Below the pieces are notes generated by a model. It worked only from the letters and a program-made list of their open reading frames with translations, was not told the DNA's origin and ran no database searches. From Lentzea aerocolonigenes (GTDB lineage: Bacteria > Actinomycetota > Actinomycetes > Mycobacteriales > Pseudonocardiaceae): DNA of 64,000 nt. The stretch covers positions 1 through 64,000 of the forward strand of contig NZ_BBOJ01000023.1 in the NCBI RefSeq assembly GCF_000974445.1, in the 5' to 3' direction. A program made the position numbers and the translations under genes. Below are positions 1 through 64,000 of the stretch, piece after piece; position 1 is the stretch's first letter, and each line of letters starts with the position of its first letter.

Positions 1-131
1 ACGAGATTGAACAGATCATCGAACCGGCGACCAGGTTCCTCGGCCGCCCAACGGTGCAACTTGGCCTGGATCTCCAGTACCCGGCGCTCCGCCCTCAACA
101 GGGTCAGCTCGTCCGGTTCACGGGTATTCAC
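1..131 (-). CDS. Group II intron reverse transcriptase/maturase, N-terminal fragment
   Basis: Only the first 43 codons are inside the window. They start at a GTG preceded by GGGAGGG. The visible protein contains RRVLEIQAKLHRWA and RRFDDLFNLV, the signature N-terminus of the reverse transcriptases (ltrA family) encoded by group II introns. The catalytic reverse transcriptase, maturase and endonuclease domains would lie to the left of base 1. The protein normally helps the intron RNA fold and copies it into new DNA sites. Its position inside the ribozyme sequence is the standard domain IV arrangement. Confidence 0.85.
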   Translation of the reverse strand, partial: MNTREPDELTLLRAERRVLEIQAKLHRWAAEEPGRRFDDLFNL

Positions 132-446
132 CCGCGCCCTCCCGGCATTCCAGCATCCTCCGATTGCAGAATCACTGGTCCCCTTCGCCATGTGCACGCC
201 TCTCGCGTGCTCGGACTACTACGGAACCTCCGCCCCATCCGGTGACCCTCAGCCGGCAACGAGCCTGCCCCAGCCTCCAGGCTGGATACCTGAAGCCGGG
301 GCGGCCACGGATGGTTCCCACGTTCACTCGATGTTCGATCAGCCCGGCAGGCACCCAGCTCTACCCCGGCAGCATCGCCACGCCTACGCCGCAGACCTTC
401 AGCGAGGCCTCCACGCCGACCATGAGAAACGGCCATGGAGTCGGCT

Positions 447-466
447 GTTTCACGAAACAACAGCCG
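447..466 (-). other. EBS1 hairpin of the group II intron, pairing with the exon at 740-745
   Basis: The minus strand reads GGCTGTT, loop GTTTCG or TTTCGTG, then AACAGCC, a 7-bp stem with the loop at 451-457. The loop hexamer TTCGTG is the exact complement of the last six exon bases CACGAA (740-745), as required for an EBS1-IBS1 contact. A second hexamer, GACGTG at 596-601, could pair with the next six exon bases TACGTC (746-751) with one wobble and is a candidate EBS2. The pairings fix the 5' splice junction at 739/740. Confidence 0.75.
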
Positions 467-739
467 CGCACTGCACCCCGGCCCATATCCGCCAGATTGG
501 AGCCGGTTCCACTCTTACGGGGCGTCAACCACTGGTTCGCTCACGCTGCACCCTCGGGCCTCGCTAGCCGGACCCGCACCATCTGGCAGTGCTGGCACGT
601 CCCGGCGTTGTCAGAGCTGCTTCCCGCCCTCCCCGGCGTTCCCCAGGTCAGACTGCTCCCAGCTTCACCCAGCCGCTGCGACGACCAGACGGCAAGGGCC
701 TCTCACCCTCACTCGAACATCAAGCGCCTCGTGGCGCAC

Positions 740-1261
740 TTCGTGGACGTAGAACAGACATTCCGGGCGAGCCGGACGGTTCATGATCGCCTGACGGTCG
801 ATCCGGAGCTGAACGTACTTCTCGATGTCCTCAGGGGCGGCATGCCCTCCCTCGGTGAACAGGGCCCGCGCGTACTCCGGAGTCTGGATGAGGCCAGGCA
901 TCGTCAAACCGTCGAAGCTGGTGATCTTCTTGGCTGTCGCTTCGGCCATGGCCACGGTGCGCAGGTTGTCGGACACCTGCACCACGTACGGGTCGAAGGC
1001 GTAGCGGTATCGCTCGCGGAACTGTTCGAAGTAGACGCTGTCGCGCCCGCACGTCATCAGGTAGTGCACGAGGTCGATCTCGCTCGCGCGCGCCTTGCCG
1101 TTCTCGATGTTGGAGACCTTGCTCGGGTCCCAGCCGAGTTGTTCCGCGAAGGCGAAGCCCGTCAGCCCGGTGAACTTCTCGCGGAGCCGGCGCAGTTCGT
1201 CGCCCAGGTCGCGGCTGTAGGCGGTGGAGGTGATCGCAGTCATTCGTCCGACGGTAGGCAT
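740..1261 (-). CDS. XRE-family HTH regulator with DUF5753, 5' exon, split by the group II intron
   Basis: This exon encodes 174 residues. Residues about 15-70 form a Cro/C1-type helix-turn-helix (LREKFTGLTGFAFAEQLGWD, then SKVSNIENGKARAS). A DUF5753 domain follows, with GLIQTPEYARALF and then CLFYVHE, where the reading frame meets the intron. Family members are usually near 280 residues, so roughly the last 100 should lie beyond the intron to the left. The start at 1261 has a GGAGGAGG ribosome site. In actinobacteria such regulators often pair with a small DUF397 protein, which is not visible here. If the intron splices the gene may still work; otherwise it is broken. Frame read-through past 739 is not real coding sequence. 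Confidence 0.85.
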
Positions 1262-1466
1262 TGGCCCTCCTCCACGAACCAGCTCATTGGGGTGAAAACG
1301 AGTGCCCGCAAGGCAGGCCGGACGGTGGCGGGCGAGCGAAGGGCAACGGGTAGGAGGTGCGCGCGGGACGGTGGGTGCACGGCGGCCAGACGCGTACCGG
1401 GTAGGGGGCGGATGCCGGACAGTGAGCCGACGCCTGGCAGCGACTCAGTGCGTGGGTGCGCAGCGC

Positions 1467-1585
1467 GGCGCGGGTTGAGGGGCGGGCGCAGGTTGGGAGC
1501 CGGGCGCGCGTTGGAGGCCGGGCGCGGGTTCGGGCGCGCGTTGGGGGCCGGGCGCGCGTTGGGGGCCGGGCGCGCGTTGGGGGCT
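1467..1585. repeat. GC-rich 18-bp tandem repeat array
   Basis: The 339-bp space between the XRE gene and the DUF222 gene holds about five full copies and some partial copies of an 18-bp unit, plus strand GGGCGCGCGTTGGGGGCC. The clearest copies start at 1484, 1502, 1532, 1550 and 1568; the last three are almost identical. A 12-bp partial copy interrupts at 1520. In one minus-strand frame the unit reads as the hexapeptide PAPNAR repeated, in another as RARPPT. I see no separate gene in this space. Confidence 0.8.
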
Positions 1586-1600
1586 GGGCTCGGGGTGGGG

Positions 1601-2821
1601 TCAGGCGGGGACTGGCCACCTGGTGTGGGGTGTGGGGTTGGTTCTTGGGGTTCGGGTTGGGTCCAGCCAGGTGGGCGGGGTGAAGGTCGGGGTGCCATGG
1701 TGGAGTTTCACCTCCCACTCGCTTTGGTGGATCAGGGTGTGGTGGTGGCGGCACAGGAGAGTCGCGTTGTCGATCGACGTCGGGCCGCCGTTGGCCCAAT
1801 GTCTGATGTGGTGGGCGTCGCAGTGCTTGGGTGGGCGGTCGCAGCCCGGGAAGGTGCAGCCACCGTCTCTGGCGACCAGCAGGCGGCGGATCGCGGTGGG
1901 GAAGGTTCGGGTTTTGCGGCCTATGTCCATCTGCTCTGAGCGGCCGCTCAGGACCACCGGGATGACTCCGGCGTTGCAGGCCAGGCGGCGGACCAGCTTG
2001 GCGGGGACTGACTCGTGGGTGTCCAGCGTGGCCACGCCTGTCGCGGAGGCCAGGTCGGCGTAGGGCATCGTCAGCGTCAGGGTCACCGGCTCGCCGCCGT
2101 GTTCTGGGAGGCGGTCGGCGCGCAGCATCAGGTCGATCAGGTCGGCGAAGGCGTCGCCGTCGCGTTTGGGGCGGGTGCGCGGGTCGGGGCCTTCGGCCGG
2201 GGTGGTCGGGCGGGGTTTGGCCAGGGGGTCGATCATCGCCTCGAACTTCGCGCCGGTGATCTTGTCGAGGCTGGCGCGCACCTCCAGCTGGTCGCCCTTC
2301 CACTGCAGGCGCAGCCGGTTGACCGGGAGCTCCGGTTCGGCCTCGCCCGGCTCCGGGTCGTTCTGGAACAGCCGGTAGGCCAGGTCCCTCGCGAACGACT
2401 TCACCGCGCGGGGCTCGTGCTCGCGGGCGTACTCGACCAGGGGGCGCTCCGCTTCGGGCGGCAGGCTCTTCATCGCCTTGGCGACCGCCGAGACGTGCTC
2501 GCCGGACAAGGCTCCCTCTGCCACCGCGGCGGCGGTGACGGGCAGTTCGGGCTCCAGCACCGAGCCGGTCGGCGTGACCTCACGGGTCAGCAGCCCGGCT
2601 CGCGCGAGCCACTGCTGCGCGGTCGTCAGGTCCCAGCGCACGGCGTGGCGCAGCACGTCGGCCACATTCCGGTAGCCCAACTCGCTCGCGGCGCCGCGCC
2701 GTTCCAATTCGGCGATCTTCTGCATCATCGCGTTTTCGAGAACACGAATTTCCACCACGTCACCGACGACTGCACTCAGCAGTTCGTCGGTGCCCAGGAG
2801 GCGGAAGTCCGGTTCGCTCAT
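1601..2821 (-). CDS. DUF222 / 13E12-type HNH endonuclease domain protein
   Basis: The 406-residue protein has the DUF222 region over about residues 20-280 and a C-terminal HNH nuclease domain at about 315-365. The metal and zinc ligands are recognisable in CTFPGCDRPPKHCDAHHIRH and LLCRHHHTLIH. Proteins of this type are multicopy in actinobacterial genomes, including the 13E12 repeat family of mycobacteria, and their biological role is not settled. The tail after the HNH domain is Pro/Thr-rich and stops just before the 18-bp repeat array. A one-base frame change would extend it into PAPNAR repeats. The neighbourhood (intron, repeats, split regulator) looks like accessory DNA. Confidence 0.85.
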   Translation of the reverse strand: MSEPDFRLLGTDELLSAVVGDVVEIRVLENAMMQKIAELERRGAASELGYRNVADVLRHAVRWDLTTAQQWLARAGLLTREVTPTGSVLEPELPVTAAAVAEGALSGEHVSAVAKAMKSLPPEAERPLVEYAREHEPRAVKSFARDLAYRLFQNDPEPGEAEPELPVNRLRLQWKGDQLEVRASLDKITGAKFEAMIDPLAKPRPTTPAEGPDPRTRPKRDGDAFADLIDLMLRADRLPEHGGEPVTLTLTMPYADLASATGVATLDTHESVPAKLVRRLACNAGVIPVVLSGRSEQMDIGRKTRTFPTAIRRLLVARDGGCTFPGCDRPPKHCDAHHIRHWANGGPTSIDNATLLCRHHHTLIHQSEWEVKLHHGTPTFTPPTWLDPTRTPRTNPTPHTRWPVPA

Positions 2822-3060
2822 GCGTTCGACATTACCGCAAGATCACGACTAAAACACACGTCAGGCGTCACACGATCGGGCGAACAAACGCGACAGGTGG
2901 CCATAGGGTCCGTTAGTACGCATCTCTCTAGACGTAACGCACAAACTAGCAACCGCGCACGGCACTAAAGCGCGAAGCACGCAAAGAAACCACACCCCGC
3001 AACCACCCAAGAAAAGGGACCACAGAAATCCGGGCCGGCACACGCCCGACGAAGGAGGGC

Positions 3061-3387
3061 ATGTGCCAGGCCGGCGAAGCCGTCCAAGCACAACTTGAGA
3101 CACTCACGCGCGTGAGGACACTCCTGTGGTGCGGCGCCATGAACGCCGTCTGGCTCGGCACCATGGCGTATCTCGCCCTCGACGATCCCACCAACTTCGA
3201 CCTCAGAGCCCTCGCCGGCGCCGCCGCGGCCTGGCTGCTCGCCACCGCGGCGAGCTGGCTGCTGTTCCGGGGCGCCAAGGACGCGAAGTGGTGGCAGCTG
3301 GCCGTCTGGACGTTCCTGGTGTCGATCGTGGCGTTGGTCTTCGTCACGATCAGTGCCGGATTCGTGGCGCCGCCCCCGCCCAGCTGA
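3061..3387 (+). CDS. Small membrane protein, unknown function
   Basis: This 108-residue protein starts at an ATG with a good GGAGG site (3053-3058). It has about three hydrophobic segments: LLWCGAMNAVWLGTMAYLAL, AGAAAAWLLATAASWLLF and LAVWTFLVSIVALVFVTISA. It ends in a short Pro-rich tail. No family was recognised. It is followed 39 bp later by another small membrane protein on the same strand, so the two may be co-transcribed. Confidence 0.6.
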   Translation: MCQAGEAVQAQLETLTRVRTLLWCGAMNAVWLGTMAYLALDDPTNFDLRALAGAAAAWLLATAASWLLFRGAKDAKWWQLAVWTFLVSIVALVFVTISAGFVAPPPPS

Positions 3388-3426
3388 CATGATCTCGCGA
3401 AGCAACAAGGTCTGGGGGGACCAGAG

Positions 3427-3780
3427 ATGCAGCCAACGCCTTTTGCGCCACCACCGTCGCCGCCCGCCAAGAAGGGCACGCCGCTCCTGCACTGCGCCGC
3501 TGGAGCTTCGATCTGGTACGTCGCCTGGATCGTGACGGTCGTCGTCGCCAACGTGAGAACCCAGTCGGAATGGGACAACCTGGTGCCCGCGCTCGTCATC
3601 GGCGGGGTGTTCTGGGTGATCACCACGGTCGTCACGTGGCTGATCCTGATGCGGGCGAAGCTCGCGCCGTGGGTGCTGATCCCGCTGACGATCCCGGTCT
3701 ACCTCGTGGTGTGGATGGTGATCTACGGGATCATCGGCGCGATCAAGAACATCTACCTGATGCTCTTGTACAACAGCTGA
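3427..3780 (+). CDS. Small membrane protein with Pro-rich N-terminus, unknown function
   Basis: The 117-residue product opens with a Pro-rich cytoplasmic-looking segment (MQPTPFAPPPSPPAKKG). Three hydrophobic helices follow: IWYVAWIVTVVVANV, LVIGGVFWVITTVVTWLIL and VLIPLTIPVYLVVWMVIYGI. A purine-rich GGGGGACCAGAG precedes the ATG. It converges on apt, whose stop lies 4 bp away, and probably forms a pair with the upstream small membrane gene. No function can be assigned. Confidence 0.65.
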   Translation: MQPTPFAPPPSPPAKKGTPLLHCAAGASIWYVAWIVTVVVANVRTQSEWDNLVPALVIGGVFWVITTVVTWLILMRAKLAPWVLIPLTIPVYLVVWMVIYGIIGAIKNIYLMLLYNS

Positions 3781-3784
3781 CGCG

Positions 3785-4303
3785 TCAGACCGCCAGCAGG
3801 GCGCTGACCTCGCGGCCCGCCAGACGGCTGCGTCCACCCAGGGCCGCGATCTCCAGCACCACCGACACACCCGTCACGATGCCGCCGGCTCGCTCCACGA
3901 GCGTGCAGGCGGCTTCGGCGGTGCCACCGGTGGCGAGCACGTCGTCCACCACGACGACGCGCTGGCCCGGCTGGATGGCGTCGGCGGGCAGCTCCAGCGA
4001 CGCCGTGCCGTACTCCAGGTCGTACGCGACCGAGTCGGCGACGACCGGGAGTTTGCCCGGCTTACGCAGCGGCACCACGCCGTAGCGCCAGCCGTAGCCC
4101 AGGGCAGCACCCAGGAGGAAGCCGCGCGACTCGATGGCGGCGATCACCTGGGTGCTGTCGTCGATCTTGTCCTGCAGGGCGTCGACCACGGCGCGCAGGG
4201 CGTCGGGGTCGGCGAGAACCGGCGTGAAGTCCCGGAAGACGACCCCTGGCTTGGGGAAGTCCGGGACTTCACGCATCAGTCCCAGAGCACGATCCAATTT
4301 CAA
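3785..4303 (-). CDS. apt: Adenine phosphoribosyltransferase
   Basis: The 172-residue enzyme salvages adenine by joining it to PRPP to give AMP in the cytosol. The PRPP-binding loop is intact (VVVVDDVLATGGTAEAA, about residues 117-133). FPKPGVVFRDFTP near residue 17 and the ESRGFLLGAALGY stretch are typical of Apt. Its start overlaps the secF stop by 4 bp, so it is the last gene of the ruvCAB-yajC-secDF block. In mycobacteria a rel (ppGpp synthetase) gene normally follows apt; here the block ends instead with convergent small membrane genes. Confidence 0.95.
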   Translation of the reverse strand: MKLDRALGLMREVPDFPKPGVVFRDFTPVLADPDALRAVVDALQDKIDDSTQVIAAIESRGFLLGAALGYGWRYGVVPLRKPGKLPVVADSVAYDLEYGTASLELPADAIQPGQRVVVVDDVLATGGTAEAACTLVERAGGIVTGVSVVLEIAALGGRSRLAGREVSALLAV

Positions 4304-5454
4304 CGCTGGCGCTTTCCGGTCGGGCGGCGGCGCACGTCACCGGCCTTGGCGGTGCGGTGAGGCACCGACGCGGCGGCGGCGAGCGCCTCTTCCTTGCGCA
4401 GGTCGGCGGCGAGGGCGTCCTCGTCGACCGACTCGATGCCCTCGGCCACCTGCGGGCCGGAGGCCTTGGCGCGGCGGGCGGCCACGCGCTTGGCCTGCGC
4501 GATGTACTTCGGGTCGCGCATCTTCAGGTCCACCAGGACGGGCGTGGCGATGAAGATGGACGACAGGGCGCCGACGAACATGCCGACGAGCTGGACGAGC
4601 GCCAGGTCCTGGAGCGTGCCGACGCCCAGGATGCCGACGCCGACGACCAGCAGGCCGATGACCGGCAGCAGCGCGATCAGCGAGGTGTTGATCGAGCGCA
4701 TCAGGGTCTGGTTGAGCGCCAGGTTGGCGGCCTCGCCGTACGTGCGGCGGGTCAGGCCCAGCAGGCCTCGGGTGTTCTCCTTGACCTTGTCGAACACGAC
4801 GACCGTGTCGTACAGGGAGAAACCGAGGATGGTGAGCAGACCGATGACCGTCGCCGGCGTCACCTCGAACCCGATGAGCGAGTACACGCCCGCGGTGATG
4901 ATGACGTCGTGGAAGACGGCGACGAGCGCGCCTACGGCCATGCGCCATTCGAAGTAGAACGCCAGGAACAACGTGACCGCGATGAAGAACCAGAACAGGG
5001 CCCACAGTGCCTTGCCGCTGATCTCACCGCCCCACGACGCGGAGACGGCGCTGTCGGAGATCGCCGTCTGACCGCCCTGCGGCGACGTGTCCTGCGCGAG
5101 GGCCGTCTTGAGCGTCGCGACCTCGGCGACGTTCAGCGCGGGCGACTTGATCTGGATGGTCGCGCTGCCACCGGAACCGACGGCCTGCACGGCGTTCGGC
5201 TTCTTGCCGGGCAGTGCCTTCGCGTACGAGTCCTCGACGGCCTTCGTCGAGATCACCTGGCCGGACTGCGAGACCGACGGCAGCGAGATCTTGGTGCCGC
5301 CCTCGAAGTCGATGCCGAGGTTGAACTGCTTGAAGACCATCGAGCCGATGCAGACCAGCAGGATGATGCCCGAGATGATGTACCAGCGGGTGCGCTTGCC
5401 GACGATGTCGAAAGCGCCGTTGCCCACGTAAAGGCGCGTGAACACGTTGCCCAT
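4300..5454 (-). CDS. secF: Protein translocase subunit SecF
   Basis: SecF (384 residues) works with SecD to use the proton-motive force to pull proteins through SecYEG. The N-terminal membrane helix follows IVGKRTRWYIISGIILLVCI. The periplasmic domain contains LGIDFEGGTKISLP. The C-terminal half has five further helices, with the conserved LLTILGFSLYDTVVVFDKVKEN region near residue 215. The C-terminus is a charged tail ending RRRPTGKRQR. One base separates it from secD, so the two are translationally linked. Confidence 0.95.
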   Translation of the reverse strand: MGNVFTRLYVGNGAFDIVGKRTRWYIISGIILLVCIGSMVFKQFNLGIDFEGGTKISLPSVSQSGQVISTKAVEDSYAKALPGKKPNAVQAVGSGGSATIQIKSPALNVAEVATLKTALAQDTSPQGGQTAISDSAVSASWGGEISGKALWALFWFFIAVTLFLAFYFEWRMAVGALVAVFHDVIITAGVYSLIGFEVTPATVIGLLTILGFSLYDTVVVFDKVKENTRGLLGLTRRTYGEAANLALNQTLMRSINTSLIALLPVIGLLVVGVGILGVGTLQDLALVQLVGMFVGALSSIFIATPVLVDLKMRDPKYIAQAKRVAARRAKASGPQVAEGIESVDEDALAADLRKEEALAAAASVPHRTAKAGDVRRRPTGKRQR

Positions 5455-5455
5455 G

Positions 5456-7249
5456 TCAGGCCTCCTTCACGGCGGCGGTCTTGCCGGTCACGGCGGCGCG
5501 GTGGGCCGCACCCTCGCGCGCGGCGCCGCCCAGGCCGGACAGGTTCGGGTTGGACAGGAACTTGGACTTCGACGCCATCGCGACCAGCGGGTGCGTCACG
5601 AGGAACACGACCACGAGGTCGAGGACCGTCGACATGCCCAGGGTGAACGCGAAGCCCTTCACCTGGCCGACCGCGATCACGTACAGCACGGCGGCGGCGA
5701 TGAAGCTGACCGCGTCGGCGGAAAGGATCGTGCGGCGCGAACGGACCCATGCGCGCGGCACGGCCGAACGGAACGTGCGGCCCTCACGCACTTCGTCTTT
5801 CAGTCGTTCGAAGAAGACGATGAACGAGTCCGCGGTGATACCGATGGCGACGATGAAACCGGCGATGCCCGCGAGGTCGAGCGTGAACCCGATCCAGCGG
5901 CCCAGCAGCACCAGCACCGCGTAGATGATCACGGCCGACAGGCCGAGCGACAGGATCGTCAGCAGGCCCAGCAGGCGGTAGTAGAACATGCAGTAGACGA
6001 AGACCAGCGCGAGGCCGATGCCACCGGCGATCAGACCGGCCTTGAGCGACTGCAGGCCGAGCGTCGGGGAGATCGTCTGGGCCTCGGACGAGTCGAAGGA
6101 CAGCGGCAGCGCGCCGTACTTCAGCGTGTTCGCGAGGTTCGTGGCTTCCTTCAGCGTGAACTTGCCGCTGATCTCGGTGGAACCGCCCGTGATGGCCGAC
6201 TGGATGGTCGGCGCGGACATGACCTCACCGTCGAGCACGACCGCGACGGCCTGCTGGACGTTGGCGGAGGTGAACTTGGCCCACTTGGAGCCGCCGTCGC
6301 TCTTGAAGCTCAGGTTGACGACGTAGCCGGTGCCGTTCGGGTTGTTGTTCGCGGCGGCGTTGTCGATGTCCTCACCCGTGAGACGGGTGTAGTTCGTGTA
6401 GTCGTCAGCCTTGGTCTGCGTGTCTTCCTTGGGCTGCACGGCCGGTGCCAGCGTGTACTTGAACTCGCCCTTCTCGTCACAGGTGACGAGCGGCTTGTCC
6501 AGGTCGTCGTTGCCGCGCAGCGGGTCGGCCTTCGAGCAGTCGAGCAGGAGAGCGGCCTGCTGGAGGATCTGCGGGTCCGTGGCCTGGCGCAGGGCCTTGG
6601 CCTCCTGGATCTCCTTCGCGACCTTCGGGTCGACGTTGGAGGGGGCGGACGGGGTGGAAGTCGGAGCGCTGGAGGACGACGGCGCGGTGCTGCTCGACGG
6701 CGGCGTGCTGGACGGCTGCGCGGCCAGGTTCGGCGCGGGGCGGCCCTGCGGAGCGTTGCTCGACGAGGGGGTGCCCGCGCTCTGGCTCTGCGGCGTGGAC
6801 GGCGGCGTGCTCGCACCGCTGGACGGCGCGGTGCTCGACGAAGTCTGCGGCTGGACGGGCGTGCCCGCCGGGACCGGCTGGCCGATGACCTTGCGGAACG
6901 CGAGGCGAGCGGTCTGGCCGAGGCCCTTCGCGCCTTCGCTGTCCGCGCCGGGCACGGTGATCGTCAGGTTGTTGCCGTCTCGCACGACCTCGGCACCGGA
7001 CACACCGAGACCGTTGACGCGGACCTCGATGAGGTCACGCGCGCGGTTCAGCGAGTCCTCGCTGGGCTGCTTCCCGTCTTCCTGACGCGCGGTCAGCGTG
7101 ACGATGGTGCCGCCCTGGAGGTCGATACCGAGCTTGGGTTTGGCCGAACCGTTCCCGGTGAAGAACACCAGGGCGTAAAGAGCGACCACGATGAGGACAA
7201 AACTCGCCAAGTACTTCGCGGGGCGAATTTGCCCGGCCGGAGGTGCCAC
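5456..7249 (-). CDS. secD: Protein translocase subunit SecD
   Basis: SecD (597 residues) is the larger partner of SecF. It has the N-terminal anchor, the conserved LGIDLQGGTIVTL motif near residue 40, and the C-terminal six-helix part with the GIGLALVFVYCMFYYRLLGL and IGITADSFIVFFERLKDE regions. Between residues about 125 and 205 the periplasmic domain carries a long Ser/Thr/Pro-rich low-complexity insertion. Such linkers are known in actinobacterial SecD. The C-terminal tail is Ala/Lys-rich. A perfect hairpin lies between this gene and yajC. Confidence 0.95.
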   Translation of the reverse strand: MAPPAGQIRPAKYLASFVLIVVALYALVFFTGNGSAKPKLGIDLQGGTIVTLTARQEDGKQPSEDSLNRARDLIEVRVNGLGVSGAEVVRDGNNLTITVPGADSEGAKGLGQTARLAFRKVIGQPVPAGTPVQPQTSSSTAPSSGASTPPSTPQSQSAGTPSSSNAPQGRPAPNLAAQPSSTPPSSSTAPSSSSAPTSTPSAPSNVDPKVAKEIQEAKALRQATDPQILQQAALLLDCSKADPLRGNDDLDKPLVTCDEKGEFKYTLAPAVQPKEDTQTKADDYTNYTRLTGEDIDNAAANNNPNGTGYVVNLSFKSDGGSKWAKFTSANVQQAVAVVLDGEVMSAPTIQSAITGGSTEISGKFTLKEATNLANTLKYGALPLSFDSSEAQTISPTLGLQSLKAGLIAGGIGLALVFVYCMFYYRLLGLLTILSLGLSAVIIYAVLVLLGRWIGFTLDLAGIAGFIVAIGITADSFIVFFERLKDEVREGRTFRSAVPRAWVRSRRTILSADAVSFIAAAVLYVIAVGQVKGFAFTLGMSTVLDLVVVFLVTHPLVAMASKSKFLSNPNLSGLGGAAREGAAHRAAVTGKTAAVKEA

Positions 7250-7321
7250 GATCCGTCCGTCTCCTAGTAGCGATGGTTTCCGAGCGCGCAGCGTAACGCG
7301 CGCCGCGTGAGCTGCGCGTCA

Positions 7322-7364
7322 CTACCTGGAGTTGGCGGATTTCACAGTTGCCAACTCCAGGTAG
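7322..7364 (-). terminator. 15-bp perfect hairpin between yajC and secD
   Basis: The arms CTACCTGGAGTTGGC (7322-7336) and GCCAACTCCAGGTAG (7350-7364) pair perfectly around a 13-nt loop. It lies 14 bp after the yajC stop and about 70 bp before the secD start, with no T-run. It could terminate yajC transcripts partially or protect an mRNA end, so that yajC and secDF are made in different amounts. Confidence 0.6.
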
Positions 7365-7378
7365 CCGAGCTTATGTGG

Positions 7379-7747
7379 TTACTTCTTGGCGTTGTGGTCC
7401 AGGGGCTCGGCGACCTGTGCGGTGGTCGCGGGCTCCTCGTCCTCCTCGACCTTGTCCTCGACGACGGCCTCGTCCGTGTCGACGACCTTCTCGCGGATCG
7501 CGGCGCGCAGCCAGCGCGTGACGACACCCTCGGAGATCTCGATGTCGATGGTGGTGTCGTGGCTCGCGTCGGCGACGGTGCCGTAGAGACCAGAAGTCGT
7601 CATGACCTTGTCCCCCGGCTCGAGCGAGCTCTGCAGCTGCTGCTGCTCGGCCATCGCCCGCTTCTGCTTGCGCGCGCTGAGGAACAGCGGCACGGCCAGC
7701 AGAACCAGAAGCAACGGGAACATCAAAGACGAAAGGTTGCCCATCAT
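7379..7747 (-). CDS. yajC: Preprotein translocase subunit YajC
   Basis: YajC (122 residues) is a single-span membrane protein of the SecDF-YajC complex. The N-terminal helix is SLMFPLLLVLLAVPLFL. The cytoplasmic domain has the typical QLQSSLEPGDKVMTTSGLYG motif near residue 40, then an acidic tail. Gene order with ruvB on one side and secD on the other matches mycobacteria and streptomycetes. Confidence 0.95.
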   Translation of the reverse strand: MMGNLSSLMFPLLLVLLAVPLFLSARKQKRAMAEQQQLQSSLEPGDKVMTTSGLYGTVADASHDTTIDIEISEGVVTRWLRAAIREKVVDTDEAVVEDKVEEDEEPATTAQVAEPLDHNAKK

Positions 7748-7816
7748 TCTCCGATCAAGTGGACATGCCTAGACGCACGTCCGATATGTCCAGGTGCTTT
7801 CACCGATTGTGCCAGG

Positions 7817-8830
7817 TCACCACAGTTGATCACCGGCGGGCGGTTCCAGCCCCAGGTGGTGCCACGCTGCGGGCGTCGCCACTCGGCCGCGTGGTGTCCG
7901 GGCCAGCATGCCAGCCCGCACCAAATACGGTTCGCACACCTCTTCCACGGTGGTCGGTTCCTCACCGACCGCGACCGCGAGCGTGGACACCCCGACCGGG
8001 CCGCCGTTGAAGCTCTTGACCAGCGCCGACAGCACCGCCCGGTCGAGCCGGTCGAGGCCGAGCTGGTCGACGTCGTAGACCTCCAGCGCCTGCTTGGCGA
8101 TCTCCTCCGTGACCCGGCCGTCGGCCCTGACCTCGGCGAAGTCGCGGACGCGGCGCAGGAGGCGGTTCGCGATCCGTGGGGTGCCGCGGCTGCGTCCCGC
8201 GATCTCGATGGCGCCGTCGTCGTGGAGGTCGACGCCGAGGATCTTGGCGCTGCGCTTCACGATGAGGTCGAGCTCGTCGGCGCTGTAGAACTCCATGTGG
8301 CCGGTGAAGCCGAAGCGGTCGCGCAGCGGCCCGGTGAGCGCTCCGGACCTCGTCGTGGCTCCCACCAGCGTGAACGGTGCGATGTCGAGCGGGATGCTGG
8401 TCGCGCCGGGGCCCTTGCCGACGACGACGTCGACGCGGAAGTCCTCCATCGCGAGGTACAGCATCTCCTCGGCGGGGCGGGCCATGCGGTGGATCTCGTC
8501 GATGAACAGGACGTCGCCCTCGACCAGGTTGGACAGCATCGCGGCGAGGTCGCCCGCGCGTTCGAGGGCGGGGCCGCTGGTGATGCGGATGGCGCTGTTG
8601 AGCTCTTTCGCGATGATCATGGCCAGGCTGGTCTTGCCCAGGCCGGGAGGGCCGCTGAGCAGCACGTGGTCCGGGGCGGTACCTCGTCGCATGGCGCCGT
8701 GCAGGACGAGTTCGAGCTGCTCGCGCACCCGCTGCTGGCCGACGAACTCGTGCAGGTCGGCCGGTCGGAGGCTGGTCTCGACGTCGCGCTCGGCCGGCGC
8801 GGCGAAGGGGCTGAGCTCGTCCTCGGTCAC
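7817..8830 (-). CDS. ruvB: Holliday junction branch migration helicase RuvB
   Basis: RuvB (337 residues) is the hexameric AAA+ motor that drives branch migration of Holliday junctions with RuvA. Walker A is GPPGLGKTS near residue 60 and Walker B is LFIDEIHR near 108. Sensor 1 lies in GATTRSGAL, and the arginine-containing [17 protein letters not shown] stretch is near 215. The C-terminal winged-helix domain ends in [19 protein letters not shown]. The start overlaps the ruvA stop by 4 bp. Confidence 0.96.
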
Positions 8831-9408
8831 TTTCGCCCCAGGGTCGCGAGCGCGCGGCGCAGGACGGCGGAGGTGGACTGGTCCGGGTTGTCGGCGAGGA
8901 CGCCGTCGACGGTCTGCTCCGCGGCCTTGGCCGGGAAGCCGAGGCCGAGGAGCGCCTCGACGACGTGGTCGCGCGTCTGGCTGTGCGAGGGAGCGGCGGG
9001 TGCCGGGAGGGCGCCGACCTTGTCGCGGAGCTCGATGATGAGGCGTTCCGCGCCCTTCTTGCCGATGCCGGGAACCTGCGTGAGGACCGTGATGTTGCCT
9101 TCGGCGAGGGCGTGGCGGAGCTTGTCCGGTTCGAGGACCGCGAGCGTCGCGAGGGCGATCCGCGGGCCGATGCCGCTGACCGTCTGGAGCAGGCCGAACA
9201 GCTCGCGGGCCTCGGCGTCGGCGAACCCGAAGAGGGTGAGGCTGTCCTCGCGCACGACCAGCGTGGTGGCGAGGCTCGCCTCCTCGCCGCGGCGCAGCGT
9301 GGCGAGCGTGGTCGGGGTCATCTGGACGGCGAACCCGACGCCGCCCACCTCGACGACGGCGTGGTCGAGGCCGACGTGCTGCACCTGGCCGCGCAGTGAC
9401 GAGATCAC
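8827..9408 (-). CDS. ruvA: Holliday junction DNA-binding protein RuvA
   Basis: RuvA (193 residues) binds four-way DNA junctions and loads RuvB. It has the N-terminal OB fold ([20 protein letters not shown]), tandem helix-hairpin-helix motifs around [15 protein letters not shown] (the visible form is [16 protein letters not shown]) and [16 protein letters not shown], and the C-terminal RuvB-contact domain ([17 protein letters not shown]). It is followed by ruvB with overlapping stop and start codons. Confidence 0.96.
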
Positions 9409-9571
9409 CTGGTTCCTCCGGGATTCACGGGCATCGACCCTAGTGAGTGCGGCCGACCAGGTCGGCGAGGGTGCGCGCTCGCGCAGGCGTCCCCTCGCAA
9501 GGGGGACCCCTTGCTTTCATTCTTCCAGCCGGCCCTGACAATTTCAGCGAGCGCTGAAGCCACCGCGCTCA

Positions 9572-10141
9572 TCACGGCGCCGTCCGCCGCGCCGCTTCGG
9601 CCAGCTTGGCCTTGTGCACGCGGGCGAGCTCCGCCGCGCGTGCCTGCGCCTCCTCCATGCGGTTGCGCATCGGCGCGCGCCAGTGGTGGCAGATGGCCAG
9701 GGCCAGCGCGTCCGCCGCGTCCGCCGGCTTCGGCGCCACCTTCAGGCCGAGCAGTTTCGTCACCATCGCGGTCACCTGCGCCTTGTCCGCGCGGCCCGAG
9801 CCCGTGACGGCGGCCTTCACCTCGGACGGCGTGTGGAACTCGACGGGCAGGTTCCGTTGTGCGGCGGCCAGTGCGACAACGCCCGACGCCTGTGCGACGC
9901 CCATGGCCGTGCGGACGTTGTGCTGGGCGAAGACCCGTTCGATGGCGACGACCTGAGGCTCGTAGCGGTCGAGCCACTCGCAGACGCCGACGTACAGCTC
10001 GTGCAGGCGCACGGACAGAGGAGCGTCAACGGGTGTGCGCAGGACGTCGACGGCGACAGCGCGCACGGTCCGGCCCGGTCCGCCGTCGACCACGCCGAAG
10101 CCGCACCTGGTCAGACCGGGGTCGACCCCGAACACCCGCAC
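9572..10141 (-). CDS. ruvC: Crossover junction endodeoxyribonuclease RuvC
   Basis: RuvC resolves Holliday junctions by symmetric cleavage. I place the start at the GTG of [16 protein letters not shown], giving 189 residues, because GGGGAG lies 5 nt upstream and the longer N-terminus is not family-like. The catalytic Asp of FGVDPG, the Glu of VAIERVF and the acidic cluster near [16 protein letters not shown] are present. A 163-bp space separates it from ruvA; I see nothing in it. The C-terminus extends beyond the catalytic core with an Ala/Arg-rich helix. Confidence 0.94.
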
Positions 10142-10278
10142 AACAGCTCCCCGGATCGCTGAACGAACAACAGTTCGAACCATATCCGGTGCACGCACGG
10201 GCGACTCGCACCGACACGGTTCGACAAGTCCGCACCGCCGTCACTACGGTGATCGGGTTTCGATCACGGGAGTGCGCG

Positions 10279-11755
10279 GTGAAGAGGTTCTGGCTCGTGG
10301 CCGGGTGCGTCGGCACCTTCATGGTCATCACCATCCTCGCCGCTCTCACCGCGCCGCGTGAGGTCGGCGTCGCGATCGACAAGGTCGTGCAGCTCGTGTT
10401 CGCCGTGGCGGCTCTTCTGGCGTATGCGAAGAAGCGCGACGGCTGGATGACGGCGGCGATGACGAGCCTGACCGTCGGGCTGTCCGCGTGGATCTGGGGC
10501 CAGCAGATCCTGGGCGTGCAGCTGCCGACGTCGACGATCGCGCCGCTCGGGTTCACGCTCGTGCCGGTCCTGTGCCTGGCCGCGGTGGTGGTGAAGGCGC
10601 AGAAGCGCCGCGCGGACGACCTGTTGCCGAACTACCGCAGCCGCACCGTCGTCGTGCTCGACGGGTTGATCGTGATCGGGTCGCTGTTCGTGCTGACGTG
10701 GGTGTCGGCGCTGGAGTCGCTGACCCGCGCGTGGGCGACCGAAGGGCCCGGTTTCGCCACGGTCGTCGCGCATCCCGCCGCGTACCTCGTGCTGCTCGTG
10801 GCGATCGTCGTGCTGTCGTGGACGCATCAGCCCGTGCGTCAGTGGCCGATGCTCTTCATCGCACTGGCCGGTATCGCGCAGTCGTCGTCGGGCTGGGTAT
10901 TCGCGTTCTACATCTCCAAGGGCATCACGGCGATCCCGGCGACCGCGGACATCGGGTTCATGCTGTGCCCGGCGTTCTTCTTCCTCAGTGCGCTGGCACC
11001 GGCCCGCAACCTCCAGGCGACGCCCGGCCGCATGCGGACCGCGGACCTGTTGCACCTGTTCGTGCCGTACGTGCCGCTCGCGATCACCGGACTCTTCGTC
11101 CTGTGGAACACCGCGACCGGCGGCCGCCTCAACCCGGTCGAGATCTACGTCGGGCTCGCCGTCGTGTGCTTCGTGATCGTGCGTCAGCTCGTCACGATGA
11201 TGGACAACGTCCGTTTGATGGACCAGCTCCGCGTCTCTCGTGAGCAACTACGGCACGAGGCGACGCACGATCCGTTGACCGGTGTCGCGAACCGTTCCCT
11301 GTTCCGCGAACGGCTGGAGCGCGCGCTGGCGGTGCAAGACCGCGCACAGCCGTTGATCCTGTTGTTCATCGACGTCGACGGTTTCAAAGCGGTCAACGAC
11401 AACAACGGGCACGCCGAGGGCGACATGGTCCTGCGCAACGTCGCCGCACGGCTGGAGAACAGCGTGCGCGCGGAGGACACAGTTGCGCGGCTCGGCGGTG
11501 ACGAGTTCGGTGTGCTGATCGACGGCGGGGACGCCGAGGAGATCGGCGAACGGCTGCTCAAGGCGTTGGCTCATCCGCACGAGGTGCAGGGCAGGGTGCA
11601 CCACGTGCATCGGTGTGGCACAACGGTTCTCGCACGACCCCGCGGTCACCGCCGACGACGTGCTCGGCGCCGCGGACGCCGCGATGTACACGGCGAAACG
11701 GCTCGGCAAGGGCATGGTCGTCGTGCACGGTTCACCGCTACCGGAGATGACGTGA
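10279..11755 (+). pseudogene. Membrane-anchored GGDEF (diguanylate cyclase) protein, frameshifted near its C-terminus
   Basis: The GTG start has GGGAG 6 nt upstream. Residues about 1-310 form eight to ten membrane helices, followed by a GGDEF domain that should make cyclic di-GMP. The active-site LGGDEFGVLID is at about 404, and the inhibitory RxxD site (RAED) lies five residues before it. After HPHEVQGR the frame is lost. The expected ending, with CIGVAQRFSHDP then AADAAMYTAKRLGKG, is found one frame over and stops at the TGA at 11753-11755. The slip lies at about 11585-11605. A sequencing error would restore a normal protein of about 491 residues; otherwise the last beta strands are lost. 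Confidence 0.75.
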
Positions 11756-12183
11756 CACCAGAGCAGTTGATCAGCGAGCTCGGCCTGCAGGAGCTACCTG
11801 TCGAGGGCGGGTACTTCGCGCAGACGCACCGGTCGGACGAGGTGTCGGCGATCGCGTACCTGTTGCGCAGGCCCGACTTCTCCGGCATGCACGTGCTGAA
11901 GCACCTGGAGATCTACCACTTCCACGCCGGGTCGCCGTTGCGGATGGTGTTGCTGCACCCGGACGGTTCGGTGACGCAGCCGGTTCTGAGCGCGTCGAAC
12001 CCGCAGGTCGTCGTGCCCGCGGAGGTGTGGCAGGGCAGCGCGCCGGATGGTGAGTGGTCGTTGGTCGGCACGGTGGTGGTGCCGCCGTACACCGACGACA
12101 TCGTCTCCTTCGGGCAGGCGGACGACCTGTGCGCGCGTTATCCCTCTCACGCCGCGGAGATCAAGGCGTTGTGCCGCTTCTAG
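11752..12183 (+). CDS. Cupin superfamily (DUF985) protein
   Basis: The 143-residue protein has the compact cupin fold of the DUF985 family. ELPVEGGYFAQTHRSDE is at the N-terminus, EIYHFHAGSPLRM carries the metal-site histidines, and GTVVVPPYTDDIVSFG is in the C-terminal half. Members bind small molecules or sugars, but no single reaction is established. The GTG start overlaps the expected TGA of the GGDEF gene, so the two are translationally coupled when that frame is intact. Confidence 0.85.
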   Translation: MTPEQLISELGLQELPVEGGYFAQTHRSDEVSAIAYLLRRPDFSGMHVLKHLEIYHFHAGSPLRMVLLHPDGSVTQPVLSASNPQVVVPAEVWQGSAPDGEWSLVGTVVVPPYTDDIVSFGQADDLCARYPSHAAEIKALCRF

Positions 12184-12227
12184 GCCGCGTCCTGCGAGTC
12201 CGTCCGGGGCTCGTAGGACGCGGCCTA
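12181..12227 (+). terminator. Strong hairpin terminator after the cupin gene
   Basis: The arms 12181-12198 and 12210-12227 pair over 18 bp with a single G-U pair (left arm begins TAGGCCGCGTCCT) around an 11-nt loop. The hairpin starts on the TAG stop codon itself. No T-run follows, as is usual in high-GC actinobacteria. Confidence 0.75.
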
Positions 12228-12238
12228 GGATCTCTGGA

Positions 12239-13042
12239 ATGGCGCTTGTCCCGCTCAACGGCATCGAGCTGAACGTCCAGACCGAGGGAGCCGGTGACCT
12301 CGTGGTGCTGATCATGGGCACCGGCAGTCCCGGCCGCGTCTGGCGCGCCTACCAGGTGCCCGCGCTGGTGAAGGCCGGCTACCGCGTCGCGTACTTCGAC
12401 AACCGGGGCATCCGGCCGTCGTCGGAGTGCGCGGACGGCTTCACGGTCGACGACATGGTCGCCGACACCGCGGCGCTGATCGAGCACCTGGGCGGCCCGG
12501 CGCACGTGGTCGGCACCTCGCTCGGCGGCCGCATCGCCCAGGAGCTCGCGCTGGCCCACCCGGCGCTCGTTCGCTCGGTGGTGATGATGGCGACCACGGG
12601 CCGTCCCGAACCGGCGCAGCGGGCGTGGTCGCAGGCGTTGTGCGACCTGTACGACAAGGGCACCGAGGTGCCGGTGGCGTTCTACGCGGCGGCGTCGCTG
12701 ATCCGCAACCTGTCGCCGGCGACGCTCGCGAACCCGGCCGCGACCCGCGACTGGTTGCAGCTGTACGAGTTCGCGGGGTCGTCGCTCAGCGGCGGTGAGC
12801 GCGCCCAGCTCGCGTTGCACGACTACGAACCGCGGCTGGACGCGTACCGGAAGATCTCGACGCCGGCGCTGGTGGTCGGGTTCGCCGACGACGTCGTCCT
12901 GCCACCCCGCCTGTCACGCGAGGTGGCGGACGCGATTCCGGGTGCCCGCTACGTCGAGGTCGACGGGTGCGGGCACATCGGGTACCTGGAGCGGCCGGAG
13001 GAGATCAACCGGCTGCTCGTCGAGTTCATCGGTCGAGGCTGA
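12239..13042 (+). CDS. Alpha/beta-fold hydrolase
   Basis: The 267-residue protein is a typical alpha/beta hydrolase. The nucleophile elbow is GTSLGG (Ser about 94), the acid is probably the Asp in VVGFADDVVLPP (about 220), and the histidine is in DGCGHIGYLERP near the C-terminus. MGTGSPGRVW forms the oxyanion region. Substrate cannot be told; similar proteins are esterases, lactonases or peptidases. Its 3' end overlaps the convergent beta-propeller gene by 17 bp. The ATG follows the terminator hairpin by about 10 bp, so it must have its own, possibly nearly leaderless, transcript. Confidence 0.85.
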   Translation: MALVPLNGIELNVQTEGAGDLVVLIMGTGSPGRVWRAYQVPALVKAGYRVAYFDNRGIRPSSECADGFTVDDMVADTAALIEHLGGPAHVVGTSLGGRIAQELALAHPALVRSVVMMATTGRPEPAQRAWSQALCDLYDKGTEVPVAFYAAASLIRNLSPATLANPAATRDWLQLYEFAGSSLSGGERAQLALHDYEPRLDAYRKISTPALVVGFADDVVLPPRLSREVADAIPGARYVEVDGCGHIGYLERPEEINRLLVEFIGRG

Positions 13043-13898
13043 ACTCGTCCGTCGTCCCGCCCGCCAGCAGCACGTCGAGGTGGCCGCTCACCACGTACGT
13101 GCCGTGCGGTGTGCGGGCCGCGGTGGTCGGCGCAGTCGGCCACGAACTCTCGGATTTCACCTGCCACGTGCGAGGGTCGAGCACGGTGACCGCGTTCTTC
13201 CCCGGCGCACCGAGGTTGTTGGTGACCACCACGAGACCCTCGCGGGTGAGCGTCAGGCCGTCCGCGCCCACGAGCTTCGGGGCGGGCAGTTGCTCGACGT
13301 GGCCGCGGGTGACCTTGAACAGGGTGCCGTTCGTGTAGTTGCCGGTGACGGCGAATCCCCTGGGGTCCCAGACGATTCCGTTGTTGCCGATGGCCGCTGC
13401 GAGCCGCGGGTCCGAAGCGAACGCCGAGACCTCGCCCGAGGGCGACACCTGCCAGATCGTGTCGCCCGCCGGGCCGGTGACGTAGGCGTTGCCGGACGGG
13501 TCGACCGCCACGTCGTTGGCGCCGCCCGGCACGTCCACGAACCGCAGGGCGCGGCCGGTGCGCAGGTCGAAGATCCCCAGCCCGGACTGGCCGGGTACCG
13601 ACTTCTCGCCGAAGCCGATGTCCCCGTAGGCGACGAGCAGCCTGCCGCGGTCCACCTGGATGCCGAACGTCGACACCATGCGCGTGCCCGTGACCAACGG
13701 CCGGACGCGGCCGTTCGTGCCGACGAGCGACACCGTGCCGTGGCGCACTGAGCTGACGAGGAACTGTCCTCGGGTCGGATCCCACTGCACGCCTTCGGGG
13801 TGCAGCGACGGCGACGAGGCCTCGATGTGCCTCGGTGTGGCCGACGCCGTGCCCGTCAACAGCAACAACGCCGCCATGACGGCTAGCGCGATGCGCAT
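13026..13898 (-). CDS. Secreted SMP-30/gluconolactonase-like beta-propeller protein
   Basis: The 290-residue product begins with a clear Sec signal peptide (MRIALAVMAALLLLTGTASA, cleavage after TASA). It continues with blades of a six-bladed propeller: HPEGVQWDPTRGQFLVSS, GANDVAVDPSGNAYVTGP and NNGIVWDPRGFAVTGNY. Such proteins are lactonases, strictosidine synthase-like enzymes or simple ligand-binding propellers outside the membrane. It is divergent from a MarR gene, with paired palindromes between the two starts, so MarR control is likely. Confidence 0.8.
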   Translation of the reverse strand: MRIALAVMAALLLLTGTASATPRHIEASSPSLHPEGVQWDPTRGQFLVSSVRHGTVSLVGTNGRVRPLVTGTRMVSTFGIQVDRGRLLVAYGDIGFGEKSVPGQSGLGIFDLRTGRALRFVDVPGGANDVAVDPSGNAYVTGPAGDTIWQVSPSGEVSAFASDPRLAAAIGNNGIVWDPRGFAVTGNYTNGTLFKVTRGHVEQLPAPKLVGADGLTLTREGLVVVTNNLGAPGKNAVTVLDPRTWQVKSESSWPTAPTTAARTPHGTYVVSGHLDVLLAGGTTDEFSLDR

Positions 13899-13919
13899 TG
13901 CTTCCCTCCAGTAAGAGCA

Positions 13920-13951
13920 CTGATTGCTATCAGAGTCCTGATATCTATCAG
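13920..13951. promoter_or_regulatory. Paired palindromic operators between the propeller and marR genes
   Basis: Two 14-bp near-palindromes, CTGATTGCTATCAG (13920-13933) and CTGATATCTATCAG (13938-13951), have identical CTGAT/ATCAG arms and centres 18 bp apart. They fill the 82-bp divergent intergenic space. This is the expected layout of a MarR operator that represses both its own gene and the neighbouring target. Confidence 0.75.
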
Positions 13952-13980
13952 TAGTCTTACCACACTTCTACGATGGGTGG

Positions 13981-14421
13981 ATGCGCAGCGGTGATCGGAT
14001 CGGCGGAGACATCAAGCGCGCCGAGATGGAGCTGATCGCCGCGAAGTCGGCGGCGGTGAAGCCGGCGGGCCTGACCGCACCGCAGTACTCGGCGCTGCTC
14101 GCACTGAGCGAGCACCCCGGCGCGCCCGCGGCGGAGCTGGCGCGGTTGTGCCTGGTCACGCCGCAGACGATGACGACGATCCTGCAGAACCTGGTCGCGC
14201 TCGGGCTGGTCGAGCGGACGCCGCACCAGTGGCAGCGCAACGTCCTGGAGAACCGGCTGACCGAGGCGGGCCACGCGAAGTTCCGCGAGGCGGACCAGGA
14301 CGCGGTCGCGGTGGAGCAGAAGCTCGCGGACGCGTTCACCGACGAGGAACGTGCGCAGCTGCGCACGCTGCTGCAACGGTGTTCAGAGGTCTTAAAAAGT
14401 TCTTACCGGACGAGCGGGTAG
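13981..14421 (+). CDS. MarR-family transcriptional regulator
   Basis: The 146-residue protein is a winged-helix MarR regulator. The recognition region is HPGAPAAELARLCLVTPQTM (about residues 44-63) and the wing is ERTPHQWQRNVLENRLTEAG. MarR dimers usually lose DNA affinity on binding small phenolic or other ligands. Likely targets are the divergent propeller gene and possibly the flavin oxidoreductase that starts 51 bp downstream. Confidence 0.9.
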   Translation: MRSGDRIGGDIKRAEMELIAAKSAAVKPAGLTAPQYSALLALSEHPGAPAAELARLCLVTPQTMTTILQNLVALGLVERTPHQWQRNVLENRLTEAGHAKFREADQDAVAVEQKLADAFTDEERAQLRTLLQRCSEVLKSSYRTSG

Positions 14422-14472
14422 CGGCCGGATGGCGCAGTCTGAGTGACGCCAATCACTCAGGGAGGTCCCGTC

Positions 14473-15846
14473 ATGACAGACCTAGGAAGCCTGCGCGCCG
14501 CCTTCTCCGGAACCCTGCTCACGGCGGACGACCCCGCGTACGAGGACGCGCGAGCCGTTTTCAACAGCGCCGTCGAGACGAGACCGGCGGTCATCGCCCA
14601 GTGCGGCAGCACCGACGACGTCAAGGAAGCACTCGCTTTCGCCCGGCGTGCGGGGATGCCGGTGGCGGTGCGCAGCGGCGGGCACAGCGTGGCGGGCGCG
14701 AGCCTCGTGCAGGACGGACTGGTGCTGGACATGCGCGGGATGAACGCCGTCTCGATCTCGCCCGACGGCCGCAGCGCCGTGGTGGGCGGCGGAGCCACGT
14801 GGGGCACGTTCGACCGCGTCGCGCAACGCGCCGGTGCCGCCACGACCGGCGGCAGGGTCTCGACCACGGGTGTCGGCGGGCTGACCCTCGGCGGCGGGTC
14901 CGGCTGGCTCGAGCGCAAACACGGACTGGCGTGCGACAACCTGCTCGCCGTCGACCTGGTGCTCGCCGACGGCAGGACGGTGACCGCGAGCGAGACCGAG
15001 CACCCCGACCTGTTCTGGGCGTTGCACGGCGGCGGTGGCAACTTCGGCGTGGCCACGTCGTTCACGTTCCGGCTGCACCCGCTGCCGGAGTTCTCCTTCG
15101 CGCTCATGCTGTGGCCGGCCGAGGAGGGCGAGGCCGCGACCCGTGCCTGGCGCGACTTCGCGGACACCGCCCCGGAGGAGATCGGCGGCGCCGCGCTGTT
15201 CATCACCGGGCCGCCGGAGGACTTCGTGCCGCCCGAGCTCGTCGGCAAGCCGTGCTGCGGCGTTCTCGTGACCTCGATGGGCACCGCCGCCGAGCTCGAA
15301 ACCCTCATCGCCCCGCTGGCGGCGCTGGAGCCGCGCGCGCTGGTGCTGACCGACATCCCCTACGCCGACCTGCAGTCCATGTTGGACGATCCGCCCGGCT
15401 TCCGGAACTACTGGTCCGCCGAGTACCTGCGGTCGTTGCCCGACGAGGCGGTGCACGCGTTCTGCGCCGCCGCCGAACGGATGATCACCCCGTCGCCCTC
15501 CCAGCACATCATGCTGCCGTGGGGTGGCGCGGTCGCCCGCAACGCCGCCGACTGGCCGATGGCCAACCGCGACACGCCCTGGGTCGCACATCCGCTGGGA
15601 CTGTGGGAGAACCCCGCGGACGACCAGCGGGCGCGGGACTGGGCACACCACCTGCGCGACGTGCTGGCGCCGTGGACCACGGGCGCGGTCTACCTCAACT
15701 TCATCGGCGACGAGGGCACGGACCGCGTCGTCGCCGGCTACGGCAGGCAGAACTACGACCGGCTCGCCGGGATCAAGGCCGAGTACGACCCCGGCAACAC
15801 GTTCAACCGGTGGCACAACATCACGCCGGCCAAGGTCAGCAGCTGA
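14473..15846 (+). CDS. FAD-linked (BBE-type) oxidoreductase
   Basis: The 457-residue enzyme belongs to the berberine-bridge/6-hydroxynicotine oxidase family. The FAD-binding domain has VAVRSGGHSVAG (the His is the usual flavin-attachment site), DMRGMNAVSI and TGVGGLTLGGGSGWLERKHG. The C-terminal BBE motif is YDPGNTFNRWHNI. Members oxidise sugars or secondary metabolites, often in the biosynthetic or catabolic gene sets of actinomycetes. I chose the ATG with AGGGAGG seven bases upstream. The second covalent-link cysteine of bicovalent members is not evident. Confidence 0.88.
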   Translation: MTDLGSLRAAFSGTLLTADDPAYEDARAVFNSAVETRPAVIAQCGSTDDVKEALAFARRAGMPVAVRSGGHSVAGASLVQDGLVLDMRGMNAVSISPDGRSAVVGGGATWGTFDRVAQRAGAATTGGRVSTTGVGGLTLGGGSGWLERKHGLACDNLLAVDLVLADGRTVTASETEHPDLFWALHGGGGNFGVATSFTFRLHPLPEFSFALMLWPAEEGEAATRAWRDFADTAPEEIGGAALFITGPPEDFVPPELVGKPCCGVLVTSMGTAAELETLIAPLAALEPRALVLTDIPYADLQSMLDDPPGFRNYWSAEYLRSLPDEAVHAFCAAAERMITPSPSQHIMLPWGGAVARNAADWPMANRDTPWVAHPLGLWENPADDQRARDWAHHLRDVLAPWTTGAVYLNFIGDEGTDRVVAGYGRQNYDRLAGIKAEYDPGNTFNRWHNITPAKVSS

Positions 15847-15849
15847 CGC

Positions 15850-16530
15850 TCAGCGGTGGGCGGCCTGACCGGTGGGCCTGATCAGGATCTCGTTGACGTC
15901 CACGGTGGACGGTTGCGAGACGGCGTAGAGCACCGCCCTCCCGACGTCCTCGGGCGCCAGCTTGGGATCGGCGGCCCTGGACGCGGGAACGGCGTCGGTG
16001 TCGACGAGTCCGGGCTGAACCACGGTGACCCGCACCCCGGTGCCCACCGCTTCGGCCCGGATCGCCTGCGCCAGCCCGGTGATCGCCCACTTGGTCGCCG
16101 AGTAGAGGTTGCCCGGCCGCACCCCGCGGCCGGCGGCGGACCCGGTCAGCACCAGGTGGCCGCCGGACCGCAGCAACGCGGGCATGGCCGCGCGGGCGGT
16201 GAACGCGGGCCCGCACACGTTGGTGACGACCATGTCCGTCCACTCCGCCGGCTTCGCGCCCGCCTCGGACACGAACGACGTGTCGAGGGAAACGCCCGCG
16301 TTCGCGAAGACAACGTCGATGCGCCCCCACCGCGATTCCACTCGGGACATCAACTCCTGCACGGAGTCCCACGAGGAAACGTCACACTTCGCGTCCCACC
16401 CGCGGTCTCCGACAGATTCTTCTGCCGAACGCGAGGCCCTGACCACGCGGTAGCCCGCGTCGGCCGCCAGCGAGGCGGTGGCCGCCCCGATGCCGCGGGA
16501 CGCGCCGGTCACGACGAAGACCTGTTCCAT
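15850..16530 (-). CDS. Short-chain dehydrogenase/reductase
   Basis: The 226-residue protein has the NAD(P)-binding TGASRGIG at residues 8-15, the structural FANAG motif (NNAG variant), the catalytic Ser in LVLTGSAAG and YSATK. The substrate is unknown. It converges on the FAD oxidoreductase, whose stop is 3 bp away. Confidence 0.88.
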   Translation of the reverse strand: MEQVFVVTGASRGIGAATASLAADAGYRVVRASRSAEESVGDRGWDAKCDVSSWDSVQELMSRVESRWGRIDVVFANAGVSLDTSFVSEAGAKPAEWTDMVVTNVCGPAFTARAAMPALLRSGGHLVLTGSAAGRGVRPGNLYSATKWAITGLAQAIRAEAVGTGVRVTVVQPGLVDTDAVPASRAADPKLAPEDVGRAVLYAVSQPSTVDVNEILIRPTGQAAHR

Positions 16531-16581
16531 GATCCAACCCTAGTCAGGGAAGTGTCAGTGCCGCCTGTTTTGATACCGCGC

Positions 16582-17616
16582 ATGACTTTGAACCGCAGGT
16601 CCGTGTTCGGACTGGGTACCGTCGCGGCCGCGACGGCCGTGCTCGGCTCCAACGGTGCAGCACACGCACAGGAAGACGCGGAGGTCGAGATCGAACGCTC
16701 ACCGACCACCGCGGACCGCTCGCGCAAGCGGGTGGCGCAGATCTACCGGCGGCAGACCCGCAAGGCGAAGGGCACGTGGTCGTCGCTGATCACCATCGCC
16801 GACCTCGACGGGACGACGAAGGCCGCCGTCGACGAGAACGCGGACAAGGTCGTCGAGGCCTACAGCGTGAACAAGATCGCCGTCGCGGTCGCCGTGCTGG
16901 ACAAGGTGGACCGCGGCCTGATCAAGCTCGACCAGACGGTCACGGTGTCGGCCGCCATCGTCATCCAGGACACCGACGGCATCTTCGCGCTCGACGGCGC
17001 GTACCCGAGCGAGGTCACCGTCGGCCACGCGCTGGCGAACCTGCTCACCGTCTCGGACAACACCGCGGTCCGCCTGTGCGGCCTGGTCGTGCCGGCGCTG
17101 GAGCTCAACGAGATCCTGCGGTCCAAGGGCTTCGTGCACACCCAGGTCGTCCCGGTCGCGAACCCGAACCGGTTCTTCCTCGGCACCACCACCGCGCGCG
17201 AGACGCACACGCTGCTGCAGAAGCTGGTCGACGGCCAGCTGCTGTCCGCCGCGTCCACCGCGTACCTGCTGAACATCCTGCGCGCGACGGCGAGCTTCAC
17301 CGACGGCGTCCGGCTGAACCTGACGACCAACGAGCGGCTGCGCGTCGCCACGAAGGCCGGCTGGTTCGACGACGGCCGCAACGAGGCCGGGATCATGTTC
17401 AGCGAGGACAACCGCGCGATCCTGGTGTACTCGATGTTCGCGTCCGGCGCGTTCGCCGGCGACAAGGCCACGAACGACGCCGACTTCAGCACCACGCACC
17501 CGGCCGTCGGGGCCCGCGCGGAGCTCGGCCGGTCCATGTTCGACGCCGTCATCAAGATCACGACCACGAAGCCGAAGCACCGTGCAAAGGTTTACAGGTC
17601 CGTCAACGGCGGCTGA
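16582..17616 (+). CDS. Exported class A beta-lactamase-like serine hydrolase
   Basis: The 344-residue protein starts with a twin-arginine-like signal (NRRSVFGLGTVAAATAVL, then AAHA). The penicillin-binding fold follows with SVNK at 95-98 (SxxK), SDN at 158-160 and KAG at 258-260 in the KTG position. The E166-type motif typical of true class A enzymes is not obvious. It could be a beta-lactamase, a DD-peptidase-like protein or a non-hydrolysing relative. The C-terminus carries a basic tail. Confidence 0.8.
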   Translation: MTLNRRSVFGLGTVAAATAVLGSNGAAHAQEDAEVEIERSPTTADRSRKRVAQIYRRQTRKAKGTWSSLITIADLDGTTKAAVDENADKVVEAYSVNKIAVAVAVLDKVDRGLIKLDQTVTVSAAIVIQDTDGIFALDGAYPSEVTVGHALANLLTVSDNTAVRLCGLVVPALELNEILRSKGFVHTQVVPVANPNRFFLGTTTARETHTLLQKLVDGQLLSAASTAYLLNILRATASFTDGVRLNLTTNERLRVATKAGWFDDGRNEAGIMFSEDNRAILVYSMFASGAFAGDKATNDADFSTTHPAVGARAELGRSMFDAVIKITTTKPKHRAKVYRSVNGG

Positions 17617-17687
17617 TTTCTGAGATTTATCTGAAATCTGGACCAAAGAGCACTGGTTTTCGGATATACAGGCACCAACGCCGGGGT

Positions 17688-17712
17688 CGGTCGTCGCCGC
17701 CGTCGACGACCG
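17688..17712. terminator. Hairpin between convergent genes
   Basis: CGGTCGTCG (17688-17696) and CGACGACCG (17704-17712) form a perfect 9-bp stem with a 7-nt loop in the 111-bp space between the beta-lactamase-like gene and the convergent sugar isomerase gene. It can serve both directions. Confidence 0.55.
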
Positions 17713-17727
17713 GCTTCCCCGCGTTCT

Positions 17728-18534
17728 CTACAGCGCCGGTTCCACAATGGCGTGGTACCTGCGTGAAACCTCCTCGATCACCTCGTCGAAGTCCGCCGCC
17801 CAGATGTCGGCGTTGAAGATCTCCACTTCGACGTCTTTCGAATATCCCGTCGCGGCGACCTGCCTGGTCAACCGGTCGAGGTCGATGTCGCCCTCTCCCG
17901 GATAACCGCGGCCCAGCAACACGTCCGCCGGCACCGGCGTGAGCCAGTCGCACACCTGGTACGACGCGATGCGCGGTCCCGCGCGCACGATCTGCGCGTC
18001 GAGGTCGGGGTCCCACCACACGTGCAGCGCGTCGACGACGACACCGACCGACTCGTGCCGCTCCGCGATGTCCAGCGCCTGCGACAACGTCGAGAGCACG
18101 CCCCGATCGGCACAGAACACGGGGTGCATGGGTTCCAGCGCCAGGGTCACGCCCGCTTCCGCCGCGTGCACCGACAGTTCGGCGATGGCGTCCGCAACGC
18201 GCTGACGTGCGCCGATGAGGTCCTTGTCGCCCGCCACTCCCCCGACGACCACGACGAGGGTGTCGGTGCGCAGCGCGGCGGCCTCGTCGATGGCGCGGCG
18301 GTTGTCGTCGAGCGCGGCACGGTTGTCGACGGCCGTGACGAACCCTCCGCGGCACAGCGACGACACGCGCAGACCGGCGTCCGCGACGAGTTTCGCCGTG
18401 CGGTCGAGACCGTGGTCCGCGACCGGTTCACGCCACAGCCCGATGGACTCGATGCCGTGCCGGACACAGCCCTCCACTGCCTCGACGACCGTTGCCCGTT
18501 TGATCGTGGCCTGGTTCAACGAGAGGCGAGCCAT
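17728..18534 (-). CDS. Sugar phosphate isomerase/epimerase (xylose isomerase-like TIM barrel)
   Basis: The 268-residue protein has the AP_endonuc_2/xylose isomerase-like barrel. Metal-ligand candidates are the Glu of LALEPMHPV, the Asp and His of VVVDALHVWWDPD, the Gln of IASYQVCDWL and the Glu of DVEVEIFNADIW. The ATG start lies 19 bp inside the end of the DUF993 gene, which implies translational coupling. It is the last gene of a three-gene catabolic unit under a divergent LacI regulator. The substrate is unknown; isomerisation, epimerisation or elimination on a (keto)sugar is the reasonable guess. Confidence 0.82.
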   Translation of the reverse strand: MARLSLNQATIKRATVVEAVEGCVRHGIESIGLWREPVADHGLDRTAKLVADAGLRVSSLCRGGFVTAVDNRAALDDNRRAIDEAAALRTDTLVVVVGGVAGDKDLIGARQRVADAIAELSVHAAEAGVTLALEPMHPVFCADRGVLSTLSQALDIAERHESVGVVVDALHVWWDPDLDAQIVRAGPRIASYQVCDWLTPVPADVLLGRGYPGEGDIDLDRLTRQVAATGYSKDVEVEIFNADIWAADFDEVIEEVSRRYHAIVEPAL

Positions 18535-19535
18535 TGCCGCCACCGCCGTTCCGCGAACTCCGGTTCGATCACGCCGGCGATCTCCGCCAGTCGTTTCGCC
18601 TCGGCCAGGTGCTCGACGCTGCGAGCGGATTCCAGACCGTCGAGCAACGCGAACCGTTCCTGATGTCCCGCGAGCCACGCCAGGAACACCACACCGGTCT
18701 TGTAGTAATAGGTCGGCGCGCTGAACAGGTGCCGCGACAACGGAACCGTCGGCGCCATGATCCGGTGGAACTCCGCGGTGTCGCCCTCGGCGAGTTTCCC
18801 CAGGGCAATCGCTGCCACCGGCGCGATCGGGTCGAAGATCCCGAGCAAAGCGTGGCTGTAACCCTCGTCGTCGCCCGCGATCAGGTCCGGGTAGTTGAAG
18901 TCGTCGCCGGTGTAGCACTTCACGCCGGTGGGCAACGCGCGCCGCAGCCCGATCTCGTGGTCCGCGTCGAGCAGCGAGACCTTCACGCCGTCGACCTTGT
19001 CCGGCCGCGACGCGATGATCTCCAGGAAGTTCCGCGTGGCCTGCGGGATCTCCGCGGCACCCCAGTAGCCCTCCAGCGCCGGGTCGAACGCGGTGCCGAG
19101 CCAGTGCAGGATCACCGGTTCGCTGACGCGGTCGAGCAGGGTGCCGTAGACCTTCTCGTAGTCCTCCGGCCCGCGCGCCGCGGCCGCGAGCTGACGTGAG
19201 CACATCAGCACGGGCTGTGCGCCCGCCTCCTGCGCGACGTCGAGCTGCTCCAGGTACGCCTGCAGCACGTCGTCCAGGCCGGCCTCACCCGTGAGGTGGT
19301 CGGTGGCGACGCCCGCGCAGATCCGCCCGGTCTTCTCGGCGGCGCTGCGGCGGATCAGCTCGGCCGCGGCCGGCCAGTCCAGGCCCATGCCGCGCTGCGC
19401 GGTGTCCATCGCCTCCGCGACACCGAGGCCGTGCGACCACAGGTGGTGCCGGAACGCCAAAGTCGCGTCCCAGTCCACCGTGCGTTCGTCCTTCGCCACG
19501 ACGTGTGCCGCCGCGAACACGATGCGACTAGACAT
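18516..19535 (-). CDS. DUF993 family protein (dihydrodipicolinate synthase-like barrel)
   Basis: The 339-residue protein matches the DUF993 family, relatives of DapA/N-acetylneuraminate lyase-type class I aldolases. Recognisable segments are PVILHWLGTAFDPALEGYWG, DKVDGVKVSLLDADHE (the Lys of GVKVS is the likely Schiff-base residue) and GVKCYTGDDFNYPDLIAGDD. Family members have no assigned reaction that I know of. Its place between an oxidoreductase and an isomerase argues for retro-aldol or dehydration of an oxidised sugar. It overlaps the upstream gene by 8 bp. Confidence 0.82.
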   Translation of the reverse strand: MSSRIVFAAAHVVAKDERTVDWDATLAFRHHLWSHGLGVAEAMDTAQRGMGLDWPAAAELIRRSAAEKTGRICAGVATDHLTGEAGLDDVLQAYLEQLDVAQEAGAQPVLMCSRQLAAAARGPEDYEKVYGTLLDRVSEPVILHWLGTAFDPALEGYWGAAEIPQATRNFLEIIASRPDKVDGVKVSLLDADHEIGLRRALPTGVKCYTGDDFNYPDLIAGDDEGYSHALLGIFDPIAPVAAIALGKLAEGDTAEFHRIMAPTVPLSRHLFSAPTYYYKTGVVFLAWLAGHQERFALLDGLESARSVEHLAEAKRLAEIAGVIEPEFAERRWRQWLASR

Positions 19536-20670
19536 CGGCGATCTCCACCCGGCGACCCTCCGAAGAGGACTGCAGACCCGCGGCGGCCAGCGCGACGCCC
19601 CGTGCGCCCGCGCGGAAGTCGTGCGGGAACGGCGCGCCCTGGTAGACGTGCCGCAGGAACTCCGCCCACTGCACCTTGAAGCCGTTGTCGAAGTCCTCGT
19701 TGTCTGGCACCTGCTGCCACTGGTCGCGGAACGGGTGCGTGACCGGGAGGTCCGGGTTCCAGACGGGCTTCGGCGTGACGGCGCGCGGCTGCACGAAGCA
19801 CTCCCGCAGCCCCGCGACCGCGCTGCCCTCGGTGCCGTCCACTTGGAACTCGACGAGCTCGTCGCGGCGCACCCGCACGCACCAGGACGAGTTGATCTGG
19901 GCGATGACGCCGTTCTCGATCTCGAAGATCCCGTACGCGGCGTCGTCCGCGGTGGCCTCGTACGCGTTGTCCTGCTCGTCCCAGCGCGTGGGGATGTGCG
20001 TGACGGCCTTCGCCGTGACCGCCTCGACGCGGCCGAAGAGGTCGTGGAGCAGGTAGCTCCAGTGGCAGAACATGTCCGAGACGATGCCGCCGCCGTCCTG
20101 CGCCCGGTAGTTCCAGCTCGGGCGCTGCGCGGGCTGCCAGTCGCCCTCGAAGACCCAGTAGCCGAACTCGCCGCGCACGCTCAGGATCCGGCCGAAGAAG
20201 CCGCCGTCGATCAGCCGCTTGAGCTTGCGGATGCCCGGCAGGTAGAGCTTGTCCGCGACCACGCCGTGCCGCAGGCCCTTCTCGTCGGCCACGCGCGCGA
20301 GCTGCAACGCCTGCTCGACGGTCTCGCTGACCGGCTTCTCCGTGTAGACGTGCTTGCCTGCCTCCAGCGCCTTGGTGATCGACTCGACGTGCTTCGAGGT
20401 GACCTGCGAGTCGAAGTAGATCTCCACCGAGGGGTCCGCCAGCGCCGCGTCGAGGTCCGTGGTCCAGCGCGCGAGGTCGTGCCGTTCCGCGATCTCCTTG
20501 AGCTTGTCCGCGTTGCGCCCGACGAGCACCGGTTCCACCTTCAGCACGGTCCCGTCCCGCAGCCGCACGCCCTCGTCGCGCAACGGCAGCAGGGAGCGGA
20601 CCAGGTGCTGGCGGTATCCCATCCGCCCCGTGACGCCGTTGACCGCCACTCCGATGGTCCGAACCGCCAT
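19528..20670 (-). CDS. Gfo/Idh/MocA-family oxidoreductase
   Basis: The 380-residue enzyme has an N-terminal Rossmann fold (GVAVNGVTGRMGYRQH) and the family signature EKPVSE near residue 97, where the Lys is catalytic. The C-terminal domain has DGGGIVSDMFCHWSYLLHDL supplying the His. Such enzymes oxidise a sugar or inositol hydroxyl with NAD(P). I prefer the ATG at 20670 over a GTG one codon upstream because of the GGGAGG spacing. It leads the operon with DUF993 and the isomerase. Confidence 0.85.
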   Translation of the reverse strand: MAVRTIGVAVNGVTGRMGYRQHLVRSLLPLRDEGVRLRDGTVLKVEPVLVGRNADKLKEIAERHDLARWTTDLDAALADPSVEIYFDSQVTSKHVESITKALEAGKHVYTEKPVSETVEQALQLARVADEKGLRHGVVADKLYLPGIRKLKRLIDGGFFGRILSVRGEFGYWVFEGDWQPAQRPSWNYRAQDGGGIVSDMFCHWSYLLHDLFGRVEAVTAKAVTHIPTRWDEQDNAYEATADDAAYGIFEIENGVIAQINSSWCVRVRRDELVEFQVDGTEGSAVAGLRECFVQPRAVTPKPVWNPDLPVTHPFRDQWQQVPDNEDFDNGFKVQWAEFLRHVYQGAPFPHDFRAGARGVALAAAGLQSSSEGRRVEIADV

Positions 20671-20693
20671 CACACCTCCCTGGTAGCAGCGCT

Positions 20694-20707
20694 GGAAAGC
20701 GCTTTCC
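20694..20707. promoter_or_regulatory. LacI-type operator GGAAAGCGCTTTCC
   Basis: This is a perfect 14-bp palindrome with the CG centre and AAAGCGCTTT core of LacI/GalR-family operators. It sits 24 bp before the oxidoreductase start. A second perfect palindrome, TTGACGGCCGTCAA (20728-20741), lies closer to the lacI gene and includes a TTGAC that could be a -35 element. Both occupy the divergent space. Confidence 0.8.
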
Positions 20708-20792
20708 CGCCACGCTAATCGCGGTACTTGACGGCCGTCAACCTCCGCGCGAGTTAGTCTCAGCGCTCACATGCACGTTGACGGAGGTGGTC

Positions 20793-21809
20793 GTGTCCGC
20801 CCGACAGGTGACACTTGCCGAGGTGGCCAAGCAGGCAGGTGTGTCGCTGGCGACCGCCTCGCGCGTGCTCAACGGCAGCACGCGGCAGGTGAGCGAGGAG
20901 CTGAGCGAGCGCGTCCTGCGCACCGCCGAGGAGCTCGGCTACGTGCCGAACGCCTCCGCGCAGGCGCTGGCCCGCAACTCCAGCTCGCTCGTCGGACTGG
21001 TCGTCCACGACATCACCGACCCGTACTTCTCGTGCATCGCCGCGGGCGTGACGCGGGTGGCCGAGGAGGCCGGGCTCGTCGTCGTGCTGGGCACGACCGG
21101 CCGCAGGCCTGAGCGCGAGGTGGAGCTGCTCTCCACTCTCCGTGCGCATCGGGCCCGTGCGGTCGTGCTGGCCGGTTCACGGACCACGGACCGTGCGGCA
21201 CAGTCGCGGCTGGCAGCGGAGATCGACGCGTTCACCGAGCAGGGCGGACGTGTCGCGTGCGTGTCGCAGGCGAAGCTCGGCACCGACACGGTCGTTCCCG
21301 GCAACCGCGCGGGAGGCCGGGCGCTGGCGCGGGAGCTCGCCGCGCTCGGGCACAAGAAGTTCGCCGTGCTGGGTGGTCCCGCCGACCTGGTCGTGGCACG
21401 GGACCGGCTCGCAGGGTTCAAGGCCGGGCTCGCCGACGCCGGCGTCGCGCCGCCACTGGTGATCAACGGCGCGTTCACGCGGGACGGCGGGTACGAGGCC
21501 GCGCTGGAGCTGCTGGCGTCGAAATCGCGCGCCACCTGCGTGTTCGCCGTGACCGACGTGATGGCGATGGGCGCGATGGCCGCGCTGCGCGAACGCGGCG
21601 TACGGGTGCCGGAGGACATGTCGATCGCCGGGTTCGACGACATCCCGACCCTGCGCGACACGGTTCCGGCGCTGTCGACCGTGCGGCTGCCGCTGGAGGA
21701 GATGGGCGAGATCGCCGCAGGTCTGGTGCTGGACGCGGGTGGTGACGAGGCCCGCACCGTCCGCGTGGCGGGCGAGGTGGTGCTGAGGGCGTCGACCGGT
21801 CACAATTAA
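20793..21809 (+). CDS. LacI-family transcriptional regulator
   Basis: The 338-residue protein has the LacI helix-turn-helix at the N-terminus (VTLAEVAKQAGVSLATASRV) with hinge LGYVPNASAQALA. A periplasmic-binding-protein-like sensor follows, with SLVGLVVHDITDPYFSCIA and MSIAGFDDIPTLRDTVPALS. I chose the GTG with GGAGG five bases upstream. It is divergent from the oxidoreductase-DUF993-isomerase operon and should repress it until a sugar-derived ligand binds. Confidence 0.9.
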   Translation: MSARQVTLAEVAKQAGVSLATASRVLNGSTRQVSEELSERVLRTAEELGYVPNASAQALARNSSSLVGLVVHDITDPYFSCIAAGVTRVAEEAGLVVVLGTTGRRPEREVELLSTLRAHRARAVVLAGSRTTDRAAQSRLAAEIDAFTEQGGRVACVSQAKLGTDTVVPGNRAGGRALARELAALGHKKFAVLGGPADLVVARDRLAGFKAGLADAGVAPPLVINGAFTRDGGYEAALELLASKSRATCVFAVTDVMAMGAMAALRERGVRVPEDMSIAGFDDIPTLRDTVPALSTVRLPLEEMGEIAAGLVLDAGGDEARTVRVAGEVVLRASTGHN

Positions 21810-21942
21810 TCTGGCCAACAATTAGCACCGTCTGGCTGTTCACGTACTTAGTCATGAGGAGTTGAGCCGTCCCCATGGGGTCTGGCCCAGGCTGGCATAC
21901 CAATCCGGTCCCTAGCTGCCACGTTCTTCGGGGAGCGCGCAG
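21810..21942 (+). other. Leader region upstream of the CNNM transporter genes, possible structured RNA
   Basis: The 133-bp leader contains short complementary stretches (CCCCATGGGG, and CTGGCCCAGGCTGGC with self-complementary blocks) and GAGGAGTTGAGCC, which faintly resembles parts of actinobacterial metal-sensing leaders. I could not match it to the M-box or the yybP-ykoY consensus. It is recorded as an unexplained leader only. Confidence 0.25.
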
Positions 21943-23253
21943 GTGACCGGAATCCTTCTGAGCGTGCTCGGTCTGCTCGCCGTCGTGGCGCTGACGGCCG
22001 GCACCTTCATCGCGGTGGCGGCGGAGTTCTCGCTGACCGCGCTGGAACGCAGCACCGTCGAACGCCACGTCGCCGAGGTCGGTGACGCGAAGGCGCGGAC
22101 CATCGACCGGGCGCACCGGACGTTGTCGTTCCAGCTCTCCGGCGCCCAGCTCGCCATCACGCTGACCACGCTGATCACCGGTTACATCGCGGAACCGGCG
22201 ATCGCGTCGCTGATCGAGCCGGGGCTGACCGCGGCCGGCGTGCCGCACGCCTTCGCGGTCGGCCTGTCGCTGGCGCTGGCGCTGGCGATCGCCACGGCGT
22301 TGTCGATGGTGTTCGGCGAGCTCGTGCCCAAGAACCTGGCGATCGCGAAGCCGCTGGAGACCGCGCGGGGCGTGGTGAGCTTCCAGGCGGCGTTCTCCAC
22401 GGTCTTCCGCTGGTTGATCAACTGGATGAACAACTCGGCGAACTGGCTGGTCCGGCGCTTCGGGGTCGAACCGGTCGAGGAGCTCGCGTCCGCGCGGTCG
22501 CCGGAAGAGCTCGGCGCGCTGGTCCGCACCTCGGCCGAGCACGGCACGCTGGACCAGGGCACCGCGGTGCTGCTGGACCGGTCGCTGCGCTTCGGCGACC
22601 GGACGGCGGGCGAGCTGATGACCCCGCGCGTGCGGGTGGAGGCGCTGCGGGCCGACGCGACCGTCGCGGACCTCGTGCTGAAGGCGCGGGAGACCGGGTT
22701 CTCGCGGTTCCCGGTGCACGACGGGTCGCTGGACGACGTGCGCGGGATGGTGCACGTGAAGCAGGCGTTCGCGGTGCCTTCCGCGTTGCGCGGGTCGACG
22801 CCGCTGTCGGCCGTGACGCGCCCGGTGCACTCGGTGCCGGAGACGCTGGAGGGCGACGCGCTGCTGGACCGGCTGCGGGCCTCCGGGTTGCAGGCGGCGC
22901 TGGTCGTCGACGAGTACGGCGGCACGGCGGGGCTCGTGACGCTGGAGGACGTCGTCGAGGAGATCGTCGGCGACGTGCGCGACGAGCACGACCGCGGTGA
23001 GACGCCGCCGGTGCGGTCGCTGGGCAAGGACAGCTGGCTCGTGTCGGGTCTCCTGCGCGACGACGAGGTGGCCGAGGCGACCGGGTTCCACATGCCCGAG
23101 GGCGACTACGAGACGTTGGCGGGGCTGGTGCTGGCACGGCTGGGGCGGATTCCCGACGTCGGTGACGAGATCCGGGTCGACGGGTGGCGGGTGACCGTCA
23201 TGCGGATGGACCGGCACCGCGTGGCCGAGCTGCGGGTGGTGGCGTCGTCGTGA
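21943..23253 (+). CDS. CNNM/HlyC-type membrane protein with CBS pair (first of two)
   Basis: The 436-residue protein has an N-terminal DUF21 (CNNM) membrane domain with three to four helices and the signatures AEFSLTALERS and FGELVPKNLAIAK. A CBS pair follows at about residues 215-345 (FSRFPVHDGSLDDVRGMVHV; ALVVDEYGGTAGLVTLEDVVEEIVGD, here cited in part). A CorC-type C-terminal domain ends the protein. The family moves or regulates Mg2+/Co2+ and is often labelled hemolysin. The GTG start follows GGGGAG. Confidence 0.88.
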   Translation: MTGILLSVLGLLAVVALTAGTFIAVAAEFSLTALERSTVERHVAEVGDAKARTIDRAHRTLSFQLSGAQLAITLTTLITGYIAEPAIASLIEPGLTAAGVPHAFAVGLSLALALAIATALSMVFGELVPKNLAIAKPLETARGVVSFQAAFSTVFRWLINWMNNSANWLVRRFGVEPVEELASARSPEELGALVRTSAEHGTLDQGTAVLLDRSLRFGDRTAGELMTPRVRVEALRADATVADLVLKARETGFSRFPVHDGSLDDVRGMVHVKQAFAVPSALRGSTPLSAVTRPVHSVPETLEGDALLDRLRASGLQAALVVDEYGGTAGLVTLEDVVEEIVGDVRDEHDRGETPPVRSLGKDSWLVSGLLRDDEVAEATGFHMPEGDYETLAGLVLARLGRIPDVGDEIRVDGWRVTVMRMDRHRVAELRVVASS

Positions 23254-24275
23254 ACTTCCTCGTCGTCGTGTTGTTGCTGGCGGGCAACGCCTTCTTCGTC
23301 GGTGCCGAGTTCGCGGTGATCACCGCGCGCCGGGACCGGCTGGAGGCGTTGGCGGACAAGGGTTCCTCGCGGGCCCGGACCGCGATCAAGGCGTCGCAGC
23401 AGCTGCCGTTGCTGATCGCGGGCGCACAGCTGGGCATCACGTTGTGCTCGTTGGGGCTGGGTGCGATCGCCGAACCCGCGCTGGCTTCTGTGCTGGAGGG
23501 GCCCCTCGGCGCCGTTGGGCTGCCGTTGGCCGTGGTGCACGGTGTGGCGTTCGCGGTGGCGTTGGTCATCGTCGTCGCGTTGCACACGATCCTCGGCGAG
23601 ATGGTGCCGAAGAACCTCGCCATCGCCGGTCCGGAACGGGCCGCGGTGTGGCTGGTGCCGGTGCACTACGGGTTCTCGCGGATGATCTCGCCGGTGCTGG
23701 CGCTGTTCACCGCCGCGGGCCGGTGGATCCTGCGCCGGTTCGGGGTGGAGCCAGTGGAGGAGCTGGAGTCGGCCTACACCCCGGACGAGCTGGCGCTGCT
23801 GATCGGCCAGTCGCGTTCGGAGGGGCTGCTGGAGGACTCCGAGCACCGGCGGCTCAGGCAGACGTTGTCGTCCGCCGAACGCACGGTGGCGGACGTGCTC
23901 GTGCCGCTGGACCGGCTGACGACGGTGTCCGCGTCGCCGACCGTGGGCGAGATCGAGGCGGCCGTCGCGGCGACCGGGTTCTCGCGCTTCCCGGTGCTGT
24001 CCGACGCTGGCCTGGTCGGGTATCTGCACGTCAAGGACGTGCTGGACCTGGAGGGCGCGTCGACGCCGGTGCCGAGGGCGCGGGTGCGCGGGTTGCCGGA
24101 GGTGCCCGCGGACGCCCGGCTCGACGAGGCGCTGGCGGCGTTGCGCCGGGCCCAGTCGCACCTGGCGCGCGCGGTCTCGGCCGACGGTGCCGTGCTGGGC
24201 GTGGTGGCGTTGGAGGACCTGCTGGAGGAGTACGTGGGCACCGTGCGAGACGGCACCCACGTCCGCTGGGTGTAG
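23250..24275 (+). CDS. CNNM/HlyC-type membrane protein with CBS pair (second of two)
   Basis: The 341-residue partner has the same architecture as the gene before it: DUF21 domain with GAEFAVITARRDRLEALADK and LGEMVPKNLAIAG, then a shorter CBS pair (GFSRFPVLSDAGLVGYLHVK; VLGVVALEDLLEEYVG). It lacks the long CorC tail. Its GTG overlaps the stop of the first gene. Tandem pairs of this kind are common in actinobacteria and suggest a hetero-oligomeric transporter. Confidence 0.88.
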   Translation: MNFLVVVLLLAGNAFFVGAEFAVITARRDRLEALADKGSSRARTAIKASQQLPLLIAGAQLGITLCSLGLGAIAEPALASVLEGPLGAVGLPLAVVHGVAFAVALVIVVALHTILGEMVPKNLAIAGPERAAVWLVPVHYGFSRMISPVLALFTAAGRWILRRFGVEPVEELESAYTPDELALLIGQSRSEGLLEDSEHRRLRQTLSSAERTVADVLVPLDRLTTVSASPTVGEIEAAVAATGFSRFPVLSDAGLVGYLHVKDVLDLEGASTPVPRARVRGLPEVPADARLDEALAALRRAQSHLARAVSADGAVLGVVALEDLLEEYVGTVRDGTHVRWV

Positions 24276-24301
24276 CCGGTGTGTGTGCCTGAGGCCCTGT
24301 C

Positions 24302-24328
24302 GACGGTCGGAGCGCGGCGCTGACCGTC
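24302..24328 (+). terminator. Possible weak hairpin terminator
   Basis: GACGGTC (24302-24308) and GACCGTC (24322-24328) pair over 7 bp around a GC-rich 13-nt loop, between the second CNNM gene and the convergent dehydrogenase. Confidence 0.35.
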
Positions 24329-24985
24329 TCAGGAGGACAGTGAGGCCTTCACGGCGCGGGTGCGCTCGTCGGCGAGCACCTCTTCGTCACCGTTCTCGAT
24401 CGCTTGCAGCACCTGGGAAACGACGTCCTCTGGCGAGATCTTGGGTCCAGTCTGGGCGGCCGCCATGTCCGTGTCGATGAAGCCGGCGTGCACGGCGATG
24501 ACGTTGGTTCCCTGCTCCCGCAACGCTTCCCTGGTCGACTTGGTCAACGACCAGGCCGCCGCCTTGGACGCCGCGTAGCCGCGCCAGGCCGGTCGTCCGA
24601 GGAACGACAGGATGCTCAGCACGTTGACGAGCGTGCCGCCGCCGTTGGCCTTCAGCACGGGTGCGAACGCGTCCGTCGTGCGGACGATCCCGAAGAAGTT
24701 GACCTCGAACTCCGCCTTGATGCTGTCGACGCCCTCGCCGGGGATGAGCACACCGGCGTTGTTGACCACGATCGAGACGTCGCCGAGCTCCTTGGCCGCG
24801 GCCGCGACGGACGCGTCGTCGGTCACGTCCAGCTGGACCGGGATGACGCCCTCGTCCACCACGGACGCCGGGTTGCGCGCACCGGCGTAGACCTTCGCGC
24901 CGCGCCTCGCGAACTCCAGCGCGAACGCCCGTCCGAGCCCGCGGTTGGCTCCCGTCACCAGCACCGCCGCACCGTTGAAGCTCAT
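24329..24985 (-). CDS. Short-chain dehydrogenase/reductase
   Basis: The 218-residue SDR carries TGANRGLG near residue 11, VVNNAGV, the catalytic Ser in LSILSFLG and YAASK. It is divergent from a HxlR-type regulator with twin inverted repeats between them, so it is the likely regulated target. The substrate is unknown; genes of this kind are often induced by quinones, aldehydes or other electrophiles. Confidence 0.88.
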   Translation of the reverse strand: MSFNGAAVLVTGANRGLGRAFALEFARRGAKVYAGARNPASVVDEGVIPVQLDVTDDASVAAAAKELGDVSIVVNNAGVLIPGEGVDSIKAEFEVNFFGIVRTTDAFAPVLKANGGGTLVNVLSILSFLGRPAWRGYAASKAAAWSLTKSTREALREQGTNVIAVHAGFIDTDMAAAQTGPKISPEDVVSQVLQAIENGDEEVLADERTRAVKASLSS

Positions 24986-24999
24986 CGCTACCTCCTAGG

Positions 25000-25045
25000 T
25001 TGGATTTCCCAACCCACGTTAGCGAGGTAAGTTGGATTTGCCAAC
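25000..25045. promoter_or_regulatory. Twin inverted-repeat operators GTTGG-N5-CCAAC
   Basis: GTTGGATTTCCCAAC (about 25000-25014) and GTTGGATTTGCCAAC (25031-25045) are almost identical 15-bp inverted repeats. They are spaced 31 bp, three helical turns, and lie between the divergent SDR and HxlR-type genes. They are the evident binding sites of the regulator, placed on the same face of the DNA. Confidence 0.8.
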
Positions 25046-25065
25046 TCACTGCTAGGATTGGTCAC

Positions 25066-25494
25066 ATGGCACCTCGAACCTGCTCCGTGGCGAACGCGCT
25101 GGAGGTCGTGGGCGAGCGCTGGTCGCTGCTGGCGTTGCGCGAGGTCTTCTTCGGCAACACGCGCTTCGACCAGATCGCGGCGAACACCGGCGCGTCCCGC
25201 GACGTCCTCGCCGCGCGGCTGAAGAAGCTGGTCGCGGCAGGCGTGCTGGAGAAGCACCAGTACTCCGACCACCCGCCGCGGCACGAGTACCACCTGACGG
25301 ACGCGGGCCGTGCGCTGCACCACGTGCTGTTGATGCTCAAGGAGTGGGGCGACGCCTACGTGACGGAGGGGCCCCTCCCGCTCGTATACGAGCACTCGTG
25401 CGGACACGTGCTGGAGCCACGCGTGGTGTGCGCCGCGTGCGGCGAGGAGGCGACGATCGAGTCGCTGAGCCGCGCACCTCAACCCACCCACTAG
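25066..25494 (+). CDS. HxlR-family transcriptional regulator
   Basis: The 142-residue winged-helix protein has the HxlR signature CSVANALEVVGERWSLLALR at the start, then NTGASRDVLAARLKKLVAAG (recognition helix) and DHPPRHEYHLTDAGRAL (wing). The C-terminal extension has four cysteines (HSCGHVLEPRVVCAACGEEA), which look like a zinc knuckle and could sense metals or oxidants. It probably controls itself and the divergent SDR. Confidence 0.88.
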   Translation: MAPRTCSVANALEVVGERWSLLALREVFFGNTRFDQIAANTGASRDVLAARLKKLVAAGVLEKHQYSDHPPRHEYHLTDAGRALHHVLLMLKEWGDAYVTEGPLPLVYEHSCGHVLEPRVVCAACGEEATIESLSRAPQPTH

Positions 25495-25504
25495 GTTGTG
25501 CACC

Positions 25505-25750
25505 ATGAGTGAGGACGACGAGGACGAGTTCGCCGAGGACGACGACTTCGAGGACGAGGAAGACCCGGACGACCTCTTCGCCGTCACGCCCGAGCCGCGC
25601 ACGGTCTGCCACCTGTGCGGGGGCGCGAGCTACATCGCGGCGCCGACGCTCGCGATCATCAGCGGTGCGGCGCGGACCGTCGACAACGGGCGGGAGTGCC
25701 CGCACTGCAACGGCGCGCGGACGTTCACCGGGCTGGTGCCGCCGCTCTAG
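25505..25750 (+). CDS. Small acidic protein with a zinc-ribbon-like CxxC pair
   Basis: The 81-residue protein has a strongly acidic N-terminal half (runs of D and E over residues 1-27) and then CHLCGG and CPHCNG, two CxxC knuckles 26 residues apart that could bind one zinc. It has no recognised family. The start ATG is 7 bp after the HxlR gene stop region and has only a weak ribosome site. Confidence 0.6.
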   Translation: MSEDDEDEFAEDDDFEDEEDPDDLFAVTPEPRTVCHLCGGASYIAAPTLAIISGAARTVDNGRECPHCNGARTFTGLVPPL

Positions 25751-25759
25751 CGCCTGTGG

Positions 25760-26215
25760 TCAGGCGGGCGGCCACCCCGTGGCACGAGCCTTGCGGTGCC
25801 ACTCGACGAAGTCCTCGACGCTCAGGCGCGCCACCTCGTCGGCGATGACGTCCAGGGGCAGGTCGGCGGCCCGCTTGAAGCGCACGCAGGCCTTGCCCAT
25901 GTCGAGCTTCTTGCCGGTCGCCGCCCACCTGGCGCGGAACGACTCCTCGCCGTCACCCATCACCGTCATCAGGTAGACGGCGCAGTAGTTCTTCTGGGCG
26001 GCCAGAGCCGCGTACATGAGCGGCTTCTTGTTGTAGGTGGGGCCGCTCACCTCCAGCGGCACCGAGTAGGTGATCAGTCCCCAGTCCATGACCTCCGCGT
26101 AGCCGTCGGGGAGGTTGGCGAGGATGACGTCGCGCACAGCCTCCACCTCCGCACGCCGCTCATCAGGCAGTTCGGCGAGGTACTCCGCGACCGTGGAAGC
26201 GTTGCTCTTCACCAT
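25760..26215 (-). CDS. DUF1801 domain protein
   Basis: The 151-residue protein has the DUF1801 fold: AEYLAELPDERRAEVEAVRD, then GYAEVMDWGLITYSVPLEVS and a small Gly/Lys segment. The C-terminal part (LDMGKACVRFKRAADLPLDV) is usual for the family. Related proteins include iron-chaperone-like YdhG types, but the function here is unknown. Confidence 0.8.
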   Translation of the reverse strand: MVKSNASTVAEYLAELPDERRAEVEAVRDVILANLPDGYAEVMDWGLITYSVPLEVSGPTYNKKPLMYAALAAQKNYCAVYLMTVMGDGEESFRARWAATGKKLDMGKACVRFKRAADLPLDVIADEVARLSVEDFVEWHRKARATGWPPA

Positions 26216-26234
26216 GCGCGTACGGTAATCGCCC

Positions 26235-27107
26235 GTGGAGGTCCTGACCCGAGCCGAATGGCACCAATTGCGCGAAGATCACGTTGCGCGCATGCGCCGG
26301 TTCACCGGGCCGCACCAGGAGCGGAAGCTTCGCAAGGAGAAGCACCCGGTCATGGACTTCCTCTTCACGTACTACAGCCATCGGCCCGTGCGGCTCGAAC
26401 GGTGGCACCCAGGACCAGGGATCGTTCTGGAGGATGCGGCGGAGTACCTGGAGTTTCCGCACTACAAGGCCACCCCCGACGGTGTGACGCTCGACGTCGA
26501 GAGCTTCCTGGAGCAGCGGGCGAAGACGCTCGAGTTCGTCCAGGCGCTGCTCACGGCCACGCTCAGCAGGCCGGCGCGGCTCGGGTGCTTCGGGCTGCAC
26601 GAGTGGGCGATGGTCTACCGGCAGCAGCCCGACGAGGTCCGGCACAACGCCTGGCCGTTGCGCCTGGGCAGCGACGGGACCGACGCCGTGGTCGAGTCGA
26701 GCAGGATCCAGTGCGGGCACTTCGACGCCTTCCGGTTCTTCACGCAGCCCGCACGTCCGCGCAACACCCTCCAGCCCACGCGGGAGGACCAGGTGGCGAA
26801 CGAGCAGCCGGGGTGCTTGCACGCGAACATGGACCTGTTCAAATGGGCGTACAAGCTGGAGCCCGCGACTCCGTCCGACCTGGTCGCCGACTGCTTCGAG
26901 CTGGCGGCGGACGTGCGGGAGCTGGACATGCGGGCCTCCCCCTACGACCTGGCGAAACTCGGCTACGGGCCGGTGCCGATCGAGACCCCGGAGGGCCGTT
27001 CGGAGTACGTGCGGCGGCAGGCGGCGTTCGCTGAGCGGGCACAACCGTTGCGAGAACGGCTCGTGTTCGTATGCCAGTCGATACTTACAGTGACTTCACT
27101 TCGCTGA
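26235..27107 (+). CDS. Conserved actinobacterial protein, often labelled 3-methyladenine DNA glycosylase
   Basis: The 290-residue protein has KHPVMDFLFTYYSHRP near residue 37, GCFGLHEWAMVYR near 116, CGHFDAFRFFT near 158 and EQPGCLHANMDLFKWAYKL near 191. Close relatives across actinobacteria carry a 3-methyladenine glycosylase label by propagation, as far as I recall. I see no helix-hairpin-helix or known glycosylase active site to support it. The conserved His, Cys and Asp residues suggest an enzyme. GTG start, divergent from the DUF1801 gene by 19 bp. Confidence 0.7.
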   Translation: MEVLTRAEWHQLREDHVARMRRFTGPHQERKLRKEKHPVMDFLFTYYSHRPVRLERWHPGPGIVLEDAAEYLEFPHYKATPDGVTLDVESFLEQRAKTLEFVQALLTATLSRPARLGCFGLHEWAMVYRQQPDEVRHNAWPLRLGSDGTDAVVESSRIQCGHFDAFRFFTQPARPRNTLQPTREDQVANEQPGCLHANMDLFKWAYKLEPATPSDLVADCFELAADVRELDMRASPYDLAKLGYGPVPIETPEGRSEYVRRQAAFAERAQPLRERLVFVCQSILTVTSLR

Positions 27108-27170
27108 CCGAGTTCACCTGTTAGCGTGACTGGCGGTCGTCGGGGGCCGCTGAGTAGTTGTGAGGGATCG

Positions 27171-28877
27171 ATGTCTCGACACCGCGCCCTGCGGGCGAAG
27201 GTGAAGCGTGGGATCGCCAAGTGGCCCGTGCTGATCGTCGTGTTCGTCGTGCTGATCGGCCTCGGCTGGCTCGCCCTGTCGTGGGCAGGTGGGGTGCTCG
27301 AGAGGCGTTCCCAGGCACTGGCGCAGAACTGCAGCGAGGGTGACTCGGTGCTGCGCGTCGCCGCGACGCCGAGCATCGCCGGCGCCGTTGCGGATGTGGC
27401 GCGCGCGTACAGCGCGACACGGCCCGTTGTGTACGACCACTGCATCGCGATCGAAGTGACGTCTCTGGACTCCTCCGCGGTGCTGGACGGCCTGACGACG
27501 ACCTGGGACGAGTCGAAGCTCGGCAAGCGACCCCACGCGTGGCTCCCCGACTCGACGCTGTGGGCGAACCGGCTCACCGCGCTCAACGCCAAGCTGGTCG
27601 GCGCGGCACCCAAGTCCGTCGGCACCTCGCCGGTGCTGCTCGCGGCTCCCGAGGCCGCCGCGCCGGTGCTGAAGGACTTCCGCTGGTCGGACATGCCCGA
27701 GGTCACGGACTGGAGCAAGCTGGGCCAGTCCTGGGGCCGGTTCAGCGTCGCGATGCCCGACCCCGCCGCGAACACCGCCTCCGCGCTGGCGATCCAGGCG
27801 GCGCTCGCCGACGGCAAGGGCCCGGTCACGGCGGAGTCGCTCGGGTCGGAGGCGTCGAAGGCGAAGCTGACGAAGCTGGCGGCGACGGTGCCACCGGAGG
27901 TTCCGGCCACGACGCGCGACGCGTTGGGACGCCTCGGCGACACCGCGACGGTCAACGCGGCCGGGTTCTCCGTGACGCCGGTGTCCGAAGTGGACCTGTT
28001 CAAGCACAACACCGGCAAGGACGCGCCGTCCAAGCCGCTCGTGGGCGTGCTGCCGGCGGGCCCCGCCCCGATGGCGGACTTCCCGTACGTCGCACTGGGC
28101 GGCGCCGAGGTCGGTGAGGCGGAACAGCGTGCGGCGCAGGCGTTCCGCGAGTTCATGACCCAACCGGCGCAGCAGGCCATCCTCGCGCGCGGCGGGTTGC
28201 GCGTCGAGTCCACTCAGGACCGCCCGTCGCCCTCGCCGGGCGTGTCCTGGTCCGCCGTGACGGAGACCCTCGTGGCCGCGGACGCGACGACCGCGCAGCA
28301 GATCTCCTCGGCCTGGGCGTCGGCGGACCGCGGCGGTCAGGTCGTCACGGTGCTGACGGACGTCTCGACGTCGATGAAACCCAGGCTGGACAAGGTGAAG
28401 GCGGCCCTGCGCGGCCAGGTGGACAGATCGGTGTCGGGGTCGTTCGGGCTGTGGGAGTTCGCCCGCGACCTCGACGGGTCCAAGCCGTACAAGCAACTCG
28501 TCGCGACCGGACCGGTCGCGGACAAGCGCGAGGCGTTGCGCAAGTCCATCGACGGGCTCAAGACCACTGAGGGCTCACAGCTCTACAGCGCGCTGGCGGC
28601 GTGCTACGAGGCGGCGCACGACGGTTTCGTGGCCGGGCGGGTCAACCGGGTCGTGGTGATCACCGACGGCGCCCCGGACGGCGGGATCGATCTGGCCGCG
28701 CTGAAGTCGCAGCTGCACGGGACGGATCTCGCGATCAGCTTCATCGCCATCGGCAACGACGTGGACAAGGGCGCGCTGACCGACATCGCGGAGACCACGG
28801 GCGGCAGCGTGTCCGTCGTGGAGAACGCGGACGGGCTCGACGCCGCGCTGGGCCAGGTCCTGTCGACGAAGGCCTGA
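27171..28877 (+). CDS. Membrane-anchored solute-binding plus VWA domain protein
   Basis: The 568-residue protein has an N-terminal membrane anchor (WPVLIVVFVVLIGLGWLALS). An extracellular solute-binding (SBP type 11) domain covers about 55-370. A C-terminal von Willebrand A domain follows, with an intact metal-ion-dependent adhesion site (VLTDVSTSMKP, then VVVITDGAPDGG). Such fusions in actinobacteria probably bind an external ligand or partner protein. The ATG follows GAGGGATCG. Confidence 0.85.
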   Translation: MSRHRALRAKVKRGIAKWPVLIVVFVVLIGLGWLALSWAGGVLERRSQALAQNCSEGDSVLRVAATPSIAGAVADVARAYSATRPVVYDHCIAIEVTSLDSSAVLDGLTTTWDESKLGKRPHAWLPDSTLWANRLTALNAKLVGAAPKSVGTSPVLLAAPEAAAPVLKDFRWSDMPEVTDWSKLGQSWGRFSVAMPDPAANTASALAIQAALADGKGPVTAESLGSEASKAKLTKLAATVPPEVPATTRDALGRLGDTATVNAAGFSVTPVSEVDLFKHNTGKDAPSKPLVGVLPAGPAPMADFPYVALGGAEVGEAEQRAAQAFREFMTQPAQQAILARGGLRVESTQDRPSPSPGVSWSAVTETLVAADATTAQQISSAWASADRGGQVVTVLTDVSTSMKPRLDKVKAALRGQVDRSVSGSFGLWEFARDLDGSKPYKQLVATGPVADKREALRKSIDGLKTTEGSQLYSALAACYEAAHDGFVAGRVNRVVVITDGAPDGGIDLAALKSQLHGTDLAISFIAIGNDVDKGALTDIAETTGGSVSVVENADGLDAALGQVLSTKA

Positions 28878-28892
28878 CCCGGCGGATCCCTC

Positions 28893-29705
28893 TCAGGCGG
28901 CGTTGAAGCGGTCGGGGTCCGGGCCGGTGCGGGTGCCGTTGTCCAGCTCCGCGATGACCGTCATGTCGTCCTGCGCCAGCTCGAAGTCGAAGATGTCGAT
29001 GTTCTCCTTGATCCGGTACGGCGTGACGGACTTCGGGATCACCACGTTGCCGAGCTGGACGTGCCAGCGCAGCACGATCTGGGCCGGGGTCTTGCCGTAC
29101 TTCTCGGCGAGGCTCGTGATGTCGGGCTTGTTCAGCAACGCGCCCTGGGCCAGCGGTGACCACGCCTCGGTGACGATGCGGTGGGTGACGTGGACCTTGC
29201 GCATCTCCTCCTGCTGCAGCAACGGGTGCAGCTCGATCTGGTTCACCGCCGGGGTGGTCGGGAACTCGTCGAAGAGGCGCTGCAGGTGTCGCGTGTGGAA
29301 GTTCGAGACGCCGATCGCGCGGACCCGTCCGTCGGCGTAGAGCTGTTCGAACGCGCGCCAGGTCTCGGTGTAGAGCTCGCGTTCTGGGGTCGGCCAGTGG
29401 ATGAGGTACAGGTCGAGCACGTCGCGGCGCAGGCGGCGCATGCTCGCGTCGAACGCGCGCAGCGTCGCGTCGTAGCCCTGGTCGGAGTTCCACAGCTTGG
29501 TCGTGATGAACAGGTCGGGGACGCCGGCGATCGCGTCGCCGACACCGGACTCGTTGCGGTAGGCGGCCGCCGTGTCGATGCTGCGGTAGCCGGCTTCGAT
29601 CGCGGTCGTGACCGCACCGGCCACCTGGTCCTCCGGCACCTGGAAGACGCCGAAGCCGAGTTGAGGGATCCGTACTCCGTTGTTCAACGAGATCAGCGGA
29701 ACCAT
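28893..29705 (-). CDS. Aldo/keto reductase (2,5-diketogluconate reductase-like)
   Basis: The 270-residue barrel has the AKR motifs GYRSIDTAAAYRNE (catalytic Asp and Tyr), FITTKLW (catalytic Lys), LYLIHWP (catalytic His) and the NADPH site VVIPKSVTPYRIKEN. The likely reaction is NADPH reduction of sugar or xenobiotic carbonyls. It overlaps the WYL regulator gene end by 13 bp on the same strand, so the two are co-transcribed. Confidence 0.9.
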   Translation of the reverse strand: MVPLISLNNGVRIPQLGFGVFQVPEDQVAGAVTTAIEAGYRSIDTAAAYRNESGVGDAIAGVPDLFITTKLWNSDQGYDATLRAFDASMRRLRRDVLDLYLIHWPTPERELYTETWRAFEQLYADGRVRAIGVSNFHTRHLQRLFDEFPTTPAVNQIELHPLLQQEEMRKVHVTHRIVTEAWSPLAQGALLNKPDITSLAEKYGKTPAQIVLRWHVQLGNVVIPKSVTPYRIKENIDIFDFELAQDDMTVIAELDNGTRTGPDPDRFNAA

Positions 29706-30664
29706 GCGCGTAGCTTCGCACCGTTGTAGAGGTCTTGCATCGCCTTGACGGTCTCGACGAGTTCGTGTCTCACCTCATCAGGTGCCAGCACCTCCACGTC
29801 CGCGCCGAATTTGAGCAGGTCAGCGATGGCGTGCCGGGTCGACTCGGTCGGGAAACCGAACTCCTCGCCGGGCTCGGGTGCCGCGTCTCGAATGACGCGC
29901 GCCTGGTGACCGCTGAGCAGGTACTGGGTCTTGTCGAGCCCCGCGCGCGTCATGCGGACCGTGATGCGCTCGCCGTACATGCGGGCCTCGAACTGCTCCG
30001 ACCACTCGGCCCAGAACGCGGCGAGGTCGAAGTCCGCCGGTCGTTCGAAGGTGTCCGGAAGCGCGTCGAGCGACAGCACGCGGGACACGCGGTAGGTGCG
30101 GCCGCTGCCGACGAAGTACCAGGTGCCGGCCTTGAGCACGAGGCCGTACGGGTCGACCTCGCGTTCGACGGTCTGGTTGCCCCACCGCTGGTACGTCATG
30201 CGCACCCGGCGCTGCTCCCACACGGCGTCGGCGATCGTGGCGAGGTGCTCGGCGGGCTCGTCGCCGCGGAACCACGTCGGGGTGTCGAGGTGGAACCGCC
30301 GACGGATCTGCTCGGCCCGCGTCCGCAGCTCGGTCGGCAGTGCGGCGAGGAGCTTGAGCTGGGCGGCGGCGGCGAACTCCTTGAGCCCCAGCTCCTCCGC
30401 GGGGCCGGGGAGGCCCGCGAGGAACAGCGACTGCGCCTCGCCGGTGGTGAGGCCGGTCAGGCGGGTGCGGTAGCCGTCGACGAGCTGGTAGCCGCCGGTG
30501 GGGCCGCGGTCGGCGTAGACGGGGATGCCGGCGGCGCCGAGGGACTCGATGTCGCGGTAGATCGTGCGGGGCGAGACCTCGAGCTCGGACGCCAGCTCGT
30601 CGGCCGTCATCCGGCCCCTCGCCTGGAGGAGCAGGAGCACCTGCATGAGACGACTCGACTTCAT
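29693..30664 (-). CDS. WYL-domain DeoR-like transcriptional regulator
   Basis: The 323-residue protein has an N-terminal HTH_11 (RMTADELASELEVSPRTIYR), the WYL domain at about 140-225 (VLKAGTWYFVGSGRTYRVSR in place of the WYL tripeptide) and a WCX C-terminal domain. It is divergent from the DUF3224 gene. A clear inverted repeat begins 9 bp from its start codon. WYL regulators often sense nucleotides or small ligands. Confidence 0.88.
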   Translation of the reverse strand: MKSSRLMQVLLLLQARGRMTADELASELEVSPRTIYRDIESLGAAGIPVYADRGPTGGYQLVDGYRTRLTGLTTGEAQSLFLAGLPGPAEELGLKEFAAAAQLKLLAALPTELRTRAEQIRRRFHLDTPTWFRGDEPAEHLATIADAVWEQRRVRMTYQRWGNQTVEREVDPYGLVLKAGTWYFVGSGRTYRVSRVLSLDALPDTFERPADFDLAAFWAEWSEQFEARMYGERITVRMTRAGLDKTQYLLSGHQARVIRDAAPEPGEEFGFPTESTRHAIADLLKFGADVEVLAPDEVRHELVETVKAMQDLYNGAKLRAWFR

Positions 30665-30672
30665 TCGTTAAA

Positions 30673-30691
30673 CCTGACATGAACTGTCAGG
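30673..30691. promoter_or_regulatory. Operator CCTGACA-N5-TGTCAGG of the WYL regulator
   Basis: This perfect 7-bp inverted repeat (CCTGACATGAACTGTCAGG) lies in the 49-bp space between the divergent regulator and DUF3224 starts. It would overlap the promoters of both, as expected for autoregulation and control of the small operon to the right. Confidence 0.75.
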
Positions 30692-30713
30692 AACTTCCAG
30701 CAGAGTGGTCCGC

Positions 30714-31091
30714 ATGAAGGCAACCGGAACCATCGAGATGAAGAGCTGGGACGAGAACACCTGGGACGGCCGTCCCTACAAGGAGGTCGAGGGACGCAAG
30801 CTGACCGAGGCGCACGTCCAGTTCGCCTACACCGGCGACGTGACCGGCATCGGGAACTGCCGCTACCTCATGTCCTACGGGGACACCGTGTGCTGGACGA
30901 CCGCGATCGAGGAGATCACGACCGACGACGGCACGCTGGTGCTGCGGCACGTCGGCGCGTACCGCGACGGCGTCGAGGGCGTGATCGAGATCCTGGACGG
31001 CACCGGCGCCTACGCGGGCGCGCGAGGTGCGGCGACGGTCGACTGGGCGGAGGATGGCAGCGCCACCTACACCCTGGAGTACGAGGTCTGA
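30714..31091 (+). CDS. DUF3224 domain protein
   Basis: The 125-residue protein has the DUF3224 beta-barrel pattern: KATGTIEMKSWDENTWDG at the start, HVQFAYTGDVTGIGNCRYLM in the middle and a LDGTGAYAGARGAATVDW motif near the end. Family members resemble allene oxide cyclase-like barrels; the function is unknown. An in-frame GTG three codons upstream is possible. It is the first gene after the WYL operator. Confidence 0.82.
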   Translation: MKATGTIEMKSWDENTWDGRPYKEVEGRKLTEAHVQFAYTGDVTGIGNCRYLMSYGDTVCWTTAIEEITTDDGTLVLRHVGAYRDGVEGVIEILDGTGAYAGARGAATVDWAEDGSATYTLEYEV

Positions 31092-31093
31092 CG

Positions 31094-31753
31094 ATGACCA
31101 ACGCCCCGCTCTACGACGCGGCCAAGCACCGGATCACCGAGCTGGTCCGGGGCAGCGACCCGCAGACGCCCGTGGCGGCGACGCCCGGCTGGTCGGTCAA
31201 GGACGTGGTAGCGCACCTGGCCGGGGGCCTGCGCGACTTCGTGGACCGCCGGTTCGACGGGGTCGAGTCGGGAGAGTGGGGCGAACGGCAGGTCCGCGAC
31301 CGGCGCGACAACTCCCTGGACGACGCGTTCGCCGAGTGGGACGCGAACCGCTCGCTGGCCGAGCCGTTGTTCGACTCCCCCGTGGGGTCCGTGCTGATCT
31401 CGGAGGTCGTGCAGCACGAGCACGACCTCCGTGCCGCGCTCGGAGCTCCCGGCGACCGGGACGGCGTCGCCGTGCGGTCCGCGTTGACGAAACCGTTGCA
31501 GCAGCTCGACCAGCGGATGCGGGAGAACGACGTGCCGGCGTTGCGGATCACGCTGGAACACGGGGACCGCGTGCTCGGGCACGGCGAGCCCGCCGGGACG
31601 TTGCGGACCACGTCGTTCGAGCTGATGCGGGCGATCGGCGGTCGGCGGTCCGCGGACCAGATCAAGGCGCTCGACTGGGACGGGGATCCGGACGTGTGGA
31701 TCTCCTCGCTGGCTTTGTTCGGACGGCACCGGCCGGAGCCGTTCGAGGAGTAA
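31094..31753 (+). CDS. DinB/maleylpyruvate isomerase-type thiol-dependent protein
   Basis: The 219-residue protein has the helical DinB-like fold of the mycothiol-dependent maleylpyruvate isomerase family. LYDAAKHRITELV is at the N-terminus, WSVKDVVAHLAGG supplies one metal His and VVQHEHDLRAALG supplies the other two. Members are likely metal-dependent mycothiol S-transferases; the substrate is unknown. The ATG is 2 bp after the DUF3224 stop. Confidence 0.82.
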   Translation: MTNAPLYDAAKHRITELVRGSDPQTPVAATPGWSVKDVVAHLAGGLRDFVDRRFDGVESGEWGERQVRDRRDNSLDDAFAEWDANRSLAEPLFDSPVGSVLISEVVQHEHDLRAALGAPGDRDGVAVRSALTKPLQQLDQRMRENDVPALRITLEHGDRVLGHGEPAGTLRTTSFELMRAIGGRRSADQIKALDWDGDPDVWISSLALFGRHRPEPFEE

Positions 31754-31764
31754 CTTCCTGCGGC

Positions 31765-32370
31765 GTGAACGACTGGCTGACGGACACCCGCGATTCCTAC
31801 GACACGGTGGCGGTCGACTACGCCGACCAGACTCGCGAACTGCTGGACGGGCTGCCGCACCTGCGGGCGGCGCTGCGGTTGTTCGCGGAGGAGGTGCGCG
31901 GGCCTGTCGCGGACGTCGGCTGTGGACCCGGCACCATCACCGCACGTCTGCACGAGCTCGGGGTGGACGCGTTCGGGATCGACCTCTCCCCCGCGATGAT
32001 CGAACTCGCGCGGGAGGCCCATCCCGGCCTGCGGTTCGAGGTGGGGTCGATGACCGAGCCGCTCAACGTCTCCGTGGGAGGGATCATCGCGTGGTGGTCG
32101 TTGATCCACGTGCCGGACGAGCTCGTGCCGACGGTGCTGGGGCACTTCCGGGAGGCGTTGCGCCCGAACGGGTTGCTGCAGCTCGGCTTCCACGTCGGCG
32201 ACCGGACGAACCTGAAGACGCGGGGCTACGGCGGGCACCCGATGCGCGTCCACGTCCACCTGCGACCGCCGGAGCGCGTGGCGCAGTGGCTGCGGGAAGC
32301 CGGCTTCACCGTGGAGGCGCAGTGGTTGCTCGGCGAGGACGGGGCCGTCCTCTTCGCACGGCGCGGGTGA
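31765..32370 (+). CDS. Class I SAM-dependent methyltransferase
   Basis: The 201-residue protein has the SAM-binding motif I VADVGCGPGTITARL, motif II FGIDLSPAMIELAREA and the post-motif WSLIHVPDELV typical of ubiE/methyltransferase-25 proteins. The acceptor substrate is unknown. It has a GTG start without a strong ribosome site. It follows the DinB-like gene by 11 bp, so it is in the same transcript. Confidence 0.85.
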   Translation: MNDWLTDTRDSYDTVAVDYADQTRELLDGLPHLRAALRLFAEEVRGPVADVGCGPGTITARLHELGVDAFGIDLSPAMIELAREAHPGLRFEVGSMTEPLNVSVGGIIAWWSLIHVPDELVPTVLGHFREALRPNGLLQLGFHVGDRTNLKTRGYGGHPMRVHVHLRPPERVAQWLREAGFTVEAQWLLGEDGAVLFARRG

Positions 32371-32382
32371 GACCATCCGGCG

Positions 32383-32565
32383 GTGTCACAGGACCAGATC
32401 TGCCAGCGGTGCGGTGAAGCCGTCGAGCTGGCCGCCGAGGACTTCGAGCTGTTCGAGCGGATGCACCCGGACTGCTTCCACTACGCGTTCGAGCACGACC
32501 TGAACAAGCCGGGCCTCGCCGAGACCGAGGACTGCGGCGACCCCGCCTGCCCCGCCGCGCTCTGA
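32383..32565 (+). CDS. Small Cys-containing protein, unknown
   Basis: The 60-residue product has CQRCG near the start and two further cysteines in DCGDPACPAAL at the end, with HPDCFHY between, suggesting a small metal-binding domain. It is the last gene before a strong hairpin. No family was recognised. Confidence 0.55.
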   Translation: MSQDQICQRCGEAVELAAEDFELFERMHPDCFHYAFEHDLNKPGLAETEDCGDPACPAAL

Positions 32566-32572
32566 AAACGCC

Positions 32573-32619
32573 ACGCGGGGAGCTTTCGTACGCTCCTGGC
32601 GTACGAAAGGCCCCCGCGT
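32573..32619. terminator. Bidirectional hairpin terminator
   Basis: ACGCGGGG (32573-32580) and CCCCGCGT (32612-32619) enclose an inner perfect stem CTTTCGTACGC / GCGTACGAAAG, giving one long hairpin with a TCCTG loop. It separates the rightward small-protein gene from the leftward gcvP gene and can end both. Confidence 0.8.
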
Positions 32620-32634
32620 ACCGTCAAAACAGGG

Positions 32635-35529
32635 TCAGCTGTTGTAGGCCGAGAGCGGCGGGCAGGAGCAGACCAGGTTGCGGTCGCCCTTCGCGCCGTC
32701 GATTCGGCGGACCGGCGGCCAGATCTTCGGAGCAGCGGTACCGGCCGGGAACACGGCTTCCTCGCGGGTGTACGGGTGGTCCCAGGAGCCCGTGGTCACG
32801 CAGGCCGCTGTGTGCGGGGCGTTGCGCAGCGGGTTGTCCTCGACGGGCCACTCGCCCGCGCCCACGCGGTCGATCTCGCGCTTGATCGCGATCATGGCGT
32901 CGATGAACCTGTCGATCTCCGCCAGGTCCTCGGACTCGGTCGGCTCGACCATCAGGGTGCCGGCGACCGGGAACGACATCGTCGGGGCGTGCAGGCCGTA
33001 GTCGGCGAGACGCTTGGCGACGTCGTCCACCGTCACGCCGGTGGCCTTGGTGATCGGGCGCAGGTCCAGGATGCACTCGTGGGCGACGAAGCCGCCCTCG
33101 CCGGTGTAGAGGACCGGGTAGTGCTCGTCCAGCCTGCGTGCGACGTAGTTGGCGGCCGCCACGGCGGTCAGGGTGGCGCGGCGCAGGCCGTCGCCGCCCA
33201 TCATGCGCACGTAGGCCCACGAGATCGGCAGGATCGACGCGGAACCCCACGGGGCCGCGGAGATCGGGCCCACGCCCGTGGCAGGCCCGGCGGTGGGCTG
33301 GAGCGGGTGGTTCGGCAGGAACGGCGCGAGGTGCGAGCGCACGCCGATCGGGCCGACACCGGGGCCGCCGCCACCGTGCGGGATGCAGAACGTCTTGTGC
33401 AGGTTCAGGTGCGAGACGTCCGAGCCGAACTTGCCGTAGCGCGCCAGGCCGATCAGGGCGTTGAGGTTCGCGCCGTCGACGTACACCTGGCCGCCCGCGT
33501 CGTGGACCAAGCCGCAGACCTCGCGGACGGTGTCCTCGTACACGCCGTGGGTCGACGGGTAGGTGATCATGATCGCGGCCAGGTCGTCCGCGTGCTCGGC
33601 GACCGTGGAACGCAGGTGGCCCATGTCGATGTTGCCCTTGTCGTCGCACTTCACGACGACGACGCGCATGCCGGCCATGACGGCGGACGCGGCGTTCGTG
33701 CCGTGGGCGGACGACGGGATCAGGCAGACGTCACGGTCGGCGTTGCCGTTCGCGCGGTGGTACGCGCGGATCGCCAGCAGACCGGCGAACTCGCCCTGCG
33801 AACCGGCGTTGGGCTGCAACGACACCGCGTCGTAGCCGGTGACCTCCGCCAGCCAGGCCTCCAGGTCGGAGACGATCTTCAGCAGACCCGCGGCGTCCTC
33901 GGCGGGCGCGAACGGGTGCAGCGTCGAGAACTCCGGCCAGGTGATGGACTCCATCTCCGCGGTCGCGTTCAGCTTCATCGTGCAGGAACCGAGCGGGATC
34001 ATGCTCCGGTCGAGCGCGACGTCCTTGTCGGACAACGCGCGCAGGTAGCGCAGCAGGGCGGTCTCGGAGCGGTGCGCGTGGAAGACCGGGTGCGTCAGGT
34101 AGTCCGACGTGCGGCGCAGGTCGGCGGGGATGCCGTCGGCGGTGTCGGCGTCGATCGCGTCCACATCGGACCCGGTGACCCCGAACGCCTCCCACACCGC
34201 GACGAGGTGCGCCCGCGTCGTCTTCTCGTCGCAGGCGATGGCGACGACGTCTTCGTCGACCTTGCGGAGGTTGATGCCGGCCGCACGGGCCTTCTCGACG
34301 ACCGCCGCGGCCTCACCGGGAACGCGGACCTGGACGGTGTCGAAGAACTCGCCGTGCACGACGTCGAGACCGGCCTCGCACAGGCCCGTGGCGAGCACGG
34401 TGGCCAGGCGGTGCACGCGGGTCGCGATGGCGCGCAGACCCTCGGGACCGTGGTAGACGGCGTACATGGACGCGATCACGGCCAGCAGCACCTGCGCGGT
34501 GCAGATGTTCGACGTGGCCTTCTCGCGGCGGATGTGCTGCTCGCGCGTCTGCAACGCCAAGCGGTAGGCCAGGGACCCGTCCGCGTCGACGGAGACGCCC
34601 ACGAGACGGCCGGGCAGCTGACGCTCCAGGCCGGACCGGACGGCCATGTACCCGGCGTGCGGGCCGCCGAAGCCGATCGGCACGCCGAAGCGCTGGGTGG
34701 TGCCGATGACGACGTCCGCGCCGATCTCGCCCGGCGCGCGCAGCAGCGTCAGCGCGAGCAGGTCGGCGGCGACGACGGCCTGCGCACCGGCGGCGTGGAT
34801 CTCCTCGATCAACGCGGCCTGGTCGCGCACCACACCGGACGCGCCGGGGTACGACAGCAGCACGCCGAAGAAGTCGCCGCCCAGGCCGAGGCCCTCGATG
34901 CCCTGCGAGAGGTCGGCGACGACGATCTCGATGCCCAGCGGCTCCGCGCGCGTCTCGATGACGGCGAGCGTCTGGGGCAGCGTGTCGGCGTCGATGACGA
35001 ACTTGTTCGACTTGGACTTGCCGGCACGGCGCACCAGCGTCATCGCCTCGGCGGCGGCGGTCGACTCGTCCAGCATGGACGCGTTCGCGACCGGCAGGCC
35101 GGTCAGGTCGCCGACCATGGTCTGGAAGTTCAGCAGCGCCTCGAGACGGCCCTGCGAGATCTCCGGCTGGTACGGCGTGTACGCGGTGTACCAGGCGGGG
35201 CTTTCGAGGACGTTGCGCAGGATCACGCCCGGCGTGACGGTGTCGTAGTAGCCGAGACCGATCATCTGCGTCATCGGGCGGTTCCGCGCGGCCAGCTCAC
35301 GCAGCTCGGCCAGCGCCTCGGTCTCGGTCGCCGGGACGGGCAGGTCCAGCACGAGGTCGCGCTCGTGGATGGACGACGGCACCGCGCGCTGCGCCAGCTC
35401 CTCCAGCGACCCGACGCCGATGACGTCGAGGATGCGCGCGAGTTCGGCGGGGCGCGGACCGACGTGGCGGTCGGCGAACGGGGTGCCGTGCTCGAGAGCG
35501 GCGAGCGGAATGCGGTCCTGCGTCATCAA
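32635..35529 (-). CDS. gcvP: Glycine dehydrogenase (decarboxylating), P-protein
   Basis: The 964-residue single-chain P-protein decarboxylates glycine with pyridoxal phosphate and passes the aminomethyl group to lipoyl GcvH. The N-terminal half has [17 protein letters not shown] and [20 protein letters not shown]. The C-terminal half carries the PLP lysine in [19 protein letters not shown] (about residue 707). It is transcribed alone from a tandem glycine riboswitch. gcvH lies about 4 kb away in the same orientation; gcvT is not in the window. Confidence 0.96.
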
Positions 35530-35565
35530 ACGCCTCCGGGGGCTGCGGGCACACGTGTCCTGGTG

Positions 35566-35777
35566 CCCTCCCCGCTCTGTCCGTACCCCGAAGGGCGCCT
35601 GAGAGGTTCACCCGCGACTGCACGGGCTTTCACCGTCGGCGGGATCCCACTTGCGGCGGGATCCACTTTCCAGAGGCGTCTCGCTCACGCGGTCCTGGAT
35701 GCCTGAGAGGTTCCCGGGGAGGGACTTGCTCCTTCGGCGCCGGGCTTCACGAAATCCCGGTCTCTCCCGCCTGAGTT
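35566..35777 (-). ncRNA. Tandem glycine riboswitch upstream of gcvP
   Basis: Two aptamers are recognisable on the minus strand. The first (about 35777-35660) has GGGAGAGACCG, then GCGCCGAAGGAGCAAG, CCTCTCAGGCATC and CGCCTCTGGAAAG. The second (about 35655-35566) has GCCGACGGTGAAAGCCC, then GGGTGAACCTCTCAGGCGCC and GGACAGAGCGGGGAGGG. These are the conserved glycine-aptamer cores. The riboswitch fills the space between the Clp-N gene and gcvP and should turn on gcvP when glycine is high. Confidence 0.92.
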
Positions 35778-35835
35778 CAGCGACTACCCGCGAAGGATAC
35801 CCGCAGGCAGCCCCACTAGTCCCCAGGGACGCGAC

Positions 35836-36798
35836 CTACGTCTCAACGGCGAGATCCCGCAGCACCCGGCCGACGGGGTCCAGCAGGTCGTCGCGCACCG
35901 CGACCAGCAGGTGCGCGGTGCCCACCGCTTCCCCGCGCCGGGCCGCGACGAGCTTGGCACCCTCGATGAACCGCTCGATCCCGGCGCCGGTCGCGGCCGG
36001 CAACGTGGCCGGGTCCACCCCGGCCGCCCGCAGCGCCGCCGCCCCGCCGGAGGAGAACTCCGGACGGAGACGCCGCCCGGAAGCAGTCACTTGGTGGTCG
36101 ACCACGAGCACCGCCGCCACCAGGTCCGCCGCCGTTTCCTGACGCCCAGCGGCCACCGCGAGCCTGGTCGCCTCCATTCGCACGACGTTCAGCACCGGTC
36201 CGCCCGTGCTCTGGCGACGCAGGACCAACCGCGCCAGCCACCGCATGGTGCCGCTACCGGACTCGCCCTCCAACGCCCCCGCCTGGCGCAGCAGCCACAC
36301 CGCCGAACCGTCTTCCGGTTCCGCGGCCTTCCGCACGGCTTCGATCGTGGCCTCGACGTCCACCCGCAGAACGCCGAACAGCTCGGCGGCGCGTCCGGAC
36401 GGCAGTGACAGCAACGCCACCGAGAGATGGGTCGTGGTCAGCACGCCGTCGCCGGCCTCTGCGATCGCCGCTCGCAAACACCCGTCCAAGGCACGACTCA
36501 CCGGCAGCACGGACTCGCTGTGAGTCACGGACTCGGTGTGAGTGTGGTGGTGGGCAGTGCGCATCAGCGCGGTGACGTCCGGACCGGACACGGCCGCGCC
36601 ACCGTCGTCACCGGTCCAGCCTCCGGCCATCGCCCGTGCCCGCACCGACTTGACCCCCAGCCTGCGGCCGCGGCCGATCGAGTCCGCCAGGGCGATCAGC
36701 AGGTGCTCGGTACCGACGAAGCCGGACTCCAGCCGCGACGCCTGCCGCACCGCGTCGGCCAGGACCTTCAAAACCTGCCAGGAGGGTGTGCACGTCAT
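35836..36798 (-). CDS. Orphan Clp N-terminal-repeat protein without AAA+ domain
   Basis: The 320-residue protein carries two or more Clp_N-like repeats: WQVLKVLADAVRQASRLESG then VGTEHLLIALAD, GDGVLTTTHLSVALLSLPSG, and AVGTAHLLVAVRDDLLDP at the C-terminus. It has no Walker motifs, so it is not a ClpC ATPase; it may act as an adaptor or decoy for ClpC substrates. I use the ATG of MTCTPSWQVL. Two Thr/His-rich stretches (HHHTHTESVTHSES) lie between repeats. Confidence 0.75.
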   Translation of the reverse strand: MTCTPSWQVLKVLADAVRQASRLESGFVGTEHLLIALADSIGRGRRLGVKSVRARAMAGGWTGDDGGAAVSGPDVTALMRTAHHHTHTESVTHSESVLPVSRALDGCLRAAIAEAGDGVLTTTHLSVALLSLPSGRAAELFGVLRVDVEATIEAVRKAAEPEDGSAVWLLRQAGALEGESGSGTMRWLARLVLRRQSTGGPVLNVVRMEATRLAVAAGRQETAADLVAAVLVVDHQVTASGRRLRPEFSSGGAAALRAAGVDPATLPAATGAGIERFIEGAKLVAARRGEAVGTAHLLVAVRDDLLDPVGRVLRDLAVET

Positions 36799-36877
36799 GT
36801 GCTCGACGCTAGGGAACAGCGCGATCCGCACGCTTCCGCCGACCGGCCACACGGGACGGCCGGTCGGCCATGATCCT

Positions 36878-37444
36878 TCAGCCGGTGGCGCGCTCGCGGC
36901 GGCGGCGGGTCAGCTCGTCCTCGGTCATCGGAGCGATCTCGACGCCGTCCGCACGTTCGGCCGGGAACTCGTGGATGGTGCCGCTGATCTCGCGCATCGC
37001 ACCGCTCACGGCGATGCCGAACACGCCCTGACCGCCCTGCAGGAGGTCGACGACCTCTTCCGGCGAGGTGCACTCGTAGACGGTCGTGCCGTCCGAGAAC
37101 AGGGTGATCTTCGCCAGGTCCTGCACGCCGCGCCGGCGCAGGTGGTCGACCGCGACCCGGATGTTCTGCAGCGAGACACCGGTGTCCAGCAGCCGCTTCA
37201 CGACCTTGAGCACCAGGATGTCCTTGAAGGAGTACAACCGCTGGCTGCCGGAGCCGTGTGCCATCCGTATCGTCGGAGCGACGAGTCCGGTCCGGGCCCA
37301 GTAGTCGAGCTGCCGGTACGTGATGCCCGCGATCTGGCACGCCGCGGGCCCCCGGTAGCCGACGAGTTCGTCCGGCAGCGAGGAGTCCGGGAACAGCTCA
37401 CCCTGCTGCCCGGATTCGGCCCGAACGGGCGCTTCCTCGACCAC
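36878..37444 (-). CDS. MerR-like regulator, Rv1830-type
   Basis: The 188-residue protein has the MerR DNA-binding domain GPAACQIAGITYRQLDYWAR at about 33-52 with RLYSFKDILVLKVVKRLLDT. A conserved C-terminal region follows (ITLFSDGTTVYECTSPEEVV, then LLQGGQGVFGIAVSGAMREI). This matches mycobacterial Rv1830, which lies beside the DUF151 nuclease, ftsR and garA there too. A C-terminal basic tail follows. Its role is probably in division or resistance-linked growth control, by analogy only. Confidence 0.88.
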   Translation of the reverse strand: MVEEAPVRAESGQQGELFPDSSLPDELVGYRGPAACQIAGITYRQLDYWARTGLVAPTIRMAHGSGSQRLYSFKDILVLKVVKRLLDTGVSLQNIRVAVDHLRRRGVQDLAKITLFSDGTTVYECTSPEEVVDLLQGGQGVFGIAVSGAMREISGTIHEFPAERADGVEIAPMTEDELTRRRRERATG

Positions 37445-37582
37445 GCCTGCCTCCCCTCGGAACGGCCACGAAAGTCGAGGCCGTCAAGCCGCTGCGTCAG
37501 CTCGCGCGAACCAGCGACGTCCACTCGAGTTCGACGGTAAGACCGGTCCGAGGGCAGGTCAACGCGACGCGCGGGGAGTGTC

Positions 37583-37607
37583 GACCCTCAACCTCAGGTA
37601 GAGAGTC
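37583..37607. promoter_or_regulatory. Imperfect 25-bp inverted repeat, candidate MerR operator
   Basis: GACCCTCAACCT (37583-37594) and AGGTAGAGAGTC (37596-37607) match as an inverted repeat at 10 of 12 positions around one central base. It lies about 140 bp upstream of the Rv1830-type merR gene, in a 305-bp gap (37445-37749) that otherwise shows no gene. MerR-family proteins bind such dyads between promoter elements. Confidence 0.5.
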
Positions 37608-37749
37608 ATACCGTCACCCGAAGTAGGACGTTCAGGTGACGTTTAGTGATCGTTTAGCGGCCGAACCGGACGGAAAGTAGCCCAAAGGAGCGACACTCGA
37701 GCGGAGTACTGCGGTTCCAAACAAGACGGACAGCGACACACCGCGAAAC

Positions 37750-38223
37750 TCAGGTGTCAGCACCCCGGAAGTCCTCGGGTGAGACCGAGTCGAGGAACTC
37801 GCGGAACTTCTCGACCTCGTCCTCCTGCTCGTCCGGGATGATGAGGCCGGCCTCGGCCAGCACCGACTCCTCGGCGTGGATCGGCACCCCCACCCGCAAC
37901 GCCAGCGCCACCGAGTCCGAGGGCCGCGCGGACACCCGCACGTCGCCGTCGAACACGAGCTCCGCGAAGAACGTGCCCTCCTGCAGGTCGGTGATCCGGA
38001 CCTGTTCGAGGTTGCGCCCCAGTGCCCCGATGACGTCCTTCAGCAGGTCGTGCGTCAACGGGCGGGCAGGGCGGACACCCTGCTGTTCGAGCGCGATGGC
38101 CGTGGCCTCGACCGAGCCGATCCAGATCGGCAGGTACCGCTCGCCCTCGGTTTCACGCAGAAGAAGGATCGGCTGGTTCTGGGGCAGCTCCACCCGTACG
38201 CCGACGACGCGCATCTCGCTCAT
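37750..38223 (-). CDS. DUF151 bifunctional nuclease family protein
   Basis: The 157-residue protein matches the DUF151 family (mycobacterial Rv1829). MRVVGVRVELPQNQPILLLR is at the start, LPIWIGSVEATAIALEQQG near residue 34 and SARPSDSVALALRVGVPIHA near 100, with an acidic C-terminal tail (EEDEVEKF-like). Plant relatives are described as bifunctional nucleases; the bacterial role is uncertain. I chose the ATG after GGCGAGG, which drops a non-conserved 43-residue extension. Confidence 0.88.
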   Translation of the reverse strand: MSEMRVVGVRVELPQNQPILLLRETEGERYLPIWIGSVEATAIALEQQGVRPARPLTHDLLKDVIGALGRNLEQVRITDLQEGTFFAELVFDGDVRVSARPSDSVALALRVGVPIHAEESVLAEAGLIIPDEQEDEVEKFREFLDSVSPEDFRGADT

Positions 38224-38374
38224 CGGGCCTCGCCTCCCTCTATGTCGTTCGGGAGTACCCGGATTCACACCCGAGCATCCCCCGGCGTACGTGTTCGACG
38301 CTACCCGCCAAGCGGGCCGTGTGCTCAATCGTTGCGGGCAGATCGTGATCAAGACTGCATCAGCCGCCGACAGG

Positions 38375-38959
38375 TCAGGACTGACGTAACCCCGCTTTTA
38401 CCAACAACGTGTGCAACGAGGTGAACAGGTCGGCCAATTCCCGGACCGTCTCGGGATCTGAGAAGGATTTCAGCAGAACCACCTCGTGGTCCGCTGCCGC
38501 GCGAACCGCGCGCAGGTGTTCGCGCTCGACGCCGAGTCCGGTCATCGTCCGGATCGTGCGGAGCACGGTGATGTCGTCGGTGGTGAAACGGCCACCGGGG
38601 CCGGGGCGCAGCAGGCCGTCGCGTTCCAGCTGGGACAGCTGCTCGGCACTGATTCCGGCCTGGGCAAGCAGATCGATCCGGGACACCGAAGTGGAGTCGG
38701 CCCGGACCGTGTCGAGCTGCTCGCGGATCACCTTGAGCGGCAGGTACCTGTCGCGTTGTGCGGACAGCACGAACCGCAACCTCTCGACGTCCGCCACGCT
38801 GAACTGGCGGTAGCCGGAGGCGGTGCGTGCCGGGCGGACCAGCCCCTCCGCTTCCAGGAAGCGGATCTTGGAGATGGTGACCTCGGGGAACTCGGGGCGG
38901 AGCTGCGAGAGCACCGCCCCGATGCTCAGTCCCCCACGTTGTGGCCGCCCGGCCGTCAC
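38375..38959 (-). CDS. ftsR: MerR-like cell-division regulator FtsR
   Basis: The 194-residue protein has the FtsR/Rv1828 signature: SIGAVLSQLRPEFPEVTISK (HTH), IRFLEAEGLVRPARTASGYR and LRFVLSAQRDRYLPLKVIRE. The C-terminal dimer region is short. Mycobacterial Rv1828 is about 247 residues, so the middle effector part is reduced here by roughly 50 residues. In corynebacteria FtsR activates ftsZ transcription. It ends 3 bp from the garA start region, in the same conserved order. Confidence 0.88.
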   Translation of the reverse strand: MTAGRPQRGGLSIGAVLSQLRPEFPEVTISKIRFLEAEGLVRPARTASGYRQFSVADVERLRFVLSAQRDRYLPLKVIREQLDTVRADSTSVSRIDLLAQAGISAEQLSQLERDGLLRPGPGGRFTTDDITVLRTIRTMTGLGVEREHLRAVRAAADHEVVLLKSFSDPETVRELADLFTSLHTLLVKAGLRQS

Positions 38960-38962
38960 GCG

Positions 38963-39418
38963 TCAGGCTCCCGCGGAGCCAGGACCCGTCAGGAAGACGA
39001 GACGGAACTTGCCGATCTGGACCTCGTCGCCGTTCGCGAGGACGGCCTGGTCGACCGGCTCGCGGTTGACGTAGGTGCCGTTGAGGCTGCCGACGTCGAT
39101 GACGACGAACTCGCCGCTCTCCCTGCGGAACTCGGCGTGGCGGCGCGAGACCGTCACGTCGTCGAGGAAGATGTCGCTGTCGGGGTGGCGCCCTGCGCTC
39201 GTCGTGTCGCGGTCCAGCAGGAACCGGGAACCGGCGTTCGGACCGCGCTTCACCACGAGCAGCGCGGAACCGGCGGGAAGGGCGTCGACGCCGGCAACGG
39301 CCGGCTCCTGTGCGGGCGCCTCGGCGCCTTCGACCTCTGCGAGGAAGTCCGCCCGGAAGACGGAGGTCCGCTCCGGGGACTGCTCCGGCGGAACGCCTGG
39401 GCCGTCGTTCGTGCTCAC
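38963..39418 (-). CDS. garA: FHA-domain metabolic regulator GarA/OdhI
   Basis: The 151-residue protein is a GarA homologue. The FHA domain has AGRHPDSDIFLDDVTVSRRH and VIDVGSLNGTYVNREPVD (about 75-130). GarA/OdhI inhibits 2-oxoglutarate dehydrogenase and adjusts glutamate metabolism until phosphorylated by PknG/PknB near its N-terminus. The N-terminal site reads PERTSVFRADFL: one Thr remains where mycobacteria have ETTSVF. I chose the GTG preceded by GGAGGAG at seven bases, which makes the N-terminus match the family. The longer frame is not coding. Confidence 0.93.
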   Translation of the reverse strand: MSTNDGPGVPPEQSPERTSVFRADFLAEVEGAEAPAQEPAVAGVDALPAGSALLVVKRGPNAGSRFLLDRDTTSAGRHPDSDIFLDDVTVSRRHAEFRRESGEFVVIDVGSLNGTYVNREPVDQAVLANGDEVQIGKFRLVFLTGPGSAGA

Positions 39419-39531
39419 CTGAGCTCTCCTCCTGCTGCTGGATCCGTCACTTCCGGTAAAACCTATCGCGTTCGGGTCGCCACCCGAGGAGCGGCTCCCC
39501 TTCCGGCCGAAGATCCGGCGAAAGATCGACG

Positions 39532-39915
39532 TCACTCCTTCTCCACCAACGCCTTGTACCCGTCCGCGTCCAGCAGGCCTTCCAGCGCTTCGGGGTCGTT
39601 CAGCCGGATCTCGACCATCCAGCCCTCGCCGTACGGGTCGGTGTTCACCGAGTCCGGGGCCTGCACCAACGCGTCGTTGATGGCGACGACCTCACCGTCG
39701 AGCGGCGAGTAGAGGTCGGACACGCTCTTGGTGGACTCGACCTCACCGAACGTGTCGCCCGCGGAGACGGTGTGGCCGACCTCGGGCAGCTGGACGAAGA
39801 CGACGTCGCCGAGCTGCTCCTGGGCGTAGTCGGTGATGCCGACGCGCACGGTGTTCTCGCCCGTGCTGGCGACCCACTCGTGCTCCTCGGTGTAGCGAAG
39901 CTCCTCGGGAATCAA
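39532..39915 (-). CDS. gcvH: Glycine cleavage system H protein
   Basis: The 127-residue protein carries the lipoyl group that shuttles the aminomethyl unit between GcvP and GcvT. The lipoyl-lysine motif is FGEVESTKSVSDLYSPLDGE (Lys about 66). YTEEHEWVASTGENTVRVGI is the usual N-terminus and PEALEGLLDADGYKALVEKE the C-terminus. It lies next to garA and pgsA as in mycobacteria. Confidence 0.96.
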   Translation of the reverse strand: MIPEELRYTEEHEWVASTGENTVRVGITDYAQEQLGDVVFVQLPEVGHTVSAGDTFGEVESTKSVSDLYSPLDGEVVAINDALVQAPDSVNTDPYGEGWMVEIRLNDPEALEGLLDADGYKALVEKE

Positions 39916-39957
39916 CTGACTGCGCTCCTCGTGCTGAACCTGTATGGAGTGATCTTT

Positions 39958-40539
39958 TCACGCGGCCTTGCCGGGAGTGACCCGCAGGGCCAGGAAGAAC
40001 TGGTAGACGTACAGCAGCGCCGACCACAGGTAGAGCGCTCCGCCCCAGGCCGTGAACGCGTAGGCGAACGGCTGCGCGGCCTGCGCCCAGCCGGAGTCGC
40101 CCTGCGCGAGCAGCAGCAGGGGGAACGCGTACAGCAGGTTGAAGGTCGCGGCCTTGCCCAGGTACGTCACCTCGAACGGGCCCCAGCCCCGTCCGCGCAG
40201 GATCAGCAGGCAGATGCCGACGACGATCTCTCGCCCCACGAGCACGAGGGCGATCCACAGCGGAACGATGTCCCTGACCACGAACGCCACGAGCGTGCAG
40301 AACACGTAGAGGCGGTCGGCGGCGGGATCGAGCAGCGCGCCGAGCTTGCTCATCTGGTTGAGCCAGCGGGCGAGCTTGCCGTCCAGCCAGTCGGATAGCC
40401 CCGCGAAGACGAGGACGAGCAGCGCCCAGCCGTCCGCGCGGGGTCCGAGCAACAGGTACAGGAAGAGCGGAACACCGGCCAGCCGCAACACGCTGAGCAG
40501 GTTCGGAATCGTCAGCAGGCGATCAGCCGGATCACGCAC
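39958..40539 (-). CDS. pgsA: CDP-alcohol phosphatidyltransferase (PgsA-type)
   Basis: The 193-residue membrane enzyme has the CDP-alcohol phosphotransferase motif DWLDGKLARWLNQMSKLGAL then LDPAADRLYV, the D-x2-DG-x2-AR-x8-G-x3-D-x3-D pattern. Four to six helices are visible. It probably makes phosphatidylglycerophosphate or cardiolipin in the membrane; mycobacterial pgsA2 occupies the same position. The start is 43 bp from the divergent small-gene region. Confidence 0.9.
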   Translation of the reverse strand: MRDPADRLLTIPNLLSVLRLAGVPLFLYLLLGPRADGWALLVLVFAGLSDWLDGKLARWLNQMSKLGALLDPAADRLYVFCTLVAFVVRDIVPLWIALVLVGREIVVGICLLILRGRGWGPFEVTYLGKAATFNLLYAFPLLLLAQGDSGWAQAAQPFAYAFTAWGGALYLWSALLYVYQFFLALRVTPGKAA

Positions 40540-40648
40540 ACCCGCACTCTAAACGAGTGACTGCGCACGGGCTGCCGGATGGCGTCACGGCACGCGGTGC
40601 GACTGGTTGCGGGTCTGTGCGGGGCGTTCGTTTCTTACACGTGAAATC

Positions 40649-40840
40649 TCAGGCTGTGCGGGTGAGTGTCCAGCCCTGGCGCTGCATCTCGGCGCCGGTG
40701 ATGGCGTGCGGGCGACCGCGGTCGTCACGTCCCACCCAGCGGGCGCGGAAACCCTCGAGCACGTAGGCGTGCCCCCGGCTCCAGACGACGCTGCAGGGCG
40801 TCGTGGGCAGCTCTTGTGCCTGCTGCGGCTGGGTTTCCAT
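40649..40840 (-). CDS. Small conserved-looking protein, unknown
   Basis: The 63-residue protein contains VVWSRGHAYVLEGFRARWVG followed by GRPHAITGAEMQRQGWTLTR, which looks like a compact beta-rich domain with conserved Trp, Gly and Arg. No family name was recalled. An upstream in-frame ATG (40852) is the other possible start. The 265 bp to the right hold no other gene that I can support. Confidence 0.6.
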   Translation of the reverse strand: METQPQQAQELPTTPCSVVWSRGHAYVLEGFRARWVGRDDRGRPHAITGAEMQRQGWTLTRTA

Positions 40841-41105
40841 GGCGGTTCTCATTTCAGTCCCTCCGTGACATCAGGGATGTCGTGCACCGGGGCTCCGGCG
40901 TTATCCCTGGAAACGAATTCTGTCCGACTGTGGTTCAGAACACGTGTCCTGTTTGGGTCCTTAGCGTTAACTGGATCAAACCGCGCGCCGAGCTGATCGG
41001 CGGTGAAGCGCAGGGGATGAACGGGTCCTTGCCTGTGCAACCGTTCGTCGTACGCCGTCGACCGCACGGCGTCCTCCGGGGATCGGCAGGGCCTAACCTC
41101 GACGG

Positions 41106-41771
41106 GTGGACGAGGTGAAATTCGGTGGCGAGCTGATCACCCGGCTGATGGACCACCTGTGCGAACGGCTGCCGGGATGCCGGGGCGCCGGGCTCAGCGT
41201 GTGGCCGGACGGCGCGGTGATCAGGGCGGTCGGCGTGGCCCGCGAGCTGGACCAGGCCCAGGTCGACGGGCAGGAAGGACCGCTCGTCGAAGCCTCCCGC
41301 GACGAACGGCAGGTGACCGGTCAGGTCGGCGGCCTGGACGTGGTGGCCGTGCCGGGGAGCTGGGGCGACGGCGGTCCGGTGGTGCTCACCGTCTACCTCG
41401 ACCATCCTCCGCACGTCGAGGACCTCAAGGCCATCGAGGAGATCGAGCCCCTCGTCGCGACCGCCGCCGCGGTGGTGGAGTTCTGCGCGGGCGAGGTGCT
41501 CAGGGCTGACCAGATGGTGCGGATGGTGCAGCACCGGCGCTACATCGAGCAGGCGAAGGGCCTGGTGATGGGGGCGAGGCCCTGCCCTCCAGGGGATGCC
41601 TTCGAGCTGCTCGTGCGGGCGAGTCAGCACGCCAACGTCAAGCTCCGGGACATCTCGATGGCGCTGGTGCTGGTGGCCAGCGGGGAGTTGGAAGACGCCG
41701 ACGACGTGACGATGCCGCCGCAGATCGCCTTCGACACGGCGCGGCGGCTCTGGGGCGCGGTGAATTTGTGA
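41106..41771 (+). CDS. GAF-like and ANTAR domain protein
   Basis: The 221-residue protein has an N-terminal GAF-like sensor (about 10-130) and a C-terminal ANTAR RNA-binding domain: RRYIEQAKGLVMGARPCPPG and AFELLVRASQHANVKLRDIS. ANTAR proteins act as antiterminators on paired hairpins. In actinobacteria GAF-ANTAR proteins sit near stress sigma loci, as here. GTG start, apparently with little leader. Confidence 0.85.
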   Translation: MDEVKFGGELITRLMDHLCERLPGCRGAGLSVWPDGAVIRAVGVARELDQAQVDGQEGPLVEASRDERQVTGQVGGLDVVAVPGSWGDGGPVVLTVYLDHPPHVEDLKAIEEIEPLVATAAAVVEFCAGEVLRADQMVRMVQHRRYIEQAKGLVMGARPCPPGDAFELLVRASQHANVKLRDISMALVLVASGELEDADDVTMPPQIAFDTARRLWGAVNL

Positions 41772-41779
41772 GACCGCAC

Positions 41780-41805
41780 GTTTGAGCCAACCATTGTTCG
41801 GGTAC
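41780..41805 (+). promoter_or_regulatory. SigB/F-type promoter GTTTGA-N14-GGGTAC
   Basis: GTTTGA (41780-41785) and GGGTAC (41800-41805) are spaced by 14 bp, matching the stress-sigma consensus GNNT-N14/16-GGGTAC/T of Streptomyces SigB and mycobacterial SigF. It points at the STAS antagonist gene 122 bp downstream. Confidence 0.75.
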
Positions 41806-41926
41806 AGCCTGCTCGATCTGTCCTGTCGAGCGGTCTCTCCCGTACGGTGAGGCCGCAGCGGTTGAGCCAGCAGCCGCGTCGGGGCCGCTGCAGTGGCGGC
41901 TCCCTGTCGTGCGAGGGAGAACATCG

Positions 41927-42286
41927 GTGACTGTGCAGGACCCGCGAGCGGAGCAGACGATCGAGCTGTCGGTGCGGCAGCCGGCGCCCGGTGTCACGGT
42001 CCTCGCCGTGTCCGGTGAGGTCGACATGGTGTCCGCGCCCGCGCTGCGCGACGCCCTGGTGAACGGCCTGGGCGACGGTGGCACGTTCGTCGTGGACATG
42101 ACCGGCGTGACCTTCCTCGGTTCCGCCGGGCTGGCCGTGCTGGTGGAGGCGGCGAGGCTGGCCCAGCAGGCGAACGCGACCCTCAAGGTCGTGGCGACCG
42201 CCCGGGCCGTCACGAGGCCGCTGGAGGCCACCGGGCTGGGCGAGGTGTTCAGCGTCCACGGATCCGTGGAGTCGGCCCTGGGCTAG
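41927..42286 (+). CDS. STAS-domain anti-sigma factor antagonist
   Basis: The 119-residue STAS protein has ELSVRQPAPGVTVLAVSGEVD at the N-terminal strand region (cited in part as VTVLAVSGEVD), the VVDMTGVTFLGSAGLAVLVE segment with the phosphorylatable Ser in FLGSAGL, and a C-terminal helix. When unphosphorylated it would bind an RsbW-like anti-sigma factor and free the sigma factor. The GTG start has GAGGGAGA nine bases upstream. Confidence 0.9.
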   Translation: MTVQDPRAEQTIELSVRQPAPGVTVLAVSGEVDMVSAPALRDALVNGLGDGGTFVVDMTGVTFLGSAGLAVLVEAARLAQQANATLKVVATARAVTRPLEATGLGEVFSVHGSVESALG

Positions 42287-42951
42287 CGCATCTTGACGGT
42301 GAGGCGGTTGCCTGCCGACCTGAGCGCGTCGGCGACGGCGAAGAGGGCGTCTTCCACTCCGCCCTTCTCCGCACCGAGCTGACTCAGATCGACGGTCAAC
42401 GGCACCGTGCCGCCCCGCGCGGCCGTGGTGAGCGTGCGGCGCAGCGACGGACCGGCCTCGACCGGCACGTTCCCGCGCACGACCGCTACGACGCCGGAGG
42501 AGGTCTCGTGGACCCGCACGTCGCACTCGGGTGCCGCCCGGCTCGGGGGCACCACCGGCGAACGCGCCCTGCGCAGGCGGACGGTCGTGCCGCGTGCCCC
42601 GCGGTCGATCTCGACGGAGTCCACGCTCTCCCGCATGAGCAGGAGTCCCCGTCCGCGCATCGTGAGCGCGGGAGGCGGCACGCGCCACTGGCCGTGGTCG
42701 GTGACGTCGACGCTGACCGCGCCGTCGGGATCGAGGTGCGCGCTCACCTCGACGGTGCCGCGCGCCGGTCCGGGATAAGCGTGTTCGACGGAGTTGTTCA
42801 CCGCTTCACTGACGGCCAGGACGAGGTCGCTCGCCTCGTCCTCGCCGAATCCGCTGTCCTGCAGCCATTCGCGCAACTGGTGCCGCACCGGCGCCACCTC
42901 GCGTGCGTCTGCGGGGAAGCGGAGGGCCAGGAAGTCTTCTCGCACCAGCAC
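42283..42951 (-). CDS. RsbW-like histidine-kinase-type ATPase fused to a STAS-like domain
   Basis: The 222-residue protein has an N-terminal HATPase_c domain: N box LAVSEAVNNSVEHAY, G1 VDVTDHGQWR, G2 MRGRGLLLMRESVDSV. A C-terminal STAS-like half (about 135-222) follows, with VDLSQLGAEKGGVEDAL in the place where a phosphorylatable Ser normally sits. It may be an anti-sigma kinase with its own degenerate antagonist domain. Start at GTG 42951 with GGGGAGGAG. It converges on the STAS gene with a 4-bp overlap and is divergent from the second anti-sigma gene. Confidence 0.85.
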   Translation of the reverse strand: MLVREDFLALRFPADAREVAPVRHQLREWLQDSGFGEDEASDLVLAVSEAVNNSVEHAYPGPARGTVEVSAHLDPDGAVSVDVTDHGQWRVPPPALTMRGRGLLLMRESVDSVEIDRGARGTTVRLRRARSPVVPPSRAAPECDVRVHETSSGVVAVVRGNVPVEAGPSLRRTLTTAARGGTVPLTVDLSQLGAEKGGVEDALFAVADALRSAGNRLTVKMR

Positions 42952-43012
42952 AGCGCTCCTCCCCTTTGGTTGCCTCTGACAGGTGACTTCCCGGGCCCAC
43001 GAGCCAATACAC

Positions 43013-43038
43013 GTGTGAAATGAGATCGATTCGGGTAC
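43013..43038 (+). promoter_or_regulatory. SigB/F-type promoter GTGTGA-N14-GGGTAC
   Basis: GTGTGA (43013-43018) and GGGTAC (43033-43038) repeat the spacing of the promoter at 41780. The expected start of transcription is at or just before the GTG at 43048, so the anti-sigma/sigma transcript may be leaderless. This gives autoregulation of the sigma operon. Confidence 0.75.
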
Positions 43039-43047
43039 GGCAATGAC

Positions 43048-43482
43048 GTGCCGGCCTTCAGCAGAACGGACTACGAGGTGGGTGTGACGCAATTGTCAGG
43101 GGTCGAACTGCGGATGGCCGCGGATCCCACGCAGCTGTCCATCGTGCGCGCGGTCGCCGCGGACATCGCGATGCGGCAGGACTTCGACCTCGACTCGATC
43201 GAGGACCTGAAGCTCGCCGTGGACGAGACGTGCTCGACGTTGATCACGCTGGCGGCCGAGGACGCCATGCTCAGCTGTCACTTCGCGGTCGACGGCGCAG
43301 GAGCGGTCCACGTCCGCGCCAGAGTGCTCGCGAAGTCCGCGGCTGGTCCCGACGAGGGCAGCTTCGGCTGGCGCGTGCTGACCGCGCTCGTCGACTCCGT
43401 GCAGACCAGAGTCGAGGACGCCGAAGGGTTCGTGGTCCACATCGACCTCGTGAAGTCTTCGGCAGGGGCGGTGGATGCGTGA
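43048..43482 (+). CDS. Anti-sigma factor, RsbW/UsfX-like ATPase
   Basis: The 144-residue protein is a HATPase_c-like anti-sigma factor. LSGVELRMAADPTQLSIVRA is at the start, DLKLAVDETCSTLITLAAED is the N-box region, and SFGWRVLTALVDSVQTRVED is the C-terminal helix region typical of SigF inhibitors. The N-box Asn is replaced (DETCSTLI), so kinase activity may be weak or absent. The gene overlaps the sigma gene by 4 bp. Internal GTG starts at 43078 or 43084 are also possible. Confidence 0.85.
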   Translation: MPAFSRTDYEVGVTQLSGVELRMAADPTQLSIVRAVAADIAMRQDFDLDSIEDLKLAVDETCSTLITLAAEDAMLSCHFAVDGAGAVHVRARVLAKSAAGPDEGSFGWRVLTALVDSVQTRVEDAEGFVVHIDLVKSSAGAVDA

Positions 43483-44288
43483 CGGGCTCGGAGGAGGCGA
43501 CCAAAACCTCCCCTGGCGAGGAGAAGAAGTCCTCGCAGGGCGGTGACTACGACCACCTGGCCCCGTTGTTCGCCGAGCTCGCGCAGACCCCTGCCGGTCC
43601 TGCGCGGGACACTCTGCGGGACCGGCTGGTCACCGAGCACCTCCCGGTCGCCCAGCACATCGCACGCCGGTTCGGCCACCGCGGCGAACCCCACGAGGAC
43701 CTGGTGCAGGTCGCGACGGTCGGCCTGATCAACGCGGTCGACCGCTTCGACCCGGACCGCGGCAGCGACTTCCTGTCGTTCGCGGTACCGACGATCATGG
43801 GCGAGGTCCGGAAGTACTTCCGCGACTCCAGCTGGTCGGTCCGCATGCCCAGACGGCTCAAGGAGCTGCACCTGGCGATCAACGCGGGCACCTCGCGCCT
43901 GTCGCAGTCGCTCGGACGCGCGCCCACGCCGTCGGAACTGGCGGAGCACCTCGGGCTGTCGCGCGAGGAGATCCATGAAGGACTCGCGGCCGGAAACGCT
44001 TACCAGAGCGCGTCTTTGGACGACATGCTGATGTCGGAGGACTCGTCGATCTCGCTCGGGTCGACGATCGGCGAGGAAGATCCCGAGATCGCGATGATCG
44101 AGCAGCGGGAGGCGTTGCACCCGCTGCTGCAGAAGCTCCCCGAGCGGGAGCGCAAGATCGTGATCATGCGGTTCTTCGGCAACATGACGCAGACGCAGAT
44201 CGCGCAGAAGGTCGGCATCTCGCAGATGCACGTCTCGCGGTTGCTCGCGAAGACGTTGCGGCAACTGCGAGACGTGCTCGAAGAGTAG
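43479..44288 (+). CDS. RNA polymerase sigma factor, SigB/SigF/SigG family
   Basis: The 269-residue group 3 sigma factor has region 2 (HIARRFGHRGEPHEDLVQVA, then GLINAVDRFDPDRGSDFLSF and PTIMGEVRKYFRDSSWSVRM), region 3 (APTPSELAEHLGLSREEIHE) and region 4 (KIVIMRFFGNMTQTQIAQKV, GISQMHVSRLLAKTLRQL). It should recognise GNNT-N14/16-GGGTAC promoters. Its gene follows that of its anti-sigma factor with overlapping codons and is expected to be autoregulated. Confidence 0.93.
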   Translation: MTGSEEATKTSPGEEKKSSQGGDYDHLAPLFAELAQTPAGPARDTLRDRLVTEHLPVAQHIARRFGHRGEPHEDLVQVATVGLINAVDRFDPDRGSDFLSFAVPTIMGEVRKYFRDSSWSVRMPRRLKELHLAINAGTSRLSQSLGRAPTPSELAEHLGLSREEIHEGLAAGNAYQSASLDDMLMSEDSSISLGSTIGEEDPEIAMIEQREALHPLLQKLPERERKIVIMRFFGNMTQTQIAQKVGISQMHVSRLLAKTLRQLRDVLEE

Positions 44289-44290
44289 TT

Positions 44291-44590
44291 CTACGACGCC
44301 ACGCGGACGCGGCGCCGGGCAGCAGCGATGATCTGGCGCCGCTCGTCCTCCCCCATGCCGCCCCACACGCCGTACGGCTCCTGGGCCTCCAGCGCGTGGG
44401 CGCGGCACTGTTCCAGCACCGGGCAGTGCCCGCAGATCGCCTTCGCCTTCTCCTCCCGCGCGGCCCGCGCGTAGCCCCGTTCGTTGTCCGGGTGGAAGAA
44501 GATTGCGCTGTTGCGGCCTCGGCACAGACCGTGCATCTGCCAGTCCCACACGTCGGTGACCGGCTTGGGCAGACGGGTCGTGCAGGTCAT
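44291..44590 (-). CDS. WhiB3/WhiD-like iron-sulfur regulator
   Basis: The 99-residue WhiB-like protein has four cluster cysteines (GLCRGRNS, then CGHCPVLEQC) and the turn EPYGVWGGMGEDERR. VWDWQMHGLCRGRNSAIFFH matches WhiB3 of mycobacteria (WhiD of Streptomyces) best. The ATG with GGGAG five bases upstream is preferred over one 13 codons earlier, since the latter would lie almost at the predicted transcription start. A stress-sigma promoter precedes it. It converges on the sigma gene, 2 bp apart. Confidence 0.92.
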   Translation of the reverse strand: MTCTTRLPKPVTDVWDWQMHGLCRGRNSAIFFHPDNERGYARAAREEKAKAICGHCPVLEQCRAHALEAQEPYGVWGGMGEDERRQIIAAARRRVRVAS

Positions 44591-44632
44591 CGCGACTCCC
44601 AAGAACGAGGGCGGAAGAGTTGCGATCACTGC

Positions 44633-44659
44633 GTACCCGTGGTCTGACCAGGGATAAAC
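44633..44659 (-). promoter_or_regulatory. SigB/F-type promoter GTTTAT-N15-GGGTAC before whiB
   Basis: On the minus strand GTTTAT (44654-44659) is followed after 15 bp by GGGTAC (44633-44638). It fits the stress-sigma consensus and would give a leader of about 35 nt for the WhiB start at 44590. Confidence 0.75.
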
Positions 44660-44662
44660 CTT

Positions 44663-46405
44663 CTACAACCGTTCAGGTGCCCCAATACCCAAAAGAGACA
44701 GGCCCAGGGTGAGCACTCGTGAGGTCAGGGTGAGCAGGTGCAGGCGCGAGTCCTGCAGCTCCTGCGACTCCGCGGTCGCCACCGGGCAGTTGTTGTAGAA
44801 CGTCGAGAACGCCGTGGCCGTCTCGAACAGGTACGTCGTGAGCTTGTGCGGGGCCAGCTCGTCGATCGCGGCCTGGATCGCCGTGGGCAGCTGGAGCAGC
44901 TTCAGGGCGAGGTCGCGCTCGGCCTGTTCCTGGAGCACCAGGGGCGCGTCCGCCGGGGCCTCGCGGCCGACCTTGCGGCCGATCGAGAGGATGCGGGCGT
45001 TCGCGTACTGGATGTAGACGGACGTGTCGCCGGTGGTGGCGAGCATCTTCTCCCAGGTGAAGACGTAGTCCTTCTCCCGGTCGTTGGAGAGGTCCGCGTA
45101 CTTCACCGCGCCGAGGCCGATGGTGCGGGCGAGCGCGTCCTTCTCCGCACCCTCCACTTCGGACGTTTCGGGCATCACCTTGTAGGAGTTCTCGACGGCC
45201 TCGTCGAGCAGCTCGATGAGCTTGATCGTGCCGCCCGCGCGGGTGCGGATCGTCTTGCCGTCCGAGCCGAGGATCGTGCCGAAACCGGTGTGCACGGCGG
45301 TGTGGGCGTCGTCGAGCCAGCCGGCCTGCTTCGACGTCGCGAAGATCATCTGGAAGTGCTGGGCCTGCGGCGTGCCGACCACGTAGATCAGCTGGTCCAC
45401 CTTGCGGTCGCGCACCCAGTAGCGGACGGTCGCGAAGTCCGTGGTGGCGTAGCCGTAGCCGCCGTCGCTCTTGCGGATGATCAGCGGCAGCCGGTCGCCG
45501 TCGCGGTTGGTGAAGCCAGGCGGGAACACGCAGAGCGCGCCGTCGCTGGTCTCGACGAGGCCCTTCTGCTGCAGTTCGGTGATCGTGTCGGCGAGGTAGG
45601 GGTTGTAGAAGCTCTCGCCGTAGTTGTCGTCCGCGGACAGACCGATCTCGAGCAGCTCGTAGACCTGGTTGAAGTGCCGCTGCGACTCCCCCACCAGCTC
45701 GTGCCACAGCGCCAGGGTGTGCTCGTCGCCGCCCTGCAGCAGCACGACCCGGCGGCGCGCGCGGTCGGCGAAGCCCGGTTCGTTGTCGAACTTCTGGCGG
45801 GCCTGCTGGTAGAACGCGTTCAGGTCGCTGATCTCGTGGTCGGTGCCGTGGCCCTCGTCGGTGAGGTGCTCGATGAGCATGCCGAACGGGGTGCCCCAGT
45901 CACCGAGGTGGTTGTGCGGGATGACCTCGTGGCCCGCGAACGTCAGCAGGCGGCAGAACGCGTCACCGATGATCGTCGAGCGCAGGTGCCCGACGTGCAT
46001 CTCCTTGGCGACGTTCGGGCTGCTGTAGTCGATCGCGATGCGCCGCGGCTCGTCCGTCGTCGGCACGCCGAGGCGGTCGTCGCCGAGCAGGGCGGCGGCC
46101 TGCTGCTCCAGCCACTCGCGGCGCAGCTTGAGGTTGATGAAGCCGGGGCCCGCGATCTCCGGGGTCTCCAGCGCGTCGGCCGCGTCGAGGTGCTCGACGA
46201 TGAGCGCGGCGACCTCGCGCGGGTTGCGGCCGACCTTCTTGGCGAGGCTCATCGCCACGTTGCACTGGTAGTCGGCACCGTCTCGGTTGGACGGTCGGAT
46301 CAGCGCTTCCTCGGCGGTGATGTCCACGTCCAGAGCGGCGCGCAACGCCCGCGCGACCCGCTGGCCCAGTTCGAGCCCGACATCCCCACGCAGCACTGAG
46401 CCCAC
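44663..46405 (-). CDS. argS: Arginyl-tRNA synthetase
   Basis: ArgRS (580 residues) charges tRNA-Arg. The N-terminal Add-1 domain (DYQCNVAMSLAKKVGRNPRE) precedes the Rossmann core, with YSSPNVAKEMHVGHLRST (HIGH motif HVGH at 137-140), GDWGTPFGMLIEHL, and the DGKTIRTRAGGTIKL region in the KMSKS position. The C-terminal anticodon-binding helices follow (YIQYANARILSIGRKVGRE). The product ends LLGIGAPERL, near the usual end. Confidence 0.96.
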   Translation of the reverse strand: MGSVLRGDVGLELGQRVARALRAALDVDITAEEALIRPSNRDGADYQCNVAMSLAKKVGRNPREVAALIVEHLDAADALETPEIAGPGFINLKLRREWLEQQAAALLGDDRLGVPTTDEPRRIAIDYSSPNVAKEMHVGHLRSTIIGDAFCRLLTFAGHEVIPHNHLGDWGTPFGMLIEHLTDEGHGTDHEISDLNAFYQQARQKFDNEPGFADRARRRVVLLQGGDEHTLALWHELVGESQRHFNQVYELLEIGLSADDNYGESFYNPYLADTITELQQKGLVETSDGALCVFPPGFTNRDGDRLPLIIRKSDGGYGYATTDFATVRYWVRDRKVDQLIYVVGTPQAQHFQMIFATSKQAGWLDDAHTAVHTGFGTILGSDGKTIRTRAGGTIKLIELLDEAVENSYKVMPETSEVEGAEKDALARTIGLGAVKYADLSNDREKDYVFTWEKMLATTGDTSVYIQYANARILSIGRKVGREAPADAPLVLQEQAERDLALKLLQLPTAIQAAIDELAPHKLTTYLFETATAFSTFYNNCPVATAESQELQDSRLHLLTLTSRVLTLGLSLLGIGAPERL

Positions 46406-46438
46406 CTTCCTGAAATCCGGCTGAAGAGTTCCAGTATC

Positions 46439-47119
46439 TCACCAGCGTCCGAGCAGCAACGCGCCCCCGCCCACGAGCGCCGCCGCGCTGACCACGCCGA
46501 AGAGCGTCACCCAGCCCAGGGCGGGCACGCCGGTGAGCCACGCGAGCTGGTCCGCGTCGCTGCGCGGGGCCTGCCTGCGCCAGCGCTTGACCTGGAGCTC
46601 CCACACCGGGCGCACGCCACCGAGCAGCAGGAACCACGCGAAGACGTACGCGGCGGTGTCCCTGACCTCAGGCGTCGCGTAGAAGGAGACGAAGAAGAAC
46701 ACGGCTCCGGTGACGATGATCGACAGGACGCCGAAGACGTTGCGGATCATGATCAGCATGGCCGCGAGGAAGCCGATGCTGATCCACAGCATCAGCTGGA
46801 TGTGCTCGTTGGTGATGAGCACGGCGGCGCCGAAGCCGAGCAGGGACGGGGCGATGTAGCCGGCCAGCGCGGTGAGCACCATGCCGGGGCCGCGGGGCTT
46901 GCCGCGCGAGACGGTGAGGCCGCTGGTGTCGGAGTGCAGCTTGATGCCGCTGAGGCGGCGTCCGGTCAGCACCGCGACCAGGGCGTGGCCGCCCTCGTGA
47001 GCGATGGTGATGACGTTGCGGGTGACCCGCCAGATCCCGTGCAGGGCGACGGCCAGGAACGCGGCCAGCGCGGTGCCCCACGTGATCAGCACCTCGTGGG
47101 TCAGCAACTCGGAAGGCAT
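46439..47119 (-). CDS. M50-family (M50B-like) membrane metalloprotease
   Basis: The 226-residue membrane protein has the zinc site VITIAHEGGHALVAVLTGRR (HEGGH fits HExxH), and further helices including FGAAVLITNEHIQLMLWISI and IVTGAVFFFVSFYA. A charged C-terminal loop and a last helix follow. Homologues in actinobacteria are annotated as M50 peptidases. It lies just downstream of the hairpin that ends the DUF4383 gene. Confidence 0.85.
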   Translation of the reverse strand: MPSELLTHEVLITWGTALAAFLAVALHGIWRVTRNVITIAHEGGHALVAVLTGRRLSGIKLHSDTSGLTVSRGKPRGPGMVLTALAGYIAPSLLGFGAAVLITNEHIQLMLWISIGFLAAMLIMIRNVFGVLSIIVTGAVFFFVSFYATPEVRDTAAYVFAWFLLLGGVRPVWELQVKRWRRQAPRSDADQLAWLTGVPALGWVTLFGVVSAAALVGGGALLLGRW

Positions 47120-47135
47120 CGAGACATCGAAACAG

Positions 47136-47174
47136 ACGCGCCGTGAGAGCCGCATGTGGGCTCTCACGGCGCGT
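47136..47174 (-). terminator. 15-bp hairpin terminator
   Basis: ACGCGCCGTGAGAGC (47136-47150) and GCTCTCACGGCGCGT (47160-47174) pair perfectly around a 9-nt loop, between the DUF4383 gene and the M50 gene, both leftward. Confidence 0.75.
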
Positions 47175-47184
47175 CCGGGAACAC

Positions 47185-47802
47185 TCAGTGCTTGATCTTG
47201 TCCTTGCTCACGCGTTCGGTCTTCGGGTCGACGACCGCCTGTTCCTTGGTGATCGGCTGGGTCGTTCCGGTGCTCACCGTCGGATCCATCTGCTCGATCC
47301 GCCGGTCGTCGGAGTCGCGGAACGCCGCCGAGCGCTGTTCGGGCAGGACGGGCTCGTCCTCCTCCTCGATCAGCTTGCGGCGCGCGGGCAGCACCGCGAG
47401 CAGCAGGCCGAAGAGAGCGATACCGAGGTGCAGCCAGTTGTCGTTCGTGTTGACCGCCAGCGGGTTGCCCGCCCACTCGAACGGGTTGCGGGCGAGCACG
47501 CCGGTGATCATCAGACCCCACACGAAGAGCGCGCCGTAGCCCAGGAACAGCAGCCACCCGAACATCCGGGCGAGGCCCGAACCGAGAGCCATGAGCAGGC
47601 CGAGCACGCCGACGGCCACGTGCACCAGGTTGTGCAACGGGTTCACGGAGAACCCGAGCACGAACGAGTGGGTGGACCAGTCGCCCACCCCCGTGCGGGT
47701 GAAGCCCACGACGCCGAACACGATGAACGCGATGCCGGCCAGGGCGGCCAGCACCTGCACCGGTTGCAGACCGGCGACCTTGACAGTGACGCGGTGGGTC
47801 AT
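47185..47802 (-). CDS. DUF4383 membrane protein
   Basis: The 205-residue protein has four membrane helices in the DUF4383 pattern: VQVLAALAGIAFIVFGVVGF, NPLHNLVHVAVGVLGLLMAL, WLLFLGYGALFVWGLMITGV and NDNWLHLGIALFGLLLAVLP. A charged cytoplasmic tail follows. Proteins of this family are often under stress-sigma control, and here a GTTTGG-N14-GGGTAG promoter lies 37 bp upstream. The ATG follows GGAGGG. Confidence 0.88.
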   Translation of the reverse strand: MTHRVTVKVAGLQPVQVLAALAGIAFIVFGVVGFTRTGVGDWSTHSFVLGFSVNPLHNLVHVAVGVLGLLMALGSGLARMFGWLLFLGYGALFVWGLMITGVLARNPFEWAGNPLAVNTNDNWLHLGIALFGLLLAVLPARRKLIEEEDEPVLPEQRSAAFRDSDDRRIEQMDPTVSTGTTQPITKEQAVVDPKTERVSKDKIKH

Positions 47803-47838
47803 GACGCCCTCCAGGCTCCGTTCTTGTCGCCCGGCTGA

Positions 47839-47864
47839 CTACCCCGGCTCGGCCTGGGCCAAAC
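47839..47864 (-). promoter_or_regulatory. SigB/F-type promoter GTTTGG-N14-GGGTAG before the DUF4383 gene
   Basis: On the minus strand GTTTGG (47859-47864) and GGGTAG (47839-47844) are spaced by 14 bp. It lies inside the 3' end of the upstream small gene and is 37 bp from the DUF4383 start. Confidence 0.65.
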
Positions 47865-48141
47865 CGTTCAGCGACACGTCGGGCATGCCGCTGCGCACCA
47901 CCACGACGTTGCGCTTGCCGAGGTGCACGACGCGCGCCCGGGACGGGTTGACCAGGAGGGTCGTCTCGGCGTTCTGCTCGTTGTAGGCGCGGACCTCGAC
48001 GTGCGTGCCGCGTGCGGCGGCGTTGCGCAGGGCCGCGGCGAGCGTGTCCAGGTTCCACGGCTTCACCAGCCGGAACTGGAACTCGTCGACGCCCAGCACC
48101 GCCCACACCTCGGTGGTGGTGGGTGGATCGGTCGGGTTCAT
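47839..48141 (-). CDS. Small hypothetical protein
   Basis: The 100-residue protein contains VWAVLGVDEFQFRLVKPWNL, then HVEVRAYNEQNAETTLLVNP and RARVVHLGKRNVVVVRSGMP, a regular alternation of strands and helices. No family was recognised. The ATG has GAGGAG five bases upstream; the earlier GTG-type start has no site. Its last codons contain the stress-sigma promoter of the next gene. Confidence 0.65.
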   Translation of the reverse strand: MNPTDPPTTTEVWAVLGVDEFQFRLVKPWNLDTLAAALRNAAARGTHVEVRAYNEQNAETTLLVNPSRARVVHLGKRNVVVVRSGMPDVSLNGLAQAEPG

Positions 48142-48265
48142 GCGGACTCCTCGTGGTGGGCTCCGGGGCGCCGTGCCCACCGCTCGGCGCCCCGGAATTC
48201 TGTGGCGGGCTCGTTGCCCTTCAAGGAGAACTCAGGCGCATCCCCGCGCACATCTGTCGCAATAC

Positions 48266-49729
48266 CTAGGTTTGGTCGCGGGCGATGCGTGCGGCCTCGG
48301 AGCGGTTGCCGGCGCCCAGCTTCGCCAGTACGTGGGAGACGTGCAGACCGACCGTGCGCACGCTCAGCACCAGCTCGCTGGCGATCTCCTTGTTGGTGCG
48401 GCCCCATCCCAGCAGTTCCAGGACCTCGCGCTCGCGCGGCGTCAGCGTGCCGAGACGGGGTTTGTCCTCGTGCAGCAACGGAATGCGCTGCCGGCGTGCC
48501 GTCCTGGCGATCATCCTCGTCAGCGGCAGTGCGCCGAGACGGTGCGCGGCCCGGTCGGCGTGGCGCAGCGCTTCCGGTTCGCCGCAACGGGTTCGCGCGT
48601 ACGCGGCCTGGTACGGCATCTTCAGCCGGTCCCACTCGGCGGCGATCTCGCGCCACGAGTCCCGCCCGGCCTCCGCGAAGGCGACCCGGCGCCACACCTC
48701 GTCCTCCTGGCCGCGCGGCACGGGCAGGCGGGCCAGCAGTTCCTGTTCCGTCGCTCGCGGATCGTCGAGTCTGGTCACCCTGCCGGCCGCGGTCTGGAGG
48801 TCGTGTGCGGCGCCGAGACCTTCCGCGCACAGTCGCAGCACCTCGCCGTGGGTCAGCGCCTCCGGCGGGTCGTCAACGGCTTCCCTGCACAGTTCGACGG
48901 CGGCGCGGTGCTGCCCCTTCGCCCTGGCCGCGACTGCCCTGGTGTGGGCGCACTGGGCGGCGAACAGGGCGTCCGGCCCGTCGAAGGTCTTCTCGGCCTC
49001 CTCGATCAGGTCGTCCGGGTCCCTGCCGCGCAACGCCGCGGCTTCCGCCTTGCACAGCAGGATTCGCGCGGCCTTGTTGCCGGGGACGGCGTCCGGGACG
49101 TCGAGCGCGTCGAGCTCCCGCCACCGTCCGAGCGCGAGCAGGCTGGTCGCGAGGTTGTAGCGGATCACCGCGCTGAACGTCGGCGCGAGACCTTGGATCC
49201 TCAGCCGTGTCAACGCTTCCTTGCCGATGCGCGCGCTGCGTTCGTGTCGCCCTGCACTGCCGAGCACGTACGTCAGGTTCCCCACGGCTCTGGTGAGCTC
49301 ACGGATGGAACCGCTGCGATGCGCGGCCGTGCGCGCGTCTTCCAGCGTCGCGATGCCACGGTCCACATCGCCGAGGAACGCCTCACACACACCTCGCACG
49401 CTCAACGCATACGCACGAACGGCGTCGTCGTCCGTCTCGATCGACTCGAGCTGCCGCACCGCCCGCGCGTGCTCGCCCTCCGACATGAGCCAGCTGGCCT
49501 CGGCGACGGCGATGCGCGCGACCATCGGCCCTTCGGCCAGTCCCTTGGCCTCCAGGAGGGTTTCGAACGCGGCGGCCCGGTCGCCCAGCACGAACTGGCA
49601 GTCCCACAACAGGTACAGCAGCTCGCACCGGTCGTCCGTGGTCGCGAGTGCCTTGCGCAGCTCCGAAGCAGCGTCCTGCGGCCTGCCCTCCCACCGCAAC
49701 GCCTGCGCTCGTTCCAGCGCTTCCCGCAC
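48266..49729 (-). CDS. LuxR-family regulator with TPR-like region
   Basis: The 487-residue protein has helical TPR-like repeats through most of its length (ELLYLLWDCQFVLGDRAAAF; ALSVRGVCEAFLGDVDRGIA) and a C-terminal LuxR/GerE HTH: LTPREREVLELLGWGRTNKE with LVLSVRTVGLHVSHVLAKLG. It resembles the C-terminal half of large LAL regulators but has no Walker ATPase domain in front. GTG start without a strong ribosome site. The methyltransferase gene ends 27 bp upstream. Confidence 0.85.
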   Translation of the reverse strand: MREALERAQALRWEGRPQDAASELRKALATTDDRCELLYLLWDCQFVLGDRAAAFETLLEAKGLAEGPMVARIAVAEASWLMSEGEHARAVRQLESIETDDDAVRAYALSVRGVCEAFLGDVDRGIATLEDARTAAHRSGSIRELTRAVGNLTYVLGSAGRHERSARIGKEALTRLRIQGLAPTFSAVIRYNLATSLLALGRWRELDALDVPDAVPGNKAARILLCKAEAAALRGRDPDDLIEEAEKTFDGPDALFAAQCAHTRAVAARAKGQHRAAVELCREAVDDPPEALTHGEVLRLCAEGLGAAHDLQTAAGRVTRLDDPRATEQELLARLPVPRGQEDEVWRRVAFAEAGRDSWREIAAEWDRLKMPYQAAYARTRCGEPEALRHADRAAHRLGALPLTRMIARTARRQRIPLLHEDKPRLGTLTPREREVLELLGWGRTNKEIASELVLSVRTVGLHVSHVLAKLGAGNRSEAARIARDQT

Positions 49730-49756
49730 GTTCCGTTAGGAGGCACGGCGCGTGCG

Positions 49757-50419
49757 TCAGATACGGCCCTTGCGCCCGATGCTCGCGTACGCGCCCGGCA
49801 CCATGCACGGCGCTTCGATCGACAAGCCCTCCATGAGCTGCTCGACGGGCGCCGGATGCGACACGACGAGGAACCCGCCGGCGGGCAACGCGTGCCGGTA
49901 GCGGCGCACGACCCGGCCCGGCCCGGTGGCGTCGTCGACGTACCTCAGGACGTCGACCATCAGCACCGCGTACGGCTCGCGCAGGTCGAGGTGGGACAGC
50001 ACGCCCGGATGCCGCAGCACCTGCTCGGGCCGGCGCAGGTCGGCCTCCACCGCGCACGTCCGCGGCTCACCGCGCAGCAGCCCGCGCGCGAACGCCACCG
50101 TGACCGGGTCGCAGTCGACGTAGACGACACGGGCGTCGGGCAGCGTCTGGTGCGTGGCACCGCACGTCGGGATGCCCGAGCCGAGGTCGAGGAACTGGCG
50201 CACGCCCGCCGCCCAGCAGTGGCGGACGGCGTGGCGCAGGAACGTCCGCTGCGCCCGCGCCACGAGCGGCAGCTCCGGGTCGATCCGGACGGCCTGCTTG
50301 GCGAACGCCCGGTCGGCGGCGTAGTTGTGCGCGCCGCCCAGATAGAAGTCGTGGATCCGTGCGGCGTTCGGCCGACGTACGTCGACCTCGTAGCGTGCGA
50401 AGGCGGGGACCGCAGCCAT
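49757..50419 (-). CDS. DUF574 (SAM_methyltransferase_6) protein
   Basis: The 220-residue protein has the DUF574 opening VRRPNAARIHDFYLGGAHNY, then QFLDLGSGIPTCGATHQ (motif I), VVYVDCDPVTVAFARGLLRG and HPGVLSHLDLREPYAVLMVD. These putative methyltransferases are abundant in actinomycetes and their substrates are unknown. It is about 40-50 residues shorter than most relatives. Start ATG at 50419; the longer frame to 50524 lacks a site. Confidence 0.82.
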   Translation of the reverse strand: MAAVPAFARYEVDVRRPNAARIHDFYLGGAHNYAADRAFAKQAVRIDPELPLVARAQRTFLRHAVRHCWAAGVRQFLDLGSGIPTCGATHQTLPDARVVYVDCDPVTVAFARGLLRGEPRTCAVEADLRRPEQVLRHPGVLSHLDLREPYAVLMVDVLRYVDDATGPGRVVRRYRHALPAGGFLVVSHPAPVEQLMEGLSIEAPCMVPGAYASIGRKGRI

Positions 50420-50539
50420 TCGCAGAGCGTAACTGGCGCCTAGACCATTCGGGCGAAGTTTTGGGAAGATTCTTTGGGTCCGTCTGAGCTGGACCGTGGT
50501 GCGGGAGGGCCCGGTCCACCCCACTGAGACCGGGCCACG

Positions 50540-50611
50540 TAGCGCGTACGGGGATCGAACCCGTGTTTCCGGATTGAGAATCCGACGTCCTGACCACTAG
50601 ACGAACACGCC
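50540..50611 (-). tRNA. tRNA-Glu (anticodon CTC)
   Basis: The acceptor GGCGTGT pairs with ACGCGCT plus discriminator A. The D-arm begins TCGTCTAGTGGTCAGGAC and the anticodon arm is TCGGA-TTCTCAA-TCCGG, giving CTC for Glu. The T-arm is ACGGG-TTCGATC-CCCGT. No CCA is encoded. Seventy-two bases. Confidence 0.95.
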
Positions 50612-50755
50612 GAGAACGAGCATTGAGACACAAATGCTCGCAGAAGAGAGAAGAAAGTGAACTAGCAGGTCACAGCTTTGAGGGCGCTCCGGCCCATTCC
50701 TCTGCAGCAATCATGGAACAATGATGACGGGCACTGCGGGAGTCGCGCAAAGGAA

Positions 50756-52090
50756 TTAATCGAGCCACATCAGCGCGAACCACAGGGAAGCCCTCGCGTC
50801 GGCCGAACCAAGATCACGACTGAGCAGTCGTTCGGCGTGCGAGATTCGGTGCCGAACGCTGTTGCGGTGCACGCCGAGCACCGTCGCGGCCCGGTCCCAG
50901 CTGCCGTGCTGCCCCAGCCAGACCCGCACCGTCTCGACCAGCTCGGGGCGTCCGAGTAGCCCGGCGAGCTCGCGGCGGGCGAACGCGCGGGCGGCGACGG
51001 GATCCACGAGGGCGGCGAGTTCGGTCGCGGGGAAGGCGGGTTCGCCGGTGGCGAGGGCACGCCGCAGCAGCACCAGGGCTTCGGCCGCGGCGCTGTCGAC
51101 CGCGGACTCGGGTACCGCCGACGAGACCCCGACCGGCCCGGACACCTCGACCCCCGCGGGCACCAGCGCCAGAAACCCGTCCCCCTCCTTCGACACCAGC
51201 GGCCCGTACCGCTGCGCCAGCACGTCGTAGTCCGCCCGCGACCGTCCCGCCACCACCCGGTACGGCCCCGGCCCCAGCACACCGCCCACCCCGGACACCT
51301 GCGACCGCAGCAATGCCGACGCCGCGAGCCGTGCGATCTGCCCGCGTTCGCTCTCCACGTCGCGCCGCAGCAGCCCGAGCAACGCGAGCGCGACCGCGAC
51401 GACGGCCCGTTCGGCGGCCGACAACGGCGCCGGTCGCCGCACCACGAGGACCGCGGCCTCGACCGGATCGAGCGTCACGTGGTCTTCACCCACCTGGGCG
51501 GAAGCCGAACGAGGTCCCGACCCGGACGCCACCCGGCCCACGAGCGGGGCGACGTCCTCGGGTGCCGCCGCCTGGTCCACCAGGTCGGCGCGGCAGTTCA
51601 GCACCACCGCCAGCGTCGTCAGCACCGACTCGACGGGACGGACGCGGGTGGCGGCGCGGGTCAGGGCGCGCTGGCTGTCGGCGAGCATGCGCTGCTCCCG
51701 CACGGCGATCTCCGCGAGCAGTGCGCCGAGGGCCTGCGACACCGCGAGGAACGGCGTCGACGGCGGCACCTCCAGCAGCGGCATCCCCTGTGCCGCACAG
51801 GCTTCCACCAGCGACGACGGCACCGTCGGGAACTCCGGCTCCACCCCGAACCCGATCGCCGAGACACCCCTGGACATCAGTCCGGCGACGTAGGAGGGCA
51901 CGTCGGCGGGGAACCGCACGCCGGCCGTGAGCAGCAGCTCCTCGCCGACCAGGTACGGCGTCGGGTCCTCCAGTTCGGACACGTGCGCCCAGCGGATCGG
52001 CCGGTCCAGCGCGTCGGCTCCACACAGGACGGTCAGCCCGAGATCGACTCGCGCGACGAGATCCCTCAGTGGGACGGTTTGCACAACCAT
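50756..52090 (-). CDS. PucR-family transcriptional regulator
   Basis: The 444-residue protein has the PucR N-terminal domain ([40 protein letters not shown]), a GGDEF-like middle and the C-terminal HTH_30 ([40 protein letters not shown]). PucR regulators activate or repress purine and amino-acid degradation genes. It is divergent from the symporter-ureohydrolase-decarboxylase operon. The ATG at 52090 matches the family start; a GTG nine codons upstream is less likely. Confidence 0.9.
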
Positions 52091-52107
52091 GGCCCGCTGA
52101 TTGTGCA
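52080..52107. promoter_or_regulatory. TGCACAA-N14-TTGTGCA inverted repeat over the pucR start
   Basis: Perfect 7-bp arms (TGCACAA 52080-52086; TTGTGCA 52101-52107) flank the pucR start codon. The repeat is 66 bp from the symporter start. It is a good candidate for the PucR operator controlling both directions. Confidence 0.65.
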
Positions 52108-52172
52108 GAACGACCACTTACCAGCGCCAGTGCGCGTTCCTACTGTGACCTGCAACCCAAGGAGGTCGCACA

Positions 52173-53597
52173 GTGGCTCTCGACTACGCGGTGATCGCCG
52201 CCTACGTGCTCGGCATGATCGGCATGGGCTGGTGGGGCATGCGCCGCGCCACCAGCAAGAGCGAGTACCTGGTCGCCGGACGCAGGCTCGGGTTCGGCAT
52301 GTACTCCGGCACCATGTCGGCCGTGGTGCTCGGCGGCGCGTCGACCATCGGCGGTGTCGGGCTCGGCTACAAGTTCGGCATCTCCGGCGCCTGGATGGTG
52401 TTCGCGATCGGCCTCGGCATCCTGCTGCTGAGCGCGTTGTTCGCGCGCAGGATCGTGCGGCTCAAGGTCTACACCGTCTCGCAGATGCTCGACCTGCGCT
52501 ACGGCGGCAACTCCAGCACGATCTCCGGCCTGGTGATGGCCGCGTACACCCTGATGCTGACGGTCACGTCCACGATCGCCTACTCGACCATCTTCAACGT
52601 CCTCTTCGGACTGCCGAAGAGCGTCGGCGTGATCATCGGCGGCAGCATCGTCGTGCTGTACAGCGTTCTCGGCGGCATGTGGTCGATCACGCTCACGGAC
52701 ATCGTGCAGTTCATCGTGAAGACCGTCGGCATCCTGTTCCTGCTGCTGCCGATCAGCCTGGCCACGGCGGGCGGGTTCGACGGCATCCAGCAGCGCCTGA
52801 ACGACCCGGCGCTCTTCGAGGTCGGCAACATCGGCGTCGACACGATCGTCACCTACCTGCTGATCTACGTGTTCGGCCTGCTGATCGGCCAGGACATCTG
52901 GCAGCGGGTGTTCACCGCCAAGTCGCCGAAGGTCGCCACCTGGGGCGGCATCACGTCTGGTGTCTACTGCCTCGTCTACGCCGTCGCCGGTGCGCTCATC
53001 GGTCTCGCGGGCAAGGCGCTGTACCCGAACATCGCGAACAAGGACGAGGCCTTCGCGACGATCGTGGAGAACCTGCTGCCGACGGGTGTGCGCGGCCTCG
53101 TGCTCGCCGCCGCGCTGGCCGCGATGATGTCCACCTCGTCCGGCGCCCTCATCGCCTGCGCCACGGTGGCGTCCAACGACATCTGGCGCCGCAGGACCGA
53201 TTCCGACGTGCACAACAACCGGATGTTCACGCTCGTGATCGGTGTCGTCGCGATCGCCATCGCGGTGGCGTTGAACGACGTCGTGGCCGCGTTGACCGTC
53301 GCCTACAACATCCTCGTCGGCGGCCTGCTGGTCGCGATCATCGGTGGCCTCGTGTGGAAGCGCGGCACCCGGCTCGGCGCGATGGTGTCGATGGCGGTCG
53401 GGTCGCTGACCGCGATCGGGTTCATGGTGTTCGTGGACGTGTACGCCAACGAAGCCATCTACTACAGCCTCGGCGCGTCCCTCGTGACGTACGTGGCGGT
53501 CAGCCTGGCGACGCCCGCCACGTCACCCGAGGTGCTGGCGAACTGGGACCGCAGGGTGGCAGGGGAATCCAGCGAAGAGGAACTGGTGAGCGCATGA
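52173..53597 (+). CDS. Sodium:solute symporter (SSS family)
   Basis: The 474-residue protein has about 12-13 helices. It has an SSS signature ([55 protein letters not shown]) and the [20 protein letters not shown] region near the Na+ site. It would import a guanidino compound or amino acid for the downstream enzymes (inference from the operon). GTG start with AAGGAGGT six bases upstream; the stop overlaps the next ATG. Confidence 0.9.
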
Positions 53598-54532
53598 TCG
53601 GCCCCGTCGACTCCTCGCAGGTCCCGCGCTACGCGGGCCCGGCGACCTTCGCCCGGCTGCCGCGCCTCGACCAGGTGGCGCACGCGGACGTCGCGGTCGT
53701 GGGAGTCCCGTTCGACACCGGCGTCTCGTACCGGCCGGGCGCGCGGTTCGCGCCCTCGGCCGTGCGGGAGGCGTCCCGGCTGCTGCGTCCCTACCACCCC
53801 GGTCTGGACGTGTCGCCGTTCGAACGCGTGCAGGTCGCGGACGGCGGGGACGTCGCGGTCAACCCGTTCCACATCGGCGAGGCCATCGAGACGATCGAGG
53901 GTGCGGCGTCGGAGCTGCAGGCCGAGGGCACGCGGCTCGTCACGATCGGCGGTGACCACACGATCGCGCTGCCGTTGCTGCGGGCGGTCTCGCGGATCCA
54001 CGGACCGGTGGCGCTGCTGCACTTCGACGCGCACCTCGACACGTGGGACACGTACTTCGGCGAGCCGTACACGCACGGCACCCCGTTCCGGCGCGCGGTC
54101 GAGGACGGCATCCTGGACACGGAGGCCATCTCGCACGTCGGCACGCGAGGTCCGTTGTACGGCAAGAAAGATCTCGAGGACGACCGGCGGCTCGGGTTCG
54201 GCATCGTGACGTCGTCGGACGTGATGCGGCGGGGCGTGGACGAGACGGTGGACGCGTTGCGGCAGCGGATCGGCGACCGGCCACTGTACGTGTCGATCGA
54301 CATCGACGTTCTGGACCCCGCGCACGCTCCCGGCACCGGAACGCCCGAGGCGGGCGGGATGACCTCGCGCGAGCTGCTGGAGATCCTGCGGGGGTTGCGG
54401 GGGCTGAACCTGGTCGGCGCGGACGTGGTCGAGGTGGCACCGGCGTACGACCACGCGGACATCACGTCGGTCGCGGCCTCGCACGTGGCGTACGACCTGG
54501 TGAGCTTGATGGCTCTGAAGGAGGGCGTGTGA
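53594..54532 (+). CDS. gbuA: Ureohydrolase: guanidinobutyrase/agmatinase
   Basis: The 312-residue protein belongs to the arginase/agmatinase family. The binuclear Mn2+ ligands are in GGDHT (about 118), [14 protein letters not shown] (about 143) and [20 protein letters not shown] (about 233). It hydrolyses a guanidine group to urea and an amine. Beside a ThDP decarboxylase and an aldehyde dehydrogenase, 4-guanidinobutyrate to 4-aminobutyrate is more likely than agmatine to putrescine. The start overlaps the symporter stop and the stop overlaps the next start. Confidence 0.85.
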
Positions 54533-56142
54533 CTCGCAACGGTGGCGACGTCGTCGTCGAGACGTTGGAAGCCCTTGGCGCGCACACCGTGTTCGGCATT
54601 CCCGGCCAGCACGCGCTGGGGCTCTTCGACGCGCTTCGCCGGTCGGACCTGAGGTACGTCGGGTCGCGGACCGAGGTGAACGCCGCGTTCGCCGCGGACG
54701 GCCACGCGCGGATCACCGGTTCCGCGACTCCGTTGCTGGTGTCGACCGGGCCCGGCGCGTTGCAGACGCTGGCGGGGTTGCAGGAGTCGGCCGCGGCTTC
54801 CGCGCCGGTGCTGGGGATCTCGTCGCAGATCCCGTCGGCCGGGCTCGGTGGCGTGCGCGGTGGGTACCTGCACGAGCTGACCGATCAGCTGGCGTCGTTC
54901 CGGGACGTCGTGAAGCACGCGCGGGTGGTGCGGCACGCGTCGCAGATCCCGTCCGCGCTGGCCGAGGCGTGGGAGATCGCGCTGACCGCGCCGTTCGGGC
55001 CGGTGTGGGTGGAGATCCCGCAGGACGTGCTGCTCGGGCCGGCCGGTGTTCCGCCGGTGACCTCGGTGTCGTGGTCGGTGCGCGAGCTGCACCCGCGGGT
55101 GGAGCTGGTCGAGGAGGCCGTCCGGTTGCTGGACGGCGCTTCCCGGCCCGTGATCCTGGCCGGCGGTGGTGCTTTGAGGGCTTCCGACGAACTGCGGGAG
55201 CTGGCGGAGAAGCTGCGGGCGCCGGTCGTGACCACGTTCGGCGGCAAGGGGAACTTCGGCTGGGACCACCCGCTGTCCGCGCAGTCGTGGCTGGAGGACT
55301 GGCACACCACGGAGTTCCTGGCCGACGCGGACGTGCTGCTGGTCGTCGGTTCGGGGCTCGGCGAGCTGTCGAGCAACTACCGGGCGTTCCGGCCGCGCGG
55401 TGCGGTGATCCAGGTCGAGGCCGATCTCGGCAAGCTGGAGTCCAACTACCCGGCCCTGGGCATTCACGCCGACGCGCGGCACGCGTTGCGCGCGTTGACC
55501 GCCGGGGTGACCGCTCGCGACGCGGACGGTGTCGCGGAAGAACGCGTGAAAGCGTTGCTGGGCAAGGTCCGCGAACGGCTGGCGGCGCAGGAGCTCGACC
55601 TGGAGCAGCAGGTTCTCGGCGCGCTGCGGTCGGCGGTTCCGGACGGCACACCGACCTGCTGGGACATGACGATCCTGGCGTACTGGGCCTGGTCGGCGTG
55701 GGATCCGCGCGGTGGCGCGCAGTTCTCCGCCCAGGGCGCGGGCGGTCTCGGCTACGGCTTCCCCGCCGCACTGGGCGTCGCGGCCGCCGTCGACGGACCG
55801 GTGCTCGCGGTGTCCGGTGACGGCGGCGCGATGTACGGCATCTCCGAGCTCGCCACGGCGGCTCAGCACGGTTCGCGGGTGGTGTGGCTGATCGTCGACG
55901 ACGGCGGCTACGGCATCCTGCGCGAGTACATGACCGACGCGTTCGGCCAGGCCACCGCCACCGAGCTGGCGCGGCCGGACTTCGTGGCGCTCGCCGAGGC
56001 GTTCGGGGTGCCCGCCACCCGCAGCACGCCCGAGTCGCTGCGTGAAGACCTCGCCGAGGCCTTCGCCGGGGACGGACCGCACGTGGTCGTGCTTCCCGCC
56101 GTGTTGCGCATGTTCGCCCCCACGCACCTGGAGCACACGTGA
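54529..56142 (+). CDS. aruI: Thiamine diphosphate enzyme, likely 5-guanidino-2-oxopentanoate decarboxylase
   Basis: The 537-residue enzyme has the acetolactate-synthase-like three-domain plan: [20 protein letters not shown] with the catalytic Glu in [11 protein letters not shown] (Glu about 49), central [13 protein letters not shown], and the ThDP motif [18 protein letters not shown] ending in VDDGGYG about 24 residues later. In the arginine transaminase pathway this family decarboxylates 2-ketoarginine to 4-guanidinobutyraldehyde. The assignment rests on the neighbours, because the superfamily is broad. GTG start after AAGGAGGG. Confidence 0.78.
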
Positions 56143-57530
56143 TCGTCGCGAACTTCATCAACGCCAAGTCTATTTCCGCTGGTGAAACCTCGCCGTTGGT
56201 CGATCCGGCGACCGGTGAGGAGTTCGGTCGCGCCGTCGTCTCCCGGACAGCAGAGGTCGACGCCGCGGTGCGCGCGGCCGAGGCCGCCTTCCCCGCGTGG
56301 TCCCGCACGACTCCCGGCGAACGCCAGCTGGCGTTGCTGAAGCTGGCCGATCTGCTGGAGGCCAACGCTTCGGAGATCGCCGACGCGGAGATCCGCGAGA
56401 CCGGCAAGATCGCATCGGTCGTGTTCGGCGAGGAGATTCCGCAGTGCGTGGACCAGCTCCGGTTCTTCGCCGGTGCCGCCCGCGCGCTGGGCGCCGCCGC
56501 CGCGAGCGAGTACATCGCGGGCCACACGTCATACCAGCGTCGTGAGGCCGTCGGCGTGATCGCGCAGATCACGCCGTGGAACTACCCGCTGATGATGGCG
56601 GTGTGGAAGATCGCCCCGGCACTGGCGGCGGGCAACACCGTGGTGCTGAAGCCAGCCGACACCACGCCGTCGTCGTCCGTGCTGCTGGCGTCGCTCGCGG
56701 CCGAGGTCCTGCCGGCGGGCGTGTTCAACGTCGTGCTGGGCGACCGCGACACCGGCCGCCTGCTGGTGGAACACCCGGTTCCCGCCATGGTCTCGCTGAC
56801 GGGCTCCACCCGTGCCGGTGTCGAGGTGGCCCGCAGCGCCGCCGCGACCGTGAAGCGCACGCACCTAGAACTCGGCGGCAACGCGCCGGTCCTGGTGTTC
56901 GACGACGTCGACGTGGCCGCGGCGGCGGAGGGCGTCGTCGGCGCCGCCTTCTACAACGCGGGCCAGGACTGCACGGCGGCCTCTCGCGTGCTCGTGCACT
57001 CGGCGGTGCACGACGAGTTCGTCGCGGCACTGGCGAAAGCGGCGTCCGCACAGGTGCCCGGCACGGACTTCGGCCCGCTGAACAGCCAGGCCCAGCTCGA
57101 CCGCGTCCTCGGCCTGCTCGCGCGCTCCACCGCAACAGTCCACTGTGGAGGAAGGCAGCACGGGACTGCGGGTTTCTTCCTGGAGCCCACCGTGATCTCC
57201 GGGGTCGGGCAGGACGACGAGCTGGTCCAGGAGGAGGCGTTCGCGCCCGTGATCACCGTGCAGTCGTTCGCGGACGACGACGAGGCCGTCGCGCTGGCCA
57301 ACGGTGTGCCGCAGGGGCTCGCGTCCTCGATCTGGACCCGTGACACGGGCCGGGTCGCGTCGCTGAGCGCCCGGCTCGACTTCGGCATCGTGTGGGTCAA
57401 CACGCACGGGCTCGTGGCGTCCGAGATGCCGCACGGCGGGTTCGGCGCTTCCGGCTACGGCAAGGACCTGTCGCTGCACGGCCTGGAGGACTACACGCGC
57501 GTGAAGCACGTGATGATCGCGCACTACTGA
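56139..57530 (+). CDS. Aldehyde dehydrogenase, likely 4-guanidinobutyraldehyde dehydrogenase
   Basis: The 463-residue enzyme has the NAD site SLTGSTRAGVEVARS and ALDH active residues: the Glu in LELGGNAPVLVFDD (about 244) and the Cys in NAGQDCTAASR (about 277). QITPWNYPLMMAVWKIAPAL is the usual cofactor-domain stretch. It would oxidise the aldehyde made by the ThDP enzyme to 4-guanidinobutyrate. GTG start overlaps the upstream stop. A large imperfect hairpin follows the stop. Confidence 0.88.
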   Translation: MIVANFINAKSISAGETSPLVDPATGEEFGRAVVSRTAEVDAAVRAAEAAFPAWSRTTPGERQLALLKLADLLEANASEIADAEIRETGKIASVVFGEEIPQCVDQLRFFAGAARALGAAAASEYIAGHTSYQRREAVGVIAQITPWNYPLMMAVWKIAPALAAGNTVVLKPADTTPSSSVLLASLAAEVLPAGVFNVVLGDRDTGRLLVEHPVPAMVSLTGSTRAGVEVARSAAATVKRTHLELGGNAPVLVFDDVDVAAAAEGVVGAAFYNAGQDCTAASRVLVHSAVHDEFVAALAKAASAQVPGTDFGPLNSQAQLDRVLGLLARSTATVHCGGRQHGTAGFFLEPTVISGVGQDDELVQEEAFAPVITVQSFADDDEAVALANGVPQGLASSIWTRDTGRVASLSARLDFGIVWVNTHGLVASEMPHGGFGASGYGKDLSLHGLEDYTRVKHVMIAHY

Positions 57531-57603
57531 GGTTGAACGTTCAGGGTGATGCGACGGACCGGTAGCCGGGACGACCGGACCGTTCCTGACCGTCCAACCT
57601 CAG
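57527..57603. terminator. Large imperfect hairpin between convergent aldehyde dehydrogenase and adhP genes
   Basis: CTGAGGTTGAACGTTCAGG (57527-57545) and CCTGACCGTCCAACCTCAG (57585-57603) match as an inverted repeat at 17 of 19 positions. Inside are further partly complementary segments (GACGGACCGG and CCGGACCGTTC). The whole 77-bp element begins on the dehydrogenase stop codon. It can end transcripts arriving from both sides. Confidence 0.65.
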
Positions 57604-57645
57604 TGGTGATCTGCACTTGAAGCTCGCGGTGTGCGCGGTGGACCG

Positions 57646-58659
57646 TCAGAGCTCGAACACCAGCCGTGCGGGCACTCGACCGTTGAGCACGTCGTCGAAG
57701 GACTCGTTGACCTCGTCCAGTGCGCGTGTCTGCGTGATCACCCTGGTGCGACCGGCCGCGTGCAGGGCGAACACCTCGGCGAGATCCGCGCGGGTACCCA
57801 CGATCGAGCCGATGACCGAGATGCCGCCGAGCACGGTCTCGAAGATCGGGACCGTGATCGCGGCGTCGTCCGCGGGCAGCGCCACCATCACCAGCCGGCC
57901 GCCGCGGCGAAGTGACTGGAACGCCTGGGCGAACGGCTTCGGCGACGCCGCCAGCACCACGGCCACGTCGGCGCCGCCGACCTCGCGGATCGCCTCGACC
58001 GGGTCGGTCTCCGCCGCGTTCACCAGGTGGTCCGCGCCGAGTTCCGCGGCGAGGTCGAGCTTGCTCTGTTCGACGTCGACGGCGGTCACGAGGCCTCCGA
58101 CGAGTCTCGCGTACTGCACCGCCATGTGCCCGAGGCCACCGATGCCGAACACCGCGACGCGCTCCGCGGGCACCACCCTCGCCACCTTGATGGCCTTGTA
58201 GGTGGTCACCCCCGCGCACGTCAGCGGCGCCGCGTCCACCGAGGACACCGCGTCCGGGACCTCCACGACGCCGCGGGCGTGCGCGAGGGCGTATTCGGCG
58301 TAGGCACCGTCGACGGAGTACCCGCTGTTGATCTGGCTCTCGCACAGCGTCTCCCAGCCGGACACGCAGTACCGGCAGTCCCCGCAGGCCGAACCGAGCC
58401 ACGGAATGGCGACCCTCTTGCCCACCCAGTCGTCCCCGACACCGGCGCCGACGCTCTCGACGCGACCGATTCCCTCGTGACCGGGGATGAACGGGGGCTG
58501 CGGCTTGACCGGCCAGTCCCCGTGCGCCGCGTGGATGTCGGTGTGGCAGAGCCCTGACGTCTCGATCCGCACCAGCAGCTGGCCGGGACCGGGCTGGGGA
58601 ATCGGCAACTCCTGGATCTCCAACGGCTTGCCGAAGGTGGTGACGACCGCTGCTTTCAC
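57646..58659 (-). CDS. Zinc-dependent alcohol dehydrogenase (AdhP-like)
   Basis: The 337-residue MDR enzyme has catalytic zinc ligands in SGLCHTDIHAAHGDW and GHEGIGRVESVG, and structural zinc cysteines in CGDCRYCVSGWETLC. The NAD site VAVFGIGGLGHMAVQYA is typical of AdhP/AdhA-type ethanol dehydrogenases. Its gene lies 32 bp downstream of a GAF-domain regulator on the same strand, which probably controls it. Confidence 0.9.
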   Translation of the reverse strand: MKAAVVTTFGKPLEIQELPIPQPGPGQLLVRIETSGLCHTDIHAAHGDWPVKPQPPFIPGHEGIGRVESVGAGVGDDWVGKRVAIPWLGSACGDCRYCVSGWETLCESQINSGYSVDGAYAEYALAHARGVVEVPDAVSSVDAAPLTCAGVTTYKAIKVARVVPAERVAVFGIGGLGHMAVQYARLVGGLVTAVDVEQSKLDLAAELGADHLVNAAETDPVEAIREVGGADVAVVLAASPKPFAQAFQSLRRGGRLVMVALPADDAAITVPIFETVLGGISVIGSIVGTRADLAEVFALHAAGRTRVITQTRALDEVNESFDDVLNGRVPARLVFEL

Positions 58660-58691
58660 CGCGGTTTCCTTTCCTCGAAGGGAAGTTCACG

Positions 58692-59948
58692 TTAGGCACG
58701 CGGAGGCTGCGAAGACGCTGCAACCGGCCGCGGTCGAGCGGGTTCGTCCACCAGGCCGCGGGCACGCGCCGCCGCGGCCCCGTGCGCGGCGGAGCCTCGC
58801 GGCAGCTGCGTGGCGAGGGCCTGCCACGCGGTGACGTCGGCGGCGCCCCAGCCGGCGCTCACCCAACGGCGCAACAGCCCCGCGTCGCCACTGGCCAGCA
58901 CGGCACCGCGCAGCTGCTGCTCGAGCGCCGTGCGATGGTCCCGGACGAACGGAGCCTCCGACGAGGGCAGCAGAGGTCCGTCGTAGATCGCCATCGCGTC
59001 GTGCACGCTTCCCTCGGCCAGCAACGTGCTCATGACGGTGAAGTCCGCGCTCACCGGACGGCGCAGCGCGTAAGGACGTGAGTCGAGCAGCTCGTCACCG
59101 AGGACCGCCCGCAGTCGCGACATCTCGGCCCGCACGGTCGACATGCCGAGGTCCACTTCGGACAGATCGACGGCGAGGCGGCCCGCGGACCGGCCGCCCT
59201 GCGCCAGCGCGAGGACCACCAGGATCTCGCTGTGCCGCGGGCTGAGCGTCCGGACGTGTCCGTCGACCTCCAGCACGGCCTCGTCCCTGCCGAGTGCCCG
59301 GATCCGCACACCGGGCCGGGCCTTCCTCCCGCGGCCGATCAGCTCGGTCTCCGCGGCCCTGGCCGCCGCCCGCACCAGGGCCAGGGCGTAGGGGCTCGCG
59401 GCGCTCTCGTCACCGGTGATGTCCACGACACCGACGATCCGGCCGCTGCCGGGATCACGAATCGGTGCGGCGGAACACGACCACGGGTGCGCCACCTCGT
59501 TGTAGTGCTCGGCGGAGAAGACCTGCACCGGCTGCCGCAGGACGAGGGCGGTGCCCGGTGCGTTGGTGCCCGCCGAGGACTCCGACCAGCCCACTCCCTC
59601 GGCGAAGTTCATCCGCTCCGCCCGGTCGAGGGCACCGGTGCGCCCGCGGACCCACAGCAGCGTCCCGCCGGCGTCGCTGATCGCGAAGACGTGCCCGCAG
59701 TCGTCGGCCGGATCACGGAGCAACGCGTCGAACACCGGCAGCACCGGCGCCAGCGGATGCCGCGCGCGGTAGTCCGCCACCTCGTCGGCACCCATCCGCG
59801 CCGGAGGCAGCCGTCGGTCGTCACAACTCACGCGCGCCGTGGCGCACCGCCGCCACGAGCCGGCGATCATCGGGCGGACGAACGGGAGAACGGTCTTCGT
59901 GCACACGAACAGCTCGTGTGCCTTCCGCAGCGCCGACGTCGTGTCCAC
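58692..59948 (-). CDS. GAF-domain transcriptional regulator, AcoR-like without AAA+ domain
   Basis: The 418-residue protein has an N-terminal GAF-like region with NFAEGVGWSESSAGTNAPGT, VFSAEHYNEVAHPWSCSAAP and GRIVGVVDITGDESAASPYA, the pattern seen in AcoR/AcxR activators. No sigma-54 AAA+ domain follows; instead the C-terminal part (about 215-290) carries a winged-helix-like VRTLSPRHSEILVVLALAQG. The acoR-like sensor beside an alcohol dehydrogenase suggests response to an alcohol, aldehyde or acetoin. Confidence 0.8.
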   Translation of the reverse strand: MDTTSALRKAHELFVCTKTVLPFVRPMIAGSWRRCATARVSCDDRRLPPARMGADEVADYRARHPLAPVLPVFDALLRDPADDCGHVFAISDAGGTLLWVRGRTGALDRAERMNFAEGVGWSESSAGTNAPGTALVLRQPVQVFSAEHYNEVAHPWSCSAAPIRDPGSGRIVGVVDITGDESAASPYALALVRAAARAAETELIGRGRKARPGVRIRALGRDEAVLEVDGHVRTLSPRHSEILVVLALAQGGRSAGRLAVDLSEVDLGMSTVRAEMSRLRAVLGDELLDSRPYALRRPVSADFTVMSTLLAEGSVHDAMAIYDGPLLPSSEAPFVRDHRTALEQQLRGAVLASGDAGLLRRWVSAGWGAADVTAWQALATQLPRGSAAHGAAAARARGLVDEPARPRPVAASSQPPRA

Positions 59949-60113
59949 CCCTACATCCGACTCCTGGCGGGGCCCGTGCGCTCAGGGTCGAACGTCGCTC
60001 GCTGGATGACCGGAAGACCCTCTCGGCCACGGTGGAAGGCCGGGAAGTGACGGTCAGCCGAACCGTGACGCGCTCTTGACCTCAACTCAGGTTGAGCTCC
60101 TAGCGTCGATCGC

Positions 60114-61058
60114 ATGTTCGCGATTCGGCAGTACGAGTTCGGTCCGGCGGAGAACCTGCGCTTCGAGGAGGTTCCCGACCCGGAACCCGCCGCCGGGCAG
60201 GTCCGCATCACCGTGGCGGCCGCCGGCGTCCACCTCGTCGACACCACGATCCGCAAGGGCGGGTTCGGGCCCGTCAACTTCCCGATGACGCCCGGACGTG
60301 AGGTCGCCGGCGTCGTCACGGCACTCGGCGGCGGCGTCGAGGCCGAGTGGCTGGGCCGCCGGGTCGTCGCGCACCTCGGCCAGGCCAACGGCGGTTACGC
60401 CGAGCTCGCCGTCGCGAACGTGGAGGCGTTGCACGCGCTGCCGGACGACGTGTCGTTCGAGGCCGCGGTCGCGATGATCGGCACCGGGCGGACCGTCGTG
60501 GCGGTCCTGGACACCGCGAAGCTCACCGCGGACGACGTCGTGCTCGTGACGTCGGCGGCGGGTGGCATGGGGGCGCTGTTCGTGCAGGAGGCGCGCAACG
60601 TCGGTGCGCGGGTGATCGGTCTCGCGAGCGGCGAGAAGCTCGACCACGTCGTGGACAACGGCGCGGACGCCGCCATCGACTACACCCGGCCGGGCTGGGC
60701 GTCCGGCCTCAAGGACATGACCGTCGTGCTCGACGCCGTCGGCGGTGAGGTCGGCGAAACAGCGTTGCGGACGCTCGGGCCCGGTGGGCGGCAGATCATC
60801 TACGGCTGGGCGTCCGGGGAGATGACGAAGATCAGCACGGAGGCGTTGTTCGCCAACAGCCTCACCGCGACCGTCGCGCTCGGGCCCGGCCTGCTGCGAC
60901 GCGGGCTGCGGGTCCTGGAAGAGGAGTCGATGGCGGGCCTCGCGAGCGGGCGGTTCGTGCCGTCGATCAACCCGCCGTTCGCGCTCAGCGACGCAGCGAA
61001 GGCCCACGAGGCGCTCGAATCCCGTGCCACCGCGGGAAAAGTGGTGCTCAAGCCGTGA
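60114..61058 (+). CDS. Zinc-independent MDR-type quinone oxidoreductase-like protein
   Basis: The 314-residue protein has the MDR fold without the zinc ligands: MFAIRQYEFGPAENLRFEEV at the start, PMTPGREVAGVVTALGGGVE, and an NADPH site VLVTSAAGGMGALFVQEARN. This fits quinone oxidoreductase or enoyl reductase relatives. It is divergent from the GAF regulator by 165 bp and ends in a hairpin. Confidence 0.88.
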   Translation: MFAIRQYEFGPAENLRFEEVPDPEPAAGQVRITVAAAGVHLVDTTIRKGGFGPVNFPMTPGREVAGVVTALGGGVEAEWLGRRVVAHLGQANGGYAELAVANVEALHALPDDVSFEAAVAMIGTGRTVVAVLDTAKLTADDVVLVTSAAGGMGALFVQEARNVGARVIGLASGEKLDHVVDNGADAAIDYTRPGWASGLKDMTVVLDAVGGEVGETALRTLGPGGRQIIYGWASGEMTKISTEALFANSLTATVALGPGLLRRGLRVLEEESMAGLASGRFVPSINPPFALSDAAKAHEALESRATAGKVVLKP

Positions 61059-61063
61059 AGAAA

Positions 61064-61091
61064 GGGCCGCTTCCGCGCACGGAAGCGGCCC
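61064..61091. terminator. Bidirectional hairpin terminator
   Basis: GGGCCGCTTCCG (61064-61075) and CGGAAGCGGCCC (61080-61091) form a perfect 12-bp stem with a CGCA loop between the oxidoreductase and the convergent anti-sigma gene. Confidence 0.8.
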
Positions 61092-61104
61092 CTTCACCCC
61101 TCGG

Positions 61105-61809
61105 TCACGCCTGAACCGGCACCTCGACGAACTTCTTGCCCGCGAAGTTCTCGACCAGCACCGACTTGACGTCGTCCGGCGCCACCAGCGCGGCTCCGTC
61201 CAGGTTCGCACCCTCGGCGGCGCCCTTCTTGGACACCACCCAGGAACCGGCCTCCTGACGGCTGCCGTCCTTCGCCACGACGAAGATCCGGCACTTCTCG
61301 CCTTCGGGAATGCCGTTGACCGCGATGTTCGTCCGCACCCAGCCCGCCGCGGGGATGACCTTCACGGTCATCGACGCCTTGGTCACCGGGTCGGTGAACG
61401 TGGCGAGCTTGGTCCCGGCCGGATCCGGCGCCACCGTCGGTGTGGGAAGGGCCGTCACATCGGGTGACGTGGCCTTGCCGACGAAGACACCGGCGCCGAG
61501 CACCAGAGCGGCCACCACGGCCGCCGCGGCACCGAGAGCGAACTGACGACGCCGTGCGACGCCGCCTCGTTCGGCACGCACCTGGCGCAAGGTGCGCTGC
61601 AACAACAGATCGCCGCCCTCGGGCGGCCCGTCCAGCATCGCCTCCGGCGGCACCTCGCCGAGGTAGGCCTCCATCGCGCGGAGTTCCTCGAGCTCACGCG
61701 TGCAGTCGGGGCAGGACGCCAGGTGCTGGTCCATCTCGCGCACCTCCTGCTCGTCCATCGCTCCGAGAACGTAGGCACCGAGCAGCTGCGGGTCGTGCTG
61801 CGTGGTCAT
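61105..61809 (-). CDS. Zinc-finger (ZAS) anti-sigma factor, RskA-type
   Basis: The 234-residue membrane protein has a cytoplasmic ZAS motif (DQHLASCPDCTRELEEL, H-x3-C-x2-C at about 29-36), one helix (FALGAAAAVVAALVLGAGVF) and an extracytoplasmic RskA domain (WVRTNIAVNGIPEGEKCRIF; GSWVVSKKGAAEGANLDGAA). It should hold the ECF sigma factor and release it after proteolysis. Its start overlaps the sigma gene stop by 4 bp. Confidence 0.9.
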   Translation of the reverse strand: MTTQHDPQLLGAYVLGAMDEQEVREMDQHLASCPDCTRELEELRAMEAYLGEVPPEAMLDGPPEGGDLLLQRTLRQVRAERGGVARRRQFALGAAAAVVAALVLGAGVFVGKATSPDVTALPTPTVAPDPAGTKLATFTDPVTKASMTVKVIPAAGWVRTNIAVNGIPEGEKCRIFVVAKDGSRQEAGSWVVSKKGAAEGANLDGAALVAPDDVKSVLVENFAGKKFVEVPVQA

Positions 61810-62357
61810 CCGGTCACCCCCTTCAGTGCGACCTGTTGACCGACGAACGTCTCCCTCAGGGCTCGCAACGCGTAATACGATCTTGATTTCACCGTGCCCG
61901 GTGGTACCCCGAGCGCTTCCGCCGCCTCCGTCACGCTGCGGCCGCGGAAGTAGATCTCCATGAGCACGTCCCGGTGGTCGCTCGACAACCGGTCCAGCGC
62001 CTCCAGCACCACCACCGAGTCGACGACCTGGTCGGCGTGGTCGCGCTCGATCGGTGGCGTCGCCGGTGACTCGGCCACCTCCTGAGGACGCGCGGCCTTC
62101 GCACGCACCCGGTCCGTGACGATGTTGCGCGCCACCGTGAGCAACCAGCCGCGCACCGATCCCTTGCCGTTCACGAGGGCGTCGGGATGGCGCCACGCTC
62201 GGACGAGGGTCTCCTGGACCACGTCCTCGGCAGCCGCCCGATCGCCGGTCAACCGCGTCGCGTACGCCAGCAGAGCCCGACCGTGCTCCTCGTAGAGCGA
62301 TCGGATCAGCGCCTCGTCGGCCGCGGTCTCCCGTTTGCGGGAGAACAAAGCCGCCAT
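61806..62357 (-). CDS. ECF-family RNA polymerase sigma factor
   Basis: The 183-residue sigma factor has region 2 (EEHGRALLAYATRLTGDRAA, EDVVQETLVRAWRHPDALVN) and region 4 (LEALDRLSSDHRDVLMEIYF, RGRSVTEAAEALGVPPGTVK). GGGGAGGAG lies 7 nt before the ATG at 62357, so this start is preferred over a GTG ten codons upstream. It is paired with a ZAS anti-sigma factor, and an autoregulatory promoter is visible upstream. Confidence 0.92.
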   Translation of the reverse strand: MAALFSRKRETAADEALIRSLYEEHGRALLAYATRLTGDRAAAEDVVQETLVRAWRHPDALVNGKGSVRGWLLTVARNIVTDRVRAKAARPQEVAESPATPPIERDHADQVVDSVVVLEALDRLSSDHRDVLMEIYFRGRSVTEAAEALGVPPGTVKSRSYYALRALRETFVGQQVALKGVTG

Positions 62358-62419
62358 CCACCCACTCCTCCCCGCCCGCGAAACCACCTGCGAGCGTCCT
62401 GTTCAAGACCTCAGCCGAC

Positions 62420-62446
62420 ACACGAGCAAAAGCGGGCTTCGGTTCA
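62420..62446 (-). promoter_or_regulatory. ECF-type promoter TGAACC-N16-CGTGT
   Basis: On the minus strand TGAACC (62441-62446) is followed after 16 bp by CGTGTG (CGTGT at 62420-62424), the classical ECF GAAC-N16/17-CGT layout. It is close to the SigL-type promoter of mycobacteria as I recall it. The expected transcript starts about 55 nt before the ECF start codon, giving autoregulation. Confidence 0.7.
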
Positions 62447-62487
62447 ACGAGGTTTCGACGAAAAAAGATTGGAGGATGTTACTGCCG

Positions 62488-63414
62488 TCAGCGGGACCGG
62501 TTGAGCTGCCCGACCAGTTCGGCCATCAACGTCTCCGGCATCACGTTGATGAACATCGCGTGGTCGGTCGCCGGGTCGCGCATCTCCTCGGGGAAGCTGT
62601 CGATCGCGAACGGCCGGCCTGCGGGAACGTCGTAGCCGACGATGACGTGCAGGCGCGGGATCGGGAACGTCTTCGGCGGGCAGATGCCATCGGCCGACGG
62701 AAAAACCACGTGCGTGCGGTGGGACGCGCTGTCCGTGTTGTTGCCGTCCCAGCAGCTGCCGAACTCGAAGCTGCGCAACGTGGTGGCGCGCCCGCACAAC
62801 GGATATTTCGTCGTGTAGCGACCCGGTTTGTCCGTGCAGCCCCACCGCGCGCGAACGTTCGGGCCGTAGTCGTTCGTGAACGCCGCCGGATCGCCGGTGA
62901 TCATGCGCAGGAACCGCGGCATCGGCAGCACTGCGCTCACCGGGCTGCCCTCGTACCGGATCTCGACGCTCTTCGGTTGCAGCACCACGCCCGTGTTGCC
63001 GTGGACGCCGCCGCCTGGGGCGTGCGCGTCGTGGCCCGTGCCGTCGGTCAGGCGCAGCACCGGCCAGTAGTAGGTGGAGCGGTCGTTTTTCTCGCACGTC
63101 GTGGGCGCGGCCGCGAGAGAGTCGTTCGTCGAGTTCGCGTCTGCCGACTTGTTGCCCACGTACTCGTGTGTGTGGTGCGCGCCGAACGGGAGGCCCGGTG
63201 AGACGACCGGGTTGTCCGCGTTGAGGTGCCGTTCCTCGTTCGTGCCGCAGCGGATGACGAAGCTCGGCGTCACCGGATCGGTTCGCACCTGATCGAGCTC
63301 GCTGACGTACTGGTCGGCGCTGGACGTGCTGCCGCAGAGCACGACTACCGAGGCCACGAGCACGAGAACCGCGACCGCCGCGACTGCGAGCGTCAGCGGT
63401 TTGGTCTTGGCCAC
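62488..63414 (-). CDS. DUF1996 domain exported protein
   Basis: The 308-residue protein has an N-terminal signal anchor (LTLAVAAVAVLVLVASVVVL). DUF1996 follows, with FVIRCGTNEERHLNADNPVV, GLPFGAHHTHEYVGNKSADA and RTHVVFPSADGICPPKTFPI. The CGST after the helix could be a lipobox, but the position before Cys is Leu, which is unusual. Fungal and actinobacterial DUF1996 proteins are secreted and lack an assigned reaction. GTG start chosen next to the helix. Confidence 0.82.
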   Translation of the reverse strand: MAKTKPLTLAVAAVAVLVLVASVVVLCGSTSSADQYVSELDQVRTDPVTPSFVIRCGTNEERHLNADNPVVSPGLPFGAHHTHEYVGNKSADANSTNDSLAAAPTTCEKNDRSTYYWPVLRLTDGTGHDAHAPGGGVHGNTGVVLQPKSVEIRYEGSPVSAVLPMPRFLRMITGDPAAFTNDYGPNVRARWGCTDKPGRYTTKYPLCGRATTLRSFEFGSCWDGNNTDSASHRTHVVFPSADGICPPKTFPIPRLHVIVGYDVPAGRPFAIDSFPEEMRDPATDHAMFINVMPETLMAELVGQLNRSR

Positions 63415-63529
63415 GGCTACAGCTTGCCAAGCGGGCCAGGCGGGCAACAGGTGGCACGTCTCAGTTCGAGCGTTCGAGGTTGCTGATCGGAGGGTCAGAA
63501 TTCCACCGTCGAGTGGAAGGATGTCGTCA

Positions 63530-63955
63530 ATGACCAACACCATTCCCCGCTTCCACCTGGCGGTGCCGGTCACCGACCTGGGGAAGGCCCGCGCGTTCTA
63601 CGGAGGTGTGCTCGGCTGCCCGGAAGGCCGGTCGAGCGACCGCTGGATCGACTGGAACCTCTACGGCCACCAGTTCGTCACGCACCTGGTCGACGGGCCC
63701 GGCCCCGAGGTGGCGCACAACCCGGTCGACGGTCACGACGTGCCGGTGCCGCACTTCGGCGTGCTGCTCACCGAGGAGGCGTTCCTGCTGCTCGCGGACA
63801 AGCTGCAGGCGGCGGGCACGGAGTTCGTGATCGCGCCGTACCGGCGGTTCGCCGGGCAGCCCGGCGAGCAGTGGACGATGTTCTTCCGCGACCCGTCGGG
63901 GAACGCCATCGAGGTGAAGGCGTTCGCCGACGACTCACAGGTCTTCGCCACCTAG
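63530..63955 (+). CDS. VOC-family (glyoxalase/dioxygenase fold) protein
   Basis: The 141-residue protein has the paired beta-alpha-beta-beta-beta units: FHLAVPVTDLGKARAFYGGV at the start (metal His), YGHQFVTHLVDGPGPE, and FFRDPSGNAIEVKAF at the end (metal Glu). GGAAGG lies nine bases before this ATG; an ATG three codons earlier is too close to it. The substrate is unknown. Confidence 0.88.
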   Translation: MTNTIPRFHLAVPVTDLGKARAFYGGVLGCPEGRSSDRWIDWNLYGHQFVTHLVDGPGPEVAHNPVDGHDVPVPHFGVLLTEEAFLLLADKLQAAGTEFVIAPYRRFAGQPGEQWTMFFRDPSGNAIEVKAFADDSQVFAT

Positions 63956-64000
63956 CTGGCCGTCACCAGCGGCCGGCGGTCGTGGTCGACCACGCTGACC
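63952..64000 (-). CDS. Partial gene at the right edge, C-terminus only
   Basis: The minus strand reads VSVVDHDRRPLVTAS then a TAG stop that overlaps the VOC gene stop region. Only 15 codons are visible, so this is a tentative open frame that could belong to a larger gene to the right. Confidence 0.3.
   Translation of the reverse strand, partial: VSVVDHDRRPLVTAS

Follow-up and report, generated by a model that had tools for sequence, protein, structure and literature searches.

Conserved SigB/F-type promoters around a partner-switching module in Lentzea aerocolonigenes, and a candidate leader element that recurs upstream of stress-switch genes

Introduction

The closest described counterparts of the locus analysed here are the SigF systems of mycobacteria. 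The SigF regulon reported for Mycobacterium smegmatis has the same promoter consensus and, in part, the same short distances to starts (PMC4694148), and the usfX-sigF operon of M. tuberculosis is described as driven by SigF (PMC7693655). For two protein families that also occur at our locus, WhiB3/WhiD proteins are reported to bind the principal sigma factor (PMC7363131, PMC10245118), and a single hexaloop is reported as the minimal ANTAR motif (PMC8164766, PMC8934654).

Here, we analysed 64,000 nucleotides of Lentzea aerocolonigenes (contig NZ_BBOJ01000023.1; "the window"), in which a sequence-only reading had claimed four matched stress-sigma promoters around a SigB/F-type module, forming a compact, self-regulated regulon. 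We conclude from sequence comparison that the four sites are very probably real SigB/F-class promoters and the module an autoregulated partner-switching regulon. The module is predicted to be of the autoregulated SigF partner-switching kind already known, set in a larger regulon, and the candidate element in the STAS gene leader, with its recurrence before stress-switch genes in several actinobacterial families, is the new part.

Results and discussion

Four promoter sites and the genes behind them

Direct reading of the sequence placed all four sites where they had been claimed, and Pfam and TIGR matches agreed with the proposed identities of the genes behind them:

41106-41771, + strand: gene for an ANTAR-domain protein, immediately ahead of the STAS promoter (Pfam ANTAR 53.1 bits, cut-off 27.3)
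41780-41805, + strand: SigF-type promoter of the STAS gene, GTTTGA-N14-GGGTAC
41927-42286, + strand: STAS anti-sigma antagonist gene (Pfam STAS 67.3 bits; TIGR00377 75.6 bits, cut-off 53.45)
42283-42951, - strand: divergent HATPase_c_2 protein gene (Pfam 102.3 bits)
43013-43038, + strand: SigF-type promoter of the anti-sigma/sigma operon, GTGTGA-N14-GGGTAC
43048-43482, + strand: HATPase anti-sigma gene, GTG start (Pfam HATPase_c_2 35.3 bits, cut-off 27.4)
43482-44288, + strand: SigB/SigF/SigG-family sigma factor gene (TIGR02980 301.3 bits, curated cut-off 234.35)
44291-44590, - strand: WhiB3-like gene (Pfam Whib 89.9 bits; closest solved relative WhiB3)
44659-44633, - strand: SigF-type promoter of the whiB3-like gene, GTTTAT-N15-GGGTAC
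47185-47802, - strand: DUF4383 protein gene (Pfam 96.1 bits)
47864-47839, - strand: SigF-type promoter of the DUF4383 gene, GTTTGG-N14-GGGTAG

STAS antagonist, HATPase anti-sigma and sigma genes lie together, as in partner switching, and their order is the same in Lentzea and Saccharothrix-group loci. The sigma factor gene does sit amid the four sites, as the sequence-only reading had it; we file its product under SigB/SigF/SigG rather than under the SigF subfamily model NF005514 because it scores 364.6 bits against that model's curated cut-off of 372. The WhiB protein falls in the WhiB3 subfamily (125.8 bits to solved WhiB3 versus 55.4 to WhiB1). The final bases of the DUF4383 promoter double as the stop codon of an upstream open reading frame (47839-48180).

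Conservation and chance

Lone GGGTA words are common, the first search was done by eye and the DUF4383 site runs into the end of an open reading frame, all of which would suit chance matches in a GC-rich genome. Exact GTTT-N14/15-GGGTA, a pattern that leaves out the GTGT site of the anti-sigma/sigma operon, nevertheless occurs three times in the window against a shuffle mean of 0.02 (100 shuffles, none reaching three). When the sites were sought at the orthologous place in 39 relatives (loci L043-L081), that of the anti-sigma/sigma operon was kept in 39/39, that of the DUF4383 gene in 37/37 and that of the whiB3-type gene, by strict match, in 30/39; in the alignment eight of the nine misses retain GTTT with AGGTAC, and L065 retains GTTT without GGGTA. 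The same search upstream of seven control genes found 2 sites in 202 cases (ANTAR 0/18, HATPase-STAS 0/38, SIG 0/39, ArgS 2/22, M50 0/38, ORF113 0/9, FHA 0/38), and the divergent HATPase_c_2 gene has no SigF-type site in the window or in any of 38 relatives. The nine motif columns had mean identities of 0.96-1.00, compared with 0.52-0.77 for the spacers; the 30-nt flanks gave 0.51-0.65 on the upstream side and 0.69-0.83 on the downstream side. Given the shuffles, a reversed-pattern control, conservation relative to control genes and start-codon spacing, we reject a chance origin, short of experiment, as very improbable.

Because they are kept in relatives, the four sites are almost certainly real, and the fixed spacing of a GTTT-like -35 and a GGGTA -10, both retained before orthologous genes, supports their assignment to the SigB/F type. 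The proposed tie to the WhiB3-like gene is also supported: as far out as Saccharothrix, Umezawaea and Actinosynnema, a WhiB3-type gene still has the site before it. The claim for the STAS gene stands for close relatives alone: its site is kept in 20/20 close Lentzea loci (L043-L062) versus 0/18 deeper relatives (L064-L081). An unrelated match at -192 upstream of STAS in L079 lies outside this count.

A larger regulon with candidate leaderless mRNAs

The genome scan that the sequence-only reading had suggested gave, as GTTT-N13-16-GGGTA over 10.7 Mb, 58 matches versus 16 for the reversed pattern. Since an ATG or GTG lies exactly 10 nt past GGGTA at 15 of 57 distinct sites (other offsets from 0 to 59: at most 7 each), this spacing suggests leaderless mRNAs. 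The anti-sigma gene mRNA is itself probably leaderless, because its GTG lies 10 nt after GGGTA, a spacing that recurs in 17 of 21 Lentzea-type loci with starts extrapolated from tblastn. "Compact" does not describe the regulon, since like sites are spread across the genome before further STAS, HATPase, GAF-ANTAR, YflT, BCCT and DUF4383 genes. A gene was assigned at about half of the 57 sites; for 20 proteins selected from those encoded downstream of them, Pfam names included a YflT stress domain, BCCT, STAS, GAF-ANTAR, two HATPase_c_2, another DUF4383, DUF6328 and PAP2, with no match (E<=0.001) for four of the first ten and two of the second ten.

Self-regulation, the remaining claim, is supported by the SigB/F-type site before the sigma factor's own operon, kept throughout the relatives, and is qualified by a second SigB/F/G factor ~58 kb away (G000:C33:102114; 56% identical over 241 aa), which may read the same sites. 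The sites could then be real SigB-class promoters read mainly or also by this second factor, leaving the loop unclosed on the window sigma. Both family members score above cut-off, and SigB homologues of Streptomyces coelicolor are described as cross-recognising promoters (PMC8346170); on the other hand, the window operon retains its own site in every relative, and none of GTTT/GGTT/GTNT type is listed in the scanned stretch upstream of the second sigma gene. We consider this alternative unlikely. Autoregulation through the window sigma, our preferred explanation, is weakened by the existence of the second factor, by the missing STAS site in deeper relatives and by the changed -10 of the whiB site in 9/39. 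A further point against it is that M. smegmatis whiB1 and whiB4 are reported to have consensus sites, with expression unaltered in a sigF mutant (PMC4694148).

A recurring element in the STAS leader

The STAS leader holds further features downstream of the SigF-type site:

41843-41848, + strand: sigA-like -10 box TACGGT, putative second start of the STAS gene, conserved in leader alignments
41858-41877, + strand: 20-nt element GCGGTTGAGCCAGCAGCCGC, just below the sigA-like box, with a 7-bp stem and hexaloop AGCCAG if folded as RNA
41884-41889/41895-41900, + strand: predicted leader helix
41901-41905/41914-41918, + strand: predicted leader helix over most of the GGGAG Shine-Dalgarno

In the two helices (41884-41919), 98.5% of cells are paired and two pairs are changed on both sides, as against none in all slid versions; their covariation score is not above that of the slid versions. 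A consensus scan found no sigma-70 promoter at the -10 box. Scored by the -10 hexamer only, a TANNNT box stops 5-10 nt short of the element in 51 of 70 copies associated with STAS, ANTAR or SIG genes versus 6 of 83 others.

A search for the 20-mer with two mismatches was noisy (200/297 family genomes, with similar control counts), so a stricter exact pattern was used. It matched 86 times across 249 genomes, 68 of which had a match, versus 30 times by our count for a control pattern; many come from close relatives, and one family (f16) gives about 20. At 48 of the 82 loci examined, in five families, the element lies upstream of STAS, ANTAR or sigF genes, as judged with STAS and ANTAR profiles trained partly on these same loci; the 82 leave out the window and three copies already among our loci (L119, L129, L130). 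ANTAR genes themselves are among those bearing the element. A covariance-model (CM) set of 80 copies comprised part of the matches listed plus 11 from the same genome, with at least five repeating exact-pattern loci and a second L316 match left out as identical to L376. Of 29 context-tested class-level loci (L252-L280), one (L271) precedes a STAS gene, and most others resemble coding sequence. In three genomes of one genus, perhaps Streptomyces, 0/22 model matches lie before STAS, ANTAR or SIG genes; scanning for the pattern ahead of 19 STAS loci in two of them yielded nothing. No Rfam 15 covariance model matches the element, either in the window (E<=5) or at 18 further loci (E<=1), and on this basis we reject an Rfam identity.

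We consider two readings of how the element might act. We tentatively propose, as a possibility clearly short of even odds, that it is a new 5'-terminal regulatory RNA class, namely a hairpin with one hexaloop (CGGUUG-AGCNNN-CAGCCG) that ANTAR proteins would read. In Mycobacteriales it would then join STAS antagonist genes, ANTAR genes and some sigF genes in a single RNA-level regulon and place partner switching under both SigF feedback and an RNA-binding sensor. Known ANTAR-target RNAs are described with two hexaloops bearing A1 and G4 (PMC8164766, PMC8934654), whereas the element has one conserved hexaloop, with A1 in 49/49 distinct associated sequences and A, C or T, never G, at position 4; this loop composition rules out a canonical dual-hexaloop target.

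Somewhat better placed, though still below an even chance, is the view that the element is no RNA hairpin but a DNA operator for some regulator, placed around the transcription start. Sequence is kept more strictly than pairing: by eye, a stem change past the first pair occurs in nine associated CM copies, of which four (L346, L375, L241 and L235, the last with changes on both sides) still pair and five (L376, L338, L365, L378 and L336) do not. RNAalifold on the ANTAR leaders favours a different fold without the hairpin, yet it puts the hairpin in Lentzea and Saccharothrix-group leaders, and ANTAR leaders bear further helices with both-side changes. The arms, moreover, pair with a conserved U.G wobble and do not form a symmetric DNA palindrome. 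Also in keeping with an operator, the 3' arm has no general alternative pairing (mean z -0.03 for 108 associated copies versus 0.06 for 83 others), which excludes a bistable switch through downstream pairing of this arm as a general rule; the exceptions are the 5' arm of the Lentzea leaders (z -2.4 to -4.1) and, in a few ANTAR leaders, the 3' arm. Intrinsic termination is not common in ANTAR leaders, a T-run hairpin occurring in L119 and in none of 12 other leaders listed.

A model of the module

Sequence itself shows where the sites lie, that they are conserved, how start codons are spaced from them and that the element recurs; we infer SigF dependence, the feedback loop, a second start in use and what the element does. 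The anti-sigma protein would sequester SigF until stress leads to dephosphorylation of a STAS antagonist and release of SigF. Freed SigF would then drive its own anti-sigma/sigma operon and the adjacent STAS antagonist, the DUF4383 membrane protein and the WhiB3-type iron-sulfur protein, whose counterparts in other genera partner the housekeeping sigma factor, as well as stress genes across the genome, with leaderless mRNAs for a good share of them. The STAS gene of Lentzea may receive a second input through the sigA-like -10 box, followed by the element at the expected start site and the Shine-Dalgarno hairpin.

The promoters would provide a conserved, testable wiring diagram of a general stress response in a group of antibiotic-producing actinobacteria, with a WhiB3-type redox protein tied to SigF through adjacency and a promoter that relatives retain. 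The leader element, if true, would matter more: anti-sigma antagonists, ANTAR RNA-binding proteins and sigma factors would have in common a cis-signal absent from Rfam, and the targets of actinobacterial ANTAR proteins, a long-open question, would become directly testable.

Comparison with known systems

The element resembles described ANTAR-target RNAs in placing a hexaloop hairpin in leaders (PMC8164766, PMC8934654), and the dauA motif of Streptomyces, compared by description only, is likewise a structured leader enclosing the Shine-Dalgarno before a STAS gene (PMC11109978). The window WhiB belongs by sequence to the WhiB3/WhiD subfamily; SigF control of whiB3/whiD is not stated in the parts of those reports used here (PMC7363131, PMC10245118), whereas a SigF-type site precedes the whiB3-like gene in the window. 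The SigB-homologue modules of S. coelicolor (rsbB-rsbA-sigB; ushX-sigH) are described with partner switching, autoregulation, two promoter kinds and GTTT-N14-GGGTA-like promoters, as here, but their gene order differs and the sections used mention no WhiB3 link (PMC8346170). Closest is the mycobacterial SigF regulon with its usfX/rsbW-sigF operon, which as described shares with the window the joint anti-sigma/sigma operon, its SigF-dependent promoter, GTTT-N-GGGTA sites, several of them 8-11 nt from start codons, and an anti-sigma antagonist as target (PMC4694148, PMC7693655). Unlike in that system as described, WhiB3-type and DUF4383 genes are tied in here by conserved sites and adjacency, and the antagonist gene adjoins the operon with a SigF-type site of its own and the additional leader element.

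Four conserved stress-sigma sites

All four promoter-like sites that a sequence-only reading had assigned to a SigB/F-type module were found in the sequence, and with the associated features are:
41780 (+), GTTTGA-N14-GGGTAC, before the STAS gene
41843..41848 (+), TACGGT, sigA-like -10 box
41858-41877 (+), 20-nt hairpin-forming element in the STAS leader
41927..42286 (+), STAS antagonist gene
42283-42951 (-), HATPase_c_2 gene
43013 (+), GTGTGA-N14-GGGTAC, before the anti-sigma/sigma operon
43048..43482 (+), HATPase anti-sigma gene
43482..44288 (+), sigma gene
44633 (-), GTTTAT-N15-GGGTAC, before whiB
47839 (-), GTTTGG-N14-GGGTAG, before the DUF4383 gene

Besides the STAS antagonist, a divergent HATPase protein and the HATPase anti-sigma/sigma operon, the surrounding genes encode an ANTAR, a WhiB and a DUF4383 protein; the label WhiB3-like was borne out, WhiB3 being the closest among solved structures. 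Exact GTTT-N14/15-GGGTA occurred three times in the window (the GTGT site falls outside this count), against a mean of 0.02 in dinucleotide shuffles, none of 100 reaching three.

A sigma-factor scan yielded 41 loci, of which we used 39 (L043-L081, from Lentzea, Saccharothrix, Umezawaea, Actinosynnema and one record labelled Nocardia), omitting the distant L082 and L083 from conservation counts. With GGGTA required in full and no more than a single mismatch allowed in GTTT, the anti-sigma site was kept in 39/39 loci, the DUF4383 site in 37/37 and the whiB site in 30/39, eight of the nine misses retaining GTTT with AGGTAC and the ninth (L065) having lost GGGTA. The STAS site was present in all 20 loci of L043-L062 and at the equivalent place in none of the 18 of L064-L081. 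As a control, the regions ahead of seven further genes at these loci carried a site in 2 of 202 cases. Mean identity in the relatives' alignments was 0.96-1.00 over the nine motif columns versus 0.52-0.77 in spacers, with 0.51-0.65 in the 30 nt upstream and 0.69-0.83 in the 30 nt downstream, a pattern as expected of a promoter footprint. The divergent HATPase_c_2 gene, whose product has a C-terminal extension past the ATPase domain, was kept in 38/39 loci without a SigF-type site.

The window sigma factor scored 301.3 bits to the SigB/F/G model (cut-off 234.35) and narrowly below the cut-off of SigF model NF005514 (364.6 vs 372). Its control of the four genes is putative and unproven, and the sites could possibly be read by the product of the one other SigB/F/G gene above cut-off in the genome, which lies about 58 kb away on the same contig (G000:C33:102114-102749, in L108) and is 56% identical over 241 aa. 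Neither of the two pattern matches in the 16 kb around that gene precedes it; a short DUF4383-like stretch sits directly behind it.

Elsewhere in the window, 35680-35779 (-) holds a glycine riboswitch aptamer (66 bits, gathering 32), and 47133-47177, between the DUF4383 and M50 genes, a long, almost perfect inverted repeat, whose weak match to a microRNA family is surely chance.

A probable general stress regulon with putative leaderless messages

A genome scan with GTTT-N13-16-GGGTA gave 58 matches (57 distinct sequences) in the whole 10.7-Mb genome versus 16 for the reversed pattern. At 15 of the 57, ATG or GTG stood exactly 10 nt past the A of GGGTA, every other offset from 0 to 59 occurring at most seven times; 14 of these 15 start codons opened a frame of 100 codons or more, though the frame at locus L027 is probably a wrong one. 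The window anti-sigma gene (GTG 43048) shares this spacing, as do its counterparts in 17/21 Lentzea-type loci (extrapolated starts), and PMC4694148 likewise gives distances of 8-11 nt for several SigF genes of M. smegmatis. Given the fixed distance, we read these as probable leaderless SigF messages. Pfam scans of 20 downstream proteins picked from the 57 sites named a YflT stress domain, a BCCT transporter, STAS, GAF-ANTAR, two HATPase_c_2, a second DUF4383 protein, DUF6328, PAP2, UDG and others, some of the 20 having no match. This mix places the four sites in what is probably a general stress regulon, wider than the compact one envisaged; the earlier interpretation was otherwise largely right, with dependence on this sigma factor still putative. 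A further STAS, ANTAR and HATPase gene cluster (G000:C53, about 458-467 kb) contains a single copy of the 20-nt element as well as three SigF-type matches, of which one stands at leaderless spacing ahead of a GAF-ANTAR gene.

A 20-nt element in the STAS leader

The leader that separates the SigF-type promoter from the STAS start shows strong conservation in Lentzea and partial conservation in Saccharothrix and kin. Its core, GCGGTTGAGCC-N-CAGCCGC-like, would fold as a hexaloop on a 7-bp stem that includes one U.G pair. The element begins 9 nt downstream of TACGGT, a box retained even where the SigF-type site is absent.

Searching 249 genomes of the order for the exact pattern CGGTTGAGCNNNCAGCCG yielded 86 matches, spread over 68 genomes, versus 30 for a control pattern (counted by hand). 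Of 82 examined matches, 48 had a STAS (39), ANTAR (8) or sigma (1) domain beginning 20-420 nt downstream in the same orientation and 34 had none; the 48 span five families, about 20 coming from one. Before such genes lay 29 of 80 copies sampled among the matches listed from Pseudonocardiaceae-level relatives and the own genome. By estimate, about 0.1% of strand-specific Lentzea genome positions have such a domain within that distance downstream, so rates as high as these cannot arise by chance. A covariance model found the window copy as best match in the Lentzea genome, with four of 22 matches at E<=10 (window, L233, L235, L241) before a STAS or ANTAR gene, against genome totals of 18 STAS and 12 ANTAR domain matches. 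A TANNNT box ended 5-10 nt before the element in 51/70 distinct associated copies versus 6/83 others, a spacing suggesting that the element would begin at about the transcription start. No prior description was found in a search limited to open-access papers.

One genus has the element ahead of an ANTAR gene that itself lies before the anti-sigma/sigma operon. Outside the order, L271 (family f28) has a copy before a STAS gene with an ANTAR gene upstream. One genome (G036) has three sigma-factor genes (L335, L358, L363), each with the element and similar GACAAACCTGTCTG-like repeats just above it. The leader of an element-carrying ANTAR gene (L119, 1655-1670) contains a terminator-like hairpin with TCTTTT, found in none of 12 other ANTAR leaders listed.

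RNA or DNA

We lean, with some reserve, toward the element acting as RNA rather than as DNA. Its pairing arms and U.G pair speak for RNA, and RNAalifold included the hairpin in consensus STAS-leader folds of both groups (Lentzea; Saccharothrix and kin), although it is invariant in the alignments, so that pairing gets no test there, and on ANTAR leaders RNAalifold favors a fold without it. Own-genome copy L235 has G-C in place of C-G. Against RNA, the nine associated copies that the model found with altered stems keep pairing in four cases and break it in five, and a general alternative pairing was not found. Against DNA, helices after the element in ANTAR leaders have five pairs changed on both sides versus 1.7 in shuffles, 2/500 reaching five.

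In the Lentzea STAS leader, second and third helices follow the hairpin, and the Shine-Dalgarno falls within the third. Pairing holds in 98.5% of cells, with two pairs changed on both sides and none in slid versions, but the covariation score of 0.076 is equalled by +2 and +3 slides (0.074, 0.079).

Candidate readers and known systems

The module is a variant within the known partner-switching kind, and the leader element is the part most worth following. Our best guess is that ANTAR proteins read the element, since it occurs on ANTAR genes and since 17 Lentzea-type loci, as well as L064, have an ANTAR gene adjoining STAS. Known ANTAR targets, according to PMC8164766, carry a pair of hexaloops bearing A1 and G4; for EutV, PMC8934654 gives G4 as required, though a single hexaloop suffices for binding. 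The element shares the constant A1 but, with G at position 4 in 0/49 distinct associated sequences, is not an ANTAR-target RNA as defined. The closest published leader, by description rather than alignment (PMC11109978), is the dauA motif, which precedes STAS genes of Streptomyces.
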